DNA of 44,980 nucleotides from positions 1 to 44,980 of IMG/VR virus record IMGVR_UViG_3300028883_000072; one strand, given 5' to 3'. Every line of letters starts with the position of its first letter. Within the stretch, counting starts at the first letter, position 1. Both the position numbers and the translations under genes were made by a program. Under the pieces are notes generated by a model. That model saw nothing but the letters and a program-made list of their open reading frames with translations, was not told the DNA's origin and searched no databases. Shown piece by piece: positions 1 through 44,980 of this stretch. The DNA is from a virus.

Positions 1-126
1 AGCAGTACCGAGCGCCGGGTCGCTTCCTCGAGCTTATCCCTGGGATCACGACCGGTCAGGAAGTCGCCCGGGCTCGCGGTGCGGCCGAGAATCAGTTGTT
101 TACGGAAGATGCAGAGTTCAACCGGA
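1..126. repeat. Terminal overlap, left copy (pairs with 44849-44974)
   Basis: The first 126 bases are identical to 44849-44974. After that the right copy lacks one A relative to the left copy (GGAAGCAG against GGAGCAG) and then ends. The reading frame of the gene starting at 44758 continues exactly into the frame read at 3-2015. This is what a circular contig cut at an arbitrary point looks like, with the last few bases slightly degraded. It need not be a physical direct terminal repeat of the virion DNA. Confidence 0.93.
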
Positions 127-2015
127 AGCAGAGAGAGAGGACGCTTGAGGCTCAGGATTACGCCAAGTCCAGGCGTCCGATAGCGGAGGCGACCGAAGAC
201 ATCCAGCTTCAGAACATGAAGCAGAGTGGCGAGTTCGCGAGGAGACGGATGGAGATGTCTGAGGCTGATGCGGCCCGAGTAGCTGCGAACCAGCAGTACG
301 CTGAGTCCAGGCGCCCACTAGTCGAGAGGTCGCAGGAACTCGCGGTCCAAGGGCAGGAGCAGAGCCTGGCATTTAACAGAGAGAACCAGCAGTTTACGAG
401 AGACGAGCGTGCTCGGGTTGCTTCGGAGCGAGATATTGCGCAGTACGGGGCTGATCTAGCGACAGGGTTCAACCACGCCATGGAGGGGGGCGTGTATCAG
501 CTAGTTGCAGGGGCTATGCCAGAGGGGGTTACGTTTACCCATGCGGACAACGAGAAAGCGAAGCAGCTTTCACAGTACTCACTGATAGCCGGAATTATGG
601 CTTCGGCAGATGGTTTCAATCGCGCTATAGAGACGGAAACCAATTTGGATAACGAGAAGTTCGCGCGGTTTATGTTCGATAAACTTGGGGTCACGGTTAA
701 CTATGAGGACGAGACTCTTACTACACCAACCGGGGAGGTAATCCCGCGAAACGGGGTCAATCAGTGGGTCCGAGACAACGTAAAAGACTTCGCCCGTGAG
801 GCCTTGGCAGTGTCCGCTCAGGGCCGCAGAGCATCAAGTGTCCACGCTAATGGCCTCTGGCATGCGACTCAGGCCGTTGGAGACTGGATGGGCAAGAACG
901 TCTCCCCTGGACTGGTGAAGAGCGTAGTGGACACTGCTTCAGCGCAAACGGATCCAGAGCAGATTACCATTTTTTCTGCGCTTAACACTGGTTTAGATAT
1001 CGTTAAGGATGGAACGATATCCCCAAACGAGAGGCCAAATCTCGGACAGCAGCTTGAGGTGCTGGCGCAGCAGTTGGGATTCAAGTTTGAGGAGACACCG
1101 AGCGGGCTGTTCTATGTAGGAGAGGAGGGGACGCTGACGCCGTTCGAGGATTGGGCGAAAGACCTGCTTTCAAAGAATCAGTTCCAGTACCAGCTTGAGC
1201 AGGTGGTAAAGACTGTTCCAGAAAAAGTGCCCCCGCTTGTTGGTATGCTTCTTGGTCAGCGTCTTCGCGATCTTGACGGGAAGGCCACTCCTGCGGAAGT
1301 CGCATTCGTCGCACAGGAGCTCCAAGCCACCGCTCCTTTTCCAGACGATCAGAGCGTAAATCGTCATGCAGTGTTCGCACCCCTTGGGTTGGGGCCAGGG
1401 GACGTCAGCGCCGCGGGTAACGAGTGGGTTGACGAGTATAGCCGCCGGATTGTCAGCGGAGGGCTCGATCCGAAAGACAGAACTGGACTCGCTGAGACTC
1501 TGGTGTATCTCGCCAAGCGTGCCCCGGCTGGTCTCAGTCGGGAAGATCAGTATGAGATGTGGAACAAGATGTCTAAGCGGTTCGGGGCAGACAAAGATGT
1601 CGCTGAGCAGTACAATCCATTTAAGGAGAAGGTTGTCGCAACGGTCCCGAGAAAGGCGGATAAGCTGGACAAAGCCTCTGCATTCATGGACCGCGTTCTC
1701 CGGGAGTTCGCATACGACAATCGCATCGCGAGCTCGGACCTTTCGGCCTTGAAGTCCCCAGATATGAAGAAGAAGCTGGTCGCGAAGACGCTTGGCGATC
1801 TCAAATCAGCCGGGATGCCATCCAGCGAACAGGTTGCTTTGCTCCTGGTCAACAGCGCTCTTGAGAGCGGGATAAAGACGGGAACCGGAGCAGACCGCAT
1901 GCGCGCTCTCGGGTCGTGGCTGAATAAGATGAGGCCCACACTGGCCGAAGCGCCTGCGCCGGACCCAGTACAGGCGTGGCTCGATGCCCCTGTTCCTTCT
2001 CGGAGGGGGAGATAG
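1..2015 (+). CDS. Large coiled-coil internal virion/ejection protein, 3' part (701 aa in the circle)
   Basis: This is the main part of a gene whose start lies at 44758; joined through the overlap it encodes about 701 aa. A TTG at 96 is a possible internal start, but the open frame already runs through the left edge, so the upstream ATG is preferred. The N-terminal 140 residues are charged and coiled-coil-like, with two RRP-containing repeats (SRRPIAEA and SRRPLVER) and many Q, E and R residues. The rest is mixed helical with no enzyme motif I recognise. It ends one base before the 1513-aa gene. Size, coiled coil and position after the nozzle-like gene fit a podovirus ejection-core protein (in the role of T7 gp15 or P22 gp16/gp20); that role is inference. 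Confidence 0.8.
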   Translation, partial: QYRAPGRFLELIPGITTGQEVARARGAAENQLFTEDAEFNRKQRERTLEAQDYAKSRRPIAEATEDIQLQNMKQSGEFARRRMEMSEADAARVAANQQYAESRRPLVERSQELAVQGQEQSLAFNRENQQFTRDERARVASERDIAQYGADLATGFNHAMEGGVYQLVAGAMPEGVTFTHADNEKAKQLSQYSLIAGIMASADGFNRAIETETNLDNEKFARFMFDKLGVTVNYEDETLTTPTGEVIPRNGVNQWVRDNVKDFAREALAVSAQGRRASSVHANGLWHATQAVGDWMGKNVSPGLVKSVVDTASAQTDPEQITIFSALNTGLDIVKDGTISPNERPNLGQQLEVLAQQLGFKFEETPSGLFYVGEEGTLTPFEDWAKDLLSKNQFQYQLEQVVKTVPEKVPPLVGMLLGQRLRDLDGKATPAEVAFVAQELQATAPFPDDQSVNRHAVFAPLGLGPGDVSAAGNEWVDEYSRRIVSGGLDPKDRTGLAETLVYLAKRAPAGLSREDQYEMWNKMSKRFGADKDVAEQYNPFKEKVVATVPRKADKLDKASAFMDRVLREFAYDNRIASSDLSALKSPDMKKKLVAKTLGDLKSAGMPSSEQVALLLVNSALESGIKTGTGADRMRALGSWLNKMRPTLAEAPAPDPVQAWLDAPVPSRRGR

Positions 2016-5000
2016 ATGCCAATCACTGAACAGCGACGAAGGCAGCTGTACCAACTGGCCGACGCGGAGCTCGGTATTGGTCCTCCAGTTAAGGAGGGGA
2101 TGGTGACCGAAGCGGTGCAGGCCGCTCAGCTCGCTGGGGCCAGCATGCTTGCTCGCTTCGGGGCGACCGCCGAAGCGTTTGGTGTGAGTCAGGGTGGCAT
2201 ACGCCGGGCTGCTGAAGAGTACATAGCAGAGCGTCCGGAGATCCTGCCGTCCCCGGGCTACAAGGCTCTTAGTCTTGATCCGTCCCATCTCGCGAGAACA
2301 GCCGCCGGCGGTATCACAACGTCGGTTCCCGCCCTTGGGGCGGGCGTGGCTGCTACGATCGCTACGGGTAGCCCGGCGGTTGGCACTGCAGCCGCTTTCG
2401 CGGTGTCCTTTGGCTCTATCTACGGGCAGGAGGTTCAGGACTATCGGAAGGCGCTTCCGGACTCGTTGTCGGAAGAGACAAAAGACCGGCTCGCTCTGGC
2501 ATCTTCGGTTGGGCAAGCGGCCGTTGAATCCTTCTTCGGCCCAGAAGCGCTGGTTGGGGGCTTCGCCAGTAAGGCGTTCATGACCTCCGCGAAGAACGCG
2601 GTCAAGAAGAGCGTCATAAAGACCGCACTCGCTGCCGGTGCTGAAGAGGCCTTTGAGGAGGTTTTCCAAGATGGACTGTCCCGTGCGATCAAAGAGATCG
2701 GCGGTGCGGAGCTACCGCCCATTACGCTCAGGGGCGCACTGGAAACTGCCGCCGGCGGCTTCATTCCGGGGGCAATCCTCGGCGGCGGCATGCGGCTGGC
2801 TGGCGGAGCCCCCGCCAATGCCGCGCCGGCCGTGGACGAGACGGCAGCCCCAGAGGTGGCCCCAGTCGTAGAGCCGGGAGCAGCCACTGTCGACGTCGAG
2901 CCTACGGCCCCAGTTGTGGAGCGCTTGGCCGACGAGGCTGCCCGGGCGCAGCAAGAGGACTTCGCCAAGCGCTATGACGTTTCAGAAGAGGTAGACCAAG
3001 AGGCCTCGAAGATCCTTACAGAGAAGTACAACAGGCCAATAGAGGCGCGGATAGCTAATCCGCGTACTCGCCGGGATAAAACCGCGCAGATAGTGGGTCA
3101 GCTACTCGGCCTTGATGTCCAGTTCGTCCAATCAGACGCGGACGCTACGAACGGCTTCATGGTCCCCAAGACAAACAAGATCTACATCCACGCTGATCCA
3201 GAAGCCGATCCGTCGATGGTTGTGCTCGGTCACGAATTCGACCACTATCTCAAGAGCACATCGCCCGACCTCCACGCCGCTTGGCAGGGCGTAGTCAGTC
3301 AGTCGGCCAGCAAGAGCAAGGCCCGCGAGATGCGTGTCGGCCTTGAGGCTGCCGGGGTTGTTGAAGAGGATCTGCTGGACGAGACATCGGCGACCGTGAT
3401 GGGTGACATGTTTGGCGATCCGGAGATGTGGTCGAGGGTTAAAGCAGAAGACCGGCCTCTGTTCCAGCGTCTTGCTGCAGCAGTTATTCGGTTCATCGAT
3501 TCGGTTAAGGCCCGTTTGAAAGGCAAAGCGAGTGTTGAAGGTTTTCTCACAGATCTTGATTCAGTGAGGGACGCGGCCGCTATGCTGGTGGAAGACGCTC
3601 GAAATAAGAAAGCAGAGAAGAAGCGTGGTCTCGCTGAAGTGGATGCTCGGACTGCTAAAGACCTCGTTGCTCAAGAAGCAAGAAAGCGGTCTGATGAGTG
3701 GGACTCCCAGCAAGCACAGATGGAGGCCGCAGCAGCGCAGAAGACGCAGGACCAAGCGGAGAAGAGCAAGAACCGCCTGTCGGAGAGCATCTATCGCACG
3801 TCACAGCTCGATGTGGATGAGCAGGCTCGTATTTCCGAGGGGCAGATGCAGATTGCCGAAGAGCAAGCTGCTTTGGCGGATGAGAGGTTTGAGCGTGACG
3901 CTGCCGAGAGTCGGATGAATCGGCGCTGGTACGATATGGCCGGGGTGAATCTCCCGTCAGATAGGCTCACGGCAGAACAGCGCGCAACTCGCGATACGAT
4001 TCGTCGTAAGCTCAAGGCTATTGGTGTGCCGCCAAAGTCTGTTACGCTTCAGCAGGGGATTCAGATTCTTGCTCAGCGTGAAGCAGACCGCGGGGTGCGG
4101 CAGCCGAGGTTCTCCCAGCGTGCTCGCCCCGATTTGGCGGTTCCTGCGGGTGTTGGAGAAGCAGGTACAGAGATCCTCAACGAGGTGGACAGGGAGCGCG
4201 GCAAGCCAGCTTTCATCACCGACGCTGCCCGCCGTGCAGAAGCGAAGGCAGCGATCGACGAGGCCGGGGCGCGCAATTTCGCCAATGACCTTCTCGCTGG
4301 AAAAGTCAAAGTTCCGGAAGACCCGAACTCTCAAGCGCTCCATATCCAGAAAGTCATCGAGACATTCGAAGAGCTGTCGAGCGAGCATGCATCCACCCTC
4401 AATTTCGAGACGAAGAAGCTGGCTGCGAAGGTCGGCGGTGCGTACCGGACACTCATGTCCGCGCAGGGTCTGGGCCTCCGGGTTGGCCACGGCGGCCTGG
4501 CCGGCGCGAACAAAGACCCCTCTCTCGCACGCAAGGCCGCGATAAATATGGCTCTGGTCGACACTAGCCGTCCGACCTACGTGGCGAACATGCTGAAAAA
4601 GCAATTCAACTTCGATGTGGCCAATCCGGACTACGACATGTTGTCGAATCCGAAGACATTCCGGGACATGATGCGCGCGATTAAGCAGGCGGACAGCACG
4701 TTGCCGGACTACCTGTTTGAGTACTGGATGCACTGGGGCCTGCTTTCTTCGCCGGGGACCGTGCTGGTTAACCCGATCAGCACCGGCGCTTTCATCGGGT
4801 GGGAGCTGACGATGCAGCGGGCCGCCGAGGCGGCGCTGTCCTTCGCCAAAGAGAAGATCACCGGTAGGCGGACAAAAGGCGCGGCGACTGCGGGCGAGTT
4901 CAAGTACATGACCGCGAAGCTGGCGCCCCATCTGAAGGCGGCGCAGCAGCGATTTTCCTCCTCCTTCTCCTCCGGAGAGCCGCAAGACGGTCGGTCGCTC

Positions 5001-6557
5001 TTTGAGCACCACGGCTACATTCCCGAAGACGTCCGCATGCGCCTCCCCTCCTTCAAGAGCGAAGAGGTCATCTACCGGAATGCCCGAGAGGACGCGGTAA
5101 AGCGCGGGCTCAGCGACCCGGACACCTTCGCTTCGAAGCAACTTGAGAAGCACATCAACCGCGGGGTCAAGCTGCCCTTCATAAAAGGTAGTATCGTCCG
5201 CCTTCCCGGTCGCTTGAACATGGCATTCGACGAGTTCATGAAGGGGGTGGTCCAGCAGCAGGAAGCGGTCGCCTTTGCGTACCGGGAAGCGGTGGACAAG
5301 AAGATCAAAGGCGATGCCGCGATCTCGAAATACATCGACCAGCAGCTCTCCGACCCGGAATCTCACGCCTCTCTGTATGGGGCGAATCGCGCAATCGAGC
5401 TGTCATTCCAGGGCGACCCCGGCATGCTCGGCACGGCGCTGATGCATGCGAAGATGACGGAGCGCGGAAAAGGCTTGCGCTGGCTTTTCCCCTTCGTCCG
5501 GACCCCCTCCAATCTCATTCGCCTCGGTGCGAGGAAGTCCCCCCTTGGTTCAATCAGTCTGGCGAATCATCTTCGCAAAGAGATCACCCGCTACTTGGGC
5601 GACCCGGAAGCATACGAGATGGACGCAAAGACAATCAACTACGCGGCCGAGCAGGCCCTGGCCTGGTCGGTTGTCGGAGCTTTGATGTCCGCTATTGGCG
5701 GCGGAGACGAGCCGTGGATTACGGGATCTCGTCCGGACTATCGCAGCGGTGAATACGGGTTCAAAATGGCGAATCTGCCGCCGCAGTCAATTCGGATTGG
5801 TGACACCTGGCTCTCTTACAGCAGGATCGACCCGTTCTCCACCGCCATCACGGCGATAGTAGACGGCGTGAACGCGTTCTTCGATGCGAAGGATGGCAAG
5901 GAGATGTCACGCGTGGTTAACGACCTTCTCCGTACAGGAAAGAGCACTTTCCGCGACAAGACCTATCTCAAAACAGTCGGAGACCTCCTCCGCGCCGGAG
6001 AGAGCCAGCAGGGCATCTCTTACATTGCTGAGAACTTCGCCTCGTCATTCGTCCCAAGCGTGGTTCGGGCCGCTCGCAGAGCCGCGGATCCGAATGTCAG
6101 AGAGGGTACCCGCACGGAGGACCGGCCGTTCATGACTCGAGTCACCGACCGGGCGCAGCTCACACGACCGTATCCGCGGGTTGACGTTTGGGGCGACGAC
6201 GTCGAGTGGACCGGCTACGAGCCGAGCGTGGGCGAATGGGCCTTTCGTTTCCTGTTCCCGATGTATCGAAAGCACACGGACGGTATGTCCGGTCCGGAGC
6301 GTGTTTTGTGGAACTGGAACCAGAACAATCCGAACCAGCCATATTGGCCGAAGACCGGTCGGCTTACCGGGTTCACCAGCGCAGAGGGGTACCGCTACGC
6401 CCGGGAGCGTGGACGGTATGCGAAGCACCGAATTGAGCGGATGATCGAGTCCGGACGGATAAATACGGAGAGTCCGACAGCAAAAGATGTCGAGGCGATA
6501 AAGCGCGTTTTCAGCAAAGCAGCGAAGATTGCGGGCAAAAAGGTAAGGAGGCGATAG
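2016..6557 (+). CDS. Giant ejection protein with HExxH metallopeptidase-like site (1513 aa)
   Basis: The ATG directly follows the previous stop. Visible layout: Gly/Ala-rich hydrophobic segments near residues 90-135 and 225-265 that could insert in a membrane; an acidic, Pro/Ala-rich linker around 270-300; H406-E-F-D-H410, the HExxH zinc-peptidase signature, preceded by VVLG; a charged coiled-coil stretch around 520-640; and a C-terminal half with the phrase FPFVRTPSNLIRLG, which resembles the large polyvalent proteins of tailed phages. The length matches multi-domain podovirus ejection proteins that leave the capsid and span the host envelope. The peptidase could cut host envelope protein or process the protein itself. 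Enzyme activity is inferred only from HExxH; I cannot assign a third zinc ligand. Confidence 0.82.
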   Translation: MPITEQRRRQLYQLADAELGIGPPVKEGMVTEAVQAAQLAGASMLARFGATAEAFGVSQGGIRRAAEEYIAERPEILPSPGYKALSLDPSHLARTAAGGITTSVPALGAGVAATIATGSPAVGTAAAFAVSFGSIYGQEVQDYRKALPDSLSEETKDRLALASSVGQAAVESFFGPEALVGGFASKAFMTSAKNAVKKSVIKTALAAGAEEAFEEVFQDGLSRAIKEIGGAELPPITLRGALETAAGGFIPGAILGGGMRLAGGAPANAAPAVDETAAPEVAPVVEPGAATVDVEPTAPVVERLADEAARAQQEDFAKRYDVSEEVDQEASKILTEKYNRPIEARIANPRTRRDKTAQIVGQLLGLDVQFVQSDADATNGFMVPKTNKIYIHADPEADPSMVVLGHEFDHYLKSTSPDLHAAWQGVVSQSASKSKAREMRVGLEAAGVVEEDLLDETSATVMGDMFGDPEMWSRVKAEDRPLFQRLAAAVIRFIDSVKARLKGKASVEGFLTDLDSVRDAAAMLVEDARNKKAEKKRGLAEVDARTAKDLVAQEARKRSDEWDSQQAQMEAAAAQKTQDQAEKSKNRLSESIYRTSQLDVDEQARISEGQMQIAEEQAALADERFERDAAESRMNRRWYDMAGVNLPSDRLTAEQRATRDTIRRKLKAIGVPPKSVTLQQGIQILAQREADRGVRQPRFSQRARPDLAVPAGVGEAGTEILNEVDRERGKPAFITDAARRAEAKAAIDEAGARNFANDLLAGKVKVPEDPNSQALHIQKVIETFEELSSEHASTLNFETKKLAAKVGGAYRTLMSAQGLGLRVGHGGLAGANKDPSLARKAAINMALVDTSRPTYVANMLKKQFNFDVANPDYDMLSNPKTFRDMMRAIKQADSTLPDYLFEYWMHWGLLSSPGTVLVNPISTGAFIGWELTMQRAAEAALSFAKEKITGRRTKGAATAGEFKYMTAKLAPHLKAAQQRFSSSFSSGEPQDGRSLFEHHGYIPEDVRMRLPSFKSEEVIYRNAREDAVKRGLSDPDTFASKQLEKHINRGVKLPFIKGSIVRLPGRLNMAFDEFMKGVVQQQEAVAFAYREAVDKKIKGDAAISKYIDQQLSDPESHASLYGANRAIELSFQGDPGMLGTALMHAKMTERGKGLRWLFPFVRTPSNLIRLGARKSPLGSISLANHLRKEITRYLGDPEAYEMDAKTINYAAEQALAWSVVGALMSAIGGGDEPWITGSRPDYRSGEYGFKMANLPPQSIRIGDTWLSYSRIDPFSTAITAIVDGVNAFFDAKDGKEMSRVVNDLLRTGKSTFRDKTYLKTVGDLLRAGESQQGISYIAENFASSFVPSVVRAARRAADPNVREGTRTEDRPFMTRVTDRAQLTRPYPRVDVWGDDVEWTGYEPSVGEWAFRFLFPMYRKHTDGMSGPERVLWNWNQNNPNQPYWPKTGRLTGFTSAEGYRYARERGRYAKHRIERMIESGRINTESPTAKDVEAIKRVFSKAAKIAGKKVRRR

Positions 6558-6559
6558 CT

Positions 6560-6841
6560 ATGAGTCTGAGCGGATCGTACGCACCCACCAACGTCAGTGT
6601 GACCACGACAAGCGGTACACTCCTGGCATCCGACAAAGCCCTCCAGTCGGTGACACTGAGCAACCTGGATTCCGCGAATGACGTGTTCATCGCGGTCAAA
6701 CCGAACGATGCGGTGGCGGATAAAGGCATCATTGTTCGGGCCGGAACCAGCGTGTCGCTGTTCGGAAGGGAATGCCCGGTTGACGGGCTTAACGCGATCT
6801 CGTCCGCAGGGACGGTGACGGTCGCCATTCTGAGGGGCTAA
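6560..6841 (+). CDS. Small beta-rich virion-type protein (93 aa)
   Basis: ATG at 6560 with a strong AAGGAGG site upstream, two bases after the previous stop. The protein is low in charge and rich in Ser, Thr, Val and Ala with alternating hydrophobics, ending in TVTVAILRG. No signal peptide or catalytic motif is visible. Proteins of this size and composition are common between tail and fibre genes as decoration or fibre-associated proteins; the exact role is unknown. Confidence 0.7.
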   Translation: MSLSGSYAPTNVSVTTTSGTLLASDKALQSVTLSNLDSANDVFIAVKPNDAVADKGIIVRAGTSVSLFGRECPVDGLNAISSAGTVTVAILRG

Positions 6842-6844
6842 GCC

Positions 6845-7390
6845 ATGCCTATCTACTTTTCAACCAACGGCAGCGGCGGAAGCGGCGGGGCGTCGAAACT
6901 CATGCTCAACTTCAAGCCGGCAGAGCTTGAGGCGATCGAGACAAACTTCGCCCCTTCCGGCAAGATTACGGGGACGACTAACGGACGCCCGCGCAGTGTC
7001 AGAATCTTCGATGACACAACCGAGCAATACGTATCCGGTACGTTTCAAGCCCCGGCAGACCTCGACGCGTCAGGAACTGTGACATTCCGTGCGATTGTCA
7101 CCCCGGCTACTGCGGCTTCAGCTAACACAGCTTGGACGTTCGGGCATGATCCGATAGCGGACGGTGAGGACTGGGACGATGGAGGCTGGACGGATGAGGA
7201 CTCCGGTGCCGTCGCTATGAGCACAGATGACGACGATGACACCTTGGTCGAGTGGACGGAGACCGTGAGCAATCTCGGCTGGGCTGCGAAGGATGACGTG
7301 ATCTTCCGGCTGAGCCGTGACGTCGGGACCGACACTCTGAGCGGCGATCTCTACCTCGTCAACTTCACAATCGAAATACCGGTGGCGTAG
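6845..7390 (+). CDS. Probable fibre/receptor-binding accessory protein (181 aa)
   Basis: It starts four bases after the previous stop. A Gly/Ser-rich N-terminus (GSGGSGG) is followed by beta-strand-rich sequence with an acidic run of five Asp near the middle and a C-terminal pattern (VIFRLSRDVG, then VNFTIEI) resembling the jelly-roll-like tip domains found in fibre proteins of environmental phages. It sits directly before the LamG-repeat protein and is probably co-expressed with it. Assignment as a virion surface protein is inference from composition and context. Confidence 0.6.
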   Translation: MPIYFSTNGSGGSGGASKLMLNFKPAELEAIETNFAPSGKITGTTNGRPRSVRIFDDTTEQYVSGTFQAPADLDASGTVTFRAIVTPATAASANTAWTFGHDPIADGEDWDDGGWTDEDSGAVAMSTDDDDDTLVEWTETVSNLGWAAKDDVIFRLSRDVGTDTLSGDLYLVNFTIEIPVA

Positions 7391-7391
7391 T

Positions 7392-9506
7392 ATGGCGACA
7401 TCCAGCAGAGATTTCATTTCAGCGAACTCGGACTATGTCGACACGAACGACCCGTGTACAAGTTGGCCTGCCTCAGATTGGACCCTGTCGTGCTGGGTGA
7501 GATTGGACGATGGGCAACCCAGCGCACTAAATGCCTTGCTTGGCGTTGTTAAGGTGGGAGACACAGACCGGCTGTTTGCGAATGTCGATACTGCTGGCGC
7601 CCTTTATCTATTACTCGGAGTGAACGGAGACACTGCCCGTGCGCAAACTGCAGCGGCTATTTTTGCGGATGGCCAGACGTCTTGGACGCATATAGCTTTC
7701 CGACAAGACTGGACGGCGAATGAAGGCGGCGGACAGCTCGATATCTTTGTTAACGGTTCAAAGCAGACGCTCGACGACACAAACAACGGTGACACGACGG
7801 GTTTGACTGCGGGGAGCTGGAACGCTCCGGGTGGCAATCTTGCTATAGGGGCAATTAACTACGTAGCCAGCGGATTGAACTACCACATCGACGGTCAGCT
7901 TGCTGACTTTCGCCGCTACTCCGAGGCGCTTTCTGACGCCGACATAGCTGTGCTCGCGACCGGCAACATGTCCGCGCTGATGACTGCGACGCTTGAGGCT
8001 GAATGGCTCAGGAATGGCGCCGTCACGGACTACATGGGGAACTTCCCGCCGACGAATCATGGCAGCGACGACAGCACAGAGCGGCCTCCGGTGTCCGAGA
8101 CGATGGCGAGCAGGGGGTTCGACTCGACGATTGACCAATGCGTCGACACGAACGACCCGATGACTGACTGGCCGAAGAGTGACTTCACGCTCGCTTTCTG
8201 GATCCGGCTCGATGACGGGCAACCAGCGTCTTACCGAGGGATTTTCGGTGTAGACAATACAGACCCAGTGACAAACCGAGTGTCCGTATTGATCCCGGCA
8301 AGTGGAAAACTGGAGGGTTACATGGGGGCGGGCGGCACCAGCGCGATAGCTCAGACTGCCGCAGCCGTGTTTCCAGATGGGCAGACAGGTTGGTACCACA
8401 TCGCCCTGCGGCAGGATTGGACGGCGAATGAAGGTGGCGGACAGCTCGACATTTTCGTCAATGGCTCAAAGCAGACGCTTGATGAAACCTACAATGGCGA
8501 TACGTCTGCGTTGACTCCCGCGAACTGGACGGCAAACGGCGACATGCCTATCGGGGCAGTCAGACGAAACGATTCGACTTTGCAGTACCTTTTCGACGGT
8601 CAGCTTGCTGACTTTCGCCGCTACTCCGAGGCCCTGTCCGACGCCGACATCGCGGTTCTCGCTACGGGAAACATGTCGGCGCTGATGACTGCCACACTTG
8701 AAGCAGAGTGGCTTAGAAACGGCGCTGTGTCCGATTACATGGGGAATTTCTCTCCCACTAACCACGGCAGCAGCGACAGCCCAGAGCGGCCTCCGGTGTC
8801 CGAGGTGACCGGATGCCGTGACTTCGACTCGACGATTGACCAATGCGTCAACACGAACGATCCGATGACGTCGTGGCCAAAGAGCGATTTCACTGTTGCG
8901 TTTTGGGCGCGTCTCGATGACGGACAAACCGAGTCGACGGACATGTTCTGGGGTGTCCGCGCGGACCCGCAGGACATGGTTCTGCAAATGCTGGTGTCCA
9001 GCGGTTCGCTACAGGCGTCATTCGAAATTGATGACGTGCTTGCTCGTACCGTAATCCTGTCAGTGTTTCCCGACGGTCAGACAGGTTGGTACCACATCGC
9101 CCTGCGGCAGGATTGGACCGCGAATGAAGGTGGCGGACAGCTCGACATTTTCGTTAATGGCTCAAAGCAGACGCCGACAGCACCTAACACTGGAGACACG
9201 TCCGCCCTCACGGCTGCGAGCTGGGTATCACCTGCGATCATGTATGTGGGCGCTCGAAATCGCGAGGGGACCGGGCGAGACAGTGGTATAGACGGTCAGA
9301 TATCTGACTTCATGCGATACTCTCGCGCCCTCACCGACAACGAGATCCTGTCCTTGTCGAAGGGCGAAGAGCCTGCGATGTTCGCGGACCTCGAAACGCA
9401 CATCCTCCACATGGGCCAGATGCGCGACGAAACCGGCAACATCGAACCCAGCAATTACGGGAGTGCTGACAGCGCTCTCGGTCCACCCGTTCCAGGAGGC
9501 AATTGA
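7392..9506 (+). CDS. Triplicated LamG/concanavalin A-like tail adhesin (704 aa)
   Basis: Three successive modules of about 235 residues begin near residues 1, 238 and 474. Each carries the same landmarks in order: a TNDP..SWP opening, a W.RLDDGQ strand, FPDGQTGWYHIALRQDWT (or variant), GGGQLDIFVNGSKQT, and FMRYSRAL or FRRYSEAL. This is the pattern of a LamG-type jelly-roll (Laminin_G_3) sugar- or protein-binding domain. Modules 2 and 3 are close to identical at DNA level over the central strand region, so they arose by recent duplication or exchange. The position after the ejection proteins and among other beta-rich genes suggests a receptor-binding fibre or spike component. No pectate-lyase helix or hydrolase motif is visible. 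Confidence 0.82.
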   Translation: MATSSRDFISANSDYVDTNDPCTSWPASDWTLSCWVRLDDGQPSALNALLGVVKVGDTDRLFANVDTAGALYLLLGVNGDTARAQTAAAIFADGQTSWTHIAFRQDWTANEGGGQLDIFVNGSKQTLDDTNNGDTTGLTAGSWNAPGGNLAIGAINYVASGLNYHIDGQLADFRRYSEALSDADIAVLATGNMSALMTATLEAEWLRNGAVTDYMGNFPPTNHGSDDSTERPPVSETMASRGFDSTIDQCVDTNDPMTDWPKSDFTLAFWIRLDDGQPASYRGIFGVDNTDPVTNRVSVLIPASGKLEGYMGAGGTSAIAQTAAAVFPDGQTGWYHIALRQDWTANEGGGQLDIFVNGSKQTLDETYNGDTSALTPANWTANGDMPIGAVRRNDSTLQYLFDGQLADFRRYSEALSDADIAVLATGNMSALMTATLEAEWLRNGAVSDYMGNFSPTNHGSSDSPERPPVSEVTGCRDFDSTIDQCVNTNDPMTSWPKSDFTVAFWARLDDGQTESTDMFWGVRADPQDMVLQMLVSSGSLQASFEIDDVLARTVILSVFPDGQTGWYHIALRQDWTANEGGGQLDIFVNGSKQTPTAPNTGDTSALTAASWVSPAIMYVGARNREGTGRDSGIDGQISDFMRYSRALTDNEILSLSKGEEPAMFADLETHILHMGQMRDETGNIEPSNYGSADSALGPPVPGGN

Positions 9507-9508
9507 GC

Positions 9509-10285
9509 ATGGCGGCAGTAAAGAACAAACTCACTGGCGAATACAAGCCGCTGGCAAACACTCCGGAATACAGTGGCAATCCTGCCTGGGTGGTTAACCC
9601 GGTGTTCGCGGATGGCGTCGATCCCCGCGCCTCGATCTGGGATGAGGACGCTCAAGCCTTCCGCATGCAGACAGCAGAGGAGATCGCCGCAGCGAAGGCG
9701 GCGAAGGAGGCCAAGCGGCAAGCGGCAAAGCCGGTGAGCACGAAGCTGATGGAGAACGAGTACCTGGCCATCTGCCAGTCGCTCGGCTTTGAGAAGGCTA
9801 CGACTCGCGACGACGGTCTGGACGAAGCGCTGTACGGACTCGGAGAACACGCGGCGACGTACAAGAGCTTCACCGGACTGCTGAACGCTACCGCCACGAT
9901 GGGGCGGCTGCAGTACCTCGCGACTCAGATCTCCGTGTCAGACATCCCGGATACGAAGCACGTCTTTGAGGCTTACTTGATTACGCCCATTGCGTACATC
10001 ACAGAGCCGACAGTGTTCGCTGCCACCTTCGGGTTCCACGAAGAGATGAAGACCGGCGCAGCACCCGTTGTGGCATGCGAAGTCGACGAGGTCACTCTTG
10101 GTGCTCCGGTGTGGGTTGACGCCAAGACTCTGCAAGTCGACGTCACCGTGGACGAGATCCCCGAAGAGGCGAAGCTCGTCACTCTGTCGCTGAGCGGTGC
10201 GGAGAACCTGGCCGGGGACGTACTGGCCGAAAAAGACTTCGCGGTATTGAGCATTGGACCGGAAGTAGACCCGGAGATCCCGTGA
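9509..10285 (+). CDS. Fibre-region protein with Ala/Lys coiled segment (258 aa)
   Basis: Start chosen at the ATG at 9509, nine bases after AGGAGG at 9494-9499; a TTG two codons upstream overlaps the preceding stop but is poorly placed. The N-terminus (KNKLTGEYKPL) and the phrase ASIWDEDAQAFRM are followed by an Ala/Lys helix near residues 55-75 and a helical middle. The last 90 residues read like an Ig-like or other beta domain (VTLGAPVWVDAKTLQVDVTV). Its place after the adhesin suggests a fibre assembly or attachment partner. No family is recognised with confidence. Confidence 0.65.
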   Translation: MAAVKNKLTGEYKPLANTPEYSGNPAWVVNPVFADGVDPRASIWDEDAQAFRMQTAEEIAAAKAAKEAKRQAAKPVSTKLMENEYLAICQSLGFEKATTRDDGLDEALYGLGEHAATYKSFTGLLNATATMGRLQYLATQISVSDIPDTKHVFEAYLITPIAYITEPTVFAATFGFHEEMKTGAAPVVACEVDEVTLGAPVWVDAKTLQVDVTVDEIPEEAKLVTLSLSGAENLAGDVLAEKDFAVLSIGPEVDPEIP

Positions 10286-10371
10286 TGTGGTGGTTGGTCG
10301 GGCTCGTGGTGTTCCTCATACTCGCAAATGTGTGGGCGAGGAAAAGCGCCCGAAAGGACGAGTGGCAATGA
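10285..10371 (+). CDS. 28-residue single-membrane-span peptide
   Basis: ATG at 10285 overlaps the preceding stop by one base, and its own TGA overlaps the next ATG (ATGA at 10368). The product starts MWWLVGLVVFLILANVWAR and ends with a basic/acidic tail, so it is one transmembrane segment with a cytoplasmic tail. Translational overlap on both sides argues that it is translated. It sits between fibre genes and a lipoprotein-like gene, where lysis genes are often found. A very short holin-like or inner spanin-like role is possible but unproven. Confidence 0.6.
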   Translation: MWWLVGLVVFLILANVWARKSARKDEWQ

Positions 10372-10628
10372 GATGTGCAATCGCAGTCATCACCGCGCTG
10401 ATCGTCGCCGTTTCCTGCGTCGGCTGTATGACGCAGCACCAGAGAGATCCGCATGCAACGGTTTTCCTCCCTGATGTGCCAGATGGGGGCGGCGGCTACA
10501 CCGTGATCATTGTGGGCGCGCAGCTCTCCGCAAAGCCCGTGGACCTGGGCGGCATCATCAGTCCGGCAGTGGATGCGGCGGCATCACAGAACGGCGACGT
10601 GGAGCAGGTGAAGGAGTCGAAGGAATGA
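10368..10628 (+). CDS. Candidate lipoprotein (86 aa), possible outer spanin
   Basis: Start chosen at ATG 10368 (ATGA overlap with the upstream peptide). The first 22 residues are a classic lipoprotein signal: MR, a hydrophobic run (AIAVITALIVAVS), then Cys in the VSCVGC context, either of which could be the lipidated residue, although neither lipobox is textbook. The mature part is short with Gly and Val. Its stop overlaps the next ATG by four bases. A lipoprotein beside a short membrane peptide is the usual o-spanin/i-spanin arrangement, but the partner here is unusually small. Confidence 0.6.
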   Translation: MRCAIAVITALIVAVSCVGCMTQHQRDPHATVFLPDVPDGGGGYTVIIVGAQLSAKPVDLGGIISPAVDAAASQNGDVEQVKESKE

Positions 10629-11080
10629 TCACCTTCCCACACTGCCTGCTGCTGAACGACCTGGAAGACGTGTCCATGAACGGCTGGTTCACGCTTACCC
10701 AGTCGTTCGACGTCTGGGAAACGGACGACCTCGACCCGGACATCAGGACGCTATACCGGGCGCCAATCGGAATTCTGCTGGACGGTGCGAGCATTCCGCG
10801 CTTCTTCTGGCGCGTGATAGGGTCGCCGTTCACGGGACGGTATCTGCGGGGGTCAGTGATACATGACGCAGGATACAAGGGGAGGCTGCTGAGCGGGCCA
10901 AGCGAGCGATCGCTGGGAAAATGCCCGCTTGACAGGAAAGCTATCGACAATCTATTTTACCGGTTGATGCTGGCGCGTGGGGTCAGCAAGAAGAAAGCCG
11001 AGGCAATGTATGCGGCTGTGCGCGTCGGGGGATGGCGAGCATGGCGCAACGCTCACAAGGAAGTGATGCACGATGTCTGA
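10625..11080 (+). CDS. DUF1353-family phage protein (151 aa)
   Basis: The pattern LLDGASIPRFFW, then HDAGY, then a C-terminal helix pair ending GGWRAWR matches the DUF1353 family of small phage proteins. The family is widespread in phage late regions and biochemically uncharacterised as far as I know. The start overlaps the previous stop by four bases and the end overlaps the next gene by eight bases, so it belongs to the same tight cassette as the lipoprotein and membrane genes. A role in lysis or late maturation is only contextual. Confidence 0.75.
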   Translation: MITFPHCLLLNDLEDVSMNGWFTLTQSFDVWETDDLDPDIRTLYRAPIGILLDGASIPRFFWRVIGSPFTGRYLRGSVIHDAGYKGRLLSGPSERSLGKCPLDRKAIDNLFYRLMLARGVSKKKAEAMYAAVRVGGWRAWRNAHKEVMHDV

Positions 11081-11297
11081 AATTGATTACGACAAGCTCG
11101 GGGAGTCAGTCGCAAAGCACTTGCACACAAGCTGCCCGCTGAACCTAACGGCAGACGACGCGCAGCACCTGCATGATTTCATCGACACCTACAAGCAGGC
11201 GAAGAACCGCGTGATCACCGTCGTTATCGGCGTGCTGGTCCTCTCCTGCCTTTGCGTGTTTACGAAGGGGTTGCGAGCGTGGATCTTGGCCCCATAG
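11073..11297 (+). CDS. Small C-terminal-anchored membrane protein (74 aa), holin candidate
   Basis: A soluble polar N-terminus of about 46 residues precedes one strong transmembrane segment (VITVVIGVLVLSCLCVFT) and a short tail, KGLRAWILAP. It overlaps the DUF1353 gene by eight bases. Tail-anchored or one-span proteins of this size in the late region can be holins, but the same shape fits other roles. No endolysin is recognised nearby to support the call. Confidence 0.6.
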   Translation: MSEIDYDKLGESVAKHLHTSCPLNLTADDAQHLHDFIDTYKQAKNRVITVVIGVLVLSCLCVFTKGLRAWILAP

Positions 11298-11306
11298 GAG
11301 CCTGGC

Positions 11307-11957
11307 ATGCCTCATTTGACCAATCAACTCGACCACCAGCGTCTCGGCGCTTACCGGGAGGGGAGCTACACCGGGGTCAAGCGAGACGGGACTCTCCGCG
11401 CTATGGGTCTCGCGCGCTGCTGGGAGGATATCCAGGGCAACCCGGCCGGGATTAAGCGGCCGGCGTCAAGCTCCCCCACGTGGAGAACCTACGACTTTGG
11501 GCTTGGGGGGCTCTCGTTCGCTGTACTCGGGTTCGCCGTTGGTGACTACGCCGACTTCATAGTCCAGACCAAGCACTCCATGCCTCTTGAGAGCGAGCTG
11601 CGCTTTCACATCCACTACACCGTCCCATCCGACAGTGCGGACGACAAGTTCCAGTTCCAAGTGGACGCGATTGCCGCCGGCGTCGACGAGGATTTCGCCG
11701 TACCAAGCGATAGCCCGCTTACCGGTGAGGATACCCTGGACGGGGATGAGGCAAGACGGCACAGTCTACTTGAGCTCGGATCGATTGATGGAGCGAACAC
11801 ATCTGTGTCATCGCTGTACCTCTGCCGCCTTACTCGCATAGCCGCCACATCGGACGAGTACGGCAGTGAGATCTACGTGCTGTTCAACGACCAGCACTAC
11901 CTGGTGGACATGCTGGGCAGCCGCACCGAGTATCACAAGTGGACAGCGAAACACTAA
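11307..11957 (+). CDS. Beta-rich virion-type protein (216 aa), last rightward late gene
   Basis: The protein has alternating hydrophobic strands (LRFHIHYTVPS, FQFQVDAIAAG) and ends IYVLFNDQHYLVDMLGSRTEYHKW. Similar endings (GSR.EY.KW) occur in beta-sandwich proteins encoded next to fibres in other phages, so a head-fibre or tail-fibre role is plausible. Its stop codon at 11955-11957 overlaps the stop of the convergent nuclease gene (11954-11956 on the other strand). No terminator lies between them. Confidence 0.6.
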   Translation: MPHLTNQLDHQRLGAYREGSYTGVKRDGTLRAMGLARCWEDIQGNPAGIKRPASSSPTWRTYDFGLGGLSFAVLGFAVGDYADFIVQTKHSMPLESELRFHIHYTVPSDSADDKFQFQVDAIAAGVDEDFAVPSDSPLTGEDTLDGDEARRHSLLELGSIDGANTSVSSLYLCRLTRIAATSDEYGSEIYVLFNDQHYLVDMLGSRTEYHKWTAKH

Positions 11958-12355
11958 CGCGCTTTGAACCACTCGGGCTTAATTGCTATCGCCGGCCCGG
12001 TGGTCCAGACATACGTCATCGTATCCAGCTCATGAGTCCGAAAGAACCACACTTTCCGCCGGCCCTCTTTCTTGAATGCGAGCTGCCAGACGAACACTCG
12101 GTCTGACAGGCCCCAAGGATACCTGGTGATTTTCAACTTGCGCTGGCTCACCGCGTTCGCCTGCCCCGCCGTTACCTGTACCCAGACATGCGTGCCGTCT
12201 GACAGCTTGCCGACAGCGTCACACCCGAAGAGGTCCACAGAGCCGTACATGGCGCTCCTCGCTCTCCAGGTGTGGGTGCAGCCGTACACCTCGACCAGGG
12301 CATGCTCGACGGCTCTCTCCGCGTCTTTGCGCTTGCTGTTTGCTATCGTTGCCAC
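11954..12355 (-). CDS. Resolvase-like PD-(D/E)XK nuclease (133 aa)
   Basis: Start taken as GTG at 12355, five bases beyond the polymerase stop, with an AAAGGA site in the polymerase tail; a longer ATG-start version from 12394 would overlap the polymerase. The N-terminus (SKRKDAERAVEHALVE) looks like the first helix of Holliday-junction resolvase-type nucleases. It is followed by GSVDLFGCDAV, with the catalytic-type Asp, and VWVQVTAG in place of the usual E-x-K strand. The Gln for Glu substitution makes activity uncertain. It may process recombination or replication intermediates with the polymerase upstream. Confidence 0.6.
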   Translation of the reverse strand: MATIANSKRKDAERAVEHALVEVYGCTHTWRARSAMYGSVDLFGCDAVGKLSDGTHVWVQVTAGQANAVSQRKLKITRYPWGLSDRVFVWQLAFKKEGRRKVWFFRTHELDTMTYVWTTGPAIAIKPEWFKAR

Positions 12356-12359
12356 AGCA

Positions 12360-14327
12360 TCAGTCCTTTCTGTAGCGGAACCCCTCCCAGGCACCGACCG
12401 CCAGGGGGATGTCCTTCGCCCACGCGGACTTGTTCAGCATGCACGAAACGAGACGGCTTGCGGGAACGTCCATCGGCACGTCGGCCACCACCTCATCATG
12501 AGTGTGGATCACCACCGGGAGCCCGTCCCTCTCACACAATACGATTGCTCGCGCCTCGATGTCACGCGACAGCCCCTGTACGATGTTATTAGTCCACAAG
12601 CCCCCATAGCCGCCTTTGCGCACCCACTTGTGCGTTTTCTGATCAACACTCATATACGACACGGCTTTCTTGCCGCGGTCGTTCACGAAGATCTCGGGGT
12701 CGTAGTAGTAGAGCGCTCGGCCGTTCGGCAGTCGGAGGAGAAGGAACTTGTCGCGCACGGTGAACAGACAATTCCGGTAAGCATATCGGTGGCCGGGATT
12801 TTCGACCGCAAGCACCGCGCACTCCTCGAGCTTTTTCCATAGGTGGACAAACATCGGATGCCGAGCACGCCAGGTGAGGATGATCCGCTTTGCCTCGTCA
12901 TCGCTGATCTGGATGCCATACCCATCAGCCATAGAGTGGAACGCTCCGAGCCATCCCTGGTAACCAAGGGCGAGATCGGCAACCTTCCCAATCATGCGTT
13001 CAGCCGGGTCGCTCTTCTTGTCAATTGGCCGGCCGTAAACGTGCTGCGCGGTGATGCAGTAGAGCTCGGATCCTCGTCCTGCATCGTACTCGCGATACGC
13101 ATCCAGCACCCACTGCTCTCCCGCTACCCACGCGCCGACCCGGCCCTCGACAGCCGAATAGTCTCCACCGACAAGCTTATTCCCGGGTCGTGCGGTCAAA
13201 CAGCCCCTCAAGCAGCGACTGGCCACAAACGTCGGGACGCCCCAGATCATCTCCACCACATCCAGTCCGTGGTTGAAAGCGGTAATCGCGTCGGTCGGAT
13301 CGAGGTAGCTGTCCCGGGGAAAGTTCTGCGGCTGGATCCCCCGGCCACCCCAGCGTCCGGTCCCAGCCGCGTGGTATTGCGTGGTTCCTCGGATAACGCC
13401 GTGGTTTGGGTCTGCTCTTCTAACCATGCCGCTGAATTTCGCAGTGCTGGTTTTGCCGGCCTCTCTCCGGATCTCAAGGACTTCTCGAACATTGTCGGGC
13501 AGACTCTTCTTCGCCAGCAGGCGTTTGATATGCGCCTTGTCCAGACTCTTTGTGCGGATCCCGTGAGCGACCAGCCACTCCTGCAACGCGGCGATCTGTG
13601 TCGCCGACTTGGCATGCCCATTCGTCTTCTCCTCCAATTTGCGATTAAGCTCAGCAGCGTATTGCTTCACGCCCGTGGCCAGGAGCTCGCAAGCGTCAAT
13701 ATCGGCCTTGACGCCGCGTTTATTGATCTCGTAGTCCGTCAGCCAGATCGTGCGCTCGGCCGCCGGCAGCGGCGGGAGCGCCTCGCTCAGCACCTCTTCG
13801 GCCTCGACATCACGGATGCAGTAGCGAAAGAGCTTCTCCAGCTTCTCCGGTGCCTCCCACCAGGCGCCGGTCTTCTTCCGTGGTTTGCACAACTGGAGCA
13901 TGGTGCGGTGGCCATCCGCATCCTTCTGAATTGGCAGGCCCATAGCCGCTCCCGCGGCCTCGAGGCCAAGTGGCATGGAGCACCGAGCTGCCTGCGCCAT
14001 GGTGCAGTAGACCTTTGCCGGGTCAAGGGGGCGACCGCCCCAGTCAGAGCAGAGATTCCACACGGCCAATTCGAAGTGGGCGTTGTGGGCGTGGACCTCG
14101 TCGGCGGACAGAACCAGCTCGAACACGTCCTCTTTGCTCAGCAGCTCGCAGCCGATCGTGCGTGCTATATCGGCATATTCAGGACGGACCCACAGCAGCG
14201 CCTTCTCGCCTCTGGGCTTCGAAGCGAAGCAAATCGCCTGAGTGCTTTCGTGCTCCGCGTAGTTCCACGCCCCTACTTTCTTGAGATCCGCTCTGGATCG
14301 CGTTTCGTAATCGACAGTAAGGATCAT
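12360..14327 (-). CDS. polA: Family A DNA polymerase with 3'-5' exonuclease domain (655 aa)
   Basis: Replicative polymerase of the phage PolA type. Exonuclease motifs: D6-x-E8 in VDYETRS, HN at 81-82 within AHNAHFELAVW, and Y169xxxD173 in YCIRDVEAEE. Polymerase motif A is D389YSAVEGR, motif B has R444, K448 and GYQG at 455-458, and motif C is H610-D-E in HTHDEVVAD. There is no 5'-nuclease domain, which is usual for phage polymerases. ExoII carries Glu where Asp is common, a substitution seen in many phage members. It lies in a leftward replication operon behind the SSB-like gene, separated from it by a hairpin. Confidence 0.95.
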   Translation of the reverse strand: MILTVDYETRSRADLKKVGAWNYAEHESTQAICFASKPRGEKALLWVRPEYADIARTIGCELLSKEDVFELVLSADEVHAHNAHFELAVWNLCSDWGGRPLDPAKVYCTMAQAARCSMPLGLEAAGAAMGLPIQKDADGHRTMLQLCKPRKKTGAWWEAPEKLEKLFRYCIRDVEAEEVLSEALPPLPAAERTIWLTDYEINKRGVKADIDACELLATGVKQYAAELNRKLEEKTNGHAKSATQIAALQEWLVAHGIRTKSLDKAHIKRLLAKKSLPDNVREVLEIRREAGKTSTAKFSGMVRRADPNHGVIRGTTQYHAAGTGRWGGRGIQPQNFPRDSYLDPTDAITAFNHGLDVVEMIWGVPTFVASRCLRGCLTARPGNKLVGGDYSAVEGRVGAWVAGEQWVLDAYREYDAGRGSELYCITAQHVYGRPIDKKSDPAERMIGKVADLALGYQGWLGAFHSMADGYGIQISDDEAKRIILTWRARHPMFVHLWKKLEECAVLAVENPGHRYAYRNCLFTVRDKFLLLRLPNGRALYYYDPEIFVNDRGKKAVSYMSVDQKTHKWVRKGGYGGLWTNNIVQGLSRDIEARAIVLCERDGLPVVIHTHDEVVADVPMDVPASRLVSCMLNKSAWAKDIPLAVGAWEGFRYRKD

Positions 14328-14346
14328 CGTGTTCCCCGTGGAGAAA

Positions 14347-14374
14347 GACCGGCGCCCCCGGAAGGACGCCGGTC
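14347..14374 (-). terminator. Hairpin between SSB-like and polymerase genes
   Basis: A perfect 8-bp stem, GACCGGCG/CGCCGGTC, with a 12-base loop. On the leftward strand it is followed by TTTCTCC, so it could be a weak intrinsic terminator or attenuator tuning polymerase level below SSB level, or an RNA-processing site. The U-run is short, so full termination is unlikely. Confidence 0.45.
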
Positions 14375-14390
14375 GATTGCGTGTTTTGAG

Positions 14391-14984
14391 TCAGTTCAAA
14401 TAGTCGGTTCCGTCGTCGGCGCCGTCTGCGTCGTTATCGAAACTCTCTGCGCCGTCGTCCGTCTCGATCTCCTCGAACTCAGGAACGTCCATGCCTCCAA
14501 ACGACTCGCCATCCCGGACCTTTTGAATGGCACTCAGGCCAAAGGCAACGCCCTTATTCCCGTCGCGGTCGTAGCACCAGGCGTTGACGAACGCCCTTGC
14601 GTAGCACCCCGCATAGAAGTCGTCGGTGCTGTCGAGCGGTACATTCTTCTGGCTCACTACCGGAGGCCGCTTTTTGGTGCTGGCCCGGGCGAACACGATG
14701 TCTTCCCCGTAGCCGTCGTACGCCTTGTCCGCGCCGTCACGGAGAGGGCAGCGGAGGCCGGGGAACCACTTCTTCGGGCTCTTGGCGTTCGGATGCTTCT
14801 CGAGTTTCGGCCACTTCTCCTTGGCGGCGTCCTTCGCGATCCGCATCAGCTCATCAACAGCCTTGCTCCCTTTCGGGAACAGCATTGCGAGGTCATAAAC
14901 GTCCTCGTCGCGGCTGTTCTTTGTCGGCTTGAATACGTTCGGGAACGACACCCGAAATGTCCCTGTCAAAAGTATCTCACTCAT
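14391..14984 (-). CDS. DUF2815-family single-stranded DNA-binding protein (197 aa)
   Basis: The opening (ILLTGTFRVSFPNVFKP), the phrase DEDVYDLAMLFPK, the core KWFPGLRCPLRDGAD and VNAWCYDRDGNKGVAFGLSAIQK match DUF2815, an OB-fold SSB-like family in phages. The C-terminus is strongly acidic (FDNDADGADDGTDYLN), as in SSBs, where the tail recruits partner proteins. Its start overlaps the DUF2800 gene stop by four bases. It would coat single strands for the adjacent polymerase, nuclease and primase. Confidence 0.85.
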   Translation of the reverse strand: MSEILLTGTFRVSFPNVFKPTKNSRDEDVYDLAMLFPKGSKAVDELMRIAKDAAKEKWPKLEKHPNAKSPKKWFPGLRCPLRDGADKAYDGYGEDIVFARASTKKRPPVVSQKNVPLDSTDDFYAGCYARAFVNAWCYDRDGNKGVAFGLSAIQKVRDGESFGGMDVPEFEEIETDDGAESFDNDADGADDGTDYLN

Positions 14985-16108
14985 CCTTTAATCTCCTCAA
15001 ATTGCATGTTTTGCAGTTCCTCGCGCTTGTCGTCCACTGGGACGACGAGCGATCCGCGGCTCACCGAAATCAGGTCAGTTATCTCTGTGTCCAAGCCCTC
15101 CTGTTTGATCGCTTTCAGCGCTTTCGCTGGAGAAAGCAGCTTCGGTTCGTACGCCTCGATGCCGACAGCAGTCAACGCCGCCGCTGCCATCTCCTCGTCG
15201 ATCCACTTCTTACTGGATCGTCCGGCCACCCGCTTGAAGCCGACGTCGGCACTGAGGAGAGTTCCCTCCTCCAGCTCCTTTGCCACCCGCTCGGCGATGT
15301 CAGAGAGAAAACCCCGAATCAAGGGCGCTTTCTCCATGATCTCACGCAGTCGGTCCGGGCCGAGCTCTGACACCGGGATAACGTCGAAGGCGGCCTGAGC
15401 TGCCGACATCGCTTCTCGGTCGCGGGCCTCGCAGTCAAACCGTGCTTTGCAGAAACGGCACCACTCGCCCGCATGCCGCGGCGGGTCATCGGCGAAGCAG
15501 GCTTTGTATGCCGGGACCAGCACTTCTACGCCCCACTCTTTGAGCTCGGTCAGGTCTGTCTCCCAGGTGTCCACCTTCTGCGGCTTGGCAAAGCAGCGGG
15601 GCTGGACGATAGTGCAGGTTCCCTTCTCCGGCATGTAATCCGCGTACTTGAGCGCGGCGGCGAGCAAATAGATCATCAACTGCGGATTCTCTTTCGCGTC
15701 CACCGGCACGCCGGCACCATACTTGAGATCGAGAATGTTGACGTCCGAGAAGGGATTAACCACGACACAATCGCCGGTCCCGCCAAGAGCGATTTCGAGG
15801 GGGTCGAGGTTCAGCCTGCTCTCTACAGACATGCGGCCGTTAGGCCCGAGCATGCCGCAGCAGGCACTGACGTAGACCTGGACATGCGACAGCATCTCGC
15901 GGTCGACATCGACGCCCTCTTCCGCCTTCTTCGGGTAGCTGACGACCGTATTGCGCTGGAGCAGGTTGTACTCCCCCACCTTGTGAGCGACAGTCCCTTC
16001 GAGTGCCCATGGCGAAGTCTCATCCGGAAAGCGACTCTCCGCAAGCACGCTCCCGGCACAGTGCATCCACCGATGTGCCGCACTGGGTCTCGGTTTAAGC
16101 CTACTCAT
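14981..16108 (-). CDS. DUF2800 Cas4/RecB-like nuclease (375 aa)
   Basis: Start taken as ATG at 16108 (MSRLKPRPSAAHRW), overlapping the upstream stop by eight bases; a longer start at 16159 is possible but adds an Arg-rich tail. Landmarks: RPSAAHRWMHCAGS, the histidine segment EGTVAHKVGEY, GTGDCVVV and ILDLKYGAGV (the D...D-x-K core of PD-(D/E)XK nucleases), and a C-terminal Cys cluster in EWCRFCKARFDCEAR, which with an upstream Cys could hold an Fe-S cluster as in Cas4/AddB. Probable single-strand exonuclease for phage recombination or end processing, paired with the SSB-like protein. Confidence 0.87.
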   Translation of the reverse strand: MSRLKPRPSAAHRWMHCAGSVLAESRFPDETSPWALEGTVAHKVGEYNLLQRNTVVSYPKKAEEGVDVDREMLSHVQVYVSACCGMLGPNGRMSVESRLNLDPLEIALGGTGDCVVVNPFSDVNILDLKYGAGVPVDAKENPQLMIYLLAAALKYADYMPEKGTCTIVQPRCFAKPQKVDTWETDLTELKEWGVEVLVPAYKACFADDPPRHAGEWCRFCKARFDCEARDREAMSAAQAAFDVIPVSELGPDRLREIMEKAPLIRGFLSDIAERVAKELEEGTLLSADVGFKRVAGRSSKKWIDEEMAAAALTAVGIEAYEPKLLSPAKALKAIKQEGLDTEITDLISVSRGSLVVPVDDKREELQNMQFEEIKG

Positions 16109-16637
16109 TGAACAAAGCCCTCGCTTTCTTGACCGCATTTCCGTAGTTGGCCGGATCAATCCCGCTTACCATCTCGGCGCCGAGGTCGGTAAGCACGCGC
16201 TTGACGTAGCCCCAGCCTTTCGTCTCGCCGAGCTTCGTGAACGCAGCGCGCACGTCATCGATGGACGTTTCAGACTGAGACGGCTCGGCCTCGCTCTCTT
16301 CCGGCGTCTTCGGCACCGCGGCCTCGCTCTCTTCCGGCGTCTTCGGCACCGCGGCCTCGGCCGCCTCCAGCAACGCCCGGAGGGTATTGTCGCGGGCGCG
16401 CTCTTTGAACTCGACGCCGAGTTCCCGCAGCCGGTCTTTTGCTGCGTCCCGGTCGAAGGGCTTGTCCTCTGGGGGGCTCGCGGGCGTCTCGTTCGGCTTC
16501 TCGTCGACCGGAGGCGCCGGCTCTTCGATGGGCTCGGGCTCGGCGGCCGTAGTGGTGGACAGTGACGGCGCCTCGATGCGCTTCTCCATCCGCTCAAGAC
16601 TACTTGCAATTCGCTCCAACAACTCTTCGATCATCAT
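16101..16637 (-). CDS. HeH/SAP-like domain protein with acidic linker repeats (178 aa)
   Basis: ATGs at 16637 and 16634 follow an AGGAG site. A short N-terminal coiled coil (IEELLERIASSLERMEKRIE) precedes a Pro/Glu-rich linker. A helix-extended loop-helix of HeH/LEM/SAP type follows (AAKDRLRELGVEFKERARDN), then two perfect copies of an 11-residue repeat (EAAVPKTPEES) and a C-terminal helical domain (WGYVKRVLTDLGAEMV). SAP/HeH folds often bind DNA. Its place between the SNF2 helicase and the Cas4-like nuclease suggests an accessory factor for replication or recombination. Confidence 0.7.
   Translation of the reverse strand: MMIEELLERIASSLERMEKRIEAPSLSTTTAAEPEPIEEPAPPVDEKPNETPASPPEDKPFDRDAAKDRLRELGVEFKERARDNTLRALLEAAEAAVPKTPEESEAAVPKTPEESEAEPSQSETSIDDVRAAFTKLGETKGWGYVKRVLTDLGAEMVSGIDPANYGNAVKKARALFNE
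16288..16353 (-). repeat. Perfect 33-bp tandem duplication inside the HeH-protein gene
   Basis: Two exact 33-bp units at 16288-16320 and 16321-16353 encode the 11-residue repeat EAAVPKTPEES twice in frame. Identical DNA, including third positions, points to a recent slippage or recombination event in a flexible linker. Confidence 0.95.
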
Positions 16638-16658
16638 CTTTCTCCTCGTTTCCGGTTT

Positions 16659-17951
16659 CTACTGGATCACTTCTCCGACCGTTCTTTCCTTTCTCAGCAT
16701 GGCCCGAAGGATATAGCCGTCGAGCCCGTTCGATGCCAGAAAGTGCGCCTGTACGTTCCCCTTCTGGCCGATCCGGTGCAACCGAGCAATCGCCTGAGAG
16801 ATCTCGCCTGGAACCCAAGGGATCTCCCCAAAAACGCAAACGTCCGACCGCTCCTGCAGCCCATTGATGCCAATACCAACACACTGGTAGTTTGCGACAA
16901 ACACCCGCCCCCGCCCCGCAGCGAACGCGTCCACCATTGCCTGCCTCGCATCAGGAGCTGTATCCCCGGTAACCGCGAAATCGGTCCCAAGCTCTTTCGC
17001 TATCTGATAGGTCGCGTCCCGGTGGTACATGAAAACCACGATGCCACGATCTTCCGGGGTTTCCTCAAGCAGCTCCTGGACATACGCCTTTATGCTCGGC
17101 ACCTTGGCAACGGCGATGGCTTTGCGCCACTCAAGCAACTTTCCGGAACCGTCATCGCGTTCACCGTTCGCTATCGTTTCCGCGATCTCCTCAAGATTCC
17201 CGCTGTATACCGGACCTGCTCCAGTGTTTACGAGTGTTCGCGTTATTGGCGGGAGCTCCCGCAACACGTCGCTCTTCAATCTGCGGATCAGATGGCAACG
17301 GTTTCGGAGGAGGTAGCTCAGCTCTTTAAGATTACTGGCGCCGTTCACGTTATGGATCTTCCGCCCGGCACGCCATTCAATCTGCATGTCGCAAAAGCGC
17401 CGGCCATAGGCTTTGAAGTCTGTGGCGACCCGCAGCTCTTTGCACCCCGTCCTAGCGTAAACGGCGCCGAGCAACGGGCGCAACTCCTTGGGCCGATTCG
17501 GCATTGGGGTGCCCGACATTGGCAGCCAGAACTTCGCATTGTCGACCAGCCCCCGCCGGCGGCTGGACCCGTACCAATCTCCGAGAACGGCCTTGGTTCG
17601 GGCGCTTTTGTAGTCCTTAGCATAGTGAGTCTCGTCAGTAACCAGCGTGTTCCAGCCCCGATCGCGCGTCCTCCCCCACAGCTTTGCCGCCCGGCTCCAG
17701 CTACAAAGGCAGCGAGTACTTGGCGCTCCAACAGTGAACAGATCGAACGGCGGGAGGCCGAGACGCTCCGCCTCCCGGTTCCAGCCCTGGAGGGTTGCAG
17801 CGGGAGCGATGACGAGAGAGGGGCCGCCGCGAATGTCCATTACGGTTAGGGCCTGAGCGGTTTTTCCAAGACCCATTTCATCGGCGAGGTAGGCATGGCC
17901 GGAGTAGCTCAGAATAGCATCCACGCCGGCTTTTTGGTACTCGTATAGCAT
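16659..17951 (-). CDS. SNF2-family DNA helicase/translocase (430 aa)
   Basis: Superfamily 2, SNF2/SMARCAL1-like. Motifs in order: LYEYQKAGVDAI (Q-like), motif I DEMGLGKTAQ at 24-33, Ia VIAPAATLQGW, motif II D106-E-T-H109, motif III SGTP at 146-149, motif V ANYQCVGIGINGL, and motif VI QAIARLHRIGQKGNV near 386-400. It is compact but complete. Phage members typically sit in replication modules with DUF2800 and polymerase genes, as here, and may remodel forks or displace bound proteins. It begins 29 bases after the prim-pol stop. Confidence 0.93.
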   Translation of the reverse strand: MLYEYQKAGVDAILSYSGHAYLADEMGLGKTAQALTVMDIRGGPSLVIAPAATLQGWNREAERLGLPPFDLFTVGAPSTRCLCSWSRAAKLWGRTRDRGWNTLVTDETHYAKDYKSARTKAVLGDWYGSSRRRGLVDNAKFWLPMSGTPMPNRPKELRPLLGAVYARTGCKELRVATDFKAYGRRFCDMQIEWRAGRKIHNVNGASNLKELSYLLRNRCHLIRRLKSDVLRELPPITRTLVNTGAGPVYSGNLEEIAETIANGERDDGSGKLLEWRKAIAVAKVPSIKAYVQELLEETPEDRGIVVFMYHRDATYQIAKELGTDFAVTGDTAPDARQAMVDAFAAGRGRVFVANYQCVGIGINGLQERSDVCVFGEIPWVPGEISQAIARLHRIGQKGNVQAHFLASNGLDGYILRAMLRKERTVGEVIQ

Positions 17952-17980
17952 TCGATTGTCCGTGATTGAGATTGCTAAGG

Positions 17981-19915
17981 TTACTCTACTACGATAAGTC
18001 CTTTGCGCCAGCCTCTGTGGTCGTTATTTTCTATTTCTTCCACTTTACCATCATTCATTAGCCTATCGATCGAGTCCATTATCTCTATCTCGGACAGCGG
18101 TCCGTGGGGGCCGATCATACGGGTGTGCTTCACACATCTTGGGCTCTGCGGCGCGTAGGCGAGGGGCCGGTCGTTCTCGTATGCTTCGCGTATGTAGTCC
18201 ATCACGATCGCGTCGGTCGCCTCGTCCAACTCGTCCATTTTACAGGCGAGGAATGCGCCGTTGTGATAGCGCAACATGACCTTTGTTCCAGCCTTCCCGT
18301 AGTTGAGCTTTCCGACCTTTAGAATCCGGTAGTCATTCGGGTCATCAGGGTTCTGATGCGAAAGGAAAAGTCGTGCCCGGACACTCCCCTCCCATGCGGT
18401 CGATCCGCTCCACTCCGCCCCGCTTTTCGGCGGGTGACTCAGTAGAATCGGCGTTGCGTTGAATTCCATCGCTATCGCACAGACACACTGCTTTATGAAC
18501 CGCGTAACCACCTCTCGCTGGTTCTCATTGCAGTTCAGCAGATCAGCCACGGTGTCCATGATCAGAACTTTCGGGCCGGCCGGCATAAGCGACAAGTGAC
18601 GGCGGAGAACGTGCATGAATGGCCCGGGCCGCAGACTTCCGCTCTTGTTCATAACCGCGAGGTCGTTATTGCGCCCGAGCCGAAGGAACATACTAACATT
18701 TTTCTTAATAGCTTCTTTGTCCAATTCACAAACGTTGGCACACGCATAGGACCGGCGCCACGCCTCATCAATGCCATCCTCGCAGATGACCAGGCAAGTG
18801 GGCAGCGTCTTCAGTACCGGGAGCCCAAGCCAGGGCTCGCCCGTTGCGAGCGATTGGGCCAGTTGCAGAGAGAGCAAGCTCTTGCCGGTGCCGCCCTGAC
18901 CTGCCAACAATGTTGGGTAATTCGACCCGAAGGGTATCCACCCCTCCACTAGCCACTCGCGCTTCGGCGGTTCCGCGAAAAGGAAATCGCCCATGGAGAT
19001 CCAGCCGGGATCGATCGGCTCGTCGATGAACTCGCCGCCCTCATACACCTCCGGAAAGCGCTCCTGTGCGTCTTTCAGCCTGGCCTCGTGCGTGTCGTGG
19101 CCGGGTTGGCTGAGCGCGTACTGATAGGCATTGTGGACTTTGCGTTGCAACTCTTCAAGATCCCACGGAGGCTCGCACCGGTCGTTGTAGTGCATCAGCA
19201 TGAGCTCCAGGGCGGAGCCCTCACTCAGACCGAAGTCCCGGAGCTTGCAGGCCACGGCATACGTGACCGCATCGCCACCGTCGCCCTCAAGAGCAACCGG
19301 CGCCTCCGCAAGGTAGGCGAGGGCCAGCTCGATGCTCTCTTTGCCGTCCAGTTCGATAGCGGGCTCGCGGTTGTCCTTCTCGGGGGGCACACCAACAAGG
19401 TCGGCAATCCAGCCGGGAAGAGTCGGCAGCGGCATGCCATGGTCCTTGAACATGTAGTGTCCCTTGCCAGGGACAACGGAGCCCGGACACGGGACCATCC
19501 CGCCCCGGGACCGCGTGTCGATGCCGGGAGCGTTCCAGGCGTCACCAGTTGTGGATCGGATTGCACCACGGAACCAGAGATGTCGTCCGCCGGTTGGGGT
19601 GTCGGTCACGGGACAGGCCGGGAGGCCCTCCCCCTGCTCCGCAATCAGCCCTCTAAGCGTTTTCTCGCCGTCGTATGACTTCACGTCCACGTCCAGCACC
19701 GCGAGTCCTGACGCGCCTAAATTAACGCACCAGTAAATGACGTCTTCGCCGCACTCCCGGCTAAGGGCCTTGTGCTTCCGGGTAATCCTGTCCGGATCGG
19801 ACAGAGACTGCTTTTTCCACTTGACACAAGGCTTGTGGTTGCCCCCTTGCCACCGGCAGGGGAACAGCATCCAGCCTTGCGCTGCCCAGTACAAGGCAAC
19901 TTCAAGGTTTGTCAT
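17981..19915 (-). CDS. Bifunctional primase-polymerase/AAA helicase (644 aa)
   Basis: N-terminal prim-pol (AEP) domain: WQGGNHKPCVKWK, the metal-binding D75-V-D77 in AVLDVDVK, and TGGRHLWF near 108-115. A linker holds a primase C-terminal-like helical part (residues 200-280). The C-terminal RepA-like AAA_25 ATPase has Walker A at 339-346 (GQGGTGKS), Walker B VLIMD ending at D454, and ILLSHPPKSG, a typical sensor strand. One protein thus supplies primer synthesis and unwinding for the family A polymerase. The start overlaps the HTH gene stop by 14 bases. Confidence 0.93.
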   Translation of the reverse strand: MTNLEVALYWAAQGWMLFPCRWQGGNHKPCVKWKKQSLSDPDRITRKHKALSRECGEDVIYWCVNLGASGLAVLDVDVKSYDGEKTLRGLIAEQGEGLPACPVTDTPTGGRHLWFRGAIRSTTGDAWNAPGIDTRSRGGMVPCPGSVVPGKGHYMFKDHGMPLPTLPGWIADLVGVPPEKDNREPAIELDGKESIELALAYLAEAPVALEGDGGDAVTYAVACKLRDFGLSEGSALELMLMHYNDRCEPPWDLEELQRKVHNAYQYALSQPGHDTHEARLKDAQERFPEVYEGGEFIDEPIDPGWISMGDFLFAEPPKREWLVEGWIPFGSNYPTLLAGQGGTGKSLLSLQLAQSLATGEPWLGLPVLKTLPTCLVICEDGIDEAWRRSYACANVCELDKEAIKKNVSMFLRLGRNNDLAVMNKSGSLRPGPFMHVLRRHLSLMPAGPKVLIMDTVADLLNCNENQREVVTRFIKQCVCAIAMEFNATPILLSHPPKSGAEWSGSTAWEGSVRARLFLSHQNPDDPNDYRILKVGKLNYGKAGTKVMLRYHNGAFLACKMDELDEATDAIVMDYIREAYENDRPLAYAPQSPRCVKHTRMIGPHGPLSEIEIMDSIDRLMNDGKVEEIENNDHRGWRKGLIVVE

Positions 19916-20126
19916 CGGTCGCCACCAGCATGTAGGGGTTGGCGGATTCCTGCGGGTAGAGAAGATCCAGCCGCGTGAGGGTAATCCCGAATTGTGCGGC
20001 CGCCACTTCGATTCGGGCAGCCAGTTCAGGGCTCGGGCGGGACGTACCTCGCAGAATCGCGCTCAACCGCTGCGGCGTGATGCCGGCCTGGTGTGCGACC
20101 TCTTGTTTGTCCCCGTATTTCCACAT
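19902..20126 (-). CDS. Small XRE/Cro-type HTH regulator (74 aa)
   Basis: The sequence KQEVAHQAGITPQRLSAILRG followed by SRPSPELAARIEVAAAQFG is a clear lambda-repressor-like helix-turn-helix. Two starts are possible: ATG at 20126, seven bases after a -10-like TAATGT, giving a leaderless mRNA; or GTG at 20135 with an AGGAG site six bases upstream, which would need an upstream transcript. A dual start could serve both promoter and operon readthrough. It is the first gene of the replication block, overlapping the prim-pol gene, so it probably controls that block or the control region at 24.4-25.7 kb. Target sites are unknown. Confidence 0.75.
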   Translation of the reverse strand: MWKYGDKQEVAHQAGITPQRLSAILRGTSRPSPELAARIEVAAAQFGITLTRLDLLYPQESANPYMLVATDDKP

Positions 20127-20133
20127 GTCTTCC

Positions 20134-20162
20134 ACATTACACTCCTGTTGGCATTCTGTCAA
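20134..20162 (-). promoter_or_regulatory. Leftward sigma70-like promoter for HTH and replication genes
   Basis: A perfect -35 TTGACA (20157-20162, minus strand), a 17-base spacer and a weak -10 TAATGT (20134-20139). The predicted start coincides with the A of ATG 20126. The gene's AGGAG site lies inside the spacer and would be absent from this transcript. Confidence 0.5.
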
Positions 20163-20185
20163 TCGTCGAAGGACGGGGTACTTCC

Positions 20186-20533
20186 TCACGAAGGGGCCCT
20201 TTCGTCCCCGTATCCAGGCACCCCAGCGGCCCCGAGCGGCCATTGGCTCCATGCGGCGATCACTGCCTCGGTGGTTTTGTCGCGGAACATGATAAACCGC
20301 ATAGGCGGGATGCTGTTGCCCTTCTCGGAGGCCGTTTCTTCGTCCGAATGGTCCACGCACCAGTGCCGCAAGTCAACGTATCCCGCAAACTTCCGGCGCT
20401 CCTGGTGGGTGGAGATCTCAGTGTGCCCGGCCCCGCAGAAGGGGCAAGGCGGGATCTCAATTGCGACAAAGTCTTCTTTCTTCAGCGGCCCTTCCCCGGG
20501 CAAGGGCTTTGTGTAGGTTACGCAGCTTGTCAT
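20186..20533 (-). CDS. Lar-like zinc-ribbon protein (115 aa), restriction-alleviation candidate
   Basis: ATG at 20533 sits eight bases after GGAGGA and overlaps the upstream stop (ATGA). The motif PPCPFCGAGHTEI with a later HWCVDH and the closing TTEAVIAAWSQWP match the layout of Lar-type restriction-alleviation proteins and related phage zinc ribbons, in which a W..WN-like helix ends the domain. Such proteins are thought to modulate type I restriction, though many family members are untested. A second Lar-like gene occurs at 30275-30478. Confidence 0.65.
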   Translation of the reverse strand: MTSCVTYTKPLPGEGPLKKEDFVAIEIPPCPFCGAGHTEISTHQERRKFAGYVDLRHWCVDHSDEETASEKGNSIPPMRFIMFRDKTTEAVIAAWSQWPLGAAGVPGYGDERAPS

Positions 20534-20793
20534 AGTCCCATTCCTCCCCTTCTCACTGTCATGCCGAACAAGTAGCCGCAATCGTTGGTTGCGTAGGCGC
20601 CATAGCGCCGGCGATGCTTCTCGGCGGCGGTAGGGCGCTCGCGGACCGGCGATGTCGCCGACCGAGGCACGATGTAGGTTTTGCCGGTTCGGCAGTCTCG
20701 GACCTTGACCGACAGACTCCGGGGGTCATCGAGGACCAGCTCGGCCTCGATTGTGATTGGCTTTTCGGGGTGTCTCAGTGTGACTCTAGGCAT
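20530..20793 (-). CDS. Conserved-looking small protein, unknown function (87 aa)
   Basis: AAGGAA lies eight bases before the ATG, and the stop overlaps the next start. The N-terminal half is beta-like (ITIEAELVLDDPRSLSVKVRD) and the C-terminal half basic, with AAEKHRRRYGAYATNDCGY. No family is recognised. It belongs to the leftward accessory operon and is likely cotranslated with the Lar-like gene. Confidence 0.6.
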   Translation of the reverse strand: MPRVTLRHPEKPITIEAELVLDDPRSLSVKVRDCRTGKTYIVPRSATSPVRERPTAAEKHRRRYGAYATNDCGYLFGMTVRRGGMGL

Positions 20794-20809
20794 GATTCAG
20801 TTTCCTTTG

Positions 20810-21049
20810 TTACGAAGGGTCCACTACGATAGCGCCGCCGTGGCGGTATATGCTGCGCTTGTTGGTGATGGTCCAGGTTGTCTTGTGAGGCGTTGGGCAT
20901 TCGGGATCGATGTAACCCAGAGCAAACAGTCTGGCGTACTTCGCATATGGCACGCCCACCGGCCATCGCCGATGGCTTGTGCGGTTCATGTGGTTGGCTG
21001 TCTGACCCGGGTTGAATCGGACATGGTTGTAGGCCTGTTGTAGGGTCAT
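20810..21049 (-). CDS. Small basic protein, unknown (79 aa)
   Basis: Chosen over an alternative frame starting at 21056 because its AAGGA site is ten bases from this ATG but only two or three bases from the other, and because the protein has natural composition (YAKYARLFALGYIDPE). It is basic, with a winged-helix-like or cassette-like look in the phrase VGVPYAKYARLFALGYI, but no family is assigned. It starts four bases after the upstream stop. Confidence 0.55.
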   Translation of the reverse strand: MTLQQAYNHVRFNPGQTANHMNRTSHRRWPVGVPYAKYARLFALGYIDPECPTPHKTTWTITNKRSIYRHGGAIVVDPS

Positions 21050-21052
21050 CGG

Positions 21053-21277
21053 TCATTTTCCTTTCGGGGTTTCGTAGGCTTCTCGGTCTGCAATGTACTC
21101 TTGCACCAGCCGTAGTAGCACCAGTTCAAGTTCCATCGCGCATTGTTGCAGGATTGCCGCCTCGGTGACATGCGCCGGGGCGTTTGTGGCTGCCTGGGGG
21201 CGCTCGTGCACCACGGTTGCCTCAATTCGCCAGTTGGCGATGAGGCTGTTCAGTGCCAGGGCCTCTGTTGCTTTCAT
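21053..21277 (-). CDS. Small helical protein, unknown (74 aa)
   Basis: ATG at 21277 was chosen because AAAGGA lies nine bases upstream; a longer start at 21304 lacks such a site. Two predicted helices (EALALNSLIANWRIEATVV and CAMELELVLLRLVQEYI) are joined by an Ala/Pro segment. Nothing enzymatic is visible. It may be an interaction module in the early accessory operon. Confidence 0.55.
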   Translation of the reverse strand: MKATEALALNSLIANWRIEATVVHERPQAATNAPAHVTEAAILQQCAMELELVLLRLVQEYIADREAYETPKGK

Positions 21278-21325
21278 GGTCTGAGATCCTTTCATTCGCT
21301 GCACCGGGAGTCTATCAATCTGCTA

Positions 21326-21922
21326 TTATTCATCATCTTCCAGCGGGTGCATGGATACGCCCGGATGTGTGCACGTATTGTGCCCGTCGTTGTACCAACA
21401 ACCGGTGTGGTCGTTGCAGCATTGCCAGCCGCTGGGTTCTGGGCGTCGCCTATCGACATCCATGTACCGGCGGCAAATATCTGCCATGTTGCCGCTTTCG
21501 TCGTTCAGCAGACCAAGTCCATGGGCGTCGATATCCTCGGTGATGTCATCAGGCGAGTAGTACACACGGTAACACGTCCCGTCGTTCATAGTGATACTGA
21601 TTTCGTTTGCACCATCGTATCGGGGATCTGTACGTTCTGCCTCGGCGGCCTCGATGTCGTCGTGTTTCAGCCAACCGGCCCCTTCGAGAGCGTCATAGAT
21701 ATCACATCCCATGTCCTCCGGGCCATCCAGTGCCGAAACGCAACCGACGAAATGCTCACTGACGTTCTTGTCTTCCGCCCCTATCAAAAACAGATTCCAG
21801 CACCCCTTGTTGTGGAATGGTTCGTCGTCCGGAATGTGGGCGGCGCCGTGGTCGTACATGTCCGGATCGTTCCAAGATTCCTCGGAGAGAACTCGGCCGT
21901 TGTGTGCTGCGTTGATGTTCAT
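21326..21922 (-). CDS. Acidic Cys/His-rich protein, unknown (198 aa)
   Basis: ATG at 21922 follows AAAGGG at six bases. The protein is acidic, with many Asp and Glu, and ends in a Cys/His/Trp cluster (WQCCNDHTGCWYND, then HNTCTHPGVSMH) that could bind zinc. The middle has a beta-like segment, EISITMNDGTCYRVYYSPDD. I do not recognise the family. Strong negative charge and small size suit a host-interaction or DNA-mimic protein, but that is speculation. Confidence 0.6.
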   Translation of the reverse strand: MNINAAHNGRVLSEESWNDPDMYDHGAAHIPDDEPFHNKGCWNLFLIGAEDKNVSEHFVGCVSALDGPEDMGCDIYDALEGAGWLKHDDIEAAEAERTDPRYDGANEISITMNDGTCYRVYYSPDDITEDIDAHGLGLLNDESGNMADICRRYMDVDRRRPEPSGWQCCNDHTGCWYNDGHNTCTHPGVSMHPLEDDE

Positions 21923-21980
21923 TGTGGCCCTTTCTTTCTGCGTTGCCTGCCTCATCAGTGCCGGGAAGCGCCCCGGTCAG

Positions 21981-21999
21981 ACGCGCCGCGTGGGCGCGT
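21981..21999 (-). other. Intergenic GC-rich hairpin
   Basis: A 7-bp perfect stem, ACGCGCC/GGCGCGT, with a 5-base loop lies between the 22007-22237 and 21326-21922 genes. No U-run follows on the leftward strand, so an RNA stability or processing element is more likely than a terminator. Confidence 0.4.
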
Positions 22000-22006
22000 T
22001 TCGGCT

Positions 22007-22237
22007 TTAGTCAAGCGAGATATTGCTAACGTTCTGGTCGTTCAGCCCCACACTGAGAAGACACGCCATCTTGTCGGCCTCCTTCTCGCTGGTCATGTCG
22101 AGCCGCAAGACGCGCCCAACGGCCAATTCGTTATCGCCAATGCCGTAGACAGCTACGGAGTAGACCTTGGACTCGTCGGAGAGCTCCCGGCTCTCAACTT
22201 CGACCTCGACAAGGTTTTCAACTATCGTCGTTTGCAT
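22007..22237 (-). CDS. Small acidic beta protein, unknown (76 aa)
   Basis: The sequence alternates beta-like stretches (TTIVENLVEVEVESREL, VYSVAVYGIG, AVGRVLRLDM) with a C-terminal helix (EKEADKMACLLS). AGAGAAG precedes the ATG. No family is recognised. Flanking hairpins on both sides suggest the message is processed into separate cistrons. Confidence 0.55.
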   Translation of the reverse strand: MQTTIVENLVEVEVESRELSDESKVYSVAVYGIGDNELAVGRVLRLDMTSEKEADKMACLLSVGLNDQNVSNISLD

Positions 22238-22252
22238 CTTCTCTCCATTCCT

Positions 22253-22270
22253 GCCCGCCGTGTGGCGGGC
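22253..22270 (-). other. Intergenic hairpin GCCCGCC/GGCGGGC
   Basis: A perfect 7-bp GC-only stem with a 4-base loop lies in the gap before the 22007-22237 gene. No poly-U follows. It is similar in style to the hairpin at 21981-21999. Confidence 0.4.
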
Positions 22271-22279
22271 GGTTGCGGT

Positions 22280-22654
22280 TTAGCTCAACTCGAGTTGCAT
22301 TTGTCTCGGGTGCCGGGCCAGCACGTCCCGCAAAGGCGGCCGCAGGCGCTCCAATCCGTCCCACGACAACAGCGCGAGATGCTGTCCAACGAGCGCCAAA
22401 TCGACCAATTGCCGGCGCAAGCGTGGGGTCTCTTGTTGTGCGTTTCGGCACGTGCTGCAGATAGCGCCTAGCGTTTTTACGGTGCCATTGTCGTCCCTGA
22501 TCTCAGCCACAACGGTGCCTCGCTGGTCCAGGATGCGGCCGCACTTCTTGCATGTAATCTGGTGCATTGCCACGAGCTTACATGTTGCGCGGCATTCCCC
22601 GAGAACATGGTTTCCCGAGAAAATTGCTTCGCCGATGATGGTTTCAAAGTCCAT
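22280..22654 (-). CDS. Zinc-ribbon-like protein (124 aa)
   Basis: Two CxxC pairs (CKKCGRIL and CSTCRNAQ), separated by a beta segment (TVVAEIRDDNGTVKTLGAI), form a plausible zinc ribbon at residues 34-72. The C-terminus is Leu/Arg-rich and helical. The N-terminal phrase IIGEAIFSGNHVLGEC might hold further Cys ligands. Function unknown. Zinc ribbons in phage accessory operons are often DNA- or RNA-polymerase-interacting proteins, which is inference only. Confidence 0.6.
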   Translation of the reverse strand: MDFETIIGEAIFSGNHVLGECRATCKLVAMHQITCKKCGRILDQRGTVVAEIRDDNGTVKTLGAICSTCRNAQQETPRLRRQLVDLALVGQHLALLSWDGLERLRPPLRDVLARHPRQMQLELS

Positions 22655-22667
22655 GGTTCGGGTTTCC

Positions 22668-23261
22668 TTAGTGCTTCACTACTTCAATCGTGCGACCTTC
22701 GGCCACAAGGCACATGCTGCAATGCCTGCAATTGCCATTGCAGACCAGCTCCGACGTAGCCTTGCGCACCATTCTGAACCGATTTACCTGCGGCGGCGGG
22801 TCGTGTTTATCGTTGGACACATTGACTGTGGCAACGTTGACCAGCCCCCGCAAGTCCAAGTTGGTCCTGGACGTGTAGCCGTACACAAGCCAACGGTTGC
22901 GGGTTAGGGTATGCGCTATGGTTGCCATTTTGTCTACGTCGGCTTGATCGCGAAAATCGCCCGAGACGTTGAATCTGAGGATTCGACGTTTGCGCTCAGG
23001 CGAGCGCGCTTTCGCCTGCTGAGACATAATCGCTTCAGCGATTGCGGCGGCGCCGTGCGCATCCCAGAAGCGTTCGCGGTCGCGCCGGGCTGCCAGTACG
23101 TTAGGGCGGCGCTTTTCCGTGCGGAGTGCATAGCAAGACTCGCCGGCTTGGCAAAGGTCCGTACCTCTGCTCGGGCAGTCTGTAGCGCTTGTGATCGAAA
23201 GGCACCAATGAGGGACCTTTCTGTTACCGGGGATTGCAGCCTTGGACAGCGGTGTTGTCAT
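22668..23261 (-). CDS. GP88-like Cys-rich phage protein (197 aa)
   Basis: ATG at 23261 (MTTPLSKAAIPGNRK) is preferred over 23303. Features: Cys residues at PHWCLS, DCPS, LCQAGESCYA; the phrase ILRFNVSGDFRDQADVDKMA; WLVYGYTSRTN; and a closing CNGNCRHCSMC cluster. This order resembles the GP88 (gene product 88) family first named in mycobacteriophages, whose biochemical role is unknown. The eight or so conserved Cys could bind zinc or Fe-S. It sits in the early accessory operon. Confidence 0.65.
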   Translation of the reverse strand: MTTPLSKAAIPGNRKVPHWCLSITSATDCPSRGTDLCQAGESCYALRTEKRRPNVLAARRDRERFWDAHGAAAIAEAIMSQQAKARSPERKRRILRFNVSGDFRDQADVDKMATIAHTLTRNRWLVYGYTSRTNLDLRGLVNVATVNVSNDKHDPPPQVNRFRMVRKATSELVCNGNCRHCSMCLVAEGRTIEVVKH

Positions 23262-23308
23262 GGTGTGGGGTTCTCGATTTGTGGGATGTGCGTGTATCGG
23301 CACTACGA

Positions 23309-23674
23309 TTAAACTGCGAGTATGCTTAAGCCCGCGAAATCCCCGGGCTCGGGGAGTTCGTCTGCGTCGAACCTTGCCAGTAGCTTAGAGATGTCCCCTT
23401 TGACGGCAAAACACGTGCCTTGCCTGTGATACTCGAGCATGATACCGAACTTGTCCCGGTACCGTTGCCTTTCGTTCGGCTCGTGGATGTCATCATACGA
23501 GCGTCCGGGCATCCAATCTGTCGGAGAGCTAAAACTGCCATGCCACATACCACCAAAAACGATAGTATCGGGGGCTGTTTGGTCGGCCCAAGCCCCGCAA
23601 TTGTTGCCGAAATAGTTAGTAATGTCGAAGATGCAGACCCTGCCGTCTGTGCAGTCTTGCGTTGTTGTTGCCAT
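23309..23674 (-). CDS. Small protein, unknown (121 aa)
   Basis: The product contains VCIFDITNYFGNNCGAW, an aromatic-rich middle and C-terminal FAVKGDISKLLARFDADELPE. It is 47 bases upstream of the GP88-like gene in the same direction. No motif of known function is visible; overall mildly acidic. Confidence 0.55.
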   Translation of the reverse strand: MATTTQDCTDGRVCIFDITNYFGNNCGAWADQTAPDTIVFGGMWHGSFSSPTDWMPGRSYDDIHEPNERQRYRDKFGIMLEYHRQGTCFAVKGDISKLLARFDADELPEPGDFAGLSILAV

Positions 23675-23719
23675 GGTTCAGGTTTCCTGACTTGGTGTGC
23701 GTTTCCGTTTCTTGGTGCG

Positions 23720-24061
23720 TTATCGGGTCATATGGGCGTAGATTGCCTTTAGCTCACCTTCCGTCCAATCTTCCCCAGCAAAGTGATAGCTGTAATCGGT
23801 CACCGTGCCGTCCATATCCATCCCGTTGGACGTGGAATACCACACGCCCCGGTGATAGCAGCTACTGGACGCGTGTACGGCGCCGTTATCCTGCAGATAG
23901 CCAACGGCAATGTCAACAGCCGTTAGCCCGTCCTCAACGTCCCATTTGTCGGGGGTGCAATCGTGGCCCCCTTCATCTTCCCAGCCCCTATCTTCGGCAT
24001 CGCCCATTTCGGCTGATTCCGGAGTAATGATTTCATACGTTACGCGAATTCGCTTTTCCAT
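23720..24061 (-). CDS. Conserved phage protein of unknown function (113 aa)
   Basis: It starts MEKRIRVTYEIITPESAEMGDAEDRGW, a beginning seen in many small phage proteins of unknown function (VTYEIVTPESAE.GD), and ends with the helix WTEGELKAIYAHMTR. The middle holds Cys/His but no clear metal pattern. Its presence in diverse phages suggests a conserved early role, but none is known to me. Confidence 0.65.
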   Translation of the reverse strand: MEKRIRVTYEIITPESAEMGDAEDRGWEDEGGHDCTPDKWDVEDGLTAVDIAVGYLQDNGAVHASSSCYHRGVWYSTSNGMDMDGTVTDYSYHFAGEDWTEGELKAIYAHMTR

Positions 24062-24094
24062 GGTTCAAGTTCCTTTTGCTTGTGGTTGCGTTGA

Positions 24095-24226
24095 CTACAG
24101 ACCTAAGAGATCTTTAAGTTCCCGTTCACGTGCGGCCAGGCGGCGCGCCTCGGCCAACTGTCGGCGATACTGCCGCAACCAGTTTGCTTGCCTTTGACGC
24201 TCTGCTTTTCGTTCTGCGGTGTTCAT
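24095..24226 (-). CDS. Highly basic coiled peptide (43 aa)
   Basis: ATG at 24226 follows AGGAG at eight bases. The product is nearly all Arg, Lys, Glu, Ala and Leu in one helix (AERKAERQRQANWLRQYRRQ). It may bind nucleic acid or form a coiled coil. Coding is supported by the ribosome site and operon spacing rather than by homology. Confidence 0.5.
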   Translation of the reverse strand: MNTAERKAERQRQANWLRQYRRQLAEARRLAARERELKDLLGL

Positions 24227-24249
24227 GGTCCGTTCTCCTGTTGCGATGA

Positions 24250-24393
24250 TCACCACACCATGTAGCTGAGCCCAGCCGCTACGGCCAAGCGGTTCAGCTC
24301 CGCCATAGCTGCGGAGTAGGCGTCCCACGAAAGCCTATGGATTTCGGCGTCGAGTCTGATTTCTTCTCTCAGGTTGCGGATCGTGCTTTCCAT
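24250..24393 (-). CDS. First leftward gene, helical peptide (47 aa)
   Basis: ATG at 24393 (MESTIRNLREEIRLDAEIH) follows AGGAGC. It is the first gene after the promoter at 24427-24455, so the first leftward product made. Almost wholly helical and amphipathic. No family recognised. Confidence 0.5.
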   Translation of the reverse strand: MESTIRNLREEIRLDAEIHRLSWDAYSAAMAELNRLAVAAGLSYMVW

Positions 24394-24426
24394 TCTTTGC
24401 TCCTGATTGTGGTTTCGAATTACTCC

Positions 24427-24455
24427 AAATATCGGACCGCTGCAGCACAAGTCAA
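24427..24455 (-). promoter_or_regulatory. Leftward sigma70-like promoter for accessory operon
   Basis: On the minus strand, -35 TTGACT (24450-24455), a 17-base spacer and -10 ATATTT (24427-24432; GATATT at 16 bases is also possible). It lies about 34 bases upstream of the first leftward ATG. This is the only clear promoter between the control region and the leftward genes. Confidence 0.55.
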
Positions 24456-24578
24456 TATCCAACTAATACTATTTTCGTAAGTTTGATTATAACGGCATCT
24501 GTCACCGCGATCGCCCGCCCACGCGTATGCGCACGCGCGAGACTGGCCGTCCAGGCGGATCGGCGACTCGACACACCG

Positions 24579-24661
24579 GTATTACGATTGGACACGTTCG
24601 TAATACTGCACGGTGCAGCAGTGCCACGAGTATTACGATTGGACACGTTCGTAATACTGCA
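24579..24661. repeat. Two 32-bp direct repeats with internal palindrome
   Basis: A 32-bp element (24579-24610 and 24630-24661) is repeated exactly with a 51-bp period. Each contains the interrupted palindrome TATTACGA...TCGTAATA, with arms around GACACG. The 19 bases between copies form, with the first copy's end, CTGCACGGTGCAG, another palindrome. This is the geometry of a regulator or initiator binding site, about 125 bp upstream of the leftward promoter. Confidence 0.9.
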
Positions 24662-24681
24662 AATGCCGGGTTTCATGGCGG

Positions 24682-24716
24682 GGCATAGTAAGGCATGGTA
24701 GGGCAAAGGCATGGTG
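24682..24716. repeat. Iteron-like GGCATRGTR repeats
   Basis: Three direct copies of GGCATRGTR at 24682-24690, 24692-24700 and 24708-24716, on about ten-base helical phasing for the first two. They follow the 32-bp repeats and could be part of a replication origin. No DnaA-box cluster is obvious beside them. Confidence 0.5.
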
Positions 24717-25268
24717 CCAATGTGGCGTAATAGCGCAGCCAACATGGACTATTCTGCAGGCCACATTGCAAGAAAGTCCGGGTGCACAGGAGCGTGTTCG
24801 ATTGTGCTCAAATCGGCACCGTTGGACCCACGGCAGCCCGCAAAACACCCACCAAAGCAGGCACGACGCTAGTATGCTGCAGCACTAACTGACGCATTAC
24901 CAAGTACTTACAGAGTTATACATAGCGGATATTATGCGACGTTGAGTATGCATCGGAGTCCGGCCGTGTGAGTGCGCCAGGGGGTGGGGGGCCTGGACCT
25001 CGCGGGGGGTCATGGATACACGTAATAGGTAGCTCCGCCCGATAGCCAAATTCTCAAATCCCATAGGTTGACCGCTGTGCCGACGTGGCCAACGCGCAAG
25101 AGTGTCGGCTCTCCCATAGAGGACCAATCGGATTCCCATAGGCGACGCGCAATCTACAGGTGCGGAGAATCAGGCCGCTGTGGCATCAGAACCGGCCACA
25201 GAAGATGCGAGGGGGACGAATGCGGACCAATGGCCGGGAGAAGACCGGAGTGTCTCAGATCGTCTGAA
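24717..25268. other. Non-coding part of the control region
   Basis: No convincing gene is found on either strand: the open frames here lack ribosome sites and natural composition. Short AT-rich steps such as GAGTTATACATAG near 24911 could be melting or promoter-like elements. Otherwise I see nothing definite. Confidence 0.5.
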
Positions 25269-25297
25269 TTGGACTGAGAGGGTTTGATTGGTAAATA
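25269..25297 (+). promoter_or_regulatory. Rightward promoter-like sequence before the large hairpin
   Basis: -35 TTGGAC at 25269-25274, a 17-base spacer and -10 TAAATA at 25292-25297. The predicted start near 25304 would yield a transcript beginning just before the 62-nt hairpin at 25330-25391. Confidence 0.45.
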
Positions 25298-25303
25298 TGG
25301 CTG

Positions 25304-25475
25304 CGGCAGGATGGGGGGCTCGTATGCTAGCAGGGTTGGGGTAGTTAGCAGAGAGACCCCTTTAGGGGGATCTCTCTGCACTACCCCCTGCCATAGAGAG
25401 TACTGCCCTCCCGCCTATTGCTATACGTAAGGGGCTGGAACAGAACACCTTATAGCTTCTGTGGCCCCTCTATTT
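25304..25475 (+). ncRNA. Candidate structured RNA in the control region
   Basis: There is no open frame of note. The predicted transcript holds two large hairpins. Hairpin 1 (25330-25391) pairs GGGGTAGT with ACTACCCC and GCAGAGAGA with TCTCTCTGC, plus an outer GCAG/CTGC and an inner CCCC/GGGG, about 25 pairs. Hairpin 2 (25431-25468) pairs GGGGC/GCCCC and ACAGAA/TTCTGT and is followed by TCTATTTC, a modest terminator-like tail. As DNA, hairpin 1 is also a large imperfect palindrome that could act in replication instead. Confidence 0.4.
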
Positions 25476-25539
25476 CTGGCGATATTCGCATTTCGGCGTT
25501 TTGCACACAGAATCCCCTGGTGCGCAACGACTTAACTCG

Positions 25540-25672
25540 ATTTGCGACAGTTGTGCGACAGTTGCCATCGAACTGTCGCAAATCGGCAGTTTCGGTTTTG
25601 TAACTCGCACAATGCTATACGGTTATAAATTGCGACAGTTGCTTTTTCAACTGACGCACCTGAACTGCCGCA
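25540..25672. promoter_or_regulatory. Operator-like cluster, six copies of TGCGRCAGTT/AACTGNCGCA
   Basis: Forward copies TGCGACAGTT at 25543-25552, 25554-25563 and 25631-25640; reverse copies AACTGTCGCA at 25571-25580, AACTGACGCA at 25649-25658 and AACTGCCGCA at 25663-25672. Two pairs form inverted repeats: a perfect 13-bp one (25540-25552 with 25571-25583) and an 11-bp one with one mismatch (25631-25641 with 25648-25658). The last copy abuts the -35 box at 25674. This looks like a cooperative repressor array controlling the rightward early promoter. Confidence 0.85.
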
Positions 25673-25673
25673 T

Positions 25674-25702
25674 TTGACAGGGATTCGGGGGTGGTGTAGG
25701 GT
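25674..25702 (+). promoter_or_regulatory. Rightward early promoter next to operator array
   Basis: Perfect -35 TTGACA (25674-25679), a 17-base spacer and weak -10 TAGGGT (25697-25702). The ATG of the first rightward gene is only five bases downstream, so the mRNA would be leaderless or nearly so. The weak -10 suggests dependence on an activator. Confidence 0.55.
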
Positions 25703-25707
25703 TCTGC

Positions 25708-26022
25708 ATGGAAGAGATCTACCGTGAGCTTTTCGACGAGCTGGAGACCTGCCGACAGGAGGTTGCTCTCATCCCCGCACCGGACCAGCGGCACTCTGGG
25801 CACATGGTCCGTATTGCGGTTTCCTGGAACCCGGACTGGTATCGCGACCTCTGTGCCTCATACCCGTCGCGTCGGAAACGGGCGAGGAGGAAGAGCGACA
25901 CGCGGGTGAAGCGGCGGAGCATCTTGCAGGCACTGCGCCGGCTTGCGGCCGGGTTGGAGTCCCGGTCTCTTTACGCGGCGGACCTGGTTGCGATTGCGGA
26001 TTCCCGATTTGTTCCGTTTTGA
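25708..26022 (+). CDS. First rightward early gene, basic protein (104 aa)
   Basis: The ATG at 25708 has no ribosome site and lies at the predicted transcription start. An acidic helix (EEIYRELFDELETCRQEV) is followed by an Arg/Lys-rich central stretch (SRRKRARRKSDTRVKRRS) and a C-terminal helix pair. The basic centre suggests nucleic-acid binding. No family recognised; it could be an early regulator acting on the adjacent operators. Confidence 0.6.
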   Translation: MEEIYRELFDELETCRQEVALIPAPDQRHSGHMVRIAVSWNPDWYRDLCASYPSRRKRARRKSDTRVKRRSILQALRRLAAGLESRSLYAADLVAIADSRFVPF

Positions 26023-26028
26023 GCCCAC

Positions 26029-26057
26029 TTGACTTCTCATCCCTGAACCTGTAAATT
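26029..26057 (+). promoter_or_regulatory. Early promoter, copy 1 of a repeated type
   Basis: -35 TTGACT (26029-26034), a 17-base spacer and -10 TAAATT (26052-26057). The flanking bases (CCCACTTGACTT and GTAAATTCGCCTC) closely match the promoter at 27829-27857, so both belong to one duplicated promoter family. Confidence 0.7.
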
Positions 26058-26087
26058 CGCCTCGGAAACAGGTCAGAAAGGAGCAGC

Positions 26088-26144
26088 ATGTGGCACTACT
26101 TGAACGACGACTCAGAACTCTGCATCTGTTCGCAGGTAGCTTGA
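26088..26144 (+). CDS. 18-residue leader peptide candidate
   Basis: AAAGGAG lies a few bases before ATG 26088. The peptide is MWHYLNDDSELCICSQVA, and its TGA overlaps the -35 box of the next promoter. The ribosome site is good, but the ORF is too short for composition to support it. It could be a regulatory leader ahead of the HNH gene or a chance reading. Confidence 0.3.
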   Translation: MWHYLNDDSELCICSQVA

Positions 26145-26168
26145 CTAATCGCGCAAGCCTTGTATAGT
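26141..26168 (+). promoter_or_regulatory. Promoter upstream of the HNH gene
   Basis: -35 TTGACT (26141-26146), a 16-base spacer and a good -10 TATAGT (26163-26168), followed by AAGGAGG six bases before ATG 26191. Confidence 0.6.
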
Positions 26169-26190
26169 AGGGCAACCAAGGAGGTGCTAA

Positions 26191-26604
26191 ATGGCGAATG
26201 TGCGAAAAGACTACAGCAAGGCGGTGAAGCTGTATGAATCGGGTCTGTCAATTGGCGATGTCGCGGACTACTACGGGATGACAAGACAGGGCATGTGGGA
26301 CATCCTTCGTCGCAGAACAAGCCTTCGTCCACAGAAGCGGATTGGCAGCCAGAACCATTTCTGGCGCGGCGGAACGCGAGCTTCCGACCAAGCGCAGAAC
26401 CTCGCAGAGAAGGCCCTGCAACGCGGCGTGATCGCGCGGCCTGGAACTTGTGAGAAGTGCGGGAAGGCCGGCACGTTCTCAGATGGAAGGACGGCAATCC
26501 AAGGCCATCATGACGACTATAGCGAGCCGCTCAAGGTGCGCTGGCTTTGCCAGGTATGCCACCACGAATGGCACAAGCGACACCGAGCAAAGGGCACAAA
26601 GTAA
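26191..26604 (+). CDS. HTH plus HNH-like zinc-finger nuclease (137 aa)
   Basis: An N-terminal helix-turn-helix (AVKLYESGLSIGDVADYYGMTRQGMWDILRRRT) resembles recombinase/invertase-type HTHs. The C-terminal half has CEKCGKAGTF, then IQGHHDDYSEPLKVRWLC and VCHHEWHKRH, the zinc-bound HNH-like layout of small phage proteins often annotated as HNH endonucleases. It lies directly upstream of the broken methyltransferase, and its TAA overlaps a downstream ATG (TAATG). Possible roles are a homing endonuclease or a restriction partner; catalytic competence is not certain. Confidence 0.7.
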   Translation: MANVRKDYSKAVKLYESGLSIGDVADYYGMTRQGMWDILRRRTSLRPQKRIGSQNHFWRGGTRASDQAQNLAEKALQRGVIARPGTCEKCGKAGTFSDGRTAIQGHHDDYSEPLKVRWLCQVCHHEWHKRHRAKGTK

Positions 26605-27854
26605 TGGGGTGGTCATGTATACCTTGCACTTATTCGCAGGAGCCGGAGGAGGAATCCTCGGAGACATACTCCTTGGGCACACTCCAATCGGAGCTGTCGA
26701 AATTGAAGAGTATCCCCGACGAGTTCTGCTGCAAAGACAACTTGACGGGATTCTTCCGGTCTTTCCCATTTGGGACGACGTTACGACGTTCCGCGCCGAC
26801 AACCCAGAAACCGCAGGATTCTTTACCAGAGCAAAGGAGGTGTCAAGGGAACTCGTCGTATGCGGCGGGTTCCCGTAGCTGTGCCAAGACATTAGTGCTG
26901 CAGGGAGAGGTGCAGGGCTGGAGGGCAAAAGGTCGGGGCTCTGGTCGGAAATGGCGAGGGTGGTCAGCGAAGTTAGACCTCGATACGTCTTCGTGGAAAA
27001 TAGCCCAATGCTTACCGGACGAGGACTTAACGTCGTGCTTATGGACCTGGCCAAGCTGGGGTATGATGCGCGATGGGGTGTGTACTCCGCTGCCGACGCC
27101 GGTGCTCCACACCTGCGGAAACGGATCTGGATTGTGGCCGACTCCGACAGCGTCTGAGGAAGTACAGGCAAAGCGCCTTGGCGGCTGCCAAGAGGTCTAC
27201 ATTGACACTACTGGAAAACCGCGCAGAAGGATGCCGACAGGAGGAAGCGCGAGTATGGGTTTGGGGAAGATGGCAGCAACTGGCATGTGGCCGACGCCGA
27301 CAGCGTCCGCCGGCGGGCCAGAGCCGGAAGGAAGGACGGGTCGGAAGCTGGCAACGGTAGTGGCGAAATGGCCGACGCTGACAGCGCAGGATGCGAAGAA
27401 CAACGGATCCCCGTCGCAGATGCAGCGGAACTCGCTGCCGCTGAATGCGAAGGTGAAGATGCTCCCGACGCCTCGGTCGGAGGACAGCCAGTGTGCGGGA
27501 GGGCACAGGGGGAGGGACGATACGCTCTACGGCATGGTCTGCAAGCCGAAGAGTGGCAAAACGGGATCCCCTGGCCAACTGAACCCGACGTGGGTGGAAC
27601 TTCTCATGGGCTGGCCTGAGAACTGGACTTGTCTCGACCCGCTACAATGCAGGTGGAATGGTCAGGAGACATGGCCAGAAGACTGGGAGGATGGAGTTCC
27701 GCGCATCGCAACCGGTGTCAAGGACCGTGTGAGCAGATTGAAGGCCATTGGCAACGGCCAAGTTCCAGCAGTGGCGGCGCTCGCATGGCGGGAACTTAGC
27801 CGCAGTTCCACAGTGCCGTACCGTCCACTTGACTTATTCTCTTGGAACCCGTAA
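26604..27854 (+). CDS. Overlapping-frame ORF with methyltransferase C-terminal (target-recognition/motif X) sequence
   Basis: A 416-residue frame opens at ATG 26604 (TAATG overlap with the HNH stop, AAAGGG upstream) and is uninterrupted. Its first 120 residues look like an out-of-frame reading of the methyltransferase. From about 26966 it reads like the variable C-terminal region of phage C5 methyltransferases: DLDTSSWKIAQ, WPSWGMMRDG, repeated WPTPTAS, QLNPTWVELLMGWPENWT, and finally RVSRLKAIGNGQVPAVAALAW, which is motif X. A working enzyme would need the upstream frame joined to this one by a frameshift. It could be a translated remnant or separate subunit; coding is uncertain in the first half. 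Confidence 0.5.
   Translation: MGWSCIPCTYSQEPEEESSETYSLGTLQSELSKLKSIPDEFCCKDNLTGFFRSFPFGTTLRRSAPTTQKPQDSLPEQRRCQGNSSYAAGSRSCAKTLVLQGEVQGWRAKGRGSGRKWRGWSAKLDLDTSSWKIAQCLPDEDLTSCLWTWPSWGMMRDGVCTPLPTPVLHTCGNGSGLWPTPTASEEVQAKRLGGCQEVYIDTTGKPRRRMPTGGSASMGLGKMAATGMWPTPTASAGGPEPEGRTGRKLATVVAKWPTLTAQDAKNNGSPSQMQRNSLPLNAKVKMLPTPRSEDSQCAGGHRGRDDTLYGMVCKPKSGKTGSPGQLNPTWVELLMGWPENWTCLDPLQCRWNGQETWPEDWEDGVPRIATGVKDRVSRLKAIGNGQVPAVAALAWRELSRSSTVPYRPLDLFSWNP
26615..27157 (+). pseudogene. C5-cytosine methyltransferase, N-terminal and middle parts, interrupted by TAG in motif IV
   Basis: The frame from ATG 26615 reads YTLHLFAGAGGGILGD (motif I), then RADNPETAGFF and ELVVCGGFP, and hits TAG at 26876-26878. 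The same frame then resumes CQDISAAGRGAGLEGKRSG, RPRYVFVENSP (motif VI), LGYDARWGVYSAADAGAPHL with RKRIWIVAD (motif VIII), ending at TGA 27155-27157. The catalytic motif should read PCQ; here six bases (TAGCTG) sit between the Pro and Cys codons. TAG is used as an ordinary stop elsewhere in the genome, so this is probably a knocked-out gene or a sequencing or strain variant. The target-recognition part lies in another frame (next entry). Confidence 0.85.
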
Positions 27855-27857
27855 ATT
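27829..27857 (+). promoter_or_regulatory. Early promoter, copy 2, leaderless configuration
   Basis: -35 TTGACT (27829-27834), a 17-base spacer and -10 TAAATT (27852-27857). It matches the 26029-26057 promoter in and around both boxes. ATG 27864 begins six bases after the -10 box and has no ribosome site, so the transcript should start at or next to the start codon. Confidence 0.7.
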
Positions 27858-27863
27858 CACCTC

Positions 27864-28196
27864 ATGAAGCGCCAAGAAGTTGCAAAGCTCGCCAGGGAAA
27901 GCGGCCTGCGAAAGGCCGAAGTGGTGTCTGACATTGACAGCCCAGTCGCAATCAGCGGCACCCCCGGGTTGTCGATAGCGGTGAGGCGTACCGAGTCGAT
28001 CCGGCCATACGACCACCTGCAAGCAATCGAGGACCAGGCGCCCCGCGGGACAGTTCCCGTGCTGGCGGTTCGACGCTCTCGACGAAAGTGGCTGGTTGTG
28101 ATGGATGCCAGGGAGTTCTTTGGTCTGGCAGCAAAAGTGGTGTCGAAGGGACGCACAAGGAGTGACTGTGGACCCGGAAGAGACGCTGGAACATGA
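27864..28196 (+). CDS. Small basic protein with resolvase-like C-terminal segment (110 aa)
   Basis: The N-terminus MKRQEVAKLARESGLRKAEVV looks like a DNA-binding helix pair. The segment GTVPVLAVRRSRRKWLVVMDAREFFGLA resembles the last strand-helix of small phage resolvase/VRR-type nucleases, but no catalytic D...ExK is visible before it. It may be a reduced DNA-binding protein. Expressed from its own promoter immediately upstream; its 3' end overlaps the next gene by 29 bases. Confidence 0.55.
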   Translation: MKRQEVAKLARESGLRKAEVVSDIDSPVAISGTPGLSIAVRRTESIRPYDHLQAIEDQAPRGTVPVLAVRRSRRKWLVVMDAREFFGLAAKVVSKGRTRSDCGPGRDAGT

Positions 28197-28458
28197 TGTC
28201 GACAACTTGACGTCAGCGGACGTTCTGTACGTCGTGTACCGGGTCATCGAGTCGGTTGGCCGGGATCCGGTGCGGCTTTCTGTTCTCGGGGAGGTGCTCA
28301 AAGACCGCTGTCTCAAAGTCGAACGGGGGGATATCGCAAGGTGGGCTCGCCGGCTCGGGCGGGATCCAAGATGTGTCCGGTTCCATCTGGACGCGATGGA
28401 TCGCGACGAGGTGCTCGGATCGTTCGTTAATTTGAGGGGGACGGGGCATGGCGGGTAG
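28168..28458 (+). CDS. Small protein, unknown, winged-helix-like (96 aa)
   Basis: GTG at 28168 was chosen because AAGGAG lies seven bases upstream; no ATG fits. The product DVDNLTSADVLYVVYRVIE, then LGEVLKDRCLKVERGDIARWARRLG and CVRFHLDAMDRDEVLG, looks like a helical DNA-binding or regulatory domain. No family assigned. It overlaps the next gene by 11 bases. Confidence 0.55.
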   Translation: MDPEETLEHDVDNLTSADVLYVVYRVIESVGRDPVRLSVLGEVLKDRCLKVERGDIARWARRLGRDPRCVRFHLDAMDRDEVLGSFVNLRGTGHGG

Positions 28459-28867
28459 GTGGTGCTCTGTGATCTTCAAGACCCGGCGGTTCAAGATCAA
28501 GGCCCGTTTGGCCGAGTGGGCTGCGCTGGGGAAGAAACCGTTCTACATGCGGATGGCGCGGATGGATCTGGTTGAGCTGCTGTGGGTGGCCTGCGAGGAG
28601 CTGAGTCCGGAGAATCCGGTCGGGGCCTACCACCGGATCCGCAGTATTCGACGGGACTTCCTGACGCACGAGTACTACCCGGCATTCGAGACAGGGTCTC
28701 TGCCGAAGAGCGGATACTTCGACCGCGGGCCGAAGAAGGAGAAGTGGCTGGAGCTCAAACACTACTTCGATAAGCTCAGCGAGGAGGAAGCGATCTTTCT
28801 TGAGCGCCGGGAGCTGAAGAAGCGGGCTATGGCGGAGGGGGCGGAGATAATTCGTATCGGAGATTGA
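28448..28867 (+). CDS. Early protein, unknown (139 aa)
   Basis: The protein is basic, with two long helices (RRFKIKARLAEWAALGKK, MDLVELLWVACEELS) and a charged coiled C-terminus (EEEAIFLERRELKKRAM). It overlaps the previous gene, and its stop overlaps the -35 box of the RNA promoter at 28864. No known motif. Confidence 0.6.
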   Translation: MAGRWCSVIFKTRRFKIKARLAEWAALGKKPFYMRMARMDLVELLWVACEELSPENPVGAYHRIRSIRRDFLTHEYYPAFETGSLPKSGYFDRGPKKEKWLELKHYFDKLSEEEAIFLERRELKKRAMAEGAEIIRIGD

Positions 28868-28891
28868 CACCGGTGGTTAGAGTGGTAATTT
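28864..28891 (+). promoter_or_regulatory. Promoter for candidate small RNA
   Basis: -35 TTGACA (28864-28869), a 16-base spacer and -10 TAATTT (28886-28891). No gene with a ribosome site begins before the terminator-like hairpin at 28943-29024. Confidence 0.6.
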
Positions 28892-28897
28892 GAGTAC

Positions 28898-29024
28898 AGT
28901 GGCTGTGGAAAGCCGAATGGAGCAAGACGTGATCACAACCCAGGCAGTCCCGCGCAGATCGGTTCCCCGGCCGCCCCCGGGGCGCTCCCCGAATTTCCAC
29001 TCTGCGCAGGACTGCCTTTTCTTT
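28898..29024 (+). ncRNA. Candidate phage small RNA (about 127 nt)
   Basis: It starts about seven bases after the -10 box. The first 45 bases are unstructured-looking. Then GGCAGTCCCGCGCAGA (28943-28958) pairs with 29001-29016 over 16 positions with one mismatch, enclosing a 42-base GC-rich loop that holds a perfect CGGGG-CGCT-CCCCG hairpin (28978-28991). TTTTCTTT follows at once, as in an intrinsic terminator. A 72-codon frame from a TTG crosses this region but has no ribosome site. Confidence 0.55.
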
Positions 29025-29045
29025 GGTCCCCGGCATGCAGTAGGA

Positions 29046-29093
29046 GAGCCCCCGGCTCGGTGTTTTTCTGCTTCTGCCGGGGGCCTCTTATTT
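29046..29093 (+). terminator. Second terminator-like hairpin
   Basis: GAGCCCCCGGC (29046-29056) pairs with GCCGGGGGCCTC (29076-29087) with one bulge, followed by TTATTT. It stands 22 bases after the first terminator-like element and just before the ribosome site AGGAGGGCAGG of the 29109 gene. Confidence 0.6.
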
Positions 29094-29108
29094 CAGGAGG
29101 GCAGGTAG

Positions 29109-30011
29109 ATGATGCTGAAAACACTGAAAGTGTATTGCCAAACAGGGGTAGAAGACCCCGATGTGTGGGATAGGATGGAGTCGGAGTTTAACGCCGCGAT
29201 TGCCGAGCGGGACGCGCTTATCGCGTGTCGTGACAACCTGCTGCGCGGGATGGAGGTTGAGCATGTAGACGAATTTATCGCACGTGCAAAACCTGGGGAC
29301 TATTTGGCCCTTGCGAAACGGATCTGCGAGAGAACCAAGGAGCTGCGGGTCGAGCGGGACCGGCTCAAGATGCAACTTGAGCAGCAGAAGCCGTACCTAC
29401 TCCCGTCCGAACTGTGCGACCGCGACGGGGTACAGTGCTGCCACTGCTGTGACCGTATCGAATGCGACGATAACACGTCGCCGAGCAAACAGCGCATCGC
29501 AGAGCTGGAGGCGAAGTTGCTCGACTGCGAGATGTCCGCAAACGCCCATATCATTGCCAACCGCGAGCAAGAACAACGGTTGATCCGACAGGATTACCTG
29601 CTTGCGAACGCAAACAAGCGCATCGCGGAGCTGGAAAACGAGAATCTGCGGCTGAAGCGATCTGAGGACTACTCGGTCGGCGTGATCGAACGGGCGCATG
29701 CCCGCATGGCTGAGTTGCAGGAGGCGGAGGCGGCTGTGGAGCGGTGTAGGGAGGTGGTCAAGGAGCTGTTTCGCCTGGGGTTCGTCTCTCAAGCTGCGCT
29801 ACTCCTAAGAGCCCTCTCCCCCGCCCCGGCAAACGACCTCAAGGAGCACTGCGAATGGGCGGCAGAGGAAGTAGCTAAGATGCCGAAATGGAAGCAGACG
29901 GTGCTCGGTGGGGCGCCAACCACCTACTCAGGGCAGTGCAAGCATGGTCGAGCTATGGGCATGCCTTGTAAAGAGTGCGGACGGCCACAAAGCGGAGACT
30001 GGAGAAAGTAG
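29109..30011 (+). CDS. Coiled-coil protein with Cys-rich insert (300 aa)
   Basis: Two ATGs at 29109/29112 follow AGGAGG. The protein is mainly coiled coil (ERDALIACRDNLL; KQRIAELEAKLLDCEM; KRIAELENENLRLKR), interrupted near residue 110 by CCHCCDRIEC and closing with CKHGRAMGMPCKECG, both possible zinc sites. This composition is common in phage early proteins of unknown function. It may scaffold other proteins; no enzyme motif is visible. Confidence 0.65.
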   Translation: MMLKTLKVYCQTGVEDPDVWDRMESEFNAAIAERDALIACRDNLLRGMEVEHVDEFIARAKPGDYLALAKRICERTKELRVERDRLKMQLEQQKPYLLPSELCDRDGVQCCHCCDRIECDDNTSPSKQRIAELEAKLLDCEMSANAHIIANREQEQRLIRQDYLLANANKRIAELENENLRLKRSEDYSVGVIERAHARMAELQEAEAAVERCREVVKELFRLGFVSQAALLLRALSPAPANDLKEHCEWAAEEVAKMPKWKQTVLGGAPTTYSGQCKHGRAMGMPCKECGRPQSGDWRK

Positions 30012-30018
30012 CAAGGCG

Positions 30019-30282
30019 ATGACTGACACCGAAGTAATCAATGCAGTCGAGCAGAAGCTCAGGAAGGCCAGCAACTGGCGCTTACGGCAACAACTCGGAA
30101 TTCTGACCGAGCTGCTGACCAACGAGATAGGGTCGTGCCCTTATCAGTTGGAGGATCGGCGATACCGAGACGCAGCCGATTACCTCGTCGCCGCGCACAG
30201 CACGATAGTCAGGCTGCATGCGTTGATGGATGCCGAATTTCCCGAGATCCTGGAGTTTGAGAAGGAGCAAGACGATGAGTGA
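30019..30282 (+). CDS. Small helical protein, unknown (87 aa)
   Basis: ATG at 30019 (MTDTEVINAVEQKLRKAS) is preferred to an upstream in-frame ATG inside the previous gene. The product is acidic and helical, with YRDAADYLVAAHSTIVRLHALMD. It overlaps the next gene by eight bases. No family recognised. Confidence 0.6.
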   Translation: MTDTEVINAVEQKLRKASNWRLRQQLGILTELLTNEIGSCPYQLEDRRYRDAADYLVAAHSTIVRLHALMDAEFPEILEFEKEQDDE

Positions 30283-30478
30283 ACTTGAACAGCCCAAACC
30301 ATGCCCGCACTGCGGAGCATCGGCCGTCCGGTGGGCACCGGATGGCGTGCCACACAACACCATCATCTGCACCGAATGTGAAGCAGAGATGGCCGACTGT
30401 GAGACCTGGGAAGAATGCCTGGAACAGTGGAACCGCCGCGCGGAAGACCAGCCGCCAGCCGGAAAGGATGGGGGATGA
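30275..30478 (+). CDS. Lar-family restriction-alleviation-like zinc protein (67 aa)
   Basis: ATG at 30275 overlaps the upstream gene, with AAGGAG before it. PCPHCGASAV, ICTECEAEM and CETWEECLEQWNRRA follow the Lar layout exactly: two CxxC pairs, then a helix ending in W-N-R. Lar proteins were named for lessening type I restriction in a Rac prophage; most phage members are untested. A second, longer Lar-like gene is on the leftward arm. Confidence 0.78.
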   Translation: MSELEQPKPCPHCGASAVRWAPDGVPHNTIICTECEAEMADCETWEECLEQWNRRAEDQPPAGKDGG

Positions 30479-30765
30479 ACACCGCACTTGTGCTTAAACG
30501 AGTCGAAAACGAAAGACTCAGACAGGACAACAGGTGGGGAGAGCAAAACCACGATCCGCATCTCTGGTTGTCCATCCTCGGGGAAGAAGTGGGGGAGGCA
30601 AACAAGGCAGCACTTGAGGGCGACGGAGTCGAATACTGCCGGGAACTTATTCAGGTTGCCGCAGTAGCTGTTGCGACGGTCGAATGCTTCTACCGGCTCA
30701 AAGACCCGATTGAGTCCGCAACAGAAAAGCAGCTTGAACTGTTGAGGCGGAAAGGAGAAGAGTGA
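30475..30765 (+). CDS. MazG-like NTP pyrophosphohydrolase (96 aa)
   Basis: ATG at 30475 overlaps the Lar stop (ATGA). VLKRVENERLRQDNRWGEQ, then LSILGEEVGEANKAALEGDG and YCRELIQVAAVAVATVECF show the all-alpha NTP-PPase pattern, with the metal-binding EExGE followed by a later helix Glu. Phage MazG-like enzymes cleave (d)NTPs or alarmones and are thought to adjust nucleotide pools or host stress signalling. Confidence 0.8.
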   Translation: MNTALVLKRVENERLRQDNRWGEQNHDPHLWLSILGEEVGEANKAALEGDGVEYCRELIQVAAVAVATVECFYRLKDPIESATEKQLELLRRKGEE

Positions 30766-30992
30766 TGAATGACGCGCTGGATTGGGCGATGCTGCTTGCC
30801 GGATTCGTTTTGGGGATGCTGGTCACACTCTGCGTCAACACAATTGCCTGGGAGAAAGATGCTGTGGCACGAGGATTTGCCGACTATCACATTGTCGAGT
30901 GCGGGAGAGCGAAATGGAGGTGGAACGAGAGGCAGAGACCCTTAGAGACCGACCAGGATGAGCCTCCGCCAGCCAGGGAAGGGGGTAAGTGA
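30765..30992 (+). CDS. Small membrane protein with conserved GFADY..W.W tail (75 aa)
   Basis: ATG at 30765 overlaps the previous stop, with GGAG upstream. One transmembrane span (AMLLAGFVLGMLVTLCVNTIA) is followed by AVARGFADYHIVECGRAKWRW, a tail seen in many small phage membrane proteins. The function of the family is unknown. Confidence 0.65.
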   Translation: MNDALDWAMLLAGFVLGMLVTLCVNTIAWEKDAVARGFADYHIVECGRAKWRWNERQRPLETDQDEPPPAREGGK

Positions 30993-31132
30993 TGAGTCCA
31001 AACAACGCAAGATTCAGAGCTCGTGTTGGAGGACATGTTAGCAGGCTTAAAGCAATTGGCAACAGACAAGTGCCCGCTTGCGCAGCGCTCGCATGGACTG
31101 AATTGCTGTGGAAACCAAAGGAGAGGCCATAG
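30992..31132 (+). CDS. 46-residue methyltransferase motif-X peptide
   Basis: ATG at 30992 overlaps the previous TGA by one base (TGATG), and the stop TAG precedes the next ATG by one base. The core VSRLKAIGNRQVPACAALAW, extended to 24 residues, matches the C-terminus of the methyltransferase-like ORF ending at 27854 at 20 of 24 positions, including the IGNxQVP signature of C5-methyltransferase motif X. Most base differences fall in third positions, so both copies have been kept as protein. It carries none of the other catalytic motifs. It may be the remnant of a second methyltransferase or a trans-acting piece. Confidence 0.65.
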   Translation: MSPNNARFRARVGGHVSRLKAIGNRQVPACAALAWTELLWKPKERP

Positions 31133-31133
31133 G

Positions 31134-31853
31134 ATGCCGCGTAAACGTCAGAAGTCAACGGGAGACACCGCGAGGAAGTCAGGCAGGAAGGCTCTGTATC
31201 TCGAAATGCCGATTGACGTGATCGAGATGCTCAACGAGCGGGTGGAGGAGTTGGGGTGCTCTAAGGTTGGGTACTTGACCGAGCTCATTCGTCGGGAGGG
31301 GGTCGCGGCCGGGAAGAGCAGCAGCGAGCCGCTTCCTGTCTGGACGGATGAGTTCGATCCCGACACTGGCAAGCCGGTCAAGAAGGCCGGGGCGCGGGCC
31401 AGTGCGGACGGCGTGACGCTGGATCGTCTGCTCGACAAAGCGCTGAAGGAGGCGTTCGAGGACGATCCGGAAGTGATCAAGGCTCTTGACAACAAGACGC
31501 TCGCGAACTTGATCGCCGCCCGGGCGCCGAAACCGAAGCAGGAAAACGAGGAACTGGAGGCATCCTATCTCAGCCTCACAAACGCGCTGAAGGGCCTTCC
31601 GGATGTCGAGGACATCGACGCCGAACTGCGGCGCACGAAGATGCGGCTGGAGCGTGCGCTTATTGAGAGGCGGGAGGCCATGTTCAAGACACAGATGGCG
31701 GAGAGAAAGCTGCCGAAGTCGGACAGAGAGGAGTACGAAAAAGCGGTAAAGGAGTTCAAGGCCGAGGTGAGAGAGTACCTTCTTGACCAGAGAGCCCGGG
31801 GGCTCGACTGGCACGAGGTTGTCGATTTTAACTTTGAGGAGCTGCTGTCGTGA
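31134..31853 (+). CDS. Probable small terminase subunit with ribbon-helix-helix-like start (239 aa)
   Basis: ATG at 31134 (MPRKRQKSTGDTARK) follows AAAGGAG; longer versions read into the motif-X peptide. After a basic tail, KALYLEMPIDVIEMLNERVEEL and GYLTELIRREG look like a ribbon-helix-helix DNA-binding unit. The C-terminal two thirds are charged helices (EELEASYLSLTNALKG, EYEKAVKEFKAEVREYL). The position two genes upstream of the large terminase and the DNA-binding-plus-coil layout fit a small terminase, but a glycosyltransferase gene intervenes and no family match is certain. Confidence 0.55.
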   Translation: MPRKRQKSTGDTARKSGRKALYLEMPIDVIEMLNERVEELGCSKVGYLTELIRREGVAAGKSSSEPLPVWTDEFDPDTGKPVKKAGARASADGVTLDRLLDKALKEAFEDDPEVIKALDNKTLANLIAARAPKPKQENEELEASYLSLTNALKGLPDVEDIDAELRRTKMRLERALIERREAMFKTQMAERKLPKSDREEYEKAVKEFKAEVREYLLDQRARGLDWHEVVDFNFEELLS

Positions 31854-32788
31854 AGATTACAGTAACCGGATCAAGATTCTGCGTCAGGGCCATGAAGCAA
31901 TTGGTCTCTTTGCGCGTGCTCAAGCAGGACGCCACGCTTTTCTCTCCGCTTGGGGCAGTGGTCCAGGAGGAGTTTCTTCCGTTTATCGGGCCTGTGAGCT
32001 ACTGCATCAACTGGGTGACCGGTCTCGACGCCGCTGATACGGATGTCCTGCATCTCCATTGCGAGCCCTTTCCGAAGGTGCAGGAGCTGGATATGCTGCC
32101 ACGTCCCGCGGTGCTTGACGTGCATGACCTCGACACCATACGAACCGGCGAGGTGTGTGAGAACGAGGCGGCGGCGCTTCGCCACCCGAACGTGGTCGGG
32201 GTGTTGTTTCCGGGTCCGTCTTACGAGAGGCGGGCGCGGGAGCTCATCGACTTTGATGCACCATCTGAGTGGGTTCCATCCGCGGTTCCGCGGGCGTTCA
32301 TTGTCGATCAGCCGCGGCCCTATCTCGGCGGGATAGCCTATCAGGGGGCTCTGTCTGTCCCGTGGGAGACAGGGGTGTTCGCGTACGCAGATTACACCAG
32401 GGCGGTGACCGAGTCCGAGGAGCAGTTCTACTTGTACAGCTCCAACTATCGTGAGAGCCACATGAACTGGTATCAGAATCTTGGCGCGGTATACCGGCCG
32501 AAGCAGACGTATTTCGAGCTTCTCGCCGAGCTGAGTCGGCACGAATACGGCTGGTGCAAAGCGGGGGCTCCCTGCGACCAGTGGAGGTACGCGCTGACGA
32601 ACAAGTTCTTCGAGTACCTGGCCGCCGGCATAGAGCCGCTGGTCGGAGAAAGTATCGACTCGCTTGAGCTCCTCGCCCTAGTTAGCGGCCGCACACGTCC
32701 GGATTTTATCGAAGCGGCGAATGATCTTGCCATGGAGCGCTTTGTCGAAGGGCGCTTACTCCCGTTCTACGAGAAGGTGGCCGGATGA
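31850..32788 (+). CDS. Glycosyltransferase-like (GT-B) protein between terminase genes (312 aa)
   Basis: It overlaps both neighbours by four bases. The pattern fits a GT-B glycosyltransferase: N-terminal KITVTGSRFCVRAMKQ, then DVLHLHCEPFP and AVLDVHDLDTI in the first domain, EWVPSAVP at the hinge, and LTNKFFEYLAAGIEPLVGES (about 247-266) in the donor-binding domain, where the NKxFEYxAAG-like phrase is typical of GT4-type enzymes. It lacks a strict EX7E. Possible targets are virion protein, modified phage DNA bases or host surface sugar. The donor is unknown. Confidence 0.72.
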   Translation: MKITVTGSRFCVRAMKQLVSLRVLKQDATLFSPLGAVVQEEFLPFIGPVSYCINWVTGLDAADTDVLHLHCEPFPKVQELDMLPRPAVLDVHDLDTIRTGEVCENEAAALRHPNVVGVLFPGPSYERRARELIDFDAPSEWVPSAVPRAFIVDQPRPYLGGIAYQGALSVPWETGVFAYADYTRAVTESEEQFYLYSSNYRESHMNWYQNLGAVYRPKQTYFELLAELSRHEYGWCKAGAPCDQWRYALTNKFFEYLAAGIEPLVGESIDSLELLALVSGRTRPDFIEAANDLAMERFVEGRLLPFYEKVAG

Positions 32789-34320
32789 CAGAGCCGAAGT
32801 ACGAGCACGCGCTCAGGAAATTGCAGCACTATTTGCTGAGGTGGCGAGGGGACATTCAGGCTTACGGCCGGGAGGTTTTCGGCCAGGAGCTGACGCACCA
32901 GCAGGTTGCCGCTGCTCGGGAGTTTCTCGGTCACAAGTTCCTTGCTATCCGGTCCGGGCATGGGGTGGGGAAGTCGTTTCTGCTGTCGCTGGTGGTTCAT
33001 TGGTATCTCGACACAAAGCGGGTTCCGGGTCGGCCATGTCGCGTTCCTTGCACCGGGGCAAGCCGTGCTCAGCTCGATGATGTGCTCTGGACCGAGGTCA
33101 ACTCGCTTATGGAGAAGAAGGCGTCGTGGTTCTCCGAGAAGTTTGACATCAACCAGGACCGGTATTATGCGACTGAGTCGGCGAAGGACTGCTTCGCTGT
33201 TCTCCGCACGGCGAGGCGTGAGCAGCCCGACGCATTGCAGGGGTTTCATCAGTGTCTGTATCTCATCGACGAGGGCTCCGGCGTTCCGGACGAGGTCTTT
33301 GAGGTGGCGCAGGGGGCGATGGGCGACGAGGGCGCCATGGGCTTTATGACTGGGAACCCGACTCGCATCGAGGGCTACTTCCACAAGGTGTTTCATGAGC
33401 CGACGATGTGGAAGACGATGCACATGCCCTCGACAGAGTCGCTTACCAGCAGGACGTACGAGTACCGGTATTGCGATGCGCTTGGTAGCGTCCATAAGGT
33501 TCAGGTTCATGGCCGGCAGACAGAGTCCTGGGTCAAGAGCATGGCGGAGGAGCACGGGGAGGGCAGCGCGACGTATCGCGTTCGCGTGCTCGGGAAGTTT
33601 GCGACCATTTCAGAGGATCTCGTCGTCCGGCCAGTGTGGGTCGCCCGGGCAAGAGAGCCTATGCGGGTCCGGTCTGTTGACGCTCGGCGCAAGAAGGTGA
33701 TGGGGGTTGACGTCGCCTGGCACGGCGATGACGCCAGCGCGGCGGTTCTTCGACAAGGAGACTTGGTCTATGCTGTTCATGAGTGGCGCGGGGACGATCC
33801 GTCTATTGTGGCGCTTCGAACGAAGGAGCTGATTTTGGATTGGAAGCCCGATTTCATCTATGTCGATACGATCGGCATTGGGGCTGGTGTCTATTCTATT
33901 CTTCTTCACGAAGGGCTGAAAGTTCGGCGTCTGCTGTCGAACGCAAAGCCCCCGGACGACAACGAGACGCAGTGTCGGTATCTCCGCGATTGGCTTTATT
34001 GGCGGATGCGTAAGGCGTTTCGGCGGGGGCTGGTGTTTGCTCCGGACCAGTTGTCGCTCGAAGATAAGATCTGGAAGGAACTCGGGGATGAGTGCATGCG
34101 CCCGACCTATCAGTACACATCCACACTAAAGTTCCAGGTGGAGTCGAAGGACAAGATGCGAGCTCGCGGCGTAAAGAGCCCGAACCTTGCGGACGCGCTT
34201 GCATTTACGTTCATGACCGACATGGACGAGCCGCGCGCTGGCGGGGGGTGCCAGGACGGCAAAGTGTCGAAGCGGATAAAGCAGCAGATGAACCGCAAGA
34301 GGAATTGGAAGGTGATCTGA
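32785..34320 (+). CDS. terL: Large terminase subunit (511 aa)
   Basis: ATPase: Walker A RSGHGVGKS at 56-64, Walker B LYLIDEGSG with D162-E163, and the coupling motif MTGNPT near 188. RNase H-like nuclease: D308 in MGVDVAWHGDD, D360 in FIYVDTIGIG, and PNLADALAF with a third Asp near 486. This is a complete packaging motor that translocates DNA into the procapsid and cuts concatemers. The start overlaps the glycosyltransferase stop. Together with a P22-like portal it suggests headful packaging, to be confirmed by end mapping. Confidence 0.95.
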   Translation: MTEPKYEHALRKLQHYLLRWRGDIQAYGREVFGQELTHQQVAAAREFLGHKFLAIRSGHGVGKSFLLSLVVHWYLDTKRVPGRPCRVPCTGASRAQLDDVLWTEVNSLMEKKASWFSEKFDINQDRYYATESAKDCFAVLRTARREQPDALQGFHQCLYLIDEGSGVPDEVFEVAQGAMGDEGAMGFMTGNPTRIEGYFHKVFHEPTMWKTMHMPSTESLTSRTYEYRYCDALGSVHKVQVHGRQTESWVKSMAEEHGEGSATYRVRVLGKFATISEDLVVRPVWVARAREPMRVRSVDARRKKVMGVDVAWHGDDASAAVLRQGDLVYAVHEWRGDDPSIVALRTKELILDWKPDFIYVDTIGIGAGVYSILLHEGLKVRRLLSNAKPPDDNETQCRYLRDWLYWRMRKAFRRGLVFAPDQLSLEDKIWKELGDECMRPTYQYTSTLKFQVESKDKMRARGVKSPNLADALAFTFMTDMDEPRAGGGCQDGKVSKRIKQQMNRKRNWKVI

Positions 34321-34393
34321 TTTCGAGGCGATATCGCCGGGTTTTCGGCAATTGACGCATGCTGGCCCCTATGGGTAAGACCATGGAGGTGGC

Positions 34394-36037
34394 ATGCCGA
34401 CCAATCGCACAAGCAACATCCATAAGTTTGATCGCTGGCTTGCGTCTGCGGAGGTTTACGAGTCCAATTGGCGCAAGGACAACGAGTTCAATTTCTCCTA
34501 CTATGACAATGATCAGTGGACCGACGCGGAGGAGGATATCCTCGAGAGTCGGGGTCAGCAGCCGACCACACTGAACGTTGTCCGTCCGACCATCGACATG
34601 GTTCTCGCCCTGGAGCAGTCGAAGCGCTCCGATATGCAAGTTGTCGGGCGGGAAGAGTCGGACGAGGTCATCGCCCGCCTCCTGACAGAGCTTCTGACCC
34701 AGGTCTACGACGAGAACGATATCGACTACTACCTCAGTCGTGTCTTCCGTGAGGGCATCATCGGCGGGCGCGCCTGGGCGCATACTTACCCGGCGAAAGA
34801 CGCCTCCGGACAGGTTTGCGTTCGGGTTGATTGGGTTCCGTGGGAGGAGGTCTTTGTCGATCCCTTCCACCGCCGGCCGGACGGCTCGGACGCCCGCTGG
34901 CAGATTCGTCGTGTCTGGATGGACCGGGACTACGTGAAGAAGAAGTGGCCCGGCAAGAGCGCCGAGGTGGACTCCGCGTTCAACGAGGACTACGAGGGGA
35001 TCGAGTACGAGGGCCAGGTGTCCGCCATGGACCGTGGCCTCAGCTACTACGACAAGAAGACCGACCGTGTCGCTGTTCACTATTGCTGGTATCGGGACGC
35101 GAATCGGGTTCTCAAGCACGTTGTTTTCGCCGAGGAGGTGTTCTTTGTGGGGGGCCCCGAAGGAAAGAACCCCGACCCTTACGGGATCGACACATACCCC
35201 TTCACACCGTTCTACTCCTTCCGGACCCGCAAAGGGCACCCCCGCGGCCTTGTTCGTCTTCTGCGTTCTGTGCAGGATCAGATAAACAAGCTCAACAGCA
35301 AGTACCTGTGGAACATGAGTGCCAATCGTCTGATGTACGAGACTGGCGCAGTGATGGACCCGGACAGTCTTCGAGAGGAGTTCAACCGCCCGGATGGCGT
35401 GGTTGAGCTTGTAGAGGGCGGGATGGGCCGGGTCAGGACCGAAGAGAACTTGCGGGAGAGCTCCTATTTGGCGCAGCATCTTCAGTTCCTATTGGCCATG
35501 GTCCAGCGTATCAGTGGCGTGAACGACTCGATGCTCGGCTATGGGGGCATGAACGAGCGCAGCGCCATGCAGCAGGAGAACCGCATACTCCAGGGCGCGG
35601 CCATGCAAACGCAGATTCTTGAGAATCTGCACTTCACCAAAAAGCAGGTGTCCCGGTCAGTGCTTCGCCTGATAGGCAAGTACTACACCGAGCGGAAGGT
35701 GATTCGGATTGTGCAGCCGAATGGGGAGTGGAAGCACTATGCGATGAACAATCCGACCGGTGAGACTGGCGAGGATGGAAAGCCAATTCTTGAGAACGAG
35801 ATAGGTGATATTCTGAAGTACGACGTGATCATGAAGAGCGTCCCACCGTTCAGCACGACTCGGGAGCGTTCTGCTCAGATCATTTCGGAAGTGGCGAAGG
35901 CCGGCGTTTTGCCGGCTGAGCTGGTTGGCAAGGTATTGATCCAGTTGCTGGACATTCCTCACAAGGAGGAACTCGTTTTCCAACTGGAGCAGGCGATGCA
36001 GGCTGCGCAGGCAGCCGAGCAGTCGCAAGAGACTTGA
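34394..36037 (+). CDS. P22-like portal protein (547 aa)
   Basis: ATG 34394 follows GGAGGT. The order WRKDNEFNFSYYDNDQW, TLNVVRPTIDMVLALEQSKR, GGRAWAHTY, WVPWEEVFVDPFHRRPD, then VRLLRSVQDQINKLNSKYLW and a C-terminal helical barrel part ending in acidic/Gln-rich residues, matches P22-type portals. Twelve copies would form the vertex through which terminase loads DNA and to which the short tail attaches. The length is below that of P22 gp1, whose extra C-terminal barrel appears reduced here. Confidence 0.9.
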   Translation: MPTNRTSNIHKFDRWLASAEVYESNWRKDNEFNFSYYDNDQWTDAEEDILESRGQQPTTLNVVRPTIDMVLALEQSKRSDMQVVGREESDEVIARLLTELLTQVYDENDIDYYLSRVFREGIIGGRAWAHTYPAKDASGQVCVRVDWVPWEEVFVDPFHRRPDGSDARWQIRRVWMDRDYVKKKWPGKSAEVDSAFNEDYEGIEYEGQVSAMDRGLSYYDKKTDRVAVHYCWYRDANRVLKHVVFAEEVFFVGGPEGKNPDPYGIDTYPFTPFYSFRTRKGHPRGLVRLLRSVQDQINKLNSKYLWNMSANRLMYETGAVMDPDSLREEFNRPDGVVELVEGGMGRVRTEENLRESSYLAQHLQFLLAMVQRISGVNDSMLGYGGMNERSAMQQENRILQGAAMQTQILENLHFTKKQVSRSVLRLIGKYYTERKVIRIVQPNGEWKHYAMNNPTGETGEDGKPILENEIGDILKYDVIMKSVPPFSTTRERSAQIISEVAKAGVLPAELVGKVLIQLLDIPHKEELVFQLEQAMQAAQAAEQSQET

Positions 36038-36105
36038 GCGGCTTGTCGGATCGCAGGTAGCGACTCCCGACAGAGTAACAAGGCCGCTCTGAACGAGGTG
36101 AAGCG

Positions 36106-36900
36106 ATGGAAACCGCAGACAAGTTGATCGATTCGCTTGGAGAAAGCGAAGAGCCGGCGAGCGAGCTCCTGCATGATGAGGGGTTCGACCCGGAGCAGGA
36201 CAGCGTGCTCCCCGAGGATTCGGCCGAGAAGGCCCCCGAGGATGAGCAGAGGCCGGAAGAGAAGAAGCCGGAAGAGCCGAGTGAGGCCGACTTGCTCAAG
36301 AAGCAGCTCGAAGAGCTTCAGGCGCAGAACGAGAAGCTGGACAAGCGGTACAAAGACACGCAAGCCTCGTACACGAAAGGGCAGCAGCAGATCGCGGAGC
36401 TTCAGAAGAAGCTCGAGAGCAAAGAGGACTCTTACTTTGCTGAAGAGGAGATTTCCTCTGGGGAAGAAACGCCGCAGCTCGAGTCTCTCCGTAAGGAGAT
36501 CGAAGATATGCGTGCCGATCTTGCCAGGCAGAGGTGGGAGGTGGCCGCGGCTCCGGTCAAGGCCGCGCATGACGACTTCGGAGAGGTCGTCGAGGAGCTT
36601 CTGGCTACTGCCCTTGAGACCGATGCGGCTCTGGCGGAGCGGTACGCTGAGATGGGGAAGACCCCCGAGAATGCGTACAAGCTCGGGAAGGAGCTCAAAG
36701 AGAAGCAAGAGATCCTGAGGGATCCTGAGGCGTACCGAGAGAAACTGAAACAGCAACTCATGGAGGAGCTGAAGAGTACCGAAGAGCCCTCGGAGAAGAA
36801 AAAGCCGGCGCCCGAGCTGCCTGATACCGATATGGGTACGGACAACAGCGCTAAGGGTGCGGCTCCTCCGGAGGGGAGCGTGCTTGACGAGCTCTTCTGA
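36106..36900 (+). CDS. Scaffolding protein (264 aa)
   Basis: ATG at 36106 after GAGGTGAAG. The protein is very acidic and nearly all helix: an Asp/Glu-rich N-terminus, a long coiled coil (ADLLKKQLEELQAQNEKLDKR), a Glu/Lys helix near residues 185-245 and a disordered tail. Position directly between portal and capsid and this composition are typical of internal scaffolds that guide procapsid assembly and then leave. No protease domain is visible in it. Confidence 0.85.
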   Translation: METADKLIDSLGESEEPASELLHDEGFDPEQDSVLPEDSAEKAPEDEQRPEEKKPEEPSEADLLKKQLEELQAQNEKLDKRYKDTQASYTKGQQQIAELQKKLESKEDSYFAEEEISSGEETPQLESLRKEIEDMRADLARQRWEVAAAPVKAAHDDFGEVVEELLATALETDAALAERYAEMGKTPENAYKLGKELKEKQEILRDPEAYREKLKQQLMEELKSTEEPSEKKKPAPELPDTDMGTDNSAKGAAPPEGSVLDELF

Positions 36901-36915
36901 TAGGAGACCAGAAAG

Positions 36916-37983
36916 ATGGCGTATTTCATTCGCGGCACGGGAAGTGACCTCACTCCCATCCAACACTCGAAATCGATCTTCAAGAACTACCTTAAGCAGA
37001 TGTCCTTGAAGGGCCTGATGGGCAAGAAGGGCTCCGGAAAGCCCATCATCGTCGATGACACACTGAAGGCGCAGGCTGGCGACACGATCCGCTACCACTT
37101 CATCCCCCAGGATGACACTGACGGCATCGAGGGCCAGAACGCCAGCGTCAGCGGCAACGAGAGCAGCCTGGACGAGTACTCCATGGACCTGCGTGTCGAC
37201 CAGATCGGCAAGGCGTTTCGCCGTGAAGGCAAGATGACCAAGCAGCGCATCATCTGGGACTTCCGTCCGGAGGCCAAGATGCAGCTGGAGAACTGGTTTG
37301 CCCAGCGCAGCGAGGACTGGCTGTTCCAGGCGATGACCGGTGTCCGCGACGGTATGAGCTACGCCTGGACCGCGACGACCGACTTGGTCAGCGGTACCGG
37401 CCGCTGCATCCGTGCTGACGGTTCGAACGGCTCGGCCGCGGTAACCGCCGCGAACAGCGACAACACCGCGCTTGCCTCCGCGATCAGTGGCTCCGATAAG
37501 ATGAACTGCCGCCTCATTGAGGATGCGGTCATCATGGCTCGTACCGCCGGCACCTACAAGGTCCGCCCGATCAAGGTCGGCCCGAATGGTGAGGAGTTCT
37601 TCATCCTGTTCCTCAGTCTCCAGGCCGCCCGCGATCTTCGCTTCACGGCTGACTGGCTGAATCACGCATACAGCGTGGTGGAGCGCGGGATCGAGAAAGA
37701 TCCGATCGCTCACGGCGCCCTGGGCGTCTGGAACAACGTGATCTTGAAGCCCACCGAGCGGGTTCTGACGTTCGCCGACAGCACCGAGACCATCGCCCGT
37801 AATCTCCTGGTTGGCGCAGACGCTGCCGTCCTGGGCTGGGCTCAGACGATGGACTACTCGGAAGAGGCGCACGAGCACGGTCGCTGGTGGAGAGCCTACG
37901 GCGACGAGATCCGGGGCCAGAAGAAGCTGGCCTTCAACAGCGTCGATTGCGGCGTGGTCCAGGTCGTTACGGCCAGCAACTAA
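36916..37983 (+). CDS. Major capsid protein (355 aa), Phage_capsid_3/DUF4043-like
   Basis: AGGAG precedes ATG 36916. The N-terminal phrase TPIQHSKSIFKNYLKQMSLKG, then KPIIVDDTLKAQAGDTIRYHFIP, LDEYSMDLRVDQIGKAFRR and a long axial helix (EAKMQLENWFAQRSEDWLFQAM), resemble the DUF4043/N4-gp56-like HK97-fold capsid family. The order after portal and scaffold is canonical. Codon use is strongly biased to C/G-ending codons, as expected for an abundant protein. Confidence 0.88.
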   Translation: MAYFIRGTGSDLTPIQHSKSIFKNYLKQMSLKGLMGKKGSGKPIIVDDTLKAQAGDTIRYHFIPQDDTDGIEGQNASVSGNESSLDEYSMDLRVDQIGKAFRREGKMTKQRIIWDFRPEAKMQLENWFAQRSEDWLFQAMTGVRDGMSYAWTATTDLVSGTGRCIRADGSNGSAAVTAANSDNTALASAISGSDKMNCRLIEDAVIMARTAGTYKVRPIKVGPNGEEFFILFLSLQAARDLRFTADWLNHAYSVVERGIEKDPIAHGALGVWNNVILKPTERVLTFADSTETIARNLLVGADAAVLGWAQTMDYSEEAHEHGRWWRAYGDEIRGQKKLAFNSVDCGVVQVVTASN

Positions 37984-37995
37984 GGGAGGTCAATC

Positions 37996-38316
37996 ATGGC
38001 CAGCACAGATGCATCAGGGGCTGTACTCCCTGTTACTCGTAGTTCCCTGGGCGGCGGTCTGTACCTGGCCGCCGGTCGGGCGACGTTCAGTTCCGGAACG
38101 GTCGAGGTAGCTACCGGTCTGAGTCGTGTCGAGCATTTCGCCGCGACACAGATCGGTACGCTCACCGCGACGGAAGCGGTGATCATCCAGGTCGATGAGG
38201 ACTTCCCCGTCGAGAGTGGGACGCTCACTGTAAAAGGGATCGCGGCCGATGTCGGCGGCGCTACCGTTGGCGGGGCCGCAGAGTCCTTCAGTTGGATCGC
38301 AATCGGATACCGATAA
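37996..38316 (+). CDS. Beta-rich capsid-region protein (106 aa), decoration candidate
   Basis: AGGGAGG precedes the ATG, 12 bases after the capsid stop. Ser/Thr/Ala/Gly-rich, alternating hydrophobics (GTVEVATGLSRVEHFAATQ; LTVKGIAADVGGATV), no helices of note. The size and position suit a capsid decoration or head-stabilising protein. No family recognised. Confidence 0.65.
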   Translation: MASTDASGAVLPVTRSSLGGGLYLAAGRATFSSGTVEVATGLSRVEHFAATQIGTLTATEAVIIQVDEDFPVESGTLTVKGIAADVGGATVGGAAESFSWIAIGYR

Positions 38317-38331
38317 GAGGAGAATACAACA

Positions 38332-38952
38332 ATGGCTTCTTTCACTGCCTACACGAAATGCAACACCCCGAACCGGCTGTATACGCCGATTCTCTGGAAG
38401 ACGGTCGACGTTGACCTCTCCAAGAGTGAGATGGCGTCCGCGCTGGCTCAGGGCACCCACGGAATCGCAGATCTCGACGACAACGAGGCTGTGATCGGCG
38501 GCTTCCTGTTCGTCAGCACGGCGTTTGCCGGTGCTACCGCAACCGTTCAGCTCAAGGTCGGTTCGACCGCGCTCACCGGGGCGATCCCGGTGGCAACGCT
38601 GGCTGACGAGACCTACATTCCACTCGGTTTCGGCCTGACTCAGGGCCAGACGGCACTCACGGACAGCACTGGCGCGACCGCCAGCAGTGTCCTTGTCGAT
38701 ACCGCCAGCGGGACCACAGAGGACATTGACGTCAGCGATGTCAATGTCAACTTCGCATCCATCGCCGCTCAGCTCGCGCTGATCAAGACGGATGTGGCCA
38801 AGCTCATCGCTCCGGTGAGCGGCGTGGCAACCGCTTTCGCGACCGCGGCCGACACGGTCGACATGGTTGTGGCAACGGCCGATCTCACGGCCGGTCGGAT
38901 GACCGTCTGCTTGCAGACGATCAATGTCGACAGCTTCACCACCAATGGCTAA
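38332..38952 (+). CDS. Capsid-region structural protein (206 aa)
   Basis: GAGGAG precedes ATG 38332. Beta-type sequence in the first 130 residues (VIGGFLFVSTAFAGATATVQLKV), then a helical segment (IAAQLALIKTDVAKLIAP) and a final beta hairpin. It is cotranscribed with capsid and followed by a strong hairpin that may set the end of the high-level capsid message. Probably virion-associated; exact role unknown. Confidence 0.6.
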   Translation: MASFTAYTKCNTPNRLYTPILWKTVDVDLSKSEMASALAQGTHGIADLDDNEAVIGGFLFVSTAFAGATATVQLKVGSTALTGAIPVATLADETYIPLGFGLTQGQTALTDSTGATASSVLVDTASGTTEDIDVSDVNVNFASIAAQLALIKTDVAKLIAPVSGVATAFATAADTVDMVVATADLTAGRMTVCLQTINVDSFTTNG

Positions 38953-38958
38953 GAGGTA

Positions 38959-38993
38959 GGCGCCCACTTCGGCTTTTAACCGGAGTGGGCGCC
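38959..38993 (+). terminator. Strong hairpin after the capsid gene cluster
   Basis: A 14-bp stem, GGCGCCCACTTCGG with CCGGAGTGGGCGCC (one G-U type pair), with a 7-base loop. No U-run follows (CCTCCGCC), so it is more likely an RNA-stability or partial-stop element separating the abundant capsid message from the tail genes. Confidence 0.55.
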
Positions 38994-39019
38994 CCTCCGC
39001 CGAGCGAGGCGTAACAGAC

Positions 39020-40114
39020 ATGGCTGTTCAGCTTTTTGAGGAGCTTCGAAAGCGCATCCGGCGGGAGTGCCAGGACGAGGACGGCACGTACTGGACCGAC
39101 GACGAGCTTGATGCGTATATAGCGGAGGCGCAGAACGACTTCTGCGAACGGACAGAGTGTCTCAAGACGAACGCGATGATCCCGTCCGCGCAGGATGGCT
39201 TCGTCTACAACCTTCCCGACGACTGCATCGAGCTCAATCGGGTGACTGATGAGGATGATGCGATTCTCGGTATTGTGCGTGCCGACGAGCTTGAGGGTGA
39301 GCTTGGCGGGAATGCCAGCGATTTCTCCGCGACCGGTGACCCGCAGTATGCCGTGATCGGGCTCGATGACCCGAATCAGTTTAGGCTGTACCCGCGCCCG
39401 TCGTCGAGTGCCCTGCCCGACAGGTCCACTTTCACCGGGTTGTGGCACGAGGTGGCAGACATCAACGTTCGCGGCTCCGCGTTTTACGACTGTCGTGGGC
39501 TGTACAGCGACGATAACTGGCTCTTTGCCGGTTTCAGCTATTACAAAGCGTTTGCCGTTCGCCGGCAGGACTGGACGCTGAGAAAGGGCGGTCTCGCTAC
39601 CTCTTTCTATGATGAGACAGGGACTGTGTACGGAGGCCCGCTTGTCAATGCCGAGTCGAGTCCAATAAACATTTACCGGGTTGGTGCGGTCGGGAAAGAC
39701 GGCAGTATTCGCCAGACCTCGAATGTGGACGGGTCCGTTACCGCCGCAGCGAACGCGATGATCGAGGGCCTGTCTATTGGCGGCGGGTATCGCTACTACG
39801 GGGTCAACTTGACTGTCGGGGACGACGTGACCTATCGGGCGGATGAGCTGGTCGAGGCTTCTCCTGTGGAGATCACCTTCGACGGGAACAGCGAGCTGGC
39901 GAAGTACATCGCCTATCATCGGCAGACTGACGTCGTGGCCTTTGCGGTAGATGTCGGAGGTGTCGGGACTCCGAATATCGAGGTGTACGCAGACGACTAT
40001 GACGACACGACTCCGGATCTCGTTATCGACCCGGTGAACGGCATGGACCACGTACTTGGTCTGTTTTACGATATGGATGCGAATCTGTATCTTGTTGGCA
40101 ATGATCCGCGCTGA
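39020..40114 (+). CDS. Head-tail adaptor N-terminal part with beta-propeller-like extension (364 aa)
   Basis: Residues 1-150 read like a podovirus head-tail adaptor: LFEELRKRIRRECQDEDGTYWTDDELDAYIAEAQ, then YNLPDDCIELNRV. The remainder has repeated strand units such as LYSDDNWLFAGF, TDVVAFAVDVGG and HVLGLFYDMDANLYLVG, which look like blades of a beta-propeller. It stops at TGA 40112-40114, and the same frame resumes three codons later as the next gene. The adaptor's usual C-terminal helix is missing here but present at the end of that gene. So this is half of a split or read-through protein. Confidence 0.75.
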   Translation: MAVQLFEELRKRIRRECQDEDGTYWTDDELDAYIAEAQNDFCERTECLKTNAMIPSAQDGFVYNLPDDCIELNRVTDEDDAILGIVRADELEGELGGNASDFSATGDPQYAVIGLDDPNQFRLYPRPSSSALPDRSTFTGLWHEVADINVRGSAFYDCRGLYSDDNWLFAGFSYYKAFAVRRQDWTLRKGGLATSFYDETGTVYGGPLVNAESSPINIYRVGAVGKDGSIRQTSNVDGSVTAAANAMIEGLSIGGGYRYYGVNLTVGDDVTYRADELVEASPVEITFDGNSELAKYIAYHRQTDVVAFAVDVGGVGTPNIEVYADDYDDTTPDLVIDPVNGMDHVLGLFYDMDANLYLVGNDPR

Positions 40115-40123
40115 GGAGTTGTG

Positions 40124-40840
40124 ATGGCCACCGATTTTCGGGTAATCAAATATGACGGCGTATCCGCGACGGTGCTGGCGGAAGATCTGCTGTATGCGAC
40201 GTACGATCCCGCGGGGGACCGGATTCTTGCGGTCGACATGGATGGGTATCTGTGCGAAGTGGACAAGACGACGGGCGCAACCACGCAATTGGTCAGCGTG
40301 CAGATTTTTGATGGCGACGTCACGATGGTGCGCGGAATCAAGGCGCTCGATGGCGGCTATTACGTCTTGGCGTCAAAAGACTCCAAGACCGGAAGCGCGG
40401 GGCGCGGTGAGGGGGACGCAGAGGCGCAGAGCAAGCTCCTGTTTTACAGCGCTGATGTCGGGGTCGTGGTGGGCGGCACGGACGATGACGACGGTTCGGC
40501 GGTCGCCTCCGATTCGGAAGCAGGCGCGGTTGTTGATATCCTGTCCAGCGACGAAGCTGTGATCGGGCCGAGCGACAATGGCGGCGTCGTCCAGGTGAAC
40601 GAGGACAGCACTGCCGTTCGGCTGTTTTACTCCCGATACCCGGAGAAGGACCAGTTTGAGTTGCCGAAGCAGGCGGAAAAGGCGCTGGTTTACTACGCGC
40701 TGAGCAAGTGCTACGCGAAAGAGACCGACGAGAAGTACCTGGCGAAGGCGGGGTCGTACGCGAACTCCTACCTCTCCGAGGTGAACAAGTACATGAAGCG
40801 GGTAGCGAAGAAAATGAGACCGAAGTCGGTCCACTACTAG
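40124..40840 (+). CDS. Beta-propeller-like continuation and adaptor C-terminal helix (238 aa)
   Basis: It is in the same frame as the previous gene, separated only by TGA GGA GTT GTG. GAGGAG (40113-40118) lies five bases before ATG 40124, so re-initiation is possible. The start, DFRVIKYDG, then LLYATYDPAGDRILAVDMDGYLCEVD, continues the blade pattern of the upstream product. The end, SRYPEKDQFELPKQAEKALVYYALSKCYAKETDEKYLAKA, is the C-terminal helical part expected of the adaptor begun upstream. The two polypeptides together look like one adaptor with a propeller inserted in it. Confidence 0.75.
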   Translation: MATDFRVIKYDGVSATVLAEDLLYATYDPAGDRILAVDMDGYLCEVDKTTGATTQLVSVQIFDGDVTMVRGIKALDGGYYVLASKDSKTGSAGRGEGDAEAQSKLLFYSADVGVVVGGTDDDDGSAVASDSEAGAVVDILSSDEAVIGPSDNGGVVQVNEDSTAVRLFYSRYPEKDQFELPKQAEKALVYYALSKCYAKETDEKYLAKAGSYANSYLSEVNKYMKRVAKKMRPKSVHY

Positions 40841-40849
40841 GAGAGGCAG

Positions 40850-41641
40850 ATGGCCACCACATTCAAAAAGGAGCGTCTCGGCAAGCAGGACATCCTGTGG
40901 GATCAGGACGGGACGGGCTCGACGACGCAAGTGAGCACCTCCTCCGGCGGTCTCCGCGAGGTGGCGAAGGTTAACGCAACGCATGTCCCCGTCACCACGT
41001 CGGTGCGGGCGAAGAACTACGCGGACGGATCCAATGTTGGGAGTGCAGGCGACAATTACGTTGATGACGTCTTGAAGCAACTGCTTGACGACGTCGAGGA
41101 TCTCGGCCAGCCCGATGCCAGCACGCTCGAGAACGACAGCGGGACTCTTCAGGTCAAGGACAGCGGTATCACGAACGCCAAGCTGGCCCCTGCCTCCGGG
41201 ACCGCTGCGGTTTCCGGCTCCGGCGGGGCCGGAATCAACGTTATCGAGGCGGCCAGTATTGGTGAAACGGAACTCGCCGACGACTGCATCGACTCCGACA
41301 AGATCGCGAATGACGCGGTTGACTCCGCGGACTACATCGCGGACGACACGGTCTCGCTGGAGCATCTCGATACCGGGCTCATTCCGTCCGGCATGACGTG
41401 CGCGGTTGCGGTGGCCACCGGCATTCACACTTGGACCGGTGCGGCGACTGACACCAACACGGTCACGATTGCCAACGTGCTGGCTACGGACACAGTACAG
41501 GCCACCATCCACAGTAACAATTCCGCGGACCAGATCGAGGCTGTTTACACCGGGTCCGGAAACATCACGATTGTGTTGATTGCGAATGGCACGCTGAACG
41601 TTACGAAGATCAACTATACCGTATTCAGGGCTATGAGCTGA
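40850..41641 (+). CDS. Tail-fibre-like protein (263 aa)
   Basis: AGGAG precedes the ATG. A region of short repeats, SIGETELADDCIDSDKIAND, VDSADYIADDTVSLEHLD, is the loose heptad-like motif of fibre shafts. It is followed by a compact beta C-terminal domain (VTIANVLATDTVQATIHSNN) ending in a helix-free strand. It overlaps the nozzle gene by one base (TGATG). Probably a trimeric fibre or a nozzle-attached protein. Confidence 0.65.
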   Translation: MATTFKKERLGKQDILWDQDGTGSTTQVSTSSGGLREVAKVNATHVPVTTSVRAKNYADGSNVGSAGDNYVDDVLKQLLDDVEDLGQPDASTLENDSGTLQVKDSGITNAKLAPASGTAAVSGSGGAGINVIEAASIGETELADDCIDSDKIANDAVDSADYIADDTVSLEHLDTGLIPSGMTCAVAVATGIHTWTGAATDTNTVTIANVLATDTVQATIHSNNSADQIEAVYTGSGNITIVLIANGTLNVTKINYTVFRAMS

Positions 41642-43590
41642 TGGCTGAGGCCAAGCTGACATCTTTTCGCGGCGGGATTAACAACTGGCTGGAACCGCAT
41701 TTGATCGAGGCGGACCAGGCTACTCGCCTTCGCGACTTCGGTGTCAGGACAGGAGCGCTGGTCCCTCTTCGCGGTGCCGGTGAGAGCCCGTCTCGCCCGG
41801 AGGAACTTGCGTACGTTTCCGCCGCGCGCTCTCTGGTTCGGTGGGGCGGTCACTACTTCTGGAGTGATAACGAGACCGGTGCTCTCGACTCCAGCATCGG
41901 CTACTTCGGCGTTGAGTCTCCCGAGTCATCGCCGGTGGTCGTGCCGTATCGGCGGGGCAGCCGATTTGTCGGCAAGTACACCTACCTATGCACGTTCTCC
42001 ACTGTGAATGGGGAAGAGAGCGGGACGGGGCCTGTTGGTGCCGCGACCACATTCAACGCAACCACCATTGACACAAGTACGCCGTATGCGGTTATCAGTG
42101 AAGACACAACCACTCTTGATTCGGCCGATATTCCCAGGTTCAATGCGTCCAATATCGCGCTTGACCGGTCCGGGGAGTCGACGTATGCGTTCCGCGGTTA
42201 CGTTGAAGCAGGGCAGATAGTTGGCCCGAAGAACCCCAATAGCGCGATTGGCCATATCATGTATGGCTACAACGTCGGGGATCTTGCTCAGTTGGACGAC
42301 GTGGCCTATCAGTGTGTGCAGGACATTCGGTATGATGCGTGGGGGGAGTACGACCAGAAAGGTAGCAAGACGCTTTTCCAGCGCAGGACAGCGCTGCCGG
42401 AGGCGTATTGGCCCGGGAGGAATCCAGTATACTGGACGGAGCTCGGGGCGATAGACTCCAGCACGCTCGAGGTGGTTACTACCGGCTATGACAGCTTGCG
42501 GATCACGCTGCCCAAGCCGAGGAGTAAAGCGGTGTCTCACGTAAACCTGTATCGGACGGTAGCGGACGGGGCCACCTACTACCGGGTTGCGTCTGTACCG
42601 GTCGGAGCGGAGCGCCACCTGGACAACACGACCGACGAGAAGCTCATTGCCAACGGATCTCTCCGCTCGACGTCAGCATATCCGCCACTCTACAAATTCG
42701 CGAATGGTGGATGGGAGGACGTGGGCGGGATGTATCTCACCGAGTCAGGGGGCGTTTTCGCTCTGGCGTACGGCGATCGGATGTATCTGTCGGAGCAAAG
42801 CTCCCCGCACAGTTGGAACCCTCTTAACTGGGTTGGGTTTGAGGACACAATCACCGGGGCCGCCATCGCCGGCAGCGATCGGCTGGTGTTCACGCAGAAC
42901 AGGACGTATCGGGTGTCCGGGTCTTCCATTGCCGACCTGGTGAAGACCGATCTTAACGCCGGTCAGGGATGCACGAACTGGCGCACTGTGGCCTACATTC
43001 GGAATACTCCCGTGTGGATGAGCAACGATGGTCTCTGCTCATATTCGCCGGTCCCCAACCAGGACGGGAAGTACGTTGTGCTTCCAGTAAACAATCGGTA
43101 CACCTTTTCGCCGGGGTACGTGTTTGCGGTCGCCGCAAATGACGTTTACTGGCTGTTCTACGAGGACTACGCGGTCGGGGTGGATTTCAGTGAAGAGCTT
43201 CGCGTGTACGAGTACACCGTTTCGGTTACGGAAGCCTACTACGATCCGGACGGGGATGTCCTTCTCGGGAAGCGTAGGTCTGATGGCCGGTGGGTGTCGC
43301 TGTTCACCGGGCCGGTCCTGAAGGGCGAGTACTCTTCGCCGAATCTTGTTGCCGGTGACCCGTTGTCACGCAAGAGGTTCAGGCAAGTTCGGGTTGACGC
43401 CGACGAGTCCGTCGAGCTGTCCGCTTCCGTGGACGGGTCTGTTGTCTACAGCAAGGAGCTGAAGGGGCCGTTCCCCAGATTCTACTACCTCCCCTCGAAA
43501 GCGAGAGGGCGTGGGTGCGTACTGACAGTGAAATCTAAAGGCACGGTGCGGTCACTTTCCGTCGAAGTGGTTCCGACGCCGGGGAGGTAG
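41641..43590 (+). CDS. Tail nozzle/stabilisation-like protein (649 aa)
   Basis: The N-terminus LTSFRGGINNWLEPHLIEADQATRLRDFGVRTGALVPLRG matches a common podovirus tail-tube/nozzle opening (gG.N....p..i...qa..l.n......G.l.p..g). The body has fibronectin-like strands (YTYLCTFSTVNGEESGTGP), a propeller-like centre (RMYLSEQSSPHSWNPLNWVGF, VFTQNRTYRVSG) and a beta C-terminus. This order after the adaptor fits a P22 gp10/T7 gp12-type nozzle. The role is inferred from pattern and synteny. Confidence 0.75.
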   Translation: MAEAKLTSFRGGINNWLEPHLIEADQATRLRDFGVRTGALVPLRGAGESPSRPEELAYVSAARSLVRWGGHYFWSDNETGALDSSIGYFGVESPESSPVVVPYRRGSRFVGKYTYLCTFSTVNGEESGTGPVGAATTFNATTIDTSTPYAVISEDTTTLDSADIPRFNASNIALDRSGESTYAFRGYVEAGQIVGPKNPNSAIGHIMYGYNVGDLAQLDDVAYQCVQDIRYDAWGEYDQKGSKTLFQRRTALPEAYWPGRNPVYWTELGAIDSSTLEVVTTGYDSLRITLPKPRSKAVSHVNLYRTVADGATYYRVASVPVGAERHLDNTTDEKLIANGSLRSTSAYPPLYKFANGGWEDVGGMYLTESGGVFALAYGDRMYLSEQSSPHSWNPLNWVGFEDTITGAAIAGSDRLVFTQNRTYRVSGSSIADLVKTDLNAGQGCTNWRTVAYIRNTPVWMSNDGLCSYSPVPNQDGKYVVLPVNNRYTFSPGYVFAVAANDVYWLFYEDYAVGVDFSEELRVYEYTVSVTEAYYDPDGDVLLGKRRSDGRWVSLFTGPVLKGEYSSPNLVAGDPLSRKRFRQVRVDADESVELSASVDGSVVYSKELKGPFPRFYYLPSKARGRGCVLTVKSKGTVRSLSVEVVPTPGR

Positions 43591-43592
43591 AT

Positions 43593-44045
43593 ATGGGTTT
43601 TAGCAAGTCAGGCAGTTCGAGCAGTGAGACGACCCTCACAAAAGAACAAGGGAAGCTGCTCAAGGAGAGAGAGAAGCAGTACCAGGCGTACTTCTTCCCA
43701 CGGCTCGTTGGCATGCTCGAAGAGGCCGAGTCCGGGAAGCTGGATCCAGGTGTGGCGCAGGCCGCGGCCGGGACGGAGCGGGCTTTTCGCGGAGCGCAGA
43801 CAGCGCTCGATCGGTCAATAGCGCAGCGTGGTTTGCAGGATAGCGGAGTGGGCGTGCTTGGCCAAGCACAGCTGTTTGGCACGAAGGCGTCCGCGCTGTC
43901 AAACTTGTACCAGACGGCGGCGTCAGATCAGTTCAACAAGAGGGCGCAGCTTCTTCAAATGGGCGGGTCGCTCGCCCCGACTCCGACCACGGCCACGCCG
44001 ATGAAACAGCAGTCCAGCGCCTCTGGCTTCAGCTTAGGTGGATGA
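43593..44045 (+). CDS. Small internal core/ejection protein (150 aa)
   Basis: The sequence has a Ser-rich start (GFSKSGSSSSETTLTKEQ), amphipathic helices (QGKLLKEREKQYQAYFFPRLVG) and a segment DRSIAQRGLQDSGVGVLGQAQLFGTKASAL, like small podovirus virion core proteins. It overlaps the GNAT-like gene by four bases (ATGATG). Confidence 0.65.
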   Translation: MGFSKSGSSSSETTLTKEQGKLLKEREKQYQAYFFPRLVGMLEEAESGKLDPGVAQAAAGTERAFRGAQTALDRSIAQRGLQDSGVGVLGQAQLFGTKASALSNLYQTAASDQFNKRAQLLQMGGSLAPTPTTATPMKQQSSASGFSLGG

Positions 44046-44482
44046 TGGTCTGTGTTCTTGGACAAAATAGCGGCATCCCCGCGGTGGCTGACAAGGTGCT
44101 TGCGGCCGAGCACGTCATTGGCCGGATGGACCTGCGCCGCATGATGCGGCTTGCTGCGCGTGCTGAATTCGGCGACGGGGTGCTGGTGATGGTGTCTCCG
44201 GACGAGAGCGGAGAGCCAGAGGTGCTCGGGCTCGCGGAACAGCTCGTTGACGGGTGCGAGGTGCATATTGCCGCTCGGCGGAAAGCGCGAAATGTCACCG
44301 GGCGAGCCAGAGAGATGCTGCGGAGGCTCAAGGACTGCGGTGGCAGGCCGCCTCTGCATGCGTGGATCAAGTCGGATAATCGTGCATCGAGGATGCTCTT
44401 GAAGCGTCTCGGCTTTAAGAAGGGCGACTGTTGTACGGAAGGAGCACAGGACTATGTCCGGTTTTCTCGCATTGGCTGGTAA
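44042..44482 (+). CDS. Degenerate GNAT-fold internal virion protein (146 aa)
   Basis: The C-terminal segment LHAWIKSDNRASRMLLKRLGFKKG followed by YVRFSRIGW is the last strand-helix of an N-acetyltransferase (GNAT) fold. The acetyl-CoA signature (Q/R-x-x-G-x-G/A) is not present: the corresponding helix reads HIAARRKARNVTGRARE. T7 gp13 (internal virion protein A) is a known case of a GNAT-like fold used structurally, so this may be a core protein rather than an enzyme. Either ATG at 44042 or 44045 may be used. Confidence 0.7.
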   Translation: MMVCVLGQNSGIPAVADKVLAAEHVIGRMDLRRMMRLAARAEFGDGVLVMVSPDESGEPEVLGLAEQLVDGCEVHIAARRKARNVTGRAREMLRRLKDCGGRPPLHAWIKSDNRASRMLLKRLGFKKGDCCTEGAQDYVRFSRIGW

Positions 44483-44768
44483 CGCCATGAAGTCGGTTGC
44501 CACCGGCGAGGCAAAGAAGAAGCTTGGCGACAGGCTGATCGACTCTGTGCCGAGAGGTCGGGAGCTGTACGACAAGGGTCGCGGCCTGTACGACAGCATG
44601 CCCAAGAAGGGGAAGAGCAGCGATGCTGCGCTCTCAGCGCCCACTGTGACTGCCGGCCCGACCGATCCGGGGCAGGGTGCGCGGCGGATGGCTCCGGCAT
44701 TTCAGCGGCGACCGATTGAGGTTCCCGACCTTGGACAGATTTTCGCGGAGGTGCTGAATGGGCAGTGA
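44454..44768 (+). CDS. Small virion core protein candidate (104 aa)
   Basis: It starts 29 bases inside the GNAT-like gene and overlaps the following gene by 11 bases. The N-terminus is helical and basic (NAMKSVATGEAKKKLGDRL), then Pro/Gly-rich, then a short helix (PDLGQIFAEVLN). Its place in the ejection-core cluster suggests a virion part. No family recognised. Confidence 0.55.
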   Translation: MSGFLALAGNAMKSVATGEAKKKLGDRLIDSVPRGRELYDKGRGLYDSMPKKGKSSDAALSAPTVTAGPTDPGQGARRMAPAFQRRPIEVPDLGQIFAEVLNGQ

Positions 44769-44980
44769 CGCAGTACAACGCTTCAAAGAGGTGAGCCGGC
44801 TCTACGACGAGAGCCGGGAAAAGCGCCCCATCGTTACGCTCGTGGCGGAGCAGTACCGAGCGCCGGGTCGCTTCCTCGAGCTTATCCCTGGGATCACGAC
44901 CGGTCAGGAAGTCGCCCGGGCTCGCGGTGCGGCCGAGAATCAGTTGTTTACGGAAGATGCAGAGTTCAACCGGAGCAGAG
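44758..44980 (+). CDS. Start of the 701-aa ejection protein (5' part)
   Basis: ATG at 44758 overlaps the previous gene by 11 bases. The reading MGSDAVQRFKEVSRLYDESR, then VTLVAEQYRAPGRFLEL, joins in frame to base 3 of the window through the terminal overlap. The last few bases lack one A relative to the left copy and would shift the frame, a contig-edge flaw. Confidence 0.85.
   Translation, partial: MGSDAVQRFKEVSRLYDESREKRPIVTLVAEQYRAPGRFLELIPGITTGQEVARARGAAENQLFTEDAEFNRSR
44849..44974. repeat. Terminal overlap, right copy
   Basis: Identical to 1-126, showing circular closure of the sequence. The final six bases diverge by a one-base deletion. Confidence 0.93.

Follow-up and report, generated by a model that had tools for sequence, protein, structure and literature searches.

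The catalytic junction of a phage methyltransferase

The window, meaning the whole stretch of DNA analyzed, comprises positions 1–44,980 of the viral record IMGVR_UViG_3300028883_000072. The piece examined (26,605–27,854) lies directly downstream of an HNH endonuclease gene and carries the two halves of a C5 DNA methyltransferase gene, one reading frame (frame A) of which is interrupted by six bases, here called the gap. The features are:

26191–26604, + strand: HNH endonuclease gene, 137 amino acids with HTH and HNH; its TAA overlaps the ATG at 26604; matches phrog_2340 (endonuclease, E = 1.2e-17) and phrog_8446 (HNH endonuclease, E = 1.6e-9)
26604–27854, + strand: frame B as a whole, 416 amino acids, stop-free over the methyltransferase; reads the six bases in frame as Arg-Ser
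26615–26878, + strand: methyltransferase 5′ half in frame A, from the start through motif I (FAGAGGG) to GGFP, closing at TAG; phrog_363
26835–26840, + strand: Shine-Dalgarno (SD)-like AGGAGG, 6 nt 5′ of the hairpin, recognized by sequence
26847–26874, + strand: hairpin of 12 bp with a 4-nt loop, predicted by RNA folding; its 3′ arm encodes Gly-Gly-Phe and extends into the proposed take-off codon
26873–26875, + strand: proposed take-off codon CCG (Pro), a codon enriched among gap genes
26876–26878, + strand: stop codon TAG, proposed to occupy the A site at take-off
26879–26881, + strand: proposed landing codon CTG, of the class YYN
26882–27157, + strand: continuation of frame A with the catalytic Cys and motifs IV–VIII (PF00145), closing at TGA
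27063–27854, + strand: C-terminal part of frame B, with a WPTPTA-type TRD, LNPTWVELLMGWP (motif IX-like) and motif X (AIGNGQVPAVAA); phrog_1008 (E = 5e-29) and phrog_363 (245–313)

Frame A, which opens at ATG 26615 on the + strand, reads MYTLHLFAGAGGG...VVCGGFP to position 26875, meets TAG (26876–26878) and CTG (26879–26881), and continues in the same frame as CQDISAAG from 26882. The six bases TAGCTG (26876–26881) therefore separate the Pro of the PCQ motif from the catalytic Cys, exactly as the earlier note on this DNA had described. Each flank is recognizable as a C5 methyltransferase by itself, the upstream one through phrog_363 (E = 1.3e-11) and the downstream one through Pfam PF00145 (E = 1.8e-20) and phrog_363 (E = 1.3e-30). 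Motifs I, PCQ, ENV-type VI, VIII and X are all found piecewise with PF00145 and phrog_363, with Pro and Cys split and motif X in frame B.

Beyond the gap, frame A runs from CQDISAAG to IWIVADSDSV and ends at a second stop, TGA 27155–27157. The catalytic part lies in frame A and the TRD and motifs IX and X in frame B (+1), the two overlapping at 27063–27157. Because the C-terminal third is in frame B, a full window enzyme additionally needs a second polypeptide or a frameshift; this part is probably either a separate beta polypeptide or reached through frameshifting. The same layout, A then B, occurs in homologue L051, which also has the second frame A stop, and in gp42/43 of Arthrobacter phage RedFox and gp35/36 of Streptomyces phage Heather. 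It resembles the division of M.AquI, in which motifs I–VIII are on one polypeptide and IX–X on another (PMC3404938), although M.AquI lacks a gap between Pro and Cys.

Recurrence of the gap and its sequence rules

A search of viral contigs for GFP-N6-CQDI returned 33 matches. Of these, 22 are genuine methyltransferases, each with a stop codon at the beginning of the six bases, an event expected by chance in 3/64 per match. The other 11 were chance matches and were discarded, as were L190 and L193 from a variable-gap search. For the CQPF form, with a stop required in the pattern, 29 loci were found in viral contigs, all of them methyltransferases. Variable-gap searches, together with an HNH-based search that was blind to the junction, contributed gaps of 7, 8, 9 and 15 nt. 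Removal of copies left 60 distinct phage methyltransferases, with gaps of 6 nt (n = 45), 7 nt (n = 8), 8 nt (n = 1), 9 nt (n = 5) and 15 nt (n = 1); no gap consisting of the stop codon alone was seen among the collected genes. The proportion with a stop in the whole set (58/60) is biased, since several searches demanded one, and the 22/22 figure is the unbiased one. As the 60 genes are related, the p-values given below overstate independence.

The earlier note had asked whether the insertion is unique among related phage genes, and these 60 show that it is not. Since dozens of independent contigs have the same feature, we reject assembly error; recurrence likewise rules out random decay. The nearest relatives of the window's 5′ half carry TAGCTT (L091), TAGCCC (L092) and TGACCT (L094), and a further close relative, L093, is ungapped and reads GGFPCTDIS. 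Intact genes such as L093 occur as relatives, not as a corrected form of the window sequence. The CQDI form was absent from 84,980 bacterial and archaeal species genomes, where all five matches were due to chance. Every phage isolate record inspected, including eight isolate regions, lacks the gap, which is consequently known from assembled contigs only.

All three stop codons are used at the gap and interchange. In a subfamily without an HNH gene (L161, L162, L171, L179 and L186), the gaps are TGACCA, TAACTA, TAGCTG, TAACTG and TAACCA: the identity of the stop varies and the stop is kept. Other arrangements can be seen in TGA-CCA, TAG-CTG, TAAT-CCA, TGAG-CCG, TGA-TAA-CTG and TGAGGAAAATGA-CCA. 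Two loci are unusual, L218 (3426–3453) having an odd gap, GTAAGCCC, with no stop immediately after Pro, and L215 (3477–3500) reading CGA TGA CCT, with the sense codon CGA preceding the stop. By eye, no shared peptide that might act as a nascent-peptide signal was seen beyond the methyltransferase motif.

At every gap length, the triplet preceding Cys fits NYN (all 60 genes), and in 55 of 60 it also fits YYN. Its middle base is C in 38 and T in 22, never A or G, and none of the 22 changes at this position is a transversion; its third base is A in 29, G in 20, T in 9 and C in 2. CCN accounts for 26 of the 60 triplets and most of the rest are CTN or TCN, with ACA, ACG or GCG in five. The Pro codon before the stop is also restricted, as CCG is used by 40 of 60 gap genes versus 12 of 79 intact ones (p = 5e-10) and CCC by none of 60 versus 27 of 79. 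Watson-Crick or G·U pairing allows the tRNA-Pro anticodon (NGG) to read YY; CTN, TCN and TTA would need G·U pairs, and ACA, ACG and GCG a mismatch at the first base. Decoding by the UGG isoacceptor would agree with both the order of third bases in the landing codon (A>G>T>C) and the lack of CCC among take-off codons.

The 60 nt 5′ of the gap fold far more stably in gap genes (mean −24.7 kcal/mol) than in 93 intact homologues (−14.4 kcal/mol), and against a null of synonymous codons the mean z is −3.52 versus +0.34 (p = 2e-23). The structure is a single long hairpin whose 3′ arm, GGNTTYCC, encodes Gly-Phe-Pro and ends within the take-off codon. Its arms covary: position −7 is C-G in 29, G-C in 26, U-A in 3 and U-G in 1, and positions −10, −13 and −15 also vary with pairing preserved. 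These pairs were read from each sequence's own fold, which favors paired calls; the pooled DNA alignment is not structure-aware, so per-sequence pair tables took the place of a consensus fold. The window hairpin has −17.5 kcal/mol for 26848–26875 (z = −4.8). Just 5′ of the hairpin, mostly 4–8 nt ahead of it, AGGAG or GGAGG is present in 45 of 60 gap genes but only 3 of 93 intact ones (p = 5e-22). No signal of RNA structure was found 3′ of the gap. As in T4 gene 60, a stop directly follows the take-off codon, and a stem-loop and an SD-like sequence lie upstream.

HNH endonucleases, probable retention of the enzyme and alternative readings

The HNH protein encoded upstream in the window shares 43–57% identity with those found inside other methyltransferase genes that have the gap. 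When searches were based on the HNH protein, most full-length matches sat within a methyltransferase gene, usually in frame and directly before xDIxxGGFP-stop. The HNH gene thus lies in or next to its target gene and has a patchy distribution, as is characteristic of homing HNH cassettes. In the window, part of the methyltransferase start is duplicated ahead of the HNH gene (RTLHLFAG near 26113–26136; 26089–26160 compared with VALLERRLRTLHLFAG at 26615–26643), an arrangement suggesting that the element may have inserted at motif I and brought a new 5′ end with it. L134 and L223 carry, on the left border of their HNH insert and just 5′ of its ATG, a perfect short inverted repeat (CTTGACA-CTG-TGTCAAG), the right half of which is similar to the target's Cys-Gln codons. 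In L209 (2833–4197), whose Pro and Cys codons are also separated by TAACTG, the same HNH family is found inside the TRD part, in frame with frame B. We also considered a self-splicing intron and rejected it: no Rfam intron family, group I included, matched at seven loci or in the window region, and excision of the HNH segment would still leave the six bases.

Apart from the gap, most of these genes keep the full methyltransferase sequence between motifs I and X, as L139, L160 and L162 illustrate. In the closest pairs of the window subfamily, omega is about 0.15–0.26 upstream and 0.20–0.25 downstream of the gap, values that the overlap with frame B may distort; in the L162 group it is 0.07–0.15 upstream and 0.10–0.30 downstream. 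Across most close pairs it is 0.07–0.34 on both sides, indicating purifying selection. Upstream values for pairs with and without HNH are not comparable, because the aligned stretch mixes HNH and methyltransferase codons. As purifying selection acts on both halves, the methyltransferase is probably still made despite the gap. Of the suggestion in the earlier note that so precise a position reflects selection or escape rather than random decay, selection at this position is borne out and random decay is rejected.

On a tree of 95 methyltransferases, in which many forks are weak, the gap is scattered, and a minimum of 12 changes is required for it, 21 for the stop and 32 for the landing codon. 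In the window subfamily, the 5′ halves are alike (DNPET...ELVICGGFP) and the 3′ halves are scattered among intact genes, as would be expected if gene conversion moves the 5′ half together with the gap.

Could the HNH element simply have killed the methyltransferase, leaving a pseudogene with the six bases as a scar, a relic of the original CCN? HNH genes within or beside many copies would agree with this, the landing codon could derive from the original Pro codon, and the window's frame A has a second stop at 27155. However, that stop is common to L051, and RedFox and Heather share the split layout; selection persists on both sides of the gap in genes that are complete apart from it; the stops interchange yet persist; the middle landing base has undergone no transversion in 22 changes; and hairpin and SD are strongly enriched among gap genes. 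We consider loss of the gene very unlikely. Of the healed insertion scar raised as a possibility in the earlier note, the involvement of an HNH element holds; the gap itself is most likely neither a passive scar nor a knock-out but part of a conserved recoding element.

Slightly less probable still is readthrough, in which an amino acid would be inserted at the stop, so that the catalytic Cys is preceded by two extra residues (X-P/L/S). It would account for the 45 of 60 gaps that are exactly 6 nt and in frame, but nine gaps, 7 or 8 nt long, have lengths not divisible by three, so that readthrough could not restore the frame there. Moreover, some gaps contain two stops (TGATAA, TGATGA), three stop types interchange, two extra residues in the Pro-Cys loop are expected to abolish catalysis, and the NYN rule would be left without an explanation. 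Reassignment of TAG or a suppressor tRNA was rejected: no tRNA gene was found in the window, TAG is an ordinary terminator there (10 of 27 long ORFs), and the gap uses all three stops.

A hairpin preceded by an SD can function in translation initiation. It is conceivable that translation terminates at the gap and that these elements restart it near the Cys codon, giving an enzyme in two pieces; the third landing base followed by TG would supply NTG, with the preference A>G>T>C. This NTG, however, is one base out of frame (−1), and its frame runs for a median of 15 codons before a stop; moreover, the codon before Cys in the Cys frame is CCN, CTN or TCN, mostly not a start. We regard restart as highly improbable.

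Frame B, the overprinted +1 frame, is itself conserved. It is stop-free over 175 codons in 67 of 67 intact homologues, where synonymous shuffling predicts 1.1, and 99 control ORFs had no comparable effect. In these homologues, its ATG overlaps the methyltransferase start (xTGAATGAG), with AAT in 67 of 67 versus 47% of Asn codons in these genes. In those of the homologues L011–L090 that were read, frame B begins 4 nt after the methyltransferase start and ends near its stop. PHROG 1008 matches frame B, and the annotation of Paenibacillus phage Shelly includes a "g55 internal gene." That frame B alone is the functional gene, with the window's frame A a relic, would fit its 416 open codons, its constraint in homologues and its preservation by the six bases, but is just as improbable as restart, since L139 frame B closes immediately past the gap while frame A is complete, gaps of 7 or 8 nt put frame B out of register too, and hairpin and SD point to recoding of frame A. 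The open frame B stands as a separate observation and leaves the gap unexplained.

A proposed stop hop and its relatives

We consider it quite likely that the gap is a mobile programmed translational bypass, or "stop hop," at the Pro-Cys junction of the methyltransferase. A ribosome would translate the 5′ half to the Pro of GGFP and, with peptidyl-tRNA-Pro on CCG and the stop in the A site, would not terminate. Instead, the tRNA would dissociate from CCG as the upstream mRNA closes into the hairpin, the 3′ arm of which takes in some of the take-off codon; closure could pull the mRNA, as proposals for T4 gene 60 have it (PMC5009743), and the SD-like sequence 5′ of the hairpin may hold the ribosome. 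The tRNA would then re-pair with the YYN before the Cys codon and decoding would restart at Cys, such that the nine bases CCG TAG CTG yield one Pro and Pro-Cys is restored. It is probable that the gap originated, and has since spread, together with an HNH endonuclease of the homing type whose target is the conserved coding site for GGFP-CQ: a gap at this site would make the gene resistant to cleavage, and bypass would preserve the enzyme. Comparison of sequences shows the gap and its recurrence, the rules for stop and landing codon, the hairpin, the SD, purifying selection and the link to HNH genes; the hop and its efficiency, homing at a GGFP-CQ cleavage site and cleavage resistance we infer.

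The bypass of T4 gene 60 also involves a take-off codon, a stop, a 5′ stem-loop and an SD (PMC5009743, PMC11194080), and the HNH homing endonuclease MobA is linked to the split gene 60 (PMC2988022, PMC5009743). The methyltransferase gap shares with gene 60 and MobA the take-off codon followed by a stop, the upstream stem-loop, the SD-like sequence, a landing codon and a linked HNH gene. Unlike gene 60, the gap is 6–15 nt rather than 50, the take-off codon specifies Pro rather than Gly, and landing is often only G·U-compatible, whereas gene 60 and most synthetic hops have matched take-off and landing codons (PMC5009743). Also unlike gene 60, it interrupts a methyltransferase catalytic motif, has its HNH within the same gene and occurs in many lineages; its design is separate.

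Synthetic stop hops work in constructs (Weiss et al., 1987, as summarized in PMC5009743); like the reading proposed here, they turn nine bases, codon-stop-codon, into one amino acid. The byp elements of Magnusiomyces mitochondria are short inserts that are bypassed, with codons that do not always match and independently of mRNA context (PMC5009743). The methyltransferase gap is likewise a short insert with imperfect codon matching, although byp elements reside in yeast mitochondria. An HNH element within a phage DNA methylase gene has a parallel in the ShiLan domain, a hidden HNH in a mycobacteriophage methylase gene that behaves as a homing element and is neither intron nor intein (PMC11855218). 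Unlike in the gap genes, this HNH lies in another frame and the methylase frame is stop-free; a bypass is not known to have been proposed for it.

Knowledge of natural ribosome bypass comes largely from T4 gene 60 and yeast mitochondria; according to a 2016 review, in-frame stop hopping had no known occurrence in nature (PMC5009743). If our reading is true, the methyltransferase gap would be the first in-frame stop hop known from nature, and no other natural bypass outside yeast mitochondria would be as widely distributed. Since gene finders split gap genes or label them pseudogenes, similar cases may be hidden elsewhere. The 60 natural variants, which differ in gap length, stop, landing codon, hairpin and loop, would reveal the rules of take-off and landing from evolution, and the idea that homing elements rescue their host genes would be testable in dozens of variants.

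Finally, it is likely that the active-site codons of phage C5 methyltransferases harbor a widespread family of mobile bypass signals, each comprising an SD, a 5′ hairpin, a Pro take-off codon, a stop and a YYN landing codon, which have spread with HNH endonucleases. Such genes would show how a homing endonuclease can target the most conserved codons of an enzyme and yet be tolerated.

Follow-up and report, generated by a model that had tools for sequence, protein, structure and literature searches.

The window analysed here, i.e. the whole stretch of 44,980 nt of viral DNA (IMG/VR record IMGVR_UViG_3300028883_000072), contains two consecutive genes at positions 39020-40114 and 40124-40840, whose products we call chain N and chain C. 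The preliminary description of this DNA had stated that the two genes share one reading frame and are separated only by TGA GGA GTT GTG, and the ORFs and the junction sequence confirmed this. Across the junction the sequence reads ...GAT CCG CGC TGA GGA GTT GTG ATG GCC..., in which the TGA (40112-40114), a GTG (40121) and the ATG (40124) all lie in the same frame; the GTG and the ATG, which open chain C, come six bases past the stop, and chain C has 238 aa when counted from ATG 40124. The GAGGAG site that had been pointed out before ATG 40124 is present, and its pairing with the anti-Shine-Dalgarno (anti-SD) sequence amounts to -8.7 kcal/mol, a value matched by just 3.3% of 307 internal start-like codons and typical of the other genes of this phage (range -12.2 to -1.8 kcal/mol). 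The features of the locus are summarized in Table 1.

Table 1. Features of the split adaptor locus and of the genes downstream of it, in window coordinates
Feature	Position	Strand	Basis
Adaptor chain N, 364 aa: N-terminal helices/strand and first part of the insert, ending at TGA	39020..40114	+	ORF; PF24175 1.7e-13, residues 7-129
Adaptor N-terminal part, about residues 1-129	39020..39406	+	PF24175 and phrog_399; 43% identity to L031 over 1-130
Insert share of chain N: apparent blades 1-4 and strands A and B of blade 5	39407..40111	+	Models, Foldseek; not present in adaptors of 208-217 aa
Final strand of chain N, predicted as strand B of blade 5 (residues 356-362 of the joined protein)	40085..40105	+	Model
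Junction CGC TGA GGA GTT GTG ATG, in-frame stop then restart	40109..40126	+	Sequence
Shine-Dalgarno GAGGAG, overlapping TGA, 5 nt upstream of ATG 40124	40113..40118	+	Sequence, anti-SD pairing
Adaptor chain C, 238 aa: remaining propeller, dock-like repeats, C-terminal strand and helices	40124..40840	+	ORF, profiles, relatives
Predicted propeller share of chain C: strands C and D of blade 5, blades 6 and 7	40124..40495	+	Model, Foldseek
Opening strand of chain C, predicted as strand C of blade 5 (residues 372-379 of the joined protein)	40133..40156	+	Model
GVV..D..S.. segment, similar to repeats in the dock of the Edwardsiella KF-1 adaptor (single-chain)	40460..40612	+	Alignment; tblastn of chain C against KF-1, 3.96e-4
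C-terminal strand (VRLFYSRYP) and helices of the adaptor, by which the fold started in chain N is completed	40613..40837	+	PF24175 108-182, phrog_2125 0.0016, L031 33%
Fibre-like protein with conserved N-terminus (KK..GKQD...D..GT), proposed to be bound by the propeller dock	40850..41641	+	Adjoins adaptor in window, L002 and L031
Nozzle / tail hub protein, expected lower neighbour of the adaptor	41641..43590	+	phrog_511 7.3e-29

The pair sits between the capsid gene (36916-37983) and the gene of the nozzle-like protein, and the order of the neck genes is P22-like portal, Phage_capsid_3 capsid protein, two small genes, the adaptor pair, the fibre-like gene and the nozzle-like protein. A strong hairpin at 38959-38997, with a 14-bp stem (region -42.1 kcal/mol, z -5.8), lies between a 206-aa gene and the adaptor; it is followed by no T-run and is possibly a processing or attenuation element.

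Chain N matched the profile PF24175 (SU10_adaptor) over profile positions 4-113 of 194 with an E-value of 1.7e-13 and a score of 51.9 bits against a cut-off of 27, which is consistent with the earlier proposal that it begins as a head-tail adaptor. Chain C aligned with profile positions 108-182, weakly when taken alone (0.12), and the joined reading of the two chains matched the profile in two stretches with 3.8e-16. The PHROGs agree with the adaptor identity (phrog_399 and phrog_2125), the best match of chain C being phrog_2125 (0.0016), slightly above phrog_399. Two neighbouring ORFs with adaptor similarity might be two complete paralogous adaptors, as in the dual tubeA podoviruses (PhiGT1 and Bcep22-like phages; PMC10386132), and distant relatives do carry such a pair: BcepIL02 (L023) and the contigs L018 and L019 each have two complete adjacent adaptor paralogues, phrog_399 then phrog_437, with PF24175 matches over most or all of the profile. 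The ORFs of the window, unlike these, hold complementary parts of one protein (profile positions 4-113 and 108-182), profile matches revealed a complete adaptor fold in neither chain alone, and a relative described below has both parts collinear in a single ORF; we therefore consider a dual tubeA arrangement extremely unlikely.

The relative in question, L031, was found by a capsid scan, its capsid protein being 52% identical to that of the window. Its adaptor is one uninterrupted ORF of 573 aa, with an insert of about 340 residues between the two adaptor ends. It matches PF24175 in two stretches (9.8e-18), and its identity is 43% with chain N (1-130) and 33% with chain C (119-222). The preliminary description had suggested a search for uninterrupted homologues, and L031 is such a homologue; the two halves do not behave as unrelated neighbouring genes, as L031 holds both in one ORF. 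Since this single-ORF relative has both adaptor ends, we regard the assignment by sequence of the end of chain C to the adaptor C-terminus as firm, and the claim that chain C ends with the C-terminal helix of the adaptor is borne out by the joined PF24175 match together with the collinear L031 protein. PF24175 adaptors are single polypeptides, as is that of L031, whereas the adaptor is split in the window and in a second relative, L002; because of this split, the window adaptor is a variant rather than a standard member of PF24175.

L002 was found by a portal scan (portal 81% identical to that of the window), and its adaptor also consists of two ORFs in one frame, which are 41% and 43% identical to the window chains. 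The first chains of the window and L002 end at the same aligned residue, with LYLVGNDPR and LFLSGYNRR, respectively, directly before the stop. The junction of L002, AAC AGG AGA TAG AAT ATG, has the stop TAG and another linker, and L002 has an SD of its own, AGGAG, which lies upstream of the stop and 7 nt before ATG 13207; its pairing is -7.4 kcal/mol, a value reached by 6.2% of internal start-like codons. No conservation is seen in the residues that follow the stop (GVV then MATDF in the window, N then MGAPLSGTPVPHF in L002), and the base following the stop is G in the window and A in L002.

These differences bear on the three options left by the preliminary description, namely a two-chain adaptor, a read-through product of the TGA with short and long forms, and a strain or sequence error. 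Since L002 is split with TAG, another linker and its own SD, sequencing error, TGA recoding and conserved read-through are all unlikely. If the stop were a regulatory recoding site, a minor full-length adaptor would be made beside the short form, which would be in keeping with the frame being kept past the stop in both phages and with the existence of a single-chain form in L031. The hallmarks of read-through, i.e. a conserved stop, context and downstream residues, were however not seen, TGA followed by G being replaced by TAG followed by A and the linker not being conserved, while a good SD and an ATG directly after the stop are kept in both phages; in addition, about every second predicted gene of this phage terminates in TGA. 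We thus consider read-through very unlikely. Recoding of TGA was rejected as well, as this codon terminates 13 of the 25 predicted genes and L002 uses TAG. A gene that is really single and is interrupted by a strain mutation or by an error of sequencing or assembly would fit the intact ORF of L031, but this is scarcely credible given that the split occurs at that very residue in an independent contig with 41-43% protein identity, which has another stop and a restart site. The option of two chains is therefore favoured, with L031 as the single-chain counterpart and the rejoining of the chains being our inference.

Insert-bearing adaptors were found in three phages only (the window, L002 and L031, the last two being metagenomic contigs), and two of the three are split. 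When the window chains were used singly as queries, scans of IMG/VR and tblastn against phages and plasmids returned nothing; scans of genome contigs gave no relatives, and scans with the two-chain alignment gave only L002; besides L002 and L031, the final scan returned only ordinary adaptors of about 200 aa. In the literature searched, with most subscription journals outside its coverage, neither an adaptor with a propeller insert nor a two-chain adaptor was found. Profile comparison showed no significant similarity between the L031 insert and the window/L002 insert, which are not reliably alignable; a common origin of the inserts, which differ too much for their sequences to show it, is suggested by their position and context. 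The terminase, portal and capsid proteins of the window are 72-81% identical to those of L002 and 40-52% identical to those of L031, in agreement with a split in the ancestor of the window and L002. The best reading of all three phages is one insertion into the adaptor gene, followed by one split in that ancestor.

Over 32785-43590 of the window, the adaptor chains, fibre and nozzle are only 41-43% identical to those of L002, as against the 72-81% of terminase, portal and capsid; judged from these identities, the tail-facing module is evolving much faster than the latter three genes. In L002 (11674-13203), a shorter homologue of the 206-aa gene that precedes the adaptor (38332-38952 in the window) runs in frame into the adaptor N chain, and there is no start codon near the point where the adaptor begins; this may be a deletion fusion or a contig artefact. 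With synonymous sites near saturation, pN/pS was 0.30-0.67 on both sides of the cut, i.e. synonymous changes exceed nonsynonymous ones; it was 0.30 in the adaptor C-terminal strand and helices, which are among the best conserved parts, and 0.6-0.67 in the insert.

Compared with other adaptors, the joined protein has about 390 extra residues, which in the alignment lie between the R-x-Y-P-x-P strand and the V-R-x-x-Y strand; this insert is absent from adaptors of 208-217 aa and had no domain match in Pfam. AlphaFold2 with the two-sequence alignment gave a pLDDT of 40 and a pTM of 0.39 for the joined protein and 46 and 0.51, respectively, for the insert alone, the blocks around and after the cut having a pLDDT of 70-86. 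The low-confidence insert model consists of successive groups of four strands, in which blades 3-7 are predicted and blades 1-2 are poor. When this model was compared with the PDB by Foldseek, 119 hits had values below 0.001, the best being 8.2e-6; all of the 50 hits listed were propeller-containing by name, including strictosidine synthase, prolyl oligopeptidases, YncE, WD40 proteins and YWTD receptors; the viral library was likewise rich in WD40 and propeller proteins. The TM to propellers was about 0.4, and at this value and a pTM of 0.51 the closure and the blade number are uncertain. By sequence, blade repeats were not significant in a MAFFT leave-one-out test, and in profile self-alignment strand-B-like segments matched each other with a score reached in 2 of 100 column shuffles, which is modest. 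Of the propeller-like blades earlier described as running across the stop, the four-stranded groups and the Foldseek propellers are thus in favour, whereas the pLDDT of 40 and 46 and the weak sequence repeats are not.

The TGA is residue 365 of the joined protein and falls between model strands 356-362 and 372-379, in the fifth apparent blade. The low-confidence model thereby reproduced the cut between the second and third strands of one blade that had been noticed before, and an outcome in which neither half forms blades was not seen in it. We suggest, with low confidence, that the insert is a beta-propeller-like domain and that the cut lies between strands B and C of the fifth blade; the number of blades is probably seven as counted from the model and the sequence, five being modelled and the first two poor. 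A derivation of the propeller from the nozzle is unsupported, as profile comparison of the window/L002 insert with the nozzle showed no significant similarity.

The adaptors of more distant phages are single genes: those of BcepIL02 and of IMG/VR contigs have 208-217 aa (four records with open frames of 216-221), and those of KLEP18-1, MW202744, PH1 and KF-1 an intermediate 254-331 aa. The adaptors of T7, KP32 and SU10 carry a fibre-dock domain (PMC9509320), and from the alignment and the description of SU10 in that paper we infer that the insert site of the window corresponds to the fibre-dock site. SU10 gp11 and T7 gp11 resemble the window adaptor in the N-terminal helices, the C-terminal part, the gene position between capsid and nozzle and the insert at the dock site, but they have a small dock and one chain, against a propeller-like insert of about 390 residues and two chains in the window. 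The adaptor gp83 of Pseudomonas phage DEV has a lectin-like insert of 101 residues in its helical bundle, facing outward (PMC10925440), i.e. an extra domain near the same place, but in a single chain. Edwardsiella phage KF-1 ORF-45 and similar adaptors of 254-331 aa have an intermediate insert at the insert site of the window, and its GV.D repeats are similar to the last part of the insert in the window; these adaptors are encoded by one gene, however, and have no propeller-sized insert. In KF-1 (L024:2783-3778) the single-chain adaptor has 331 aa, and its GV..D-type repeats lie in the dock insert.

Taken together, the products of the two genes are likely to form a single structural unit, namely a podovirus head-tail adaptor of SU10/T7 gp11/P22 gp4 type, with a propeller-like insert, that has been split and rejoins. 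We propose that the split arose in the ancestor of the window and L002, in an insert-bearing adaptor gene, and separated strand B from strand C of blade five. The ribosome would stop at the TGA (40114) and restart at ATG 40124 from GAGGAG on the same message, so that both chains would be made together but separately, presumably by coupled re-initiation. Chain N would contribute the N-terminal helices of the adaptor and just over half of the propeller, namely blades 1-4 with the first half of blade 5. Chain C would complete the cut blade and close the propeller, and its C-terminal strand and helices would lead back into the adaptor core. The chains would co-fold by blade complementation, and the part is probably built from two interlocking chains; reassembly in trans and an adaptor ring of heterodimers would follow from this model. 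A comparable case is that of the Sec13 and Seh1 propellers, which are completed by domain-invasion motifs of their partners in binding that can be co-translational (PMC8907234). There too a propeller is completed in trans by another chain, but a whole blade is missing and the partner is a different scaffold, whereas the predicted cut of the window lies within one blade of one ancestral protein.

Both chains might instead be made without sharing a propeller, chain N being a ring subunit with a partial propeller and chain C a separate neck protein. Such an arrangement would fit the slightly better match of chain C to phrog_2125 than to phrog_399, and the association of the two chains is part of our model; chain N, on the other hand, lacks the adaptor C-terminal strand and helices, which are strongly conserved in chain C (pN/pS 0.30) and which L031 has in one molecule. 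We regard two separate proteins as unlikely.

In the proposed assembly of two co-folding chains, the propeller would most likely face outward and dock the fibre protein encoded next (40850-41641). Searched against 50,697 phage records, this protein had no match; it was found only in the three insert-bearing phages. Because the insert is at the fibre-dock site and the next gene is fibre-like in all three of these phages, the propeller is probably an enlarged fibre dock. The complete picture, a neck ring of heterodimeric insert-bearing adaptors in which two chains close a propeller within one blade, with translation-coupled co-folding and an enlarged fibre dock, has in our judgement an even chance of being correct. 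If so, it would be a natural split protein at the mechanically critical ring which holds the packaged DNA and the tail, and the fibre-dock site of podovirus adaptors could accept a whole propeller-sized domain. As an unsplit relative is still extant, split and unsplit forms could be compared directly; the system would also offer a natural way to find out whether the folding of two chains into one propeller is aided by translational coupling.

Elsewhere in the window, the gene at 7392-9506 encodes a protein of 704 aa with similarity to Laminin_G_3 (ConA-like lectin) in three stretches and weaker similarity to polysaccharide lyase; from these similarities, its product is likely to be a tailspike or receptor-binding protein.
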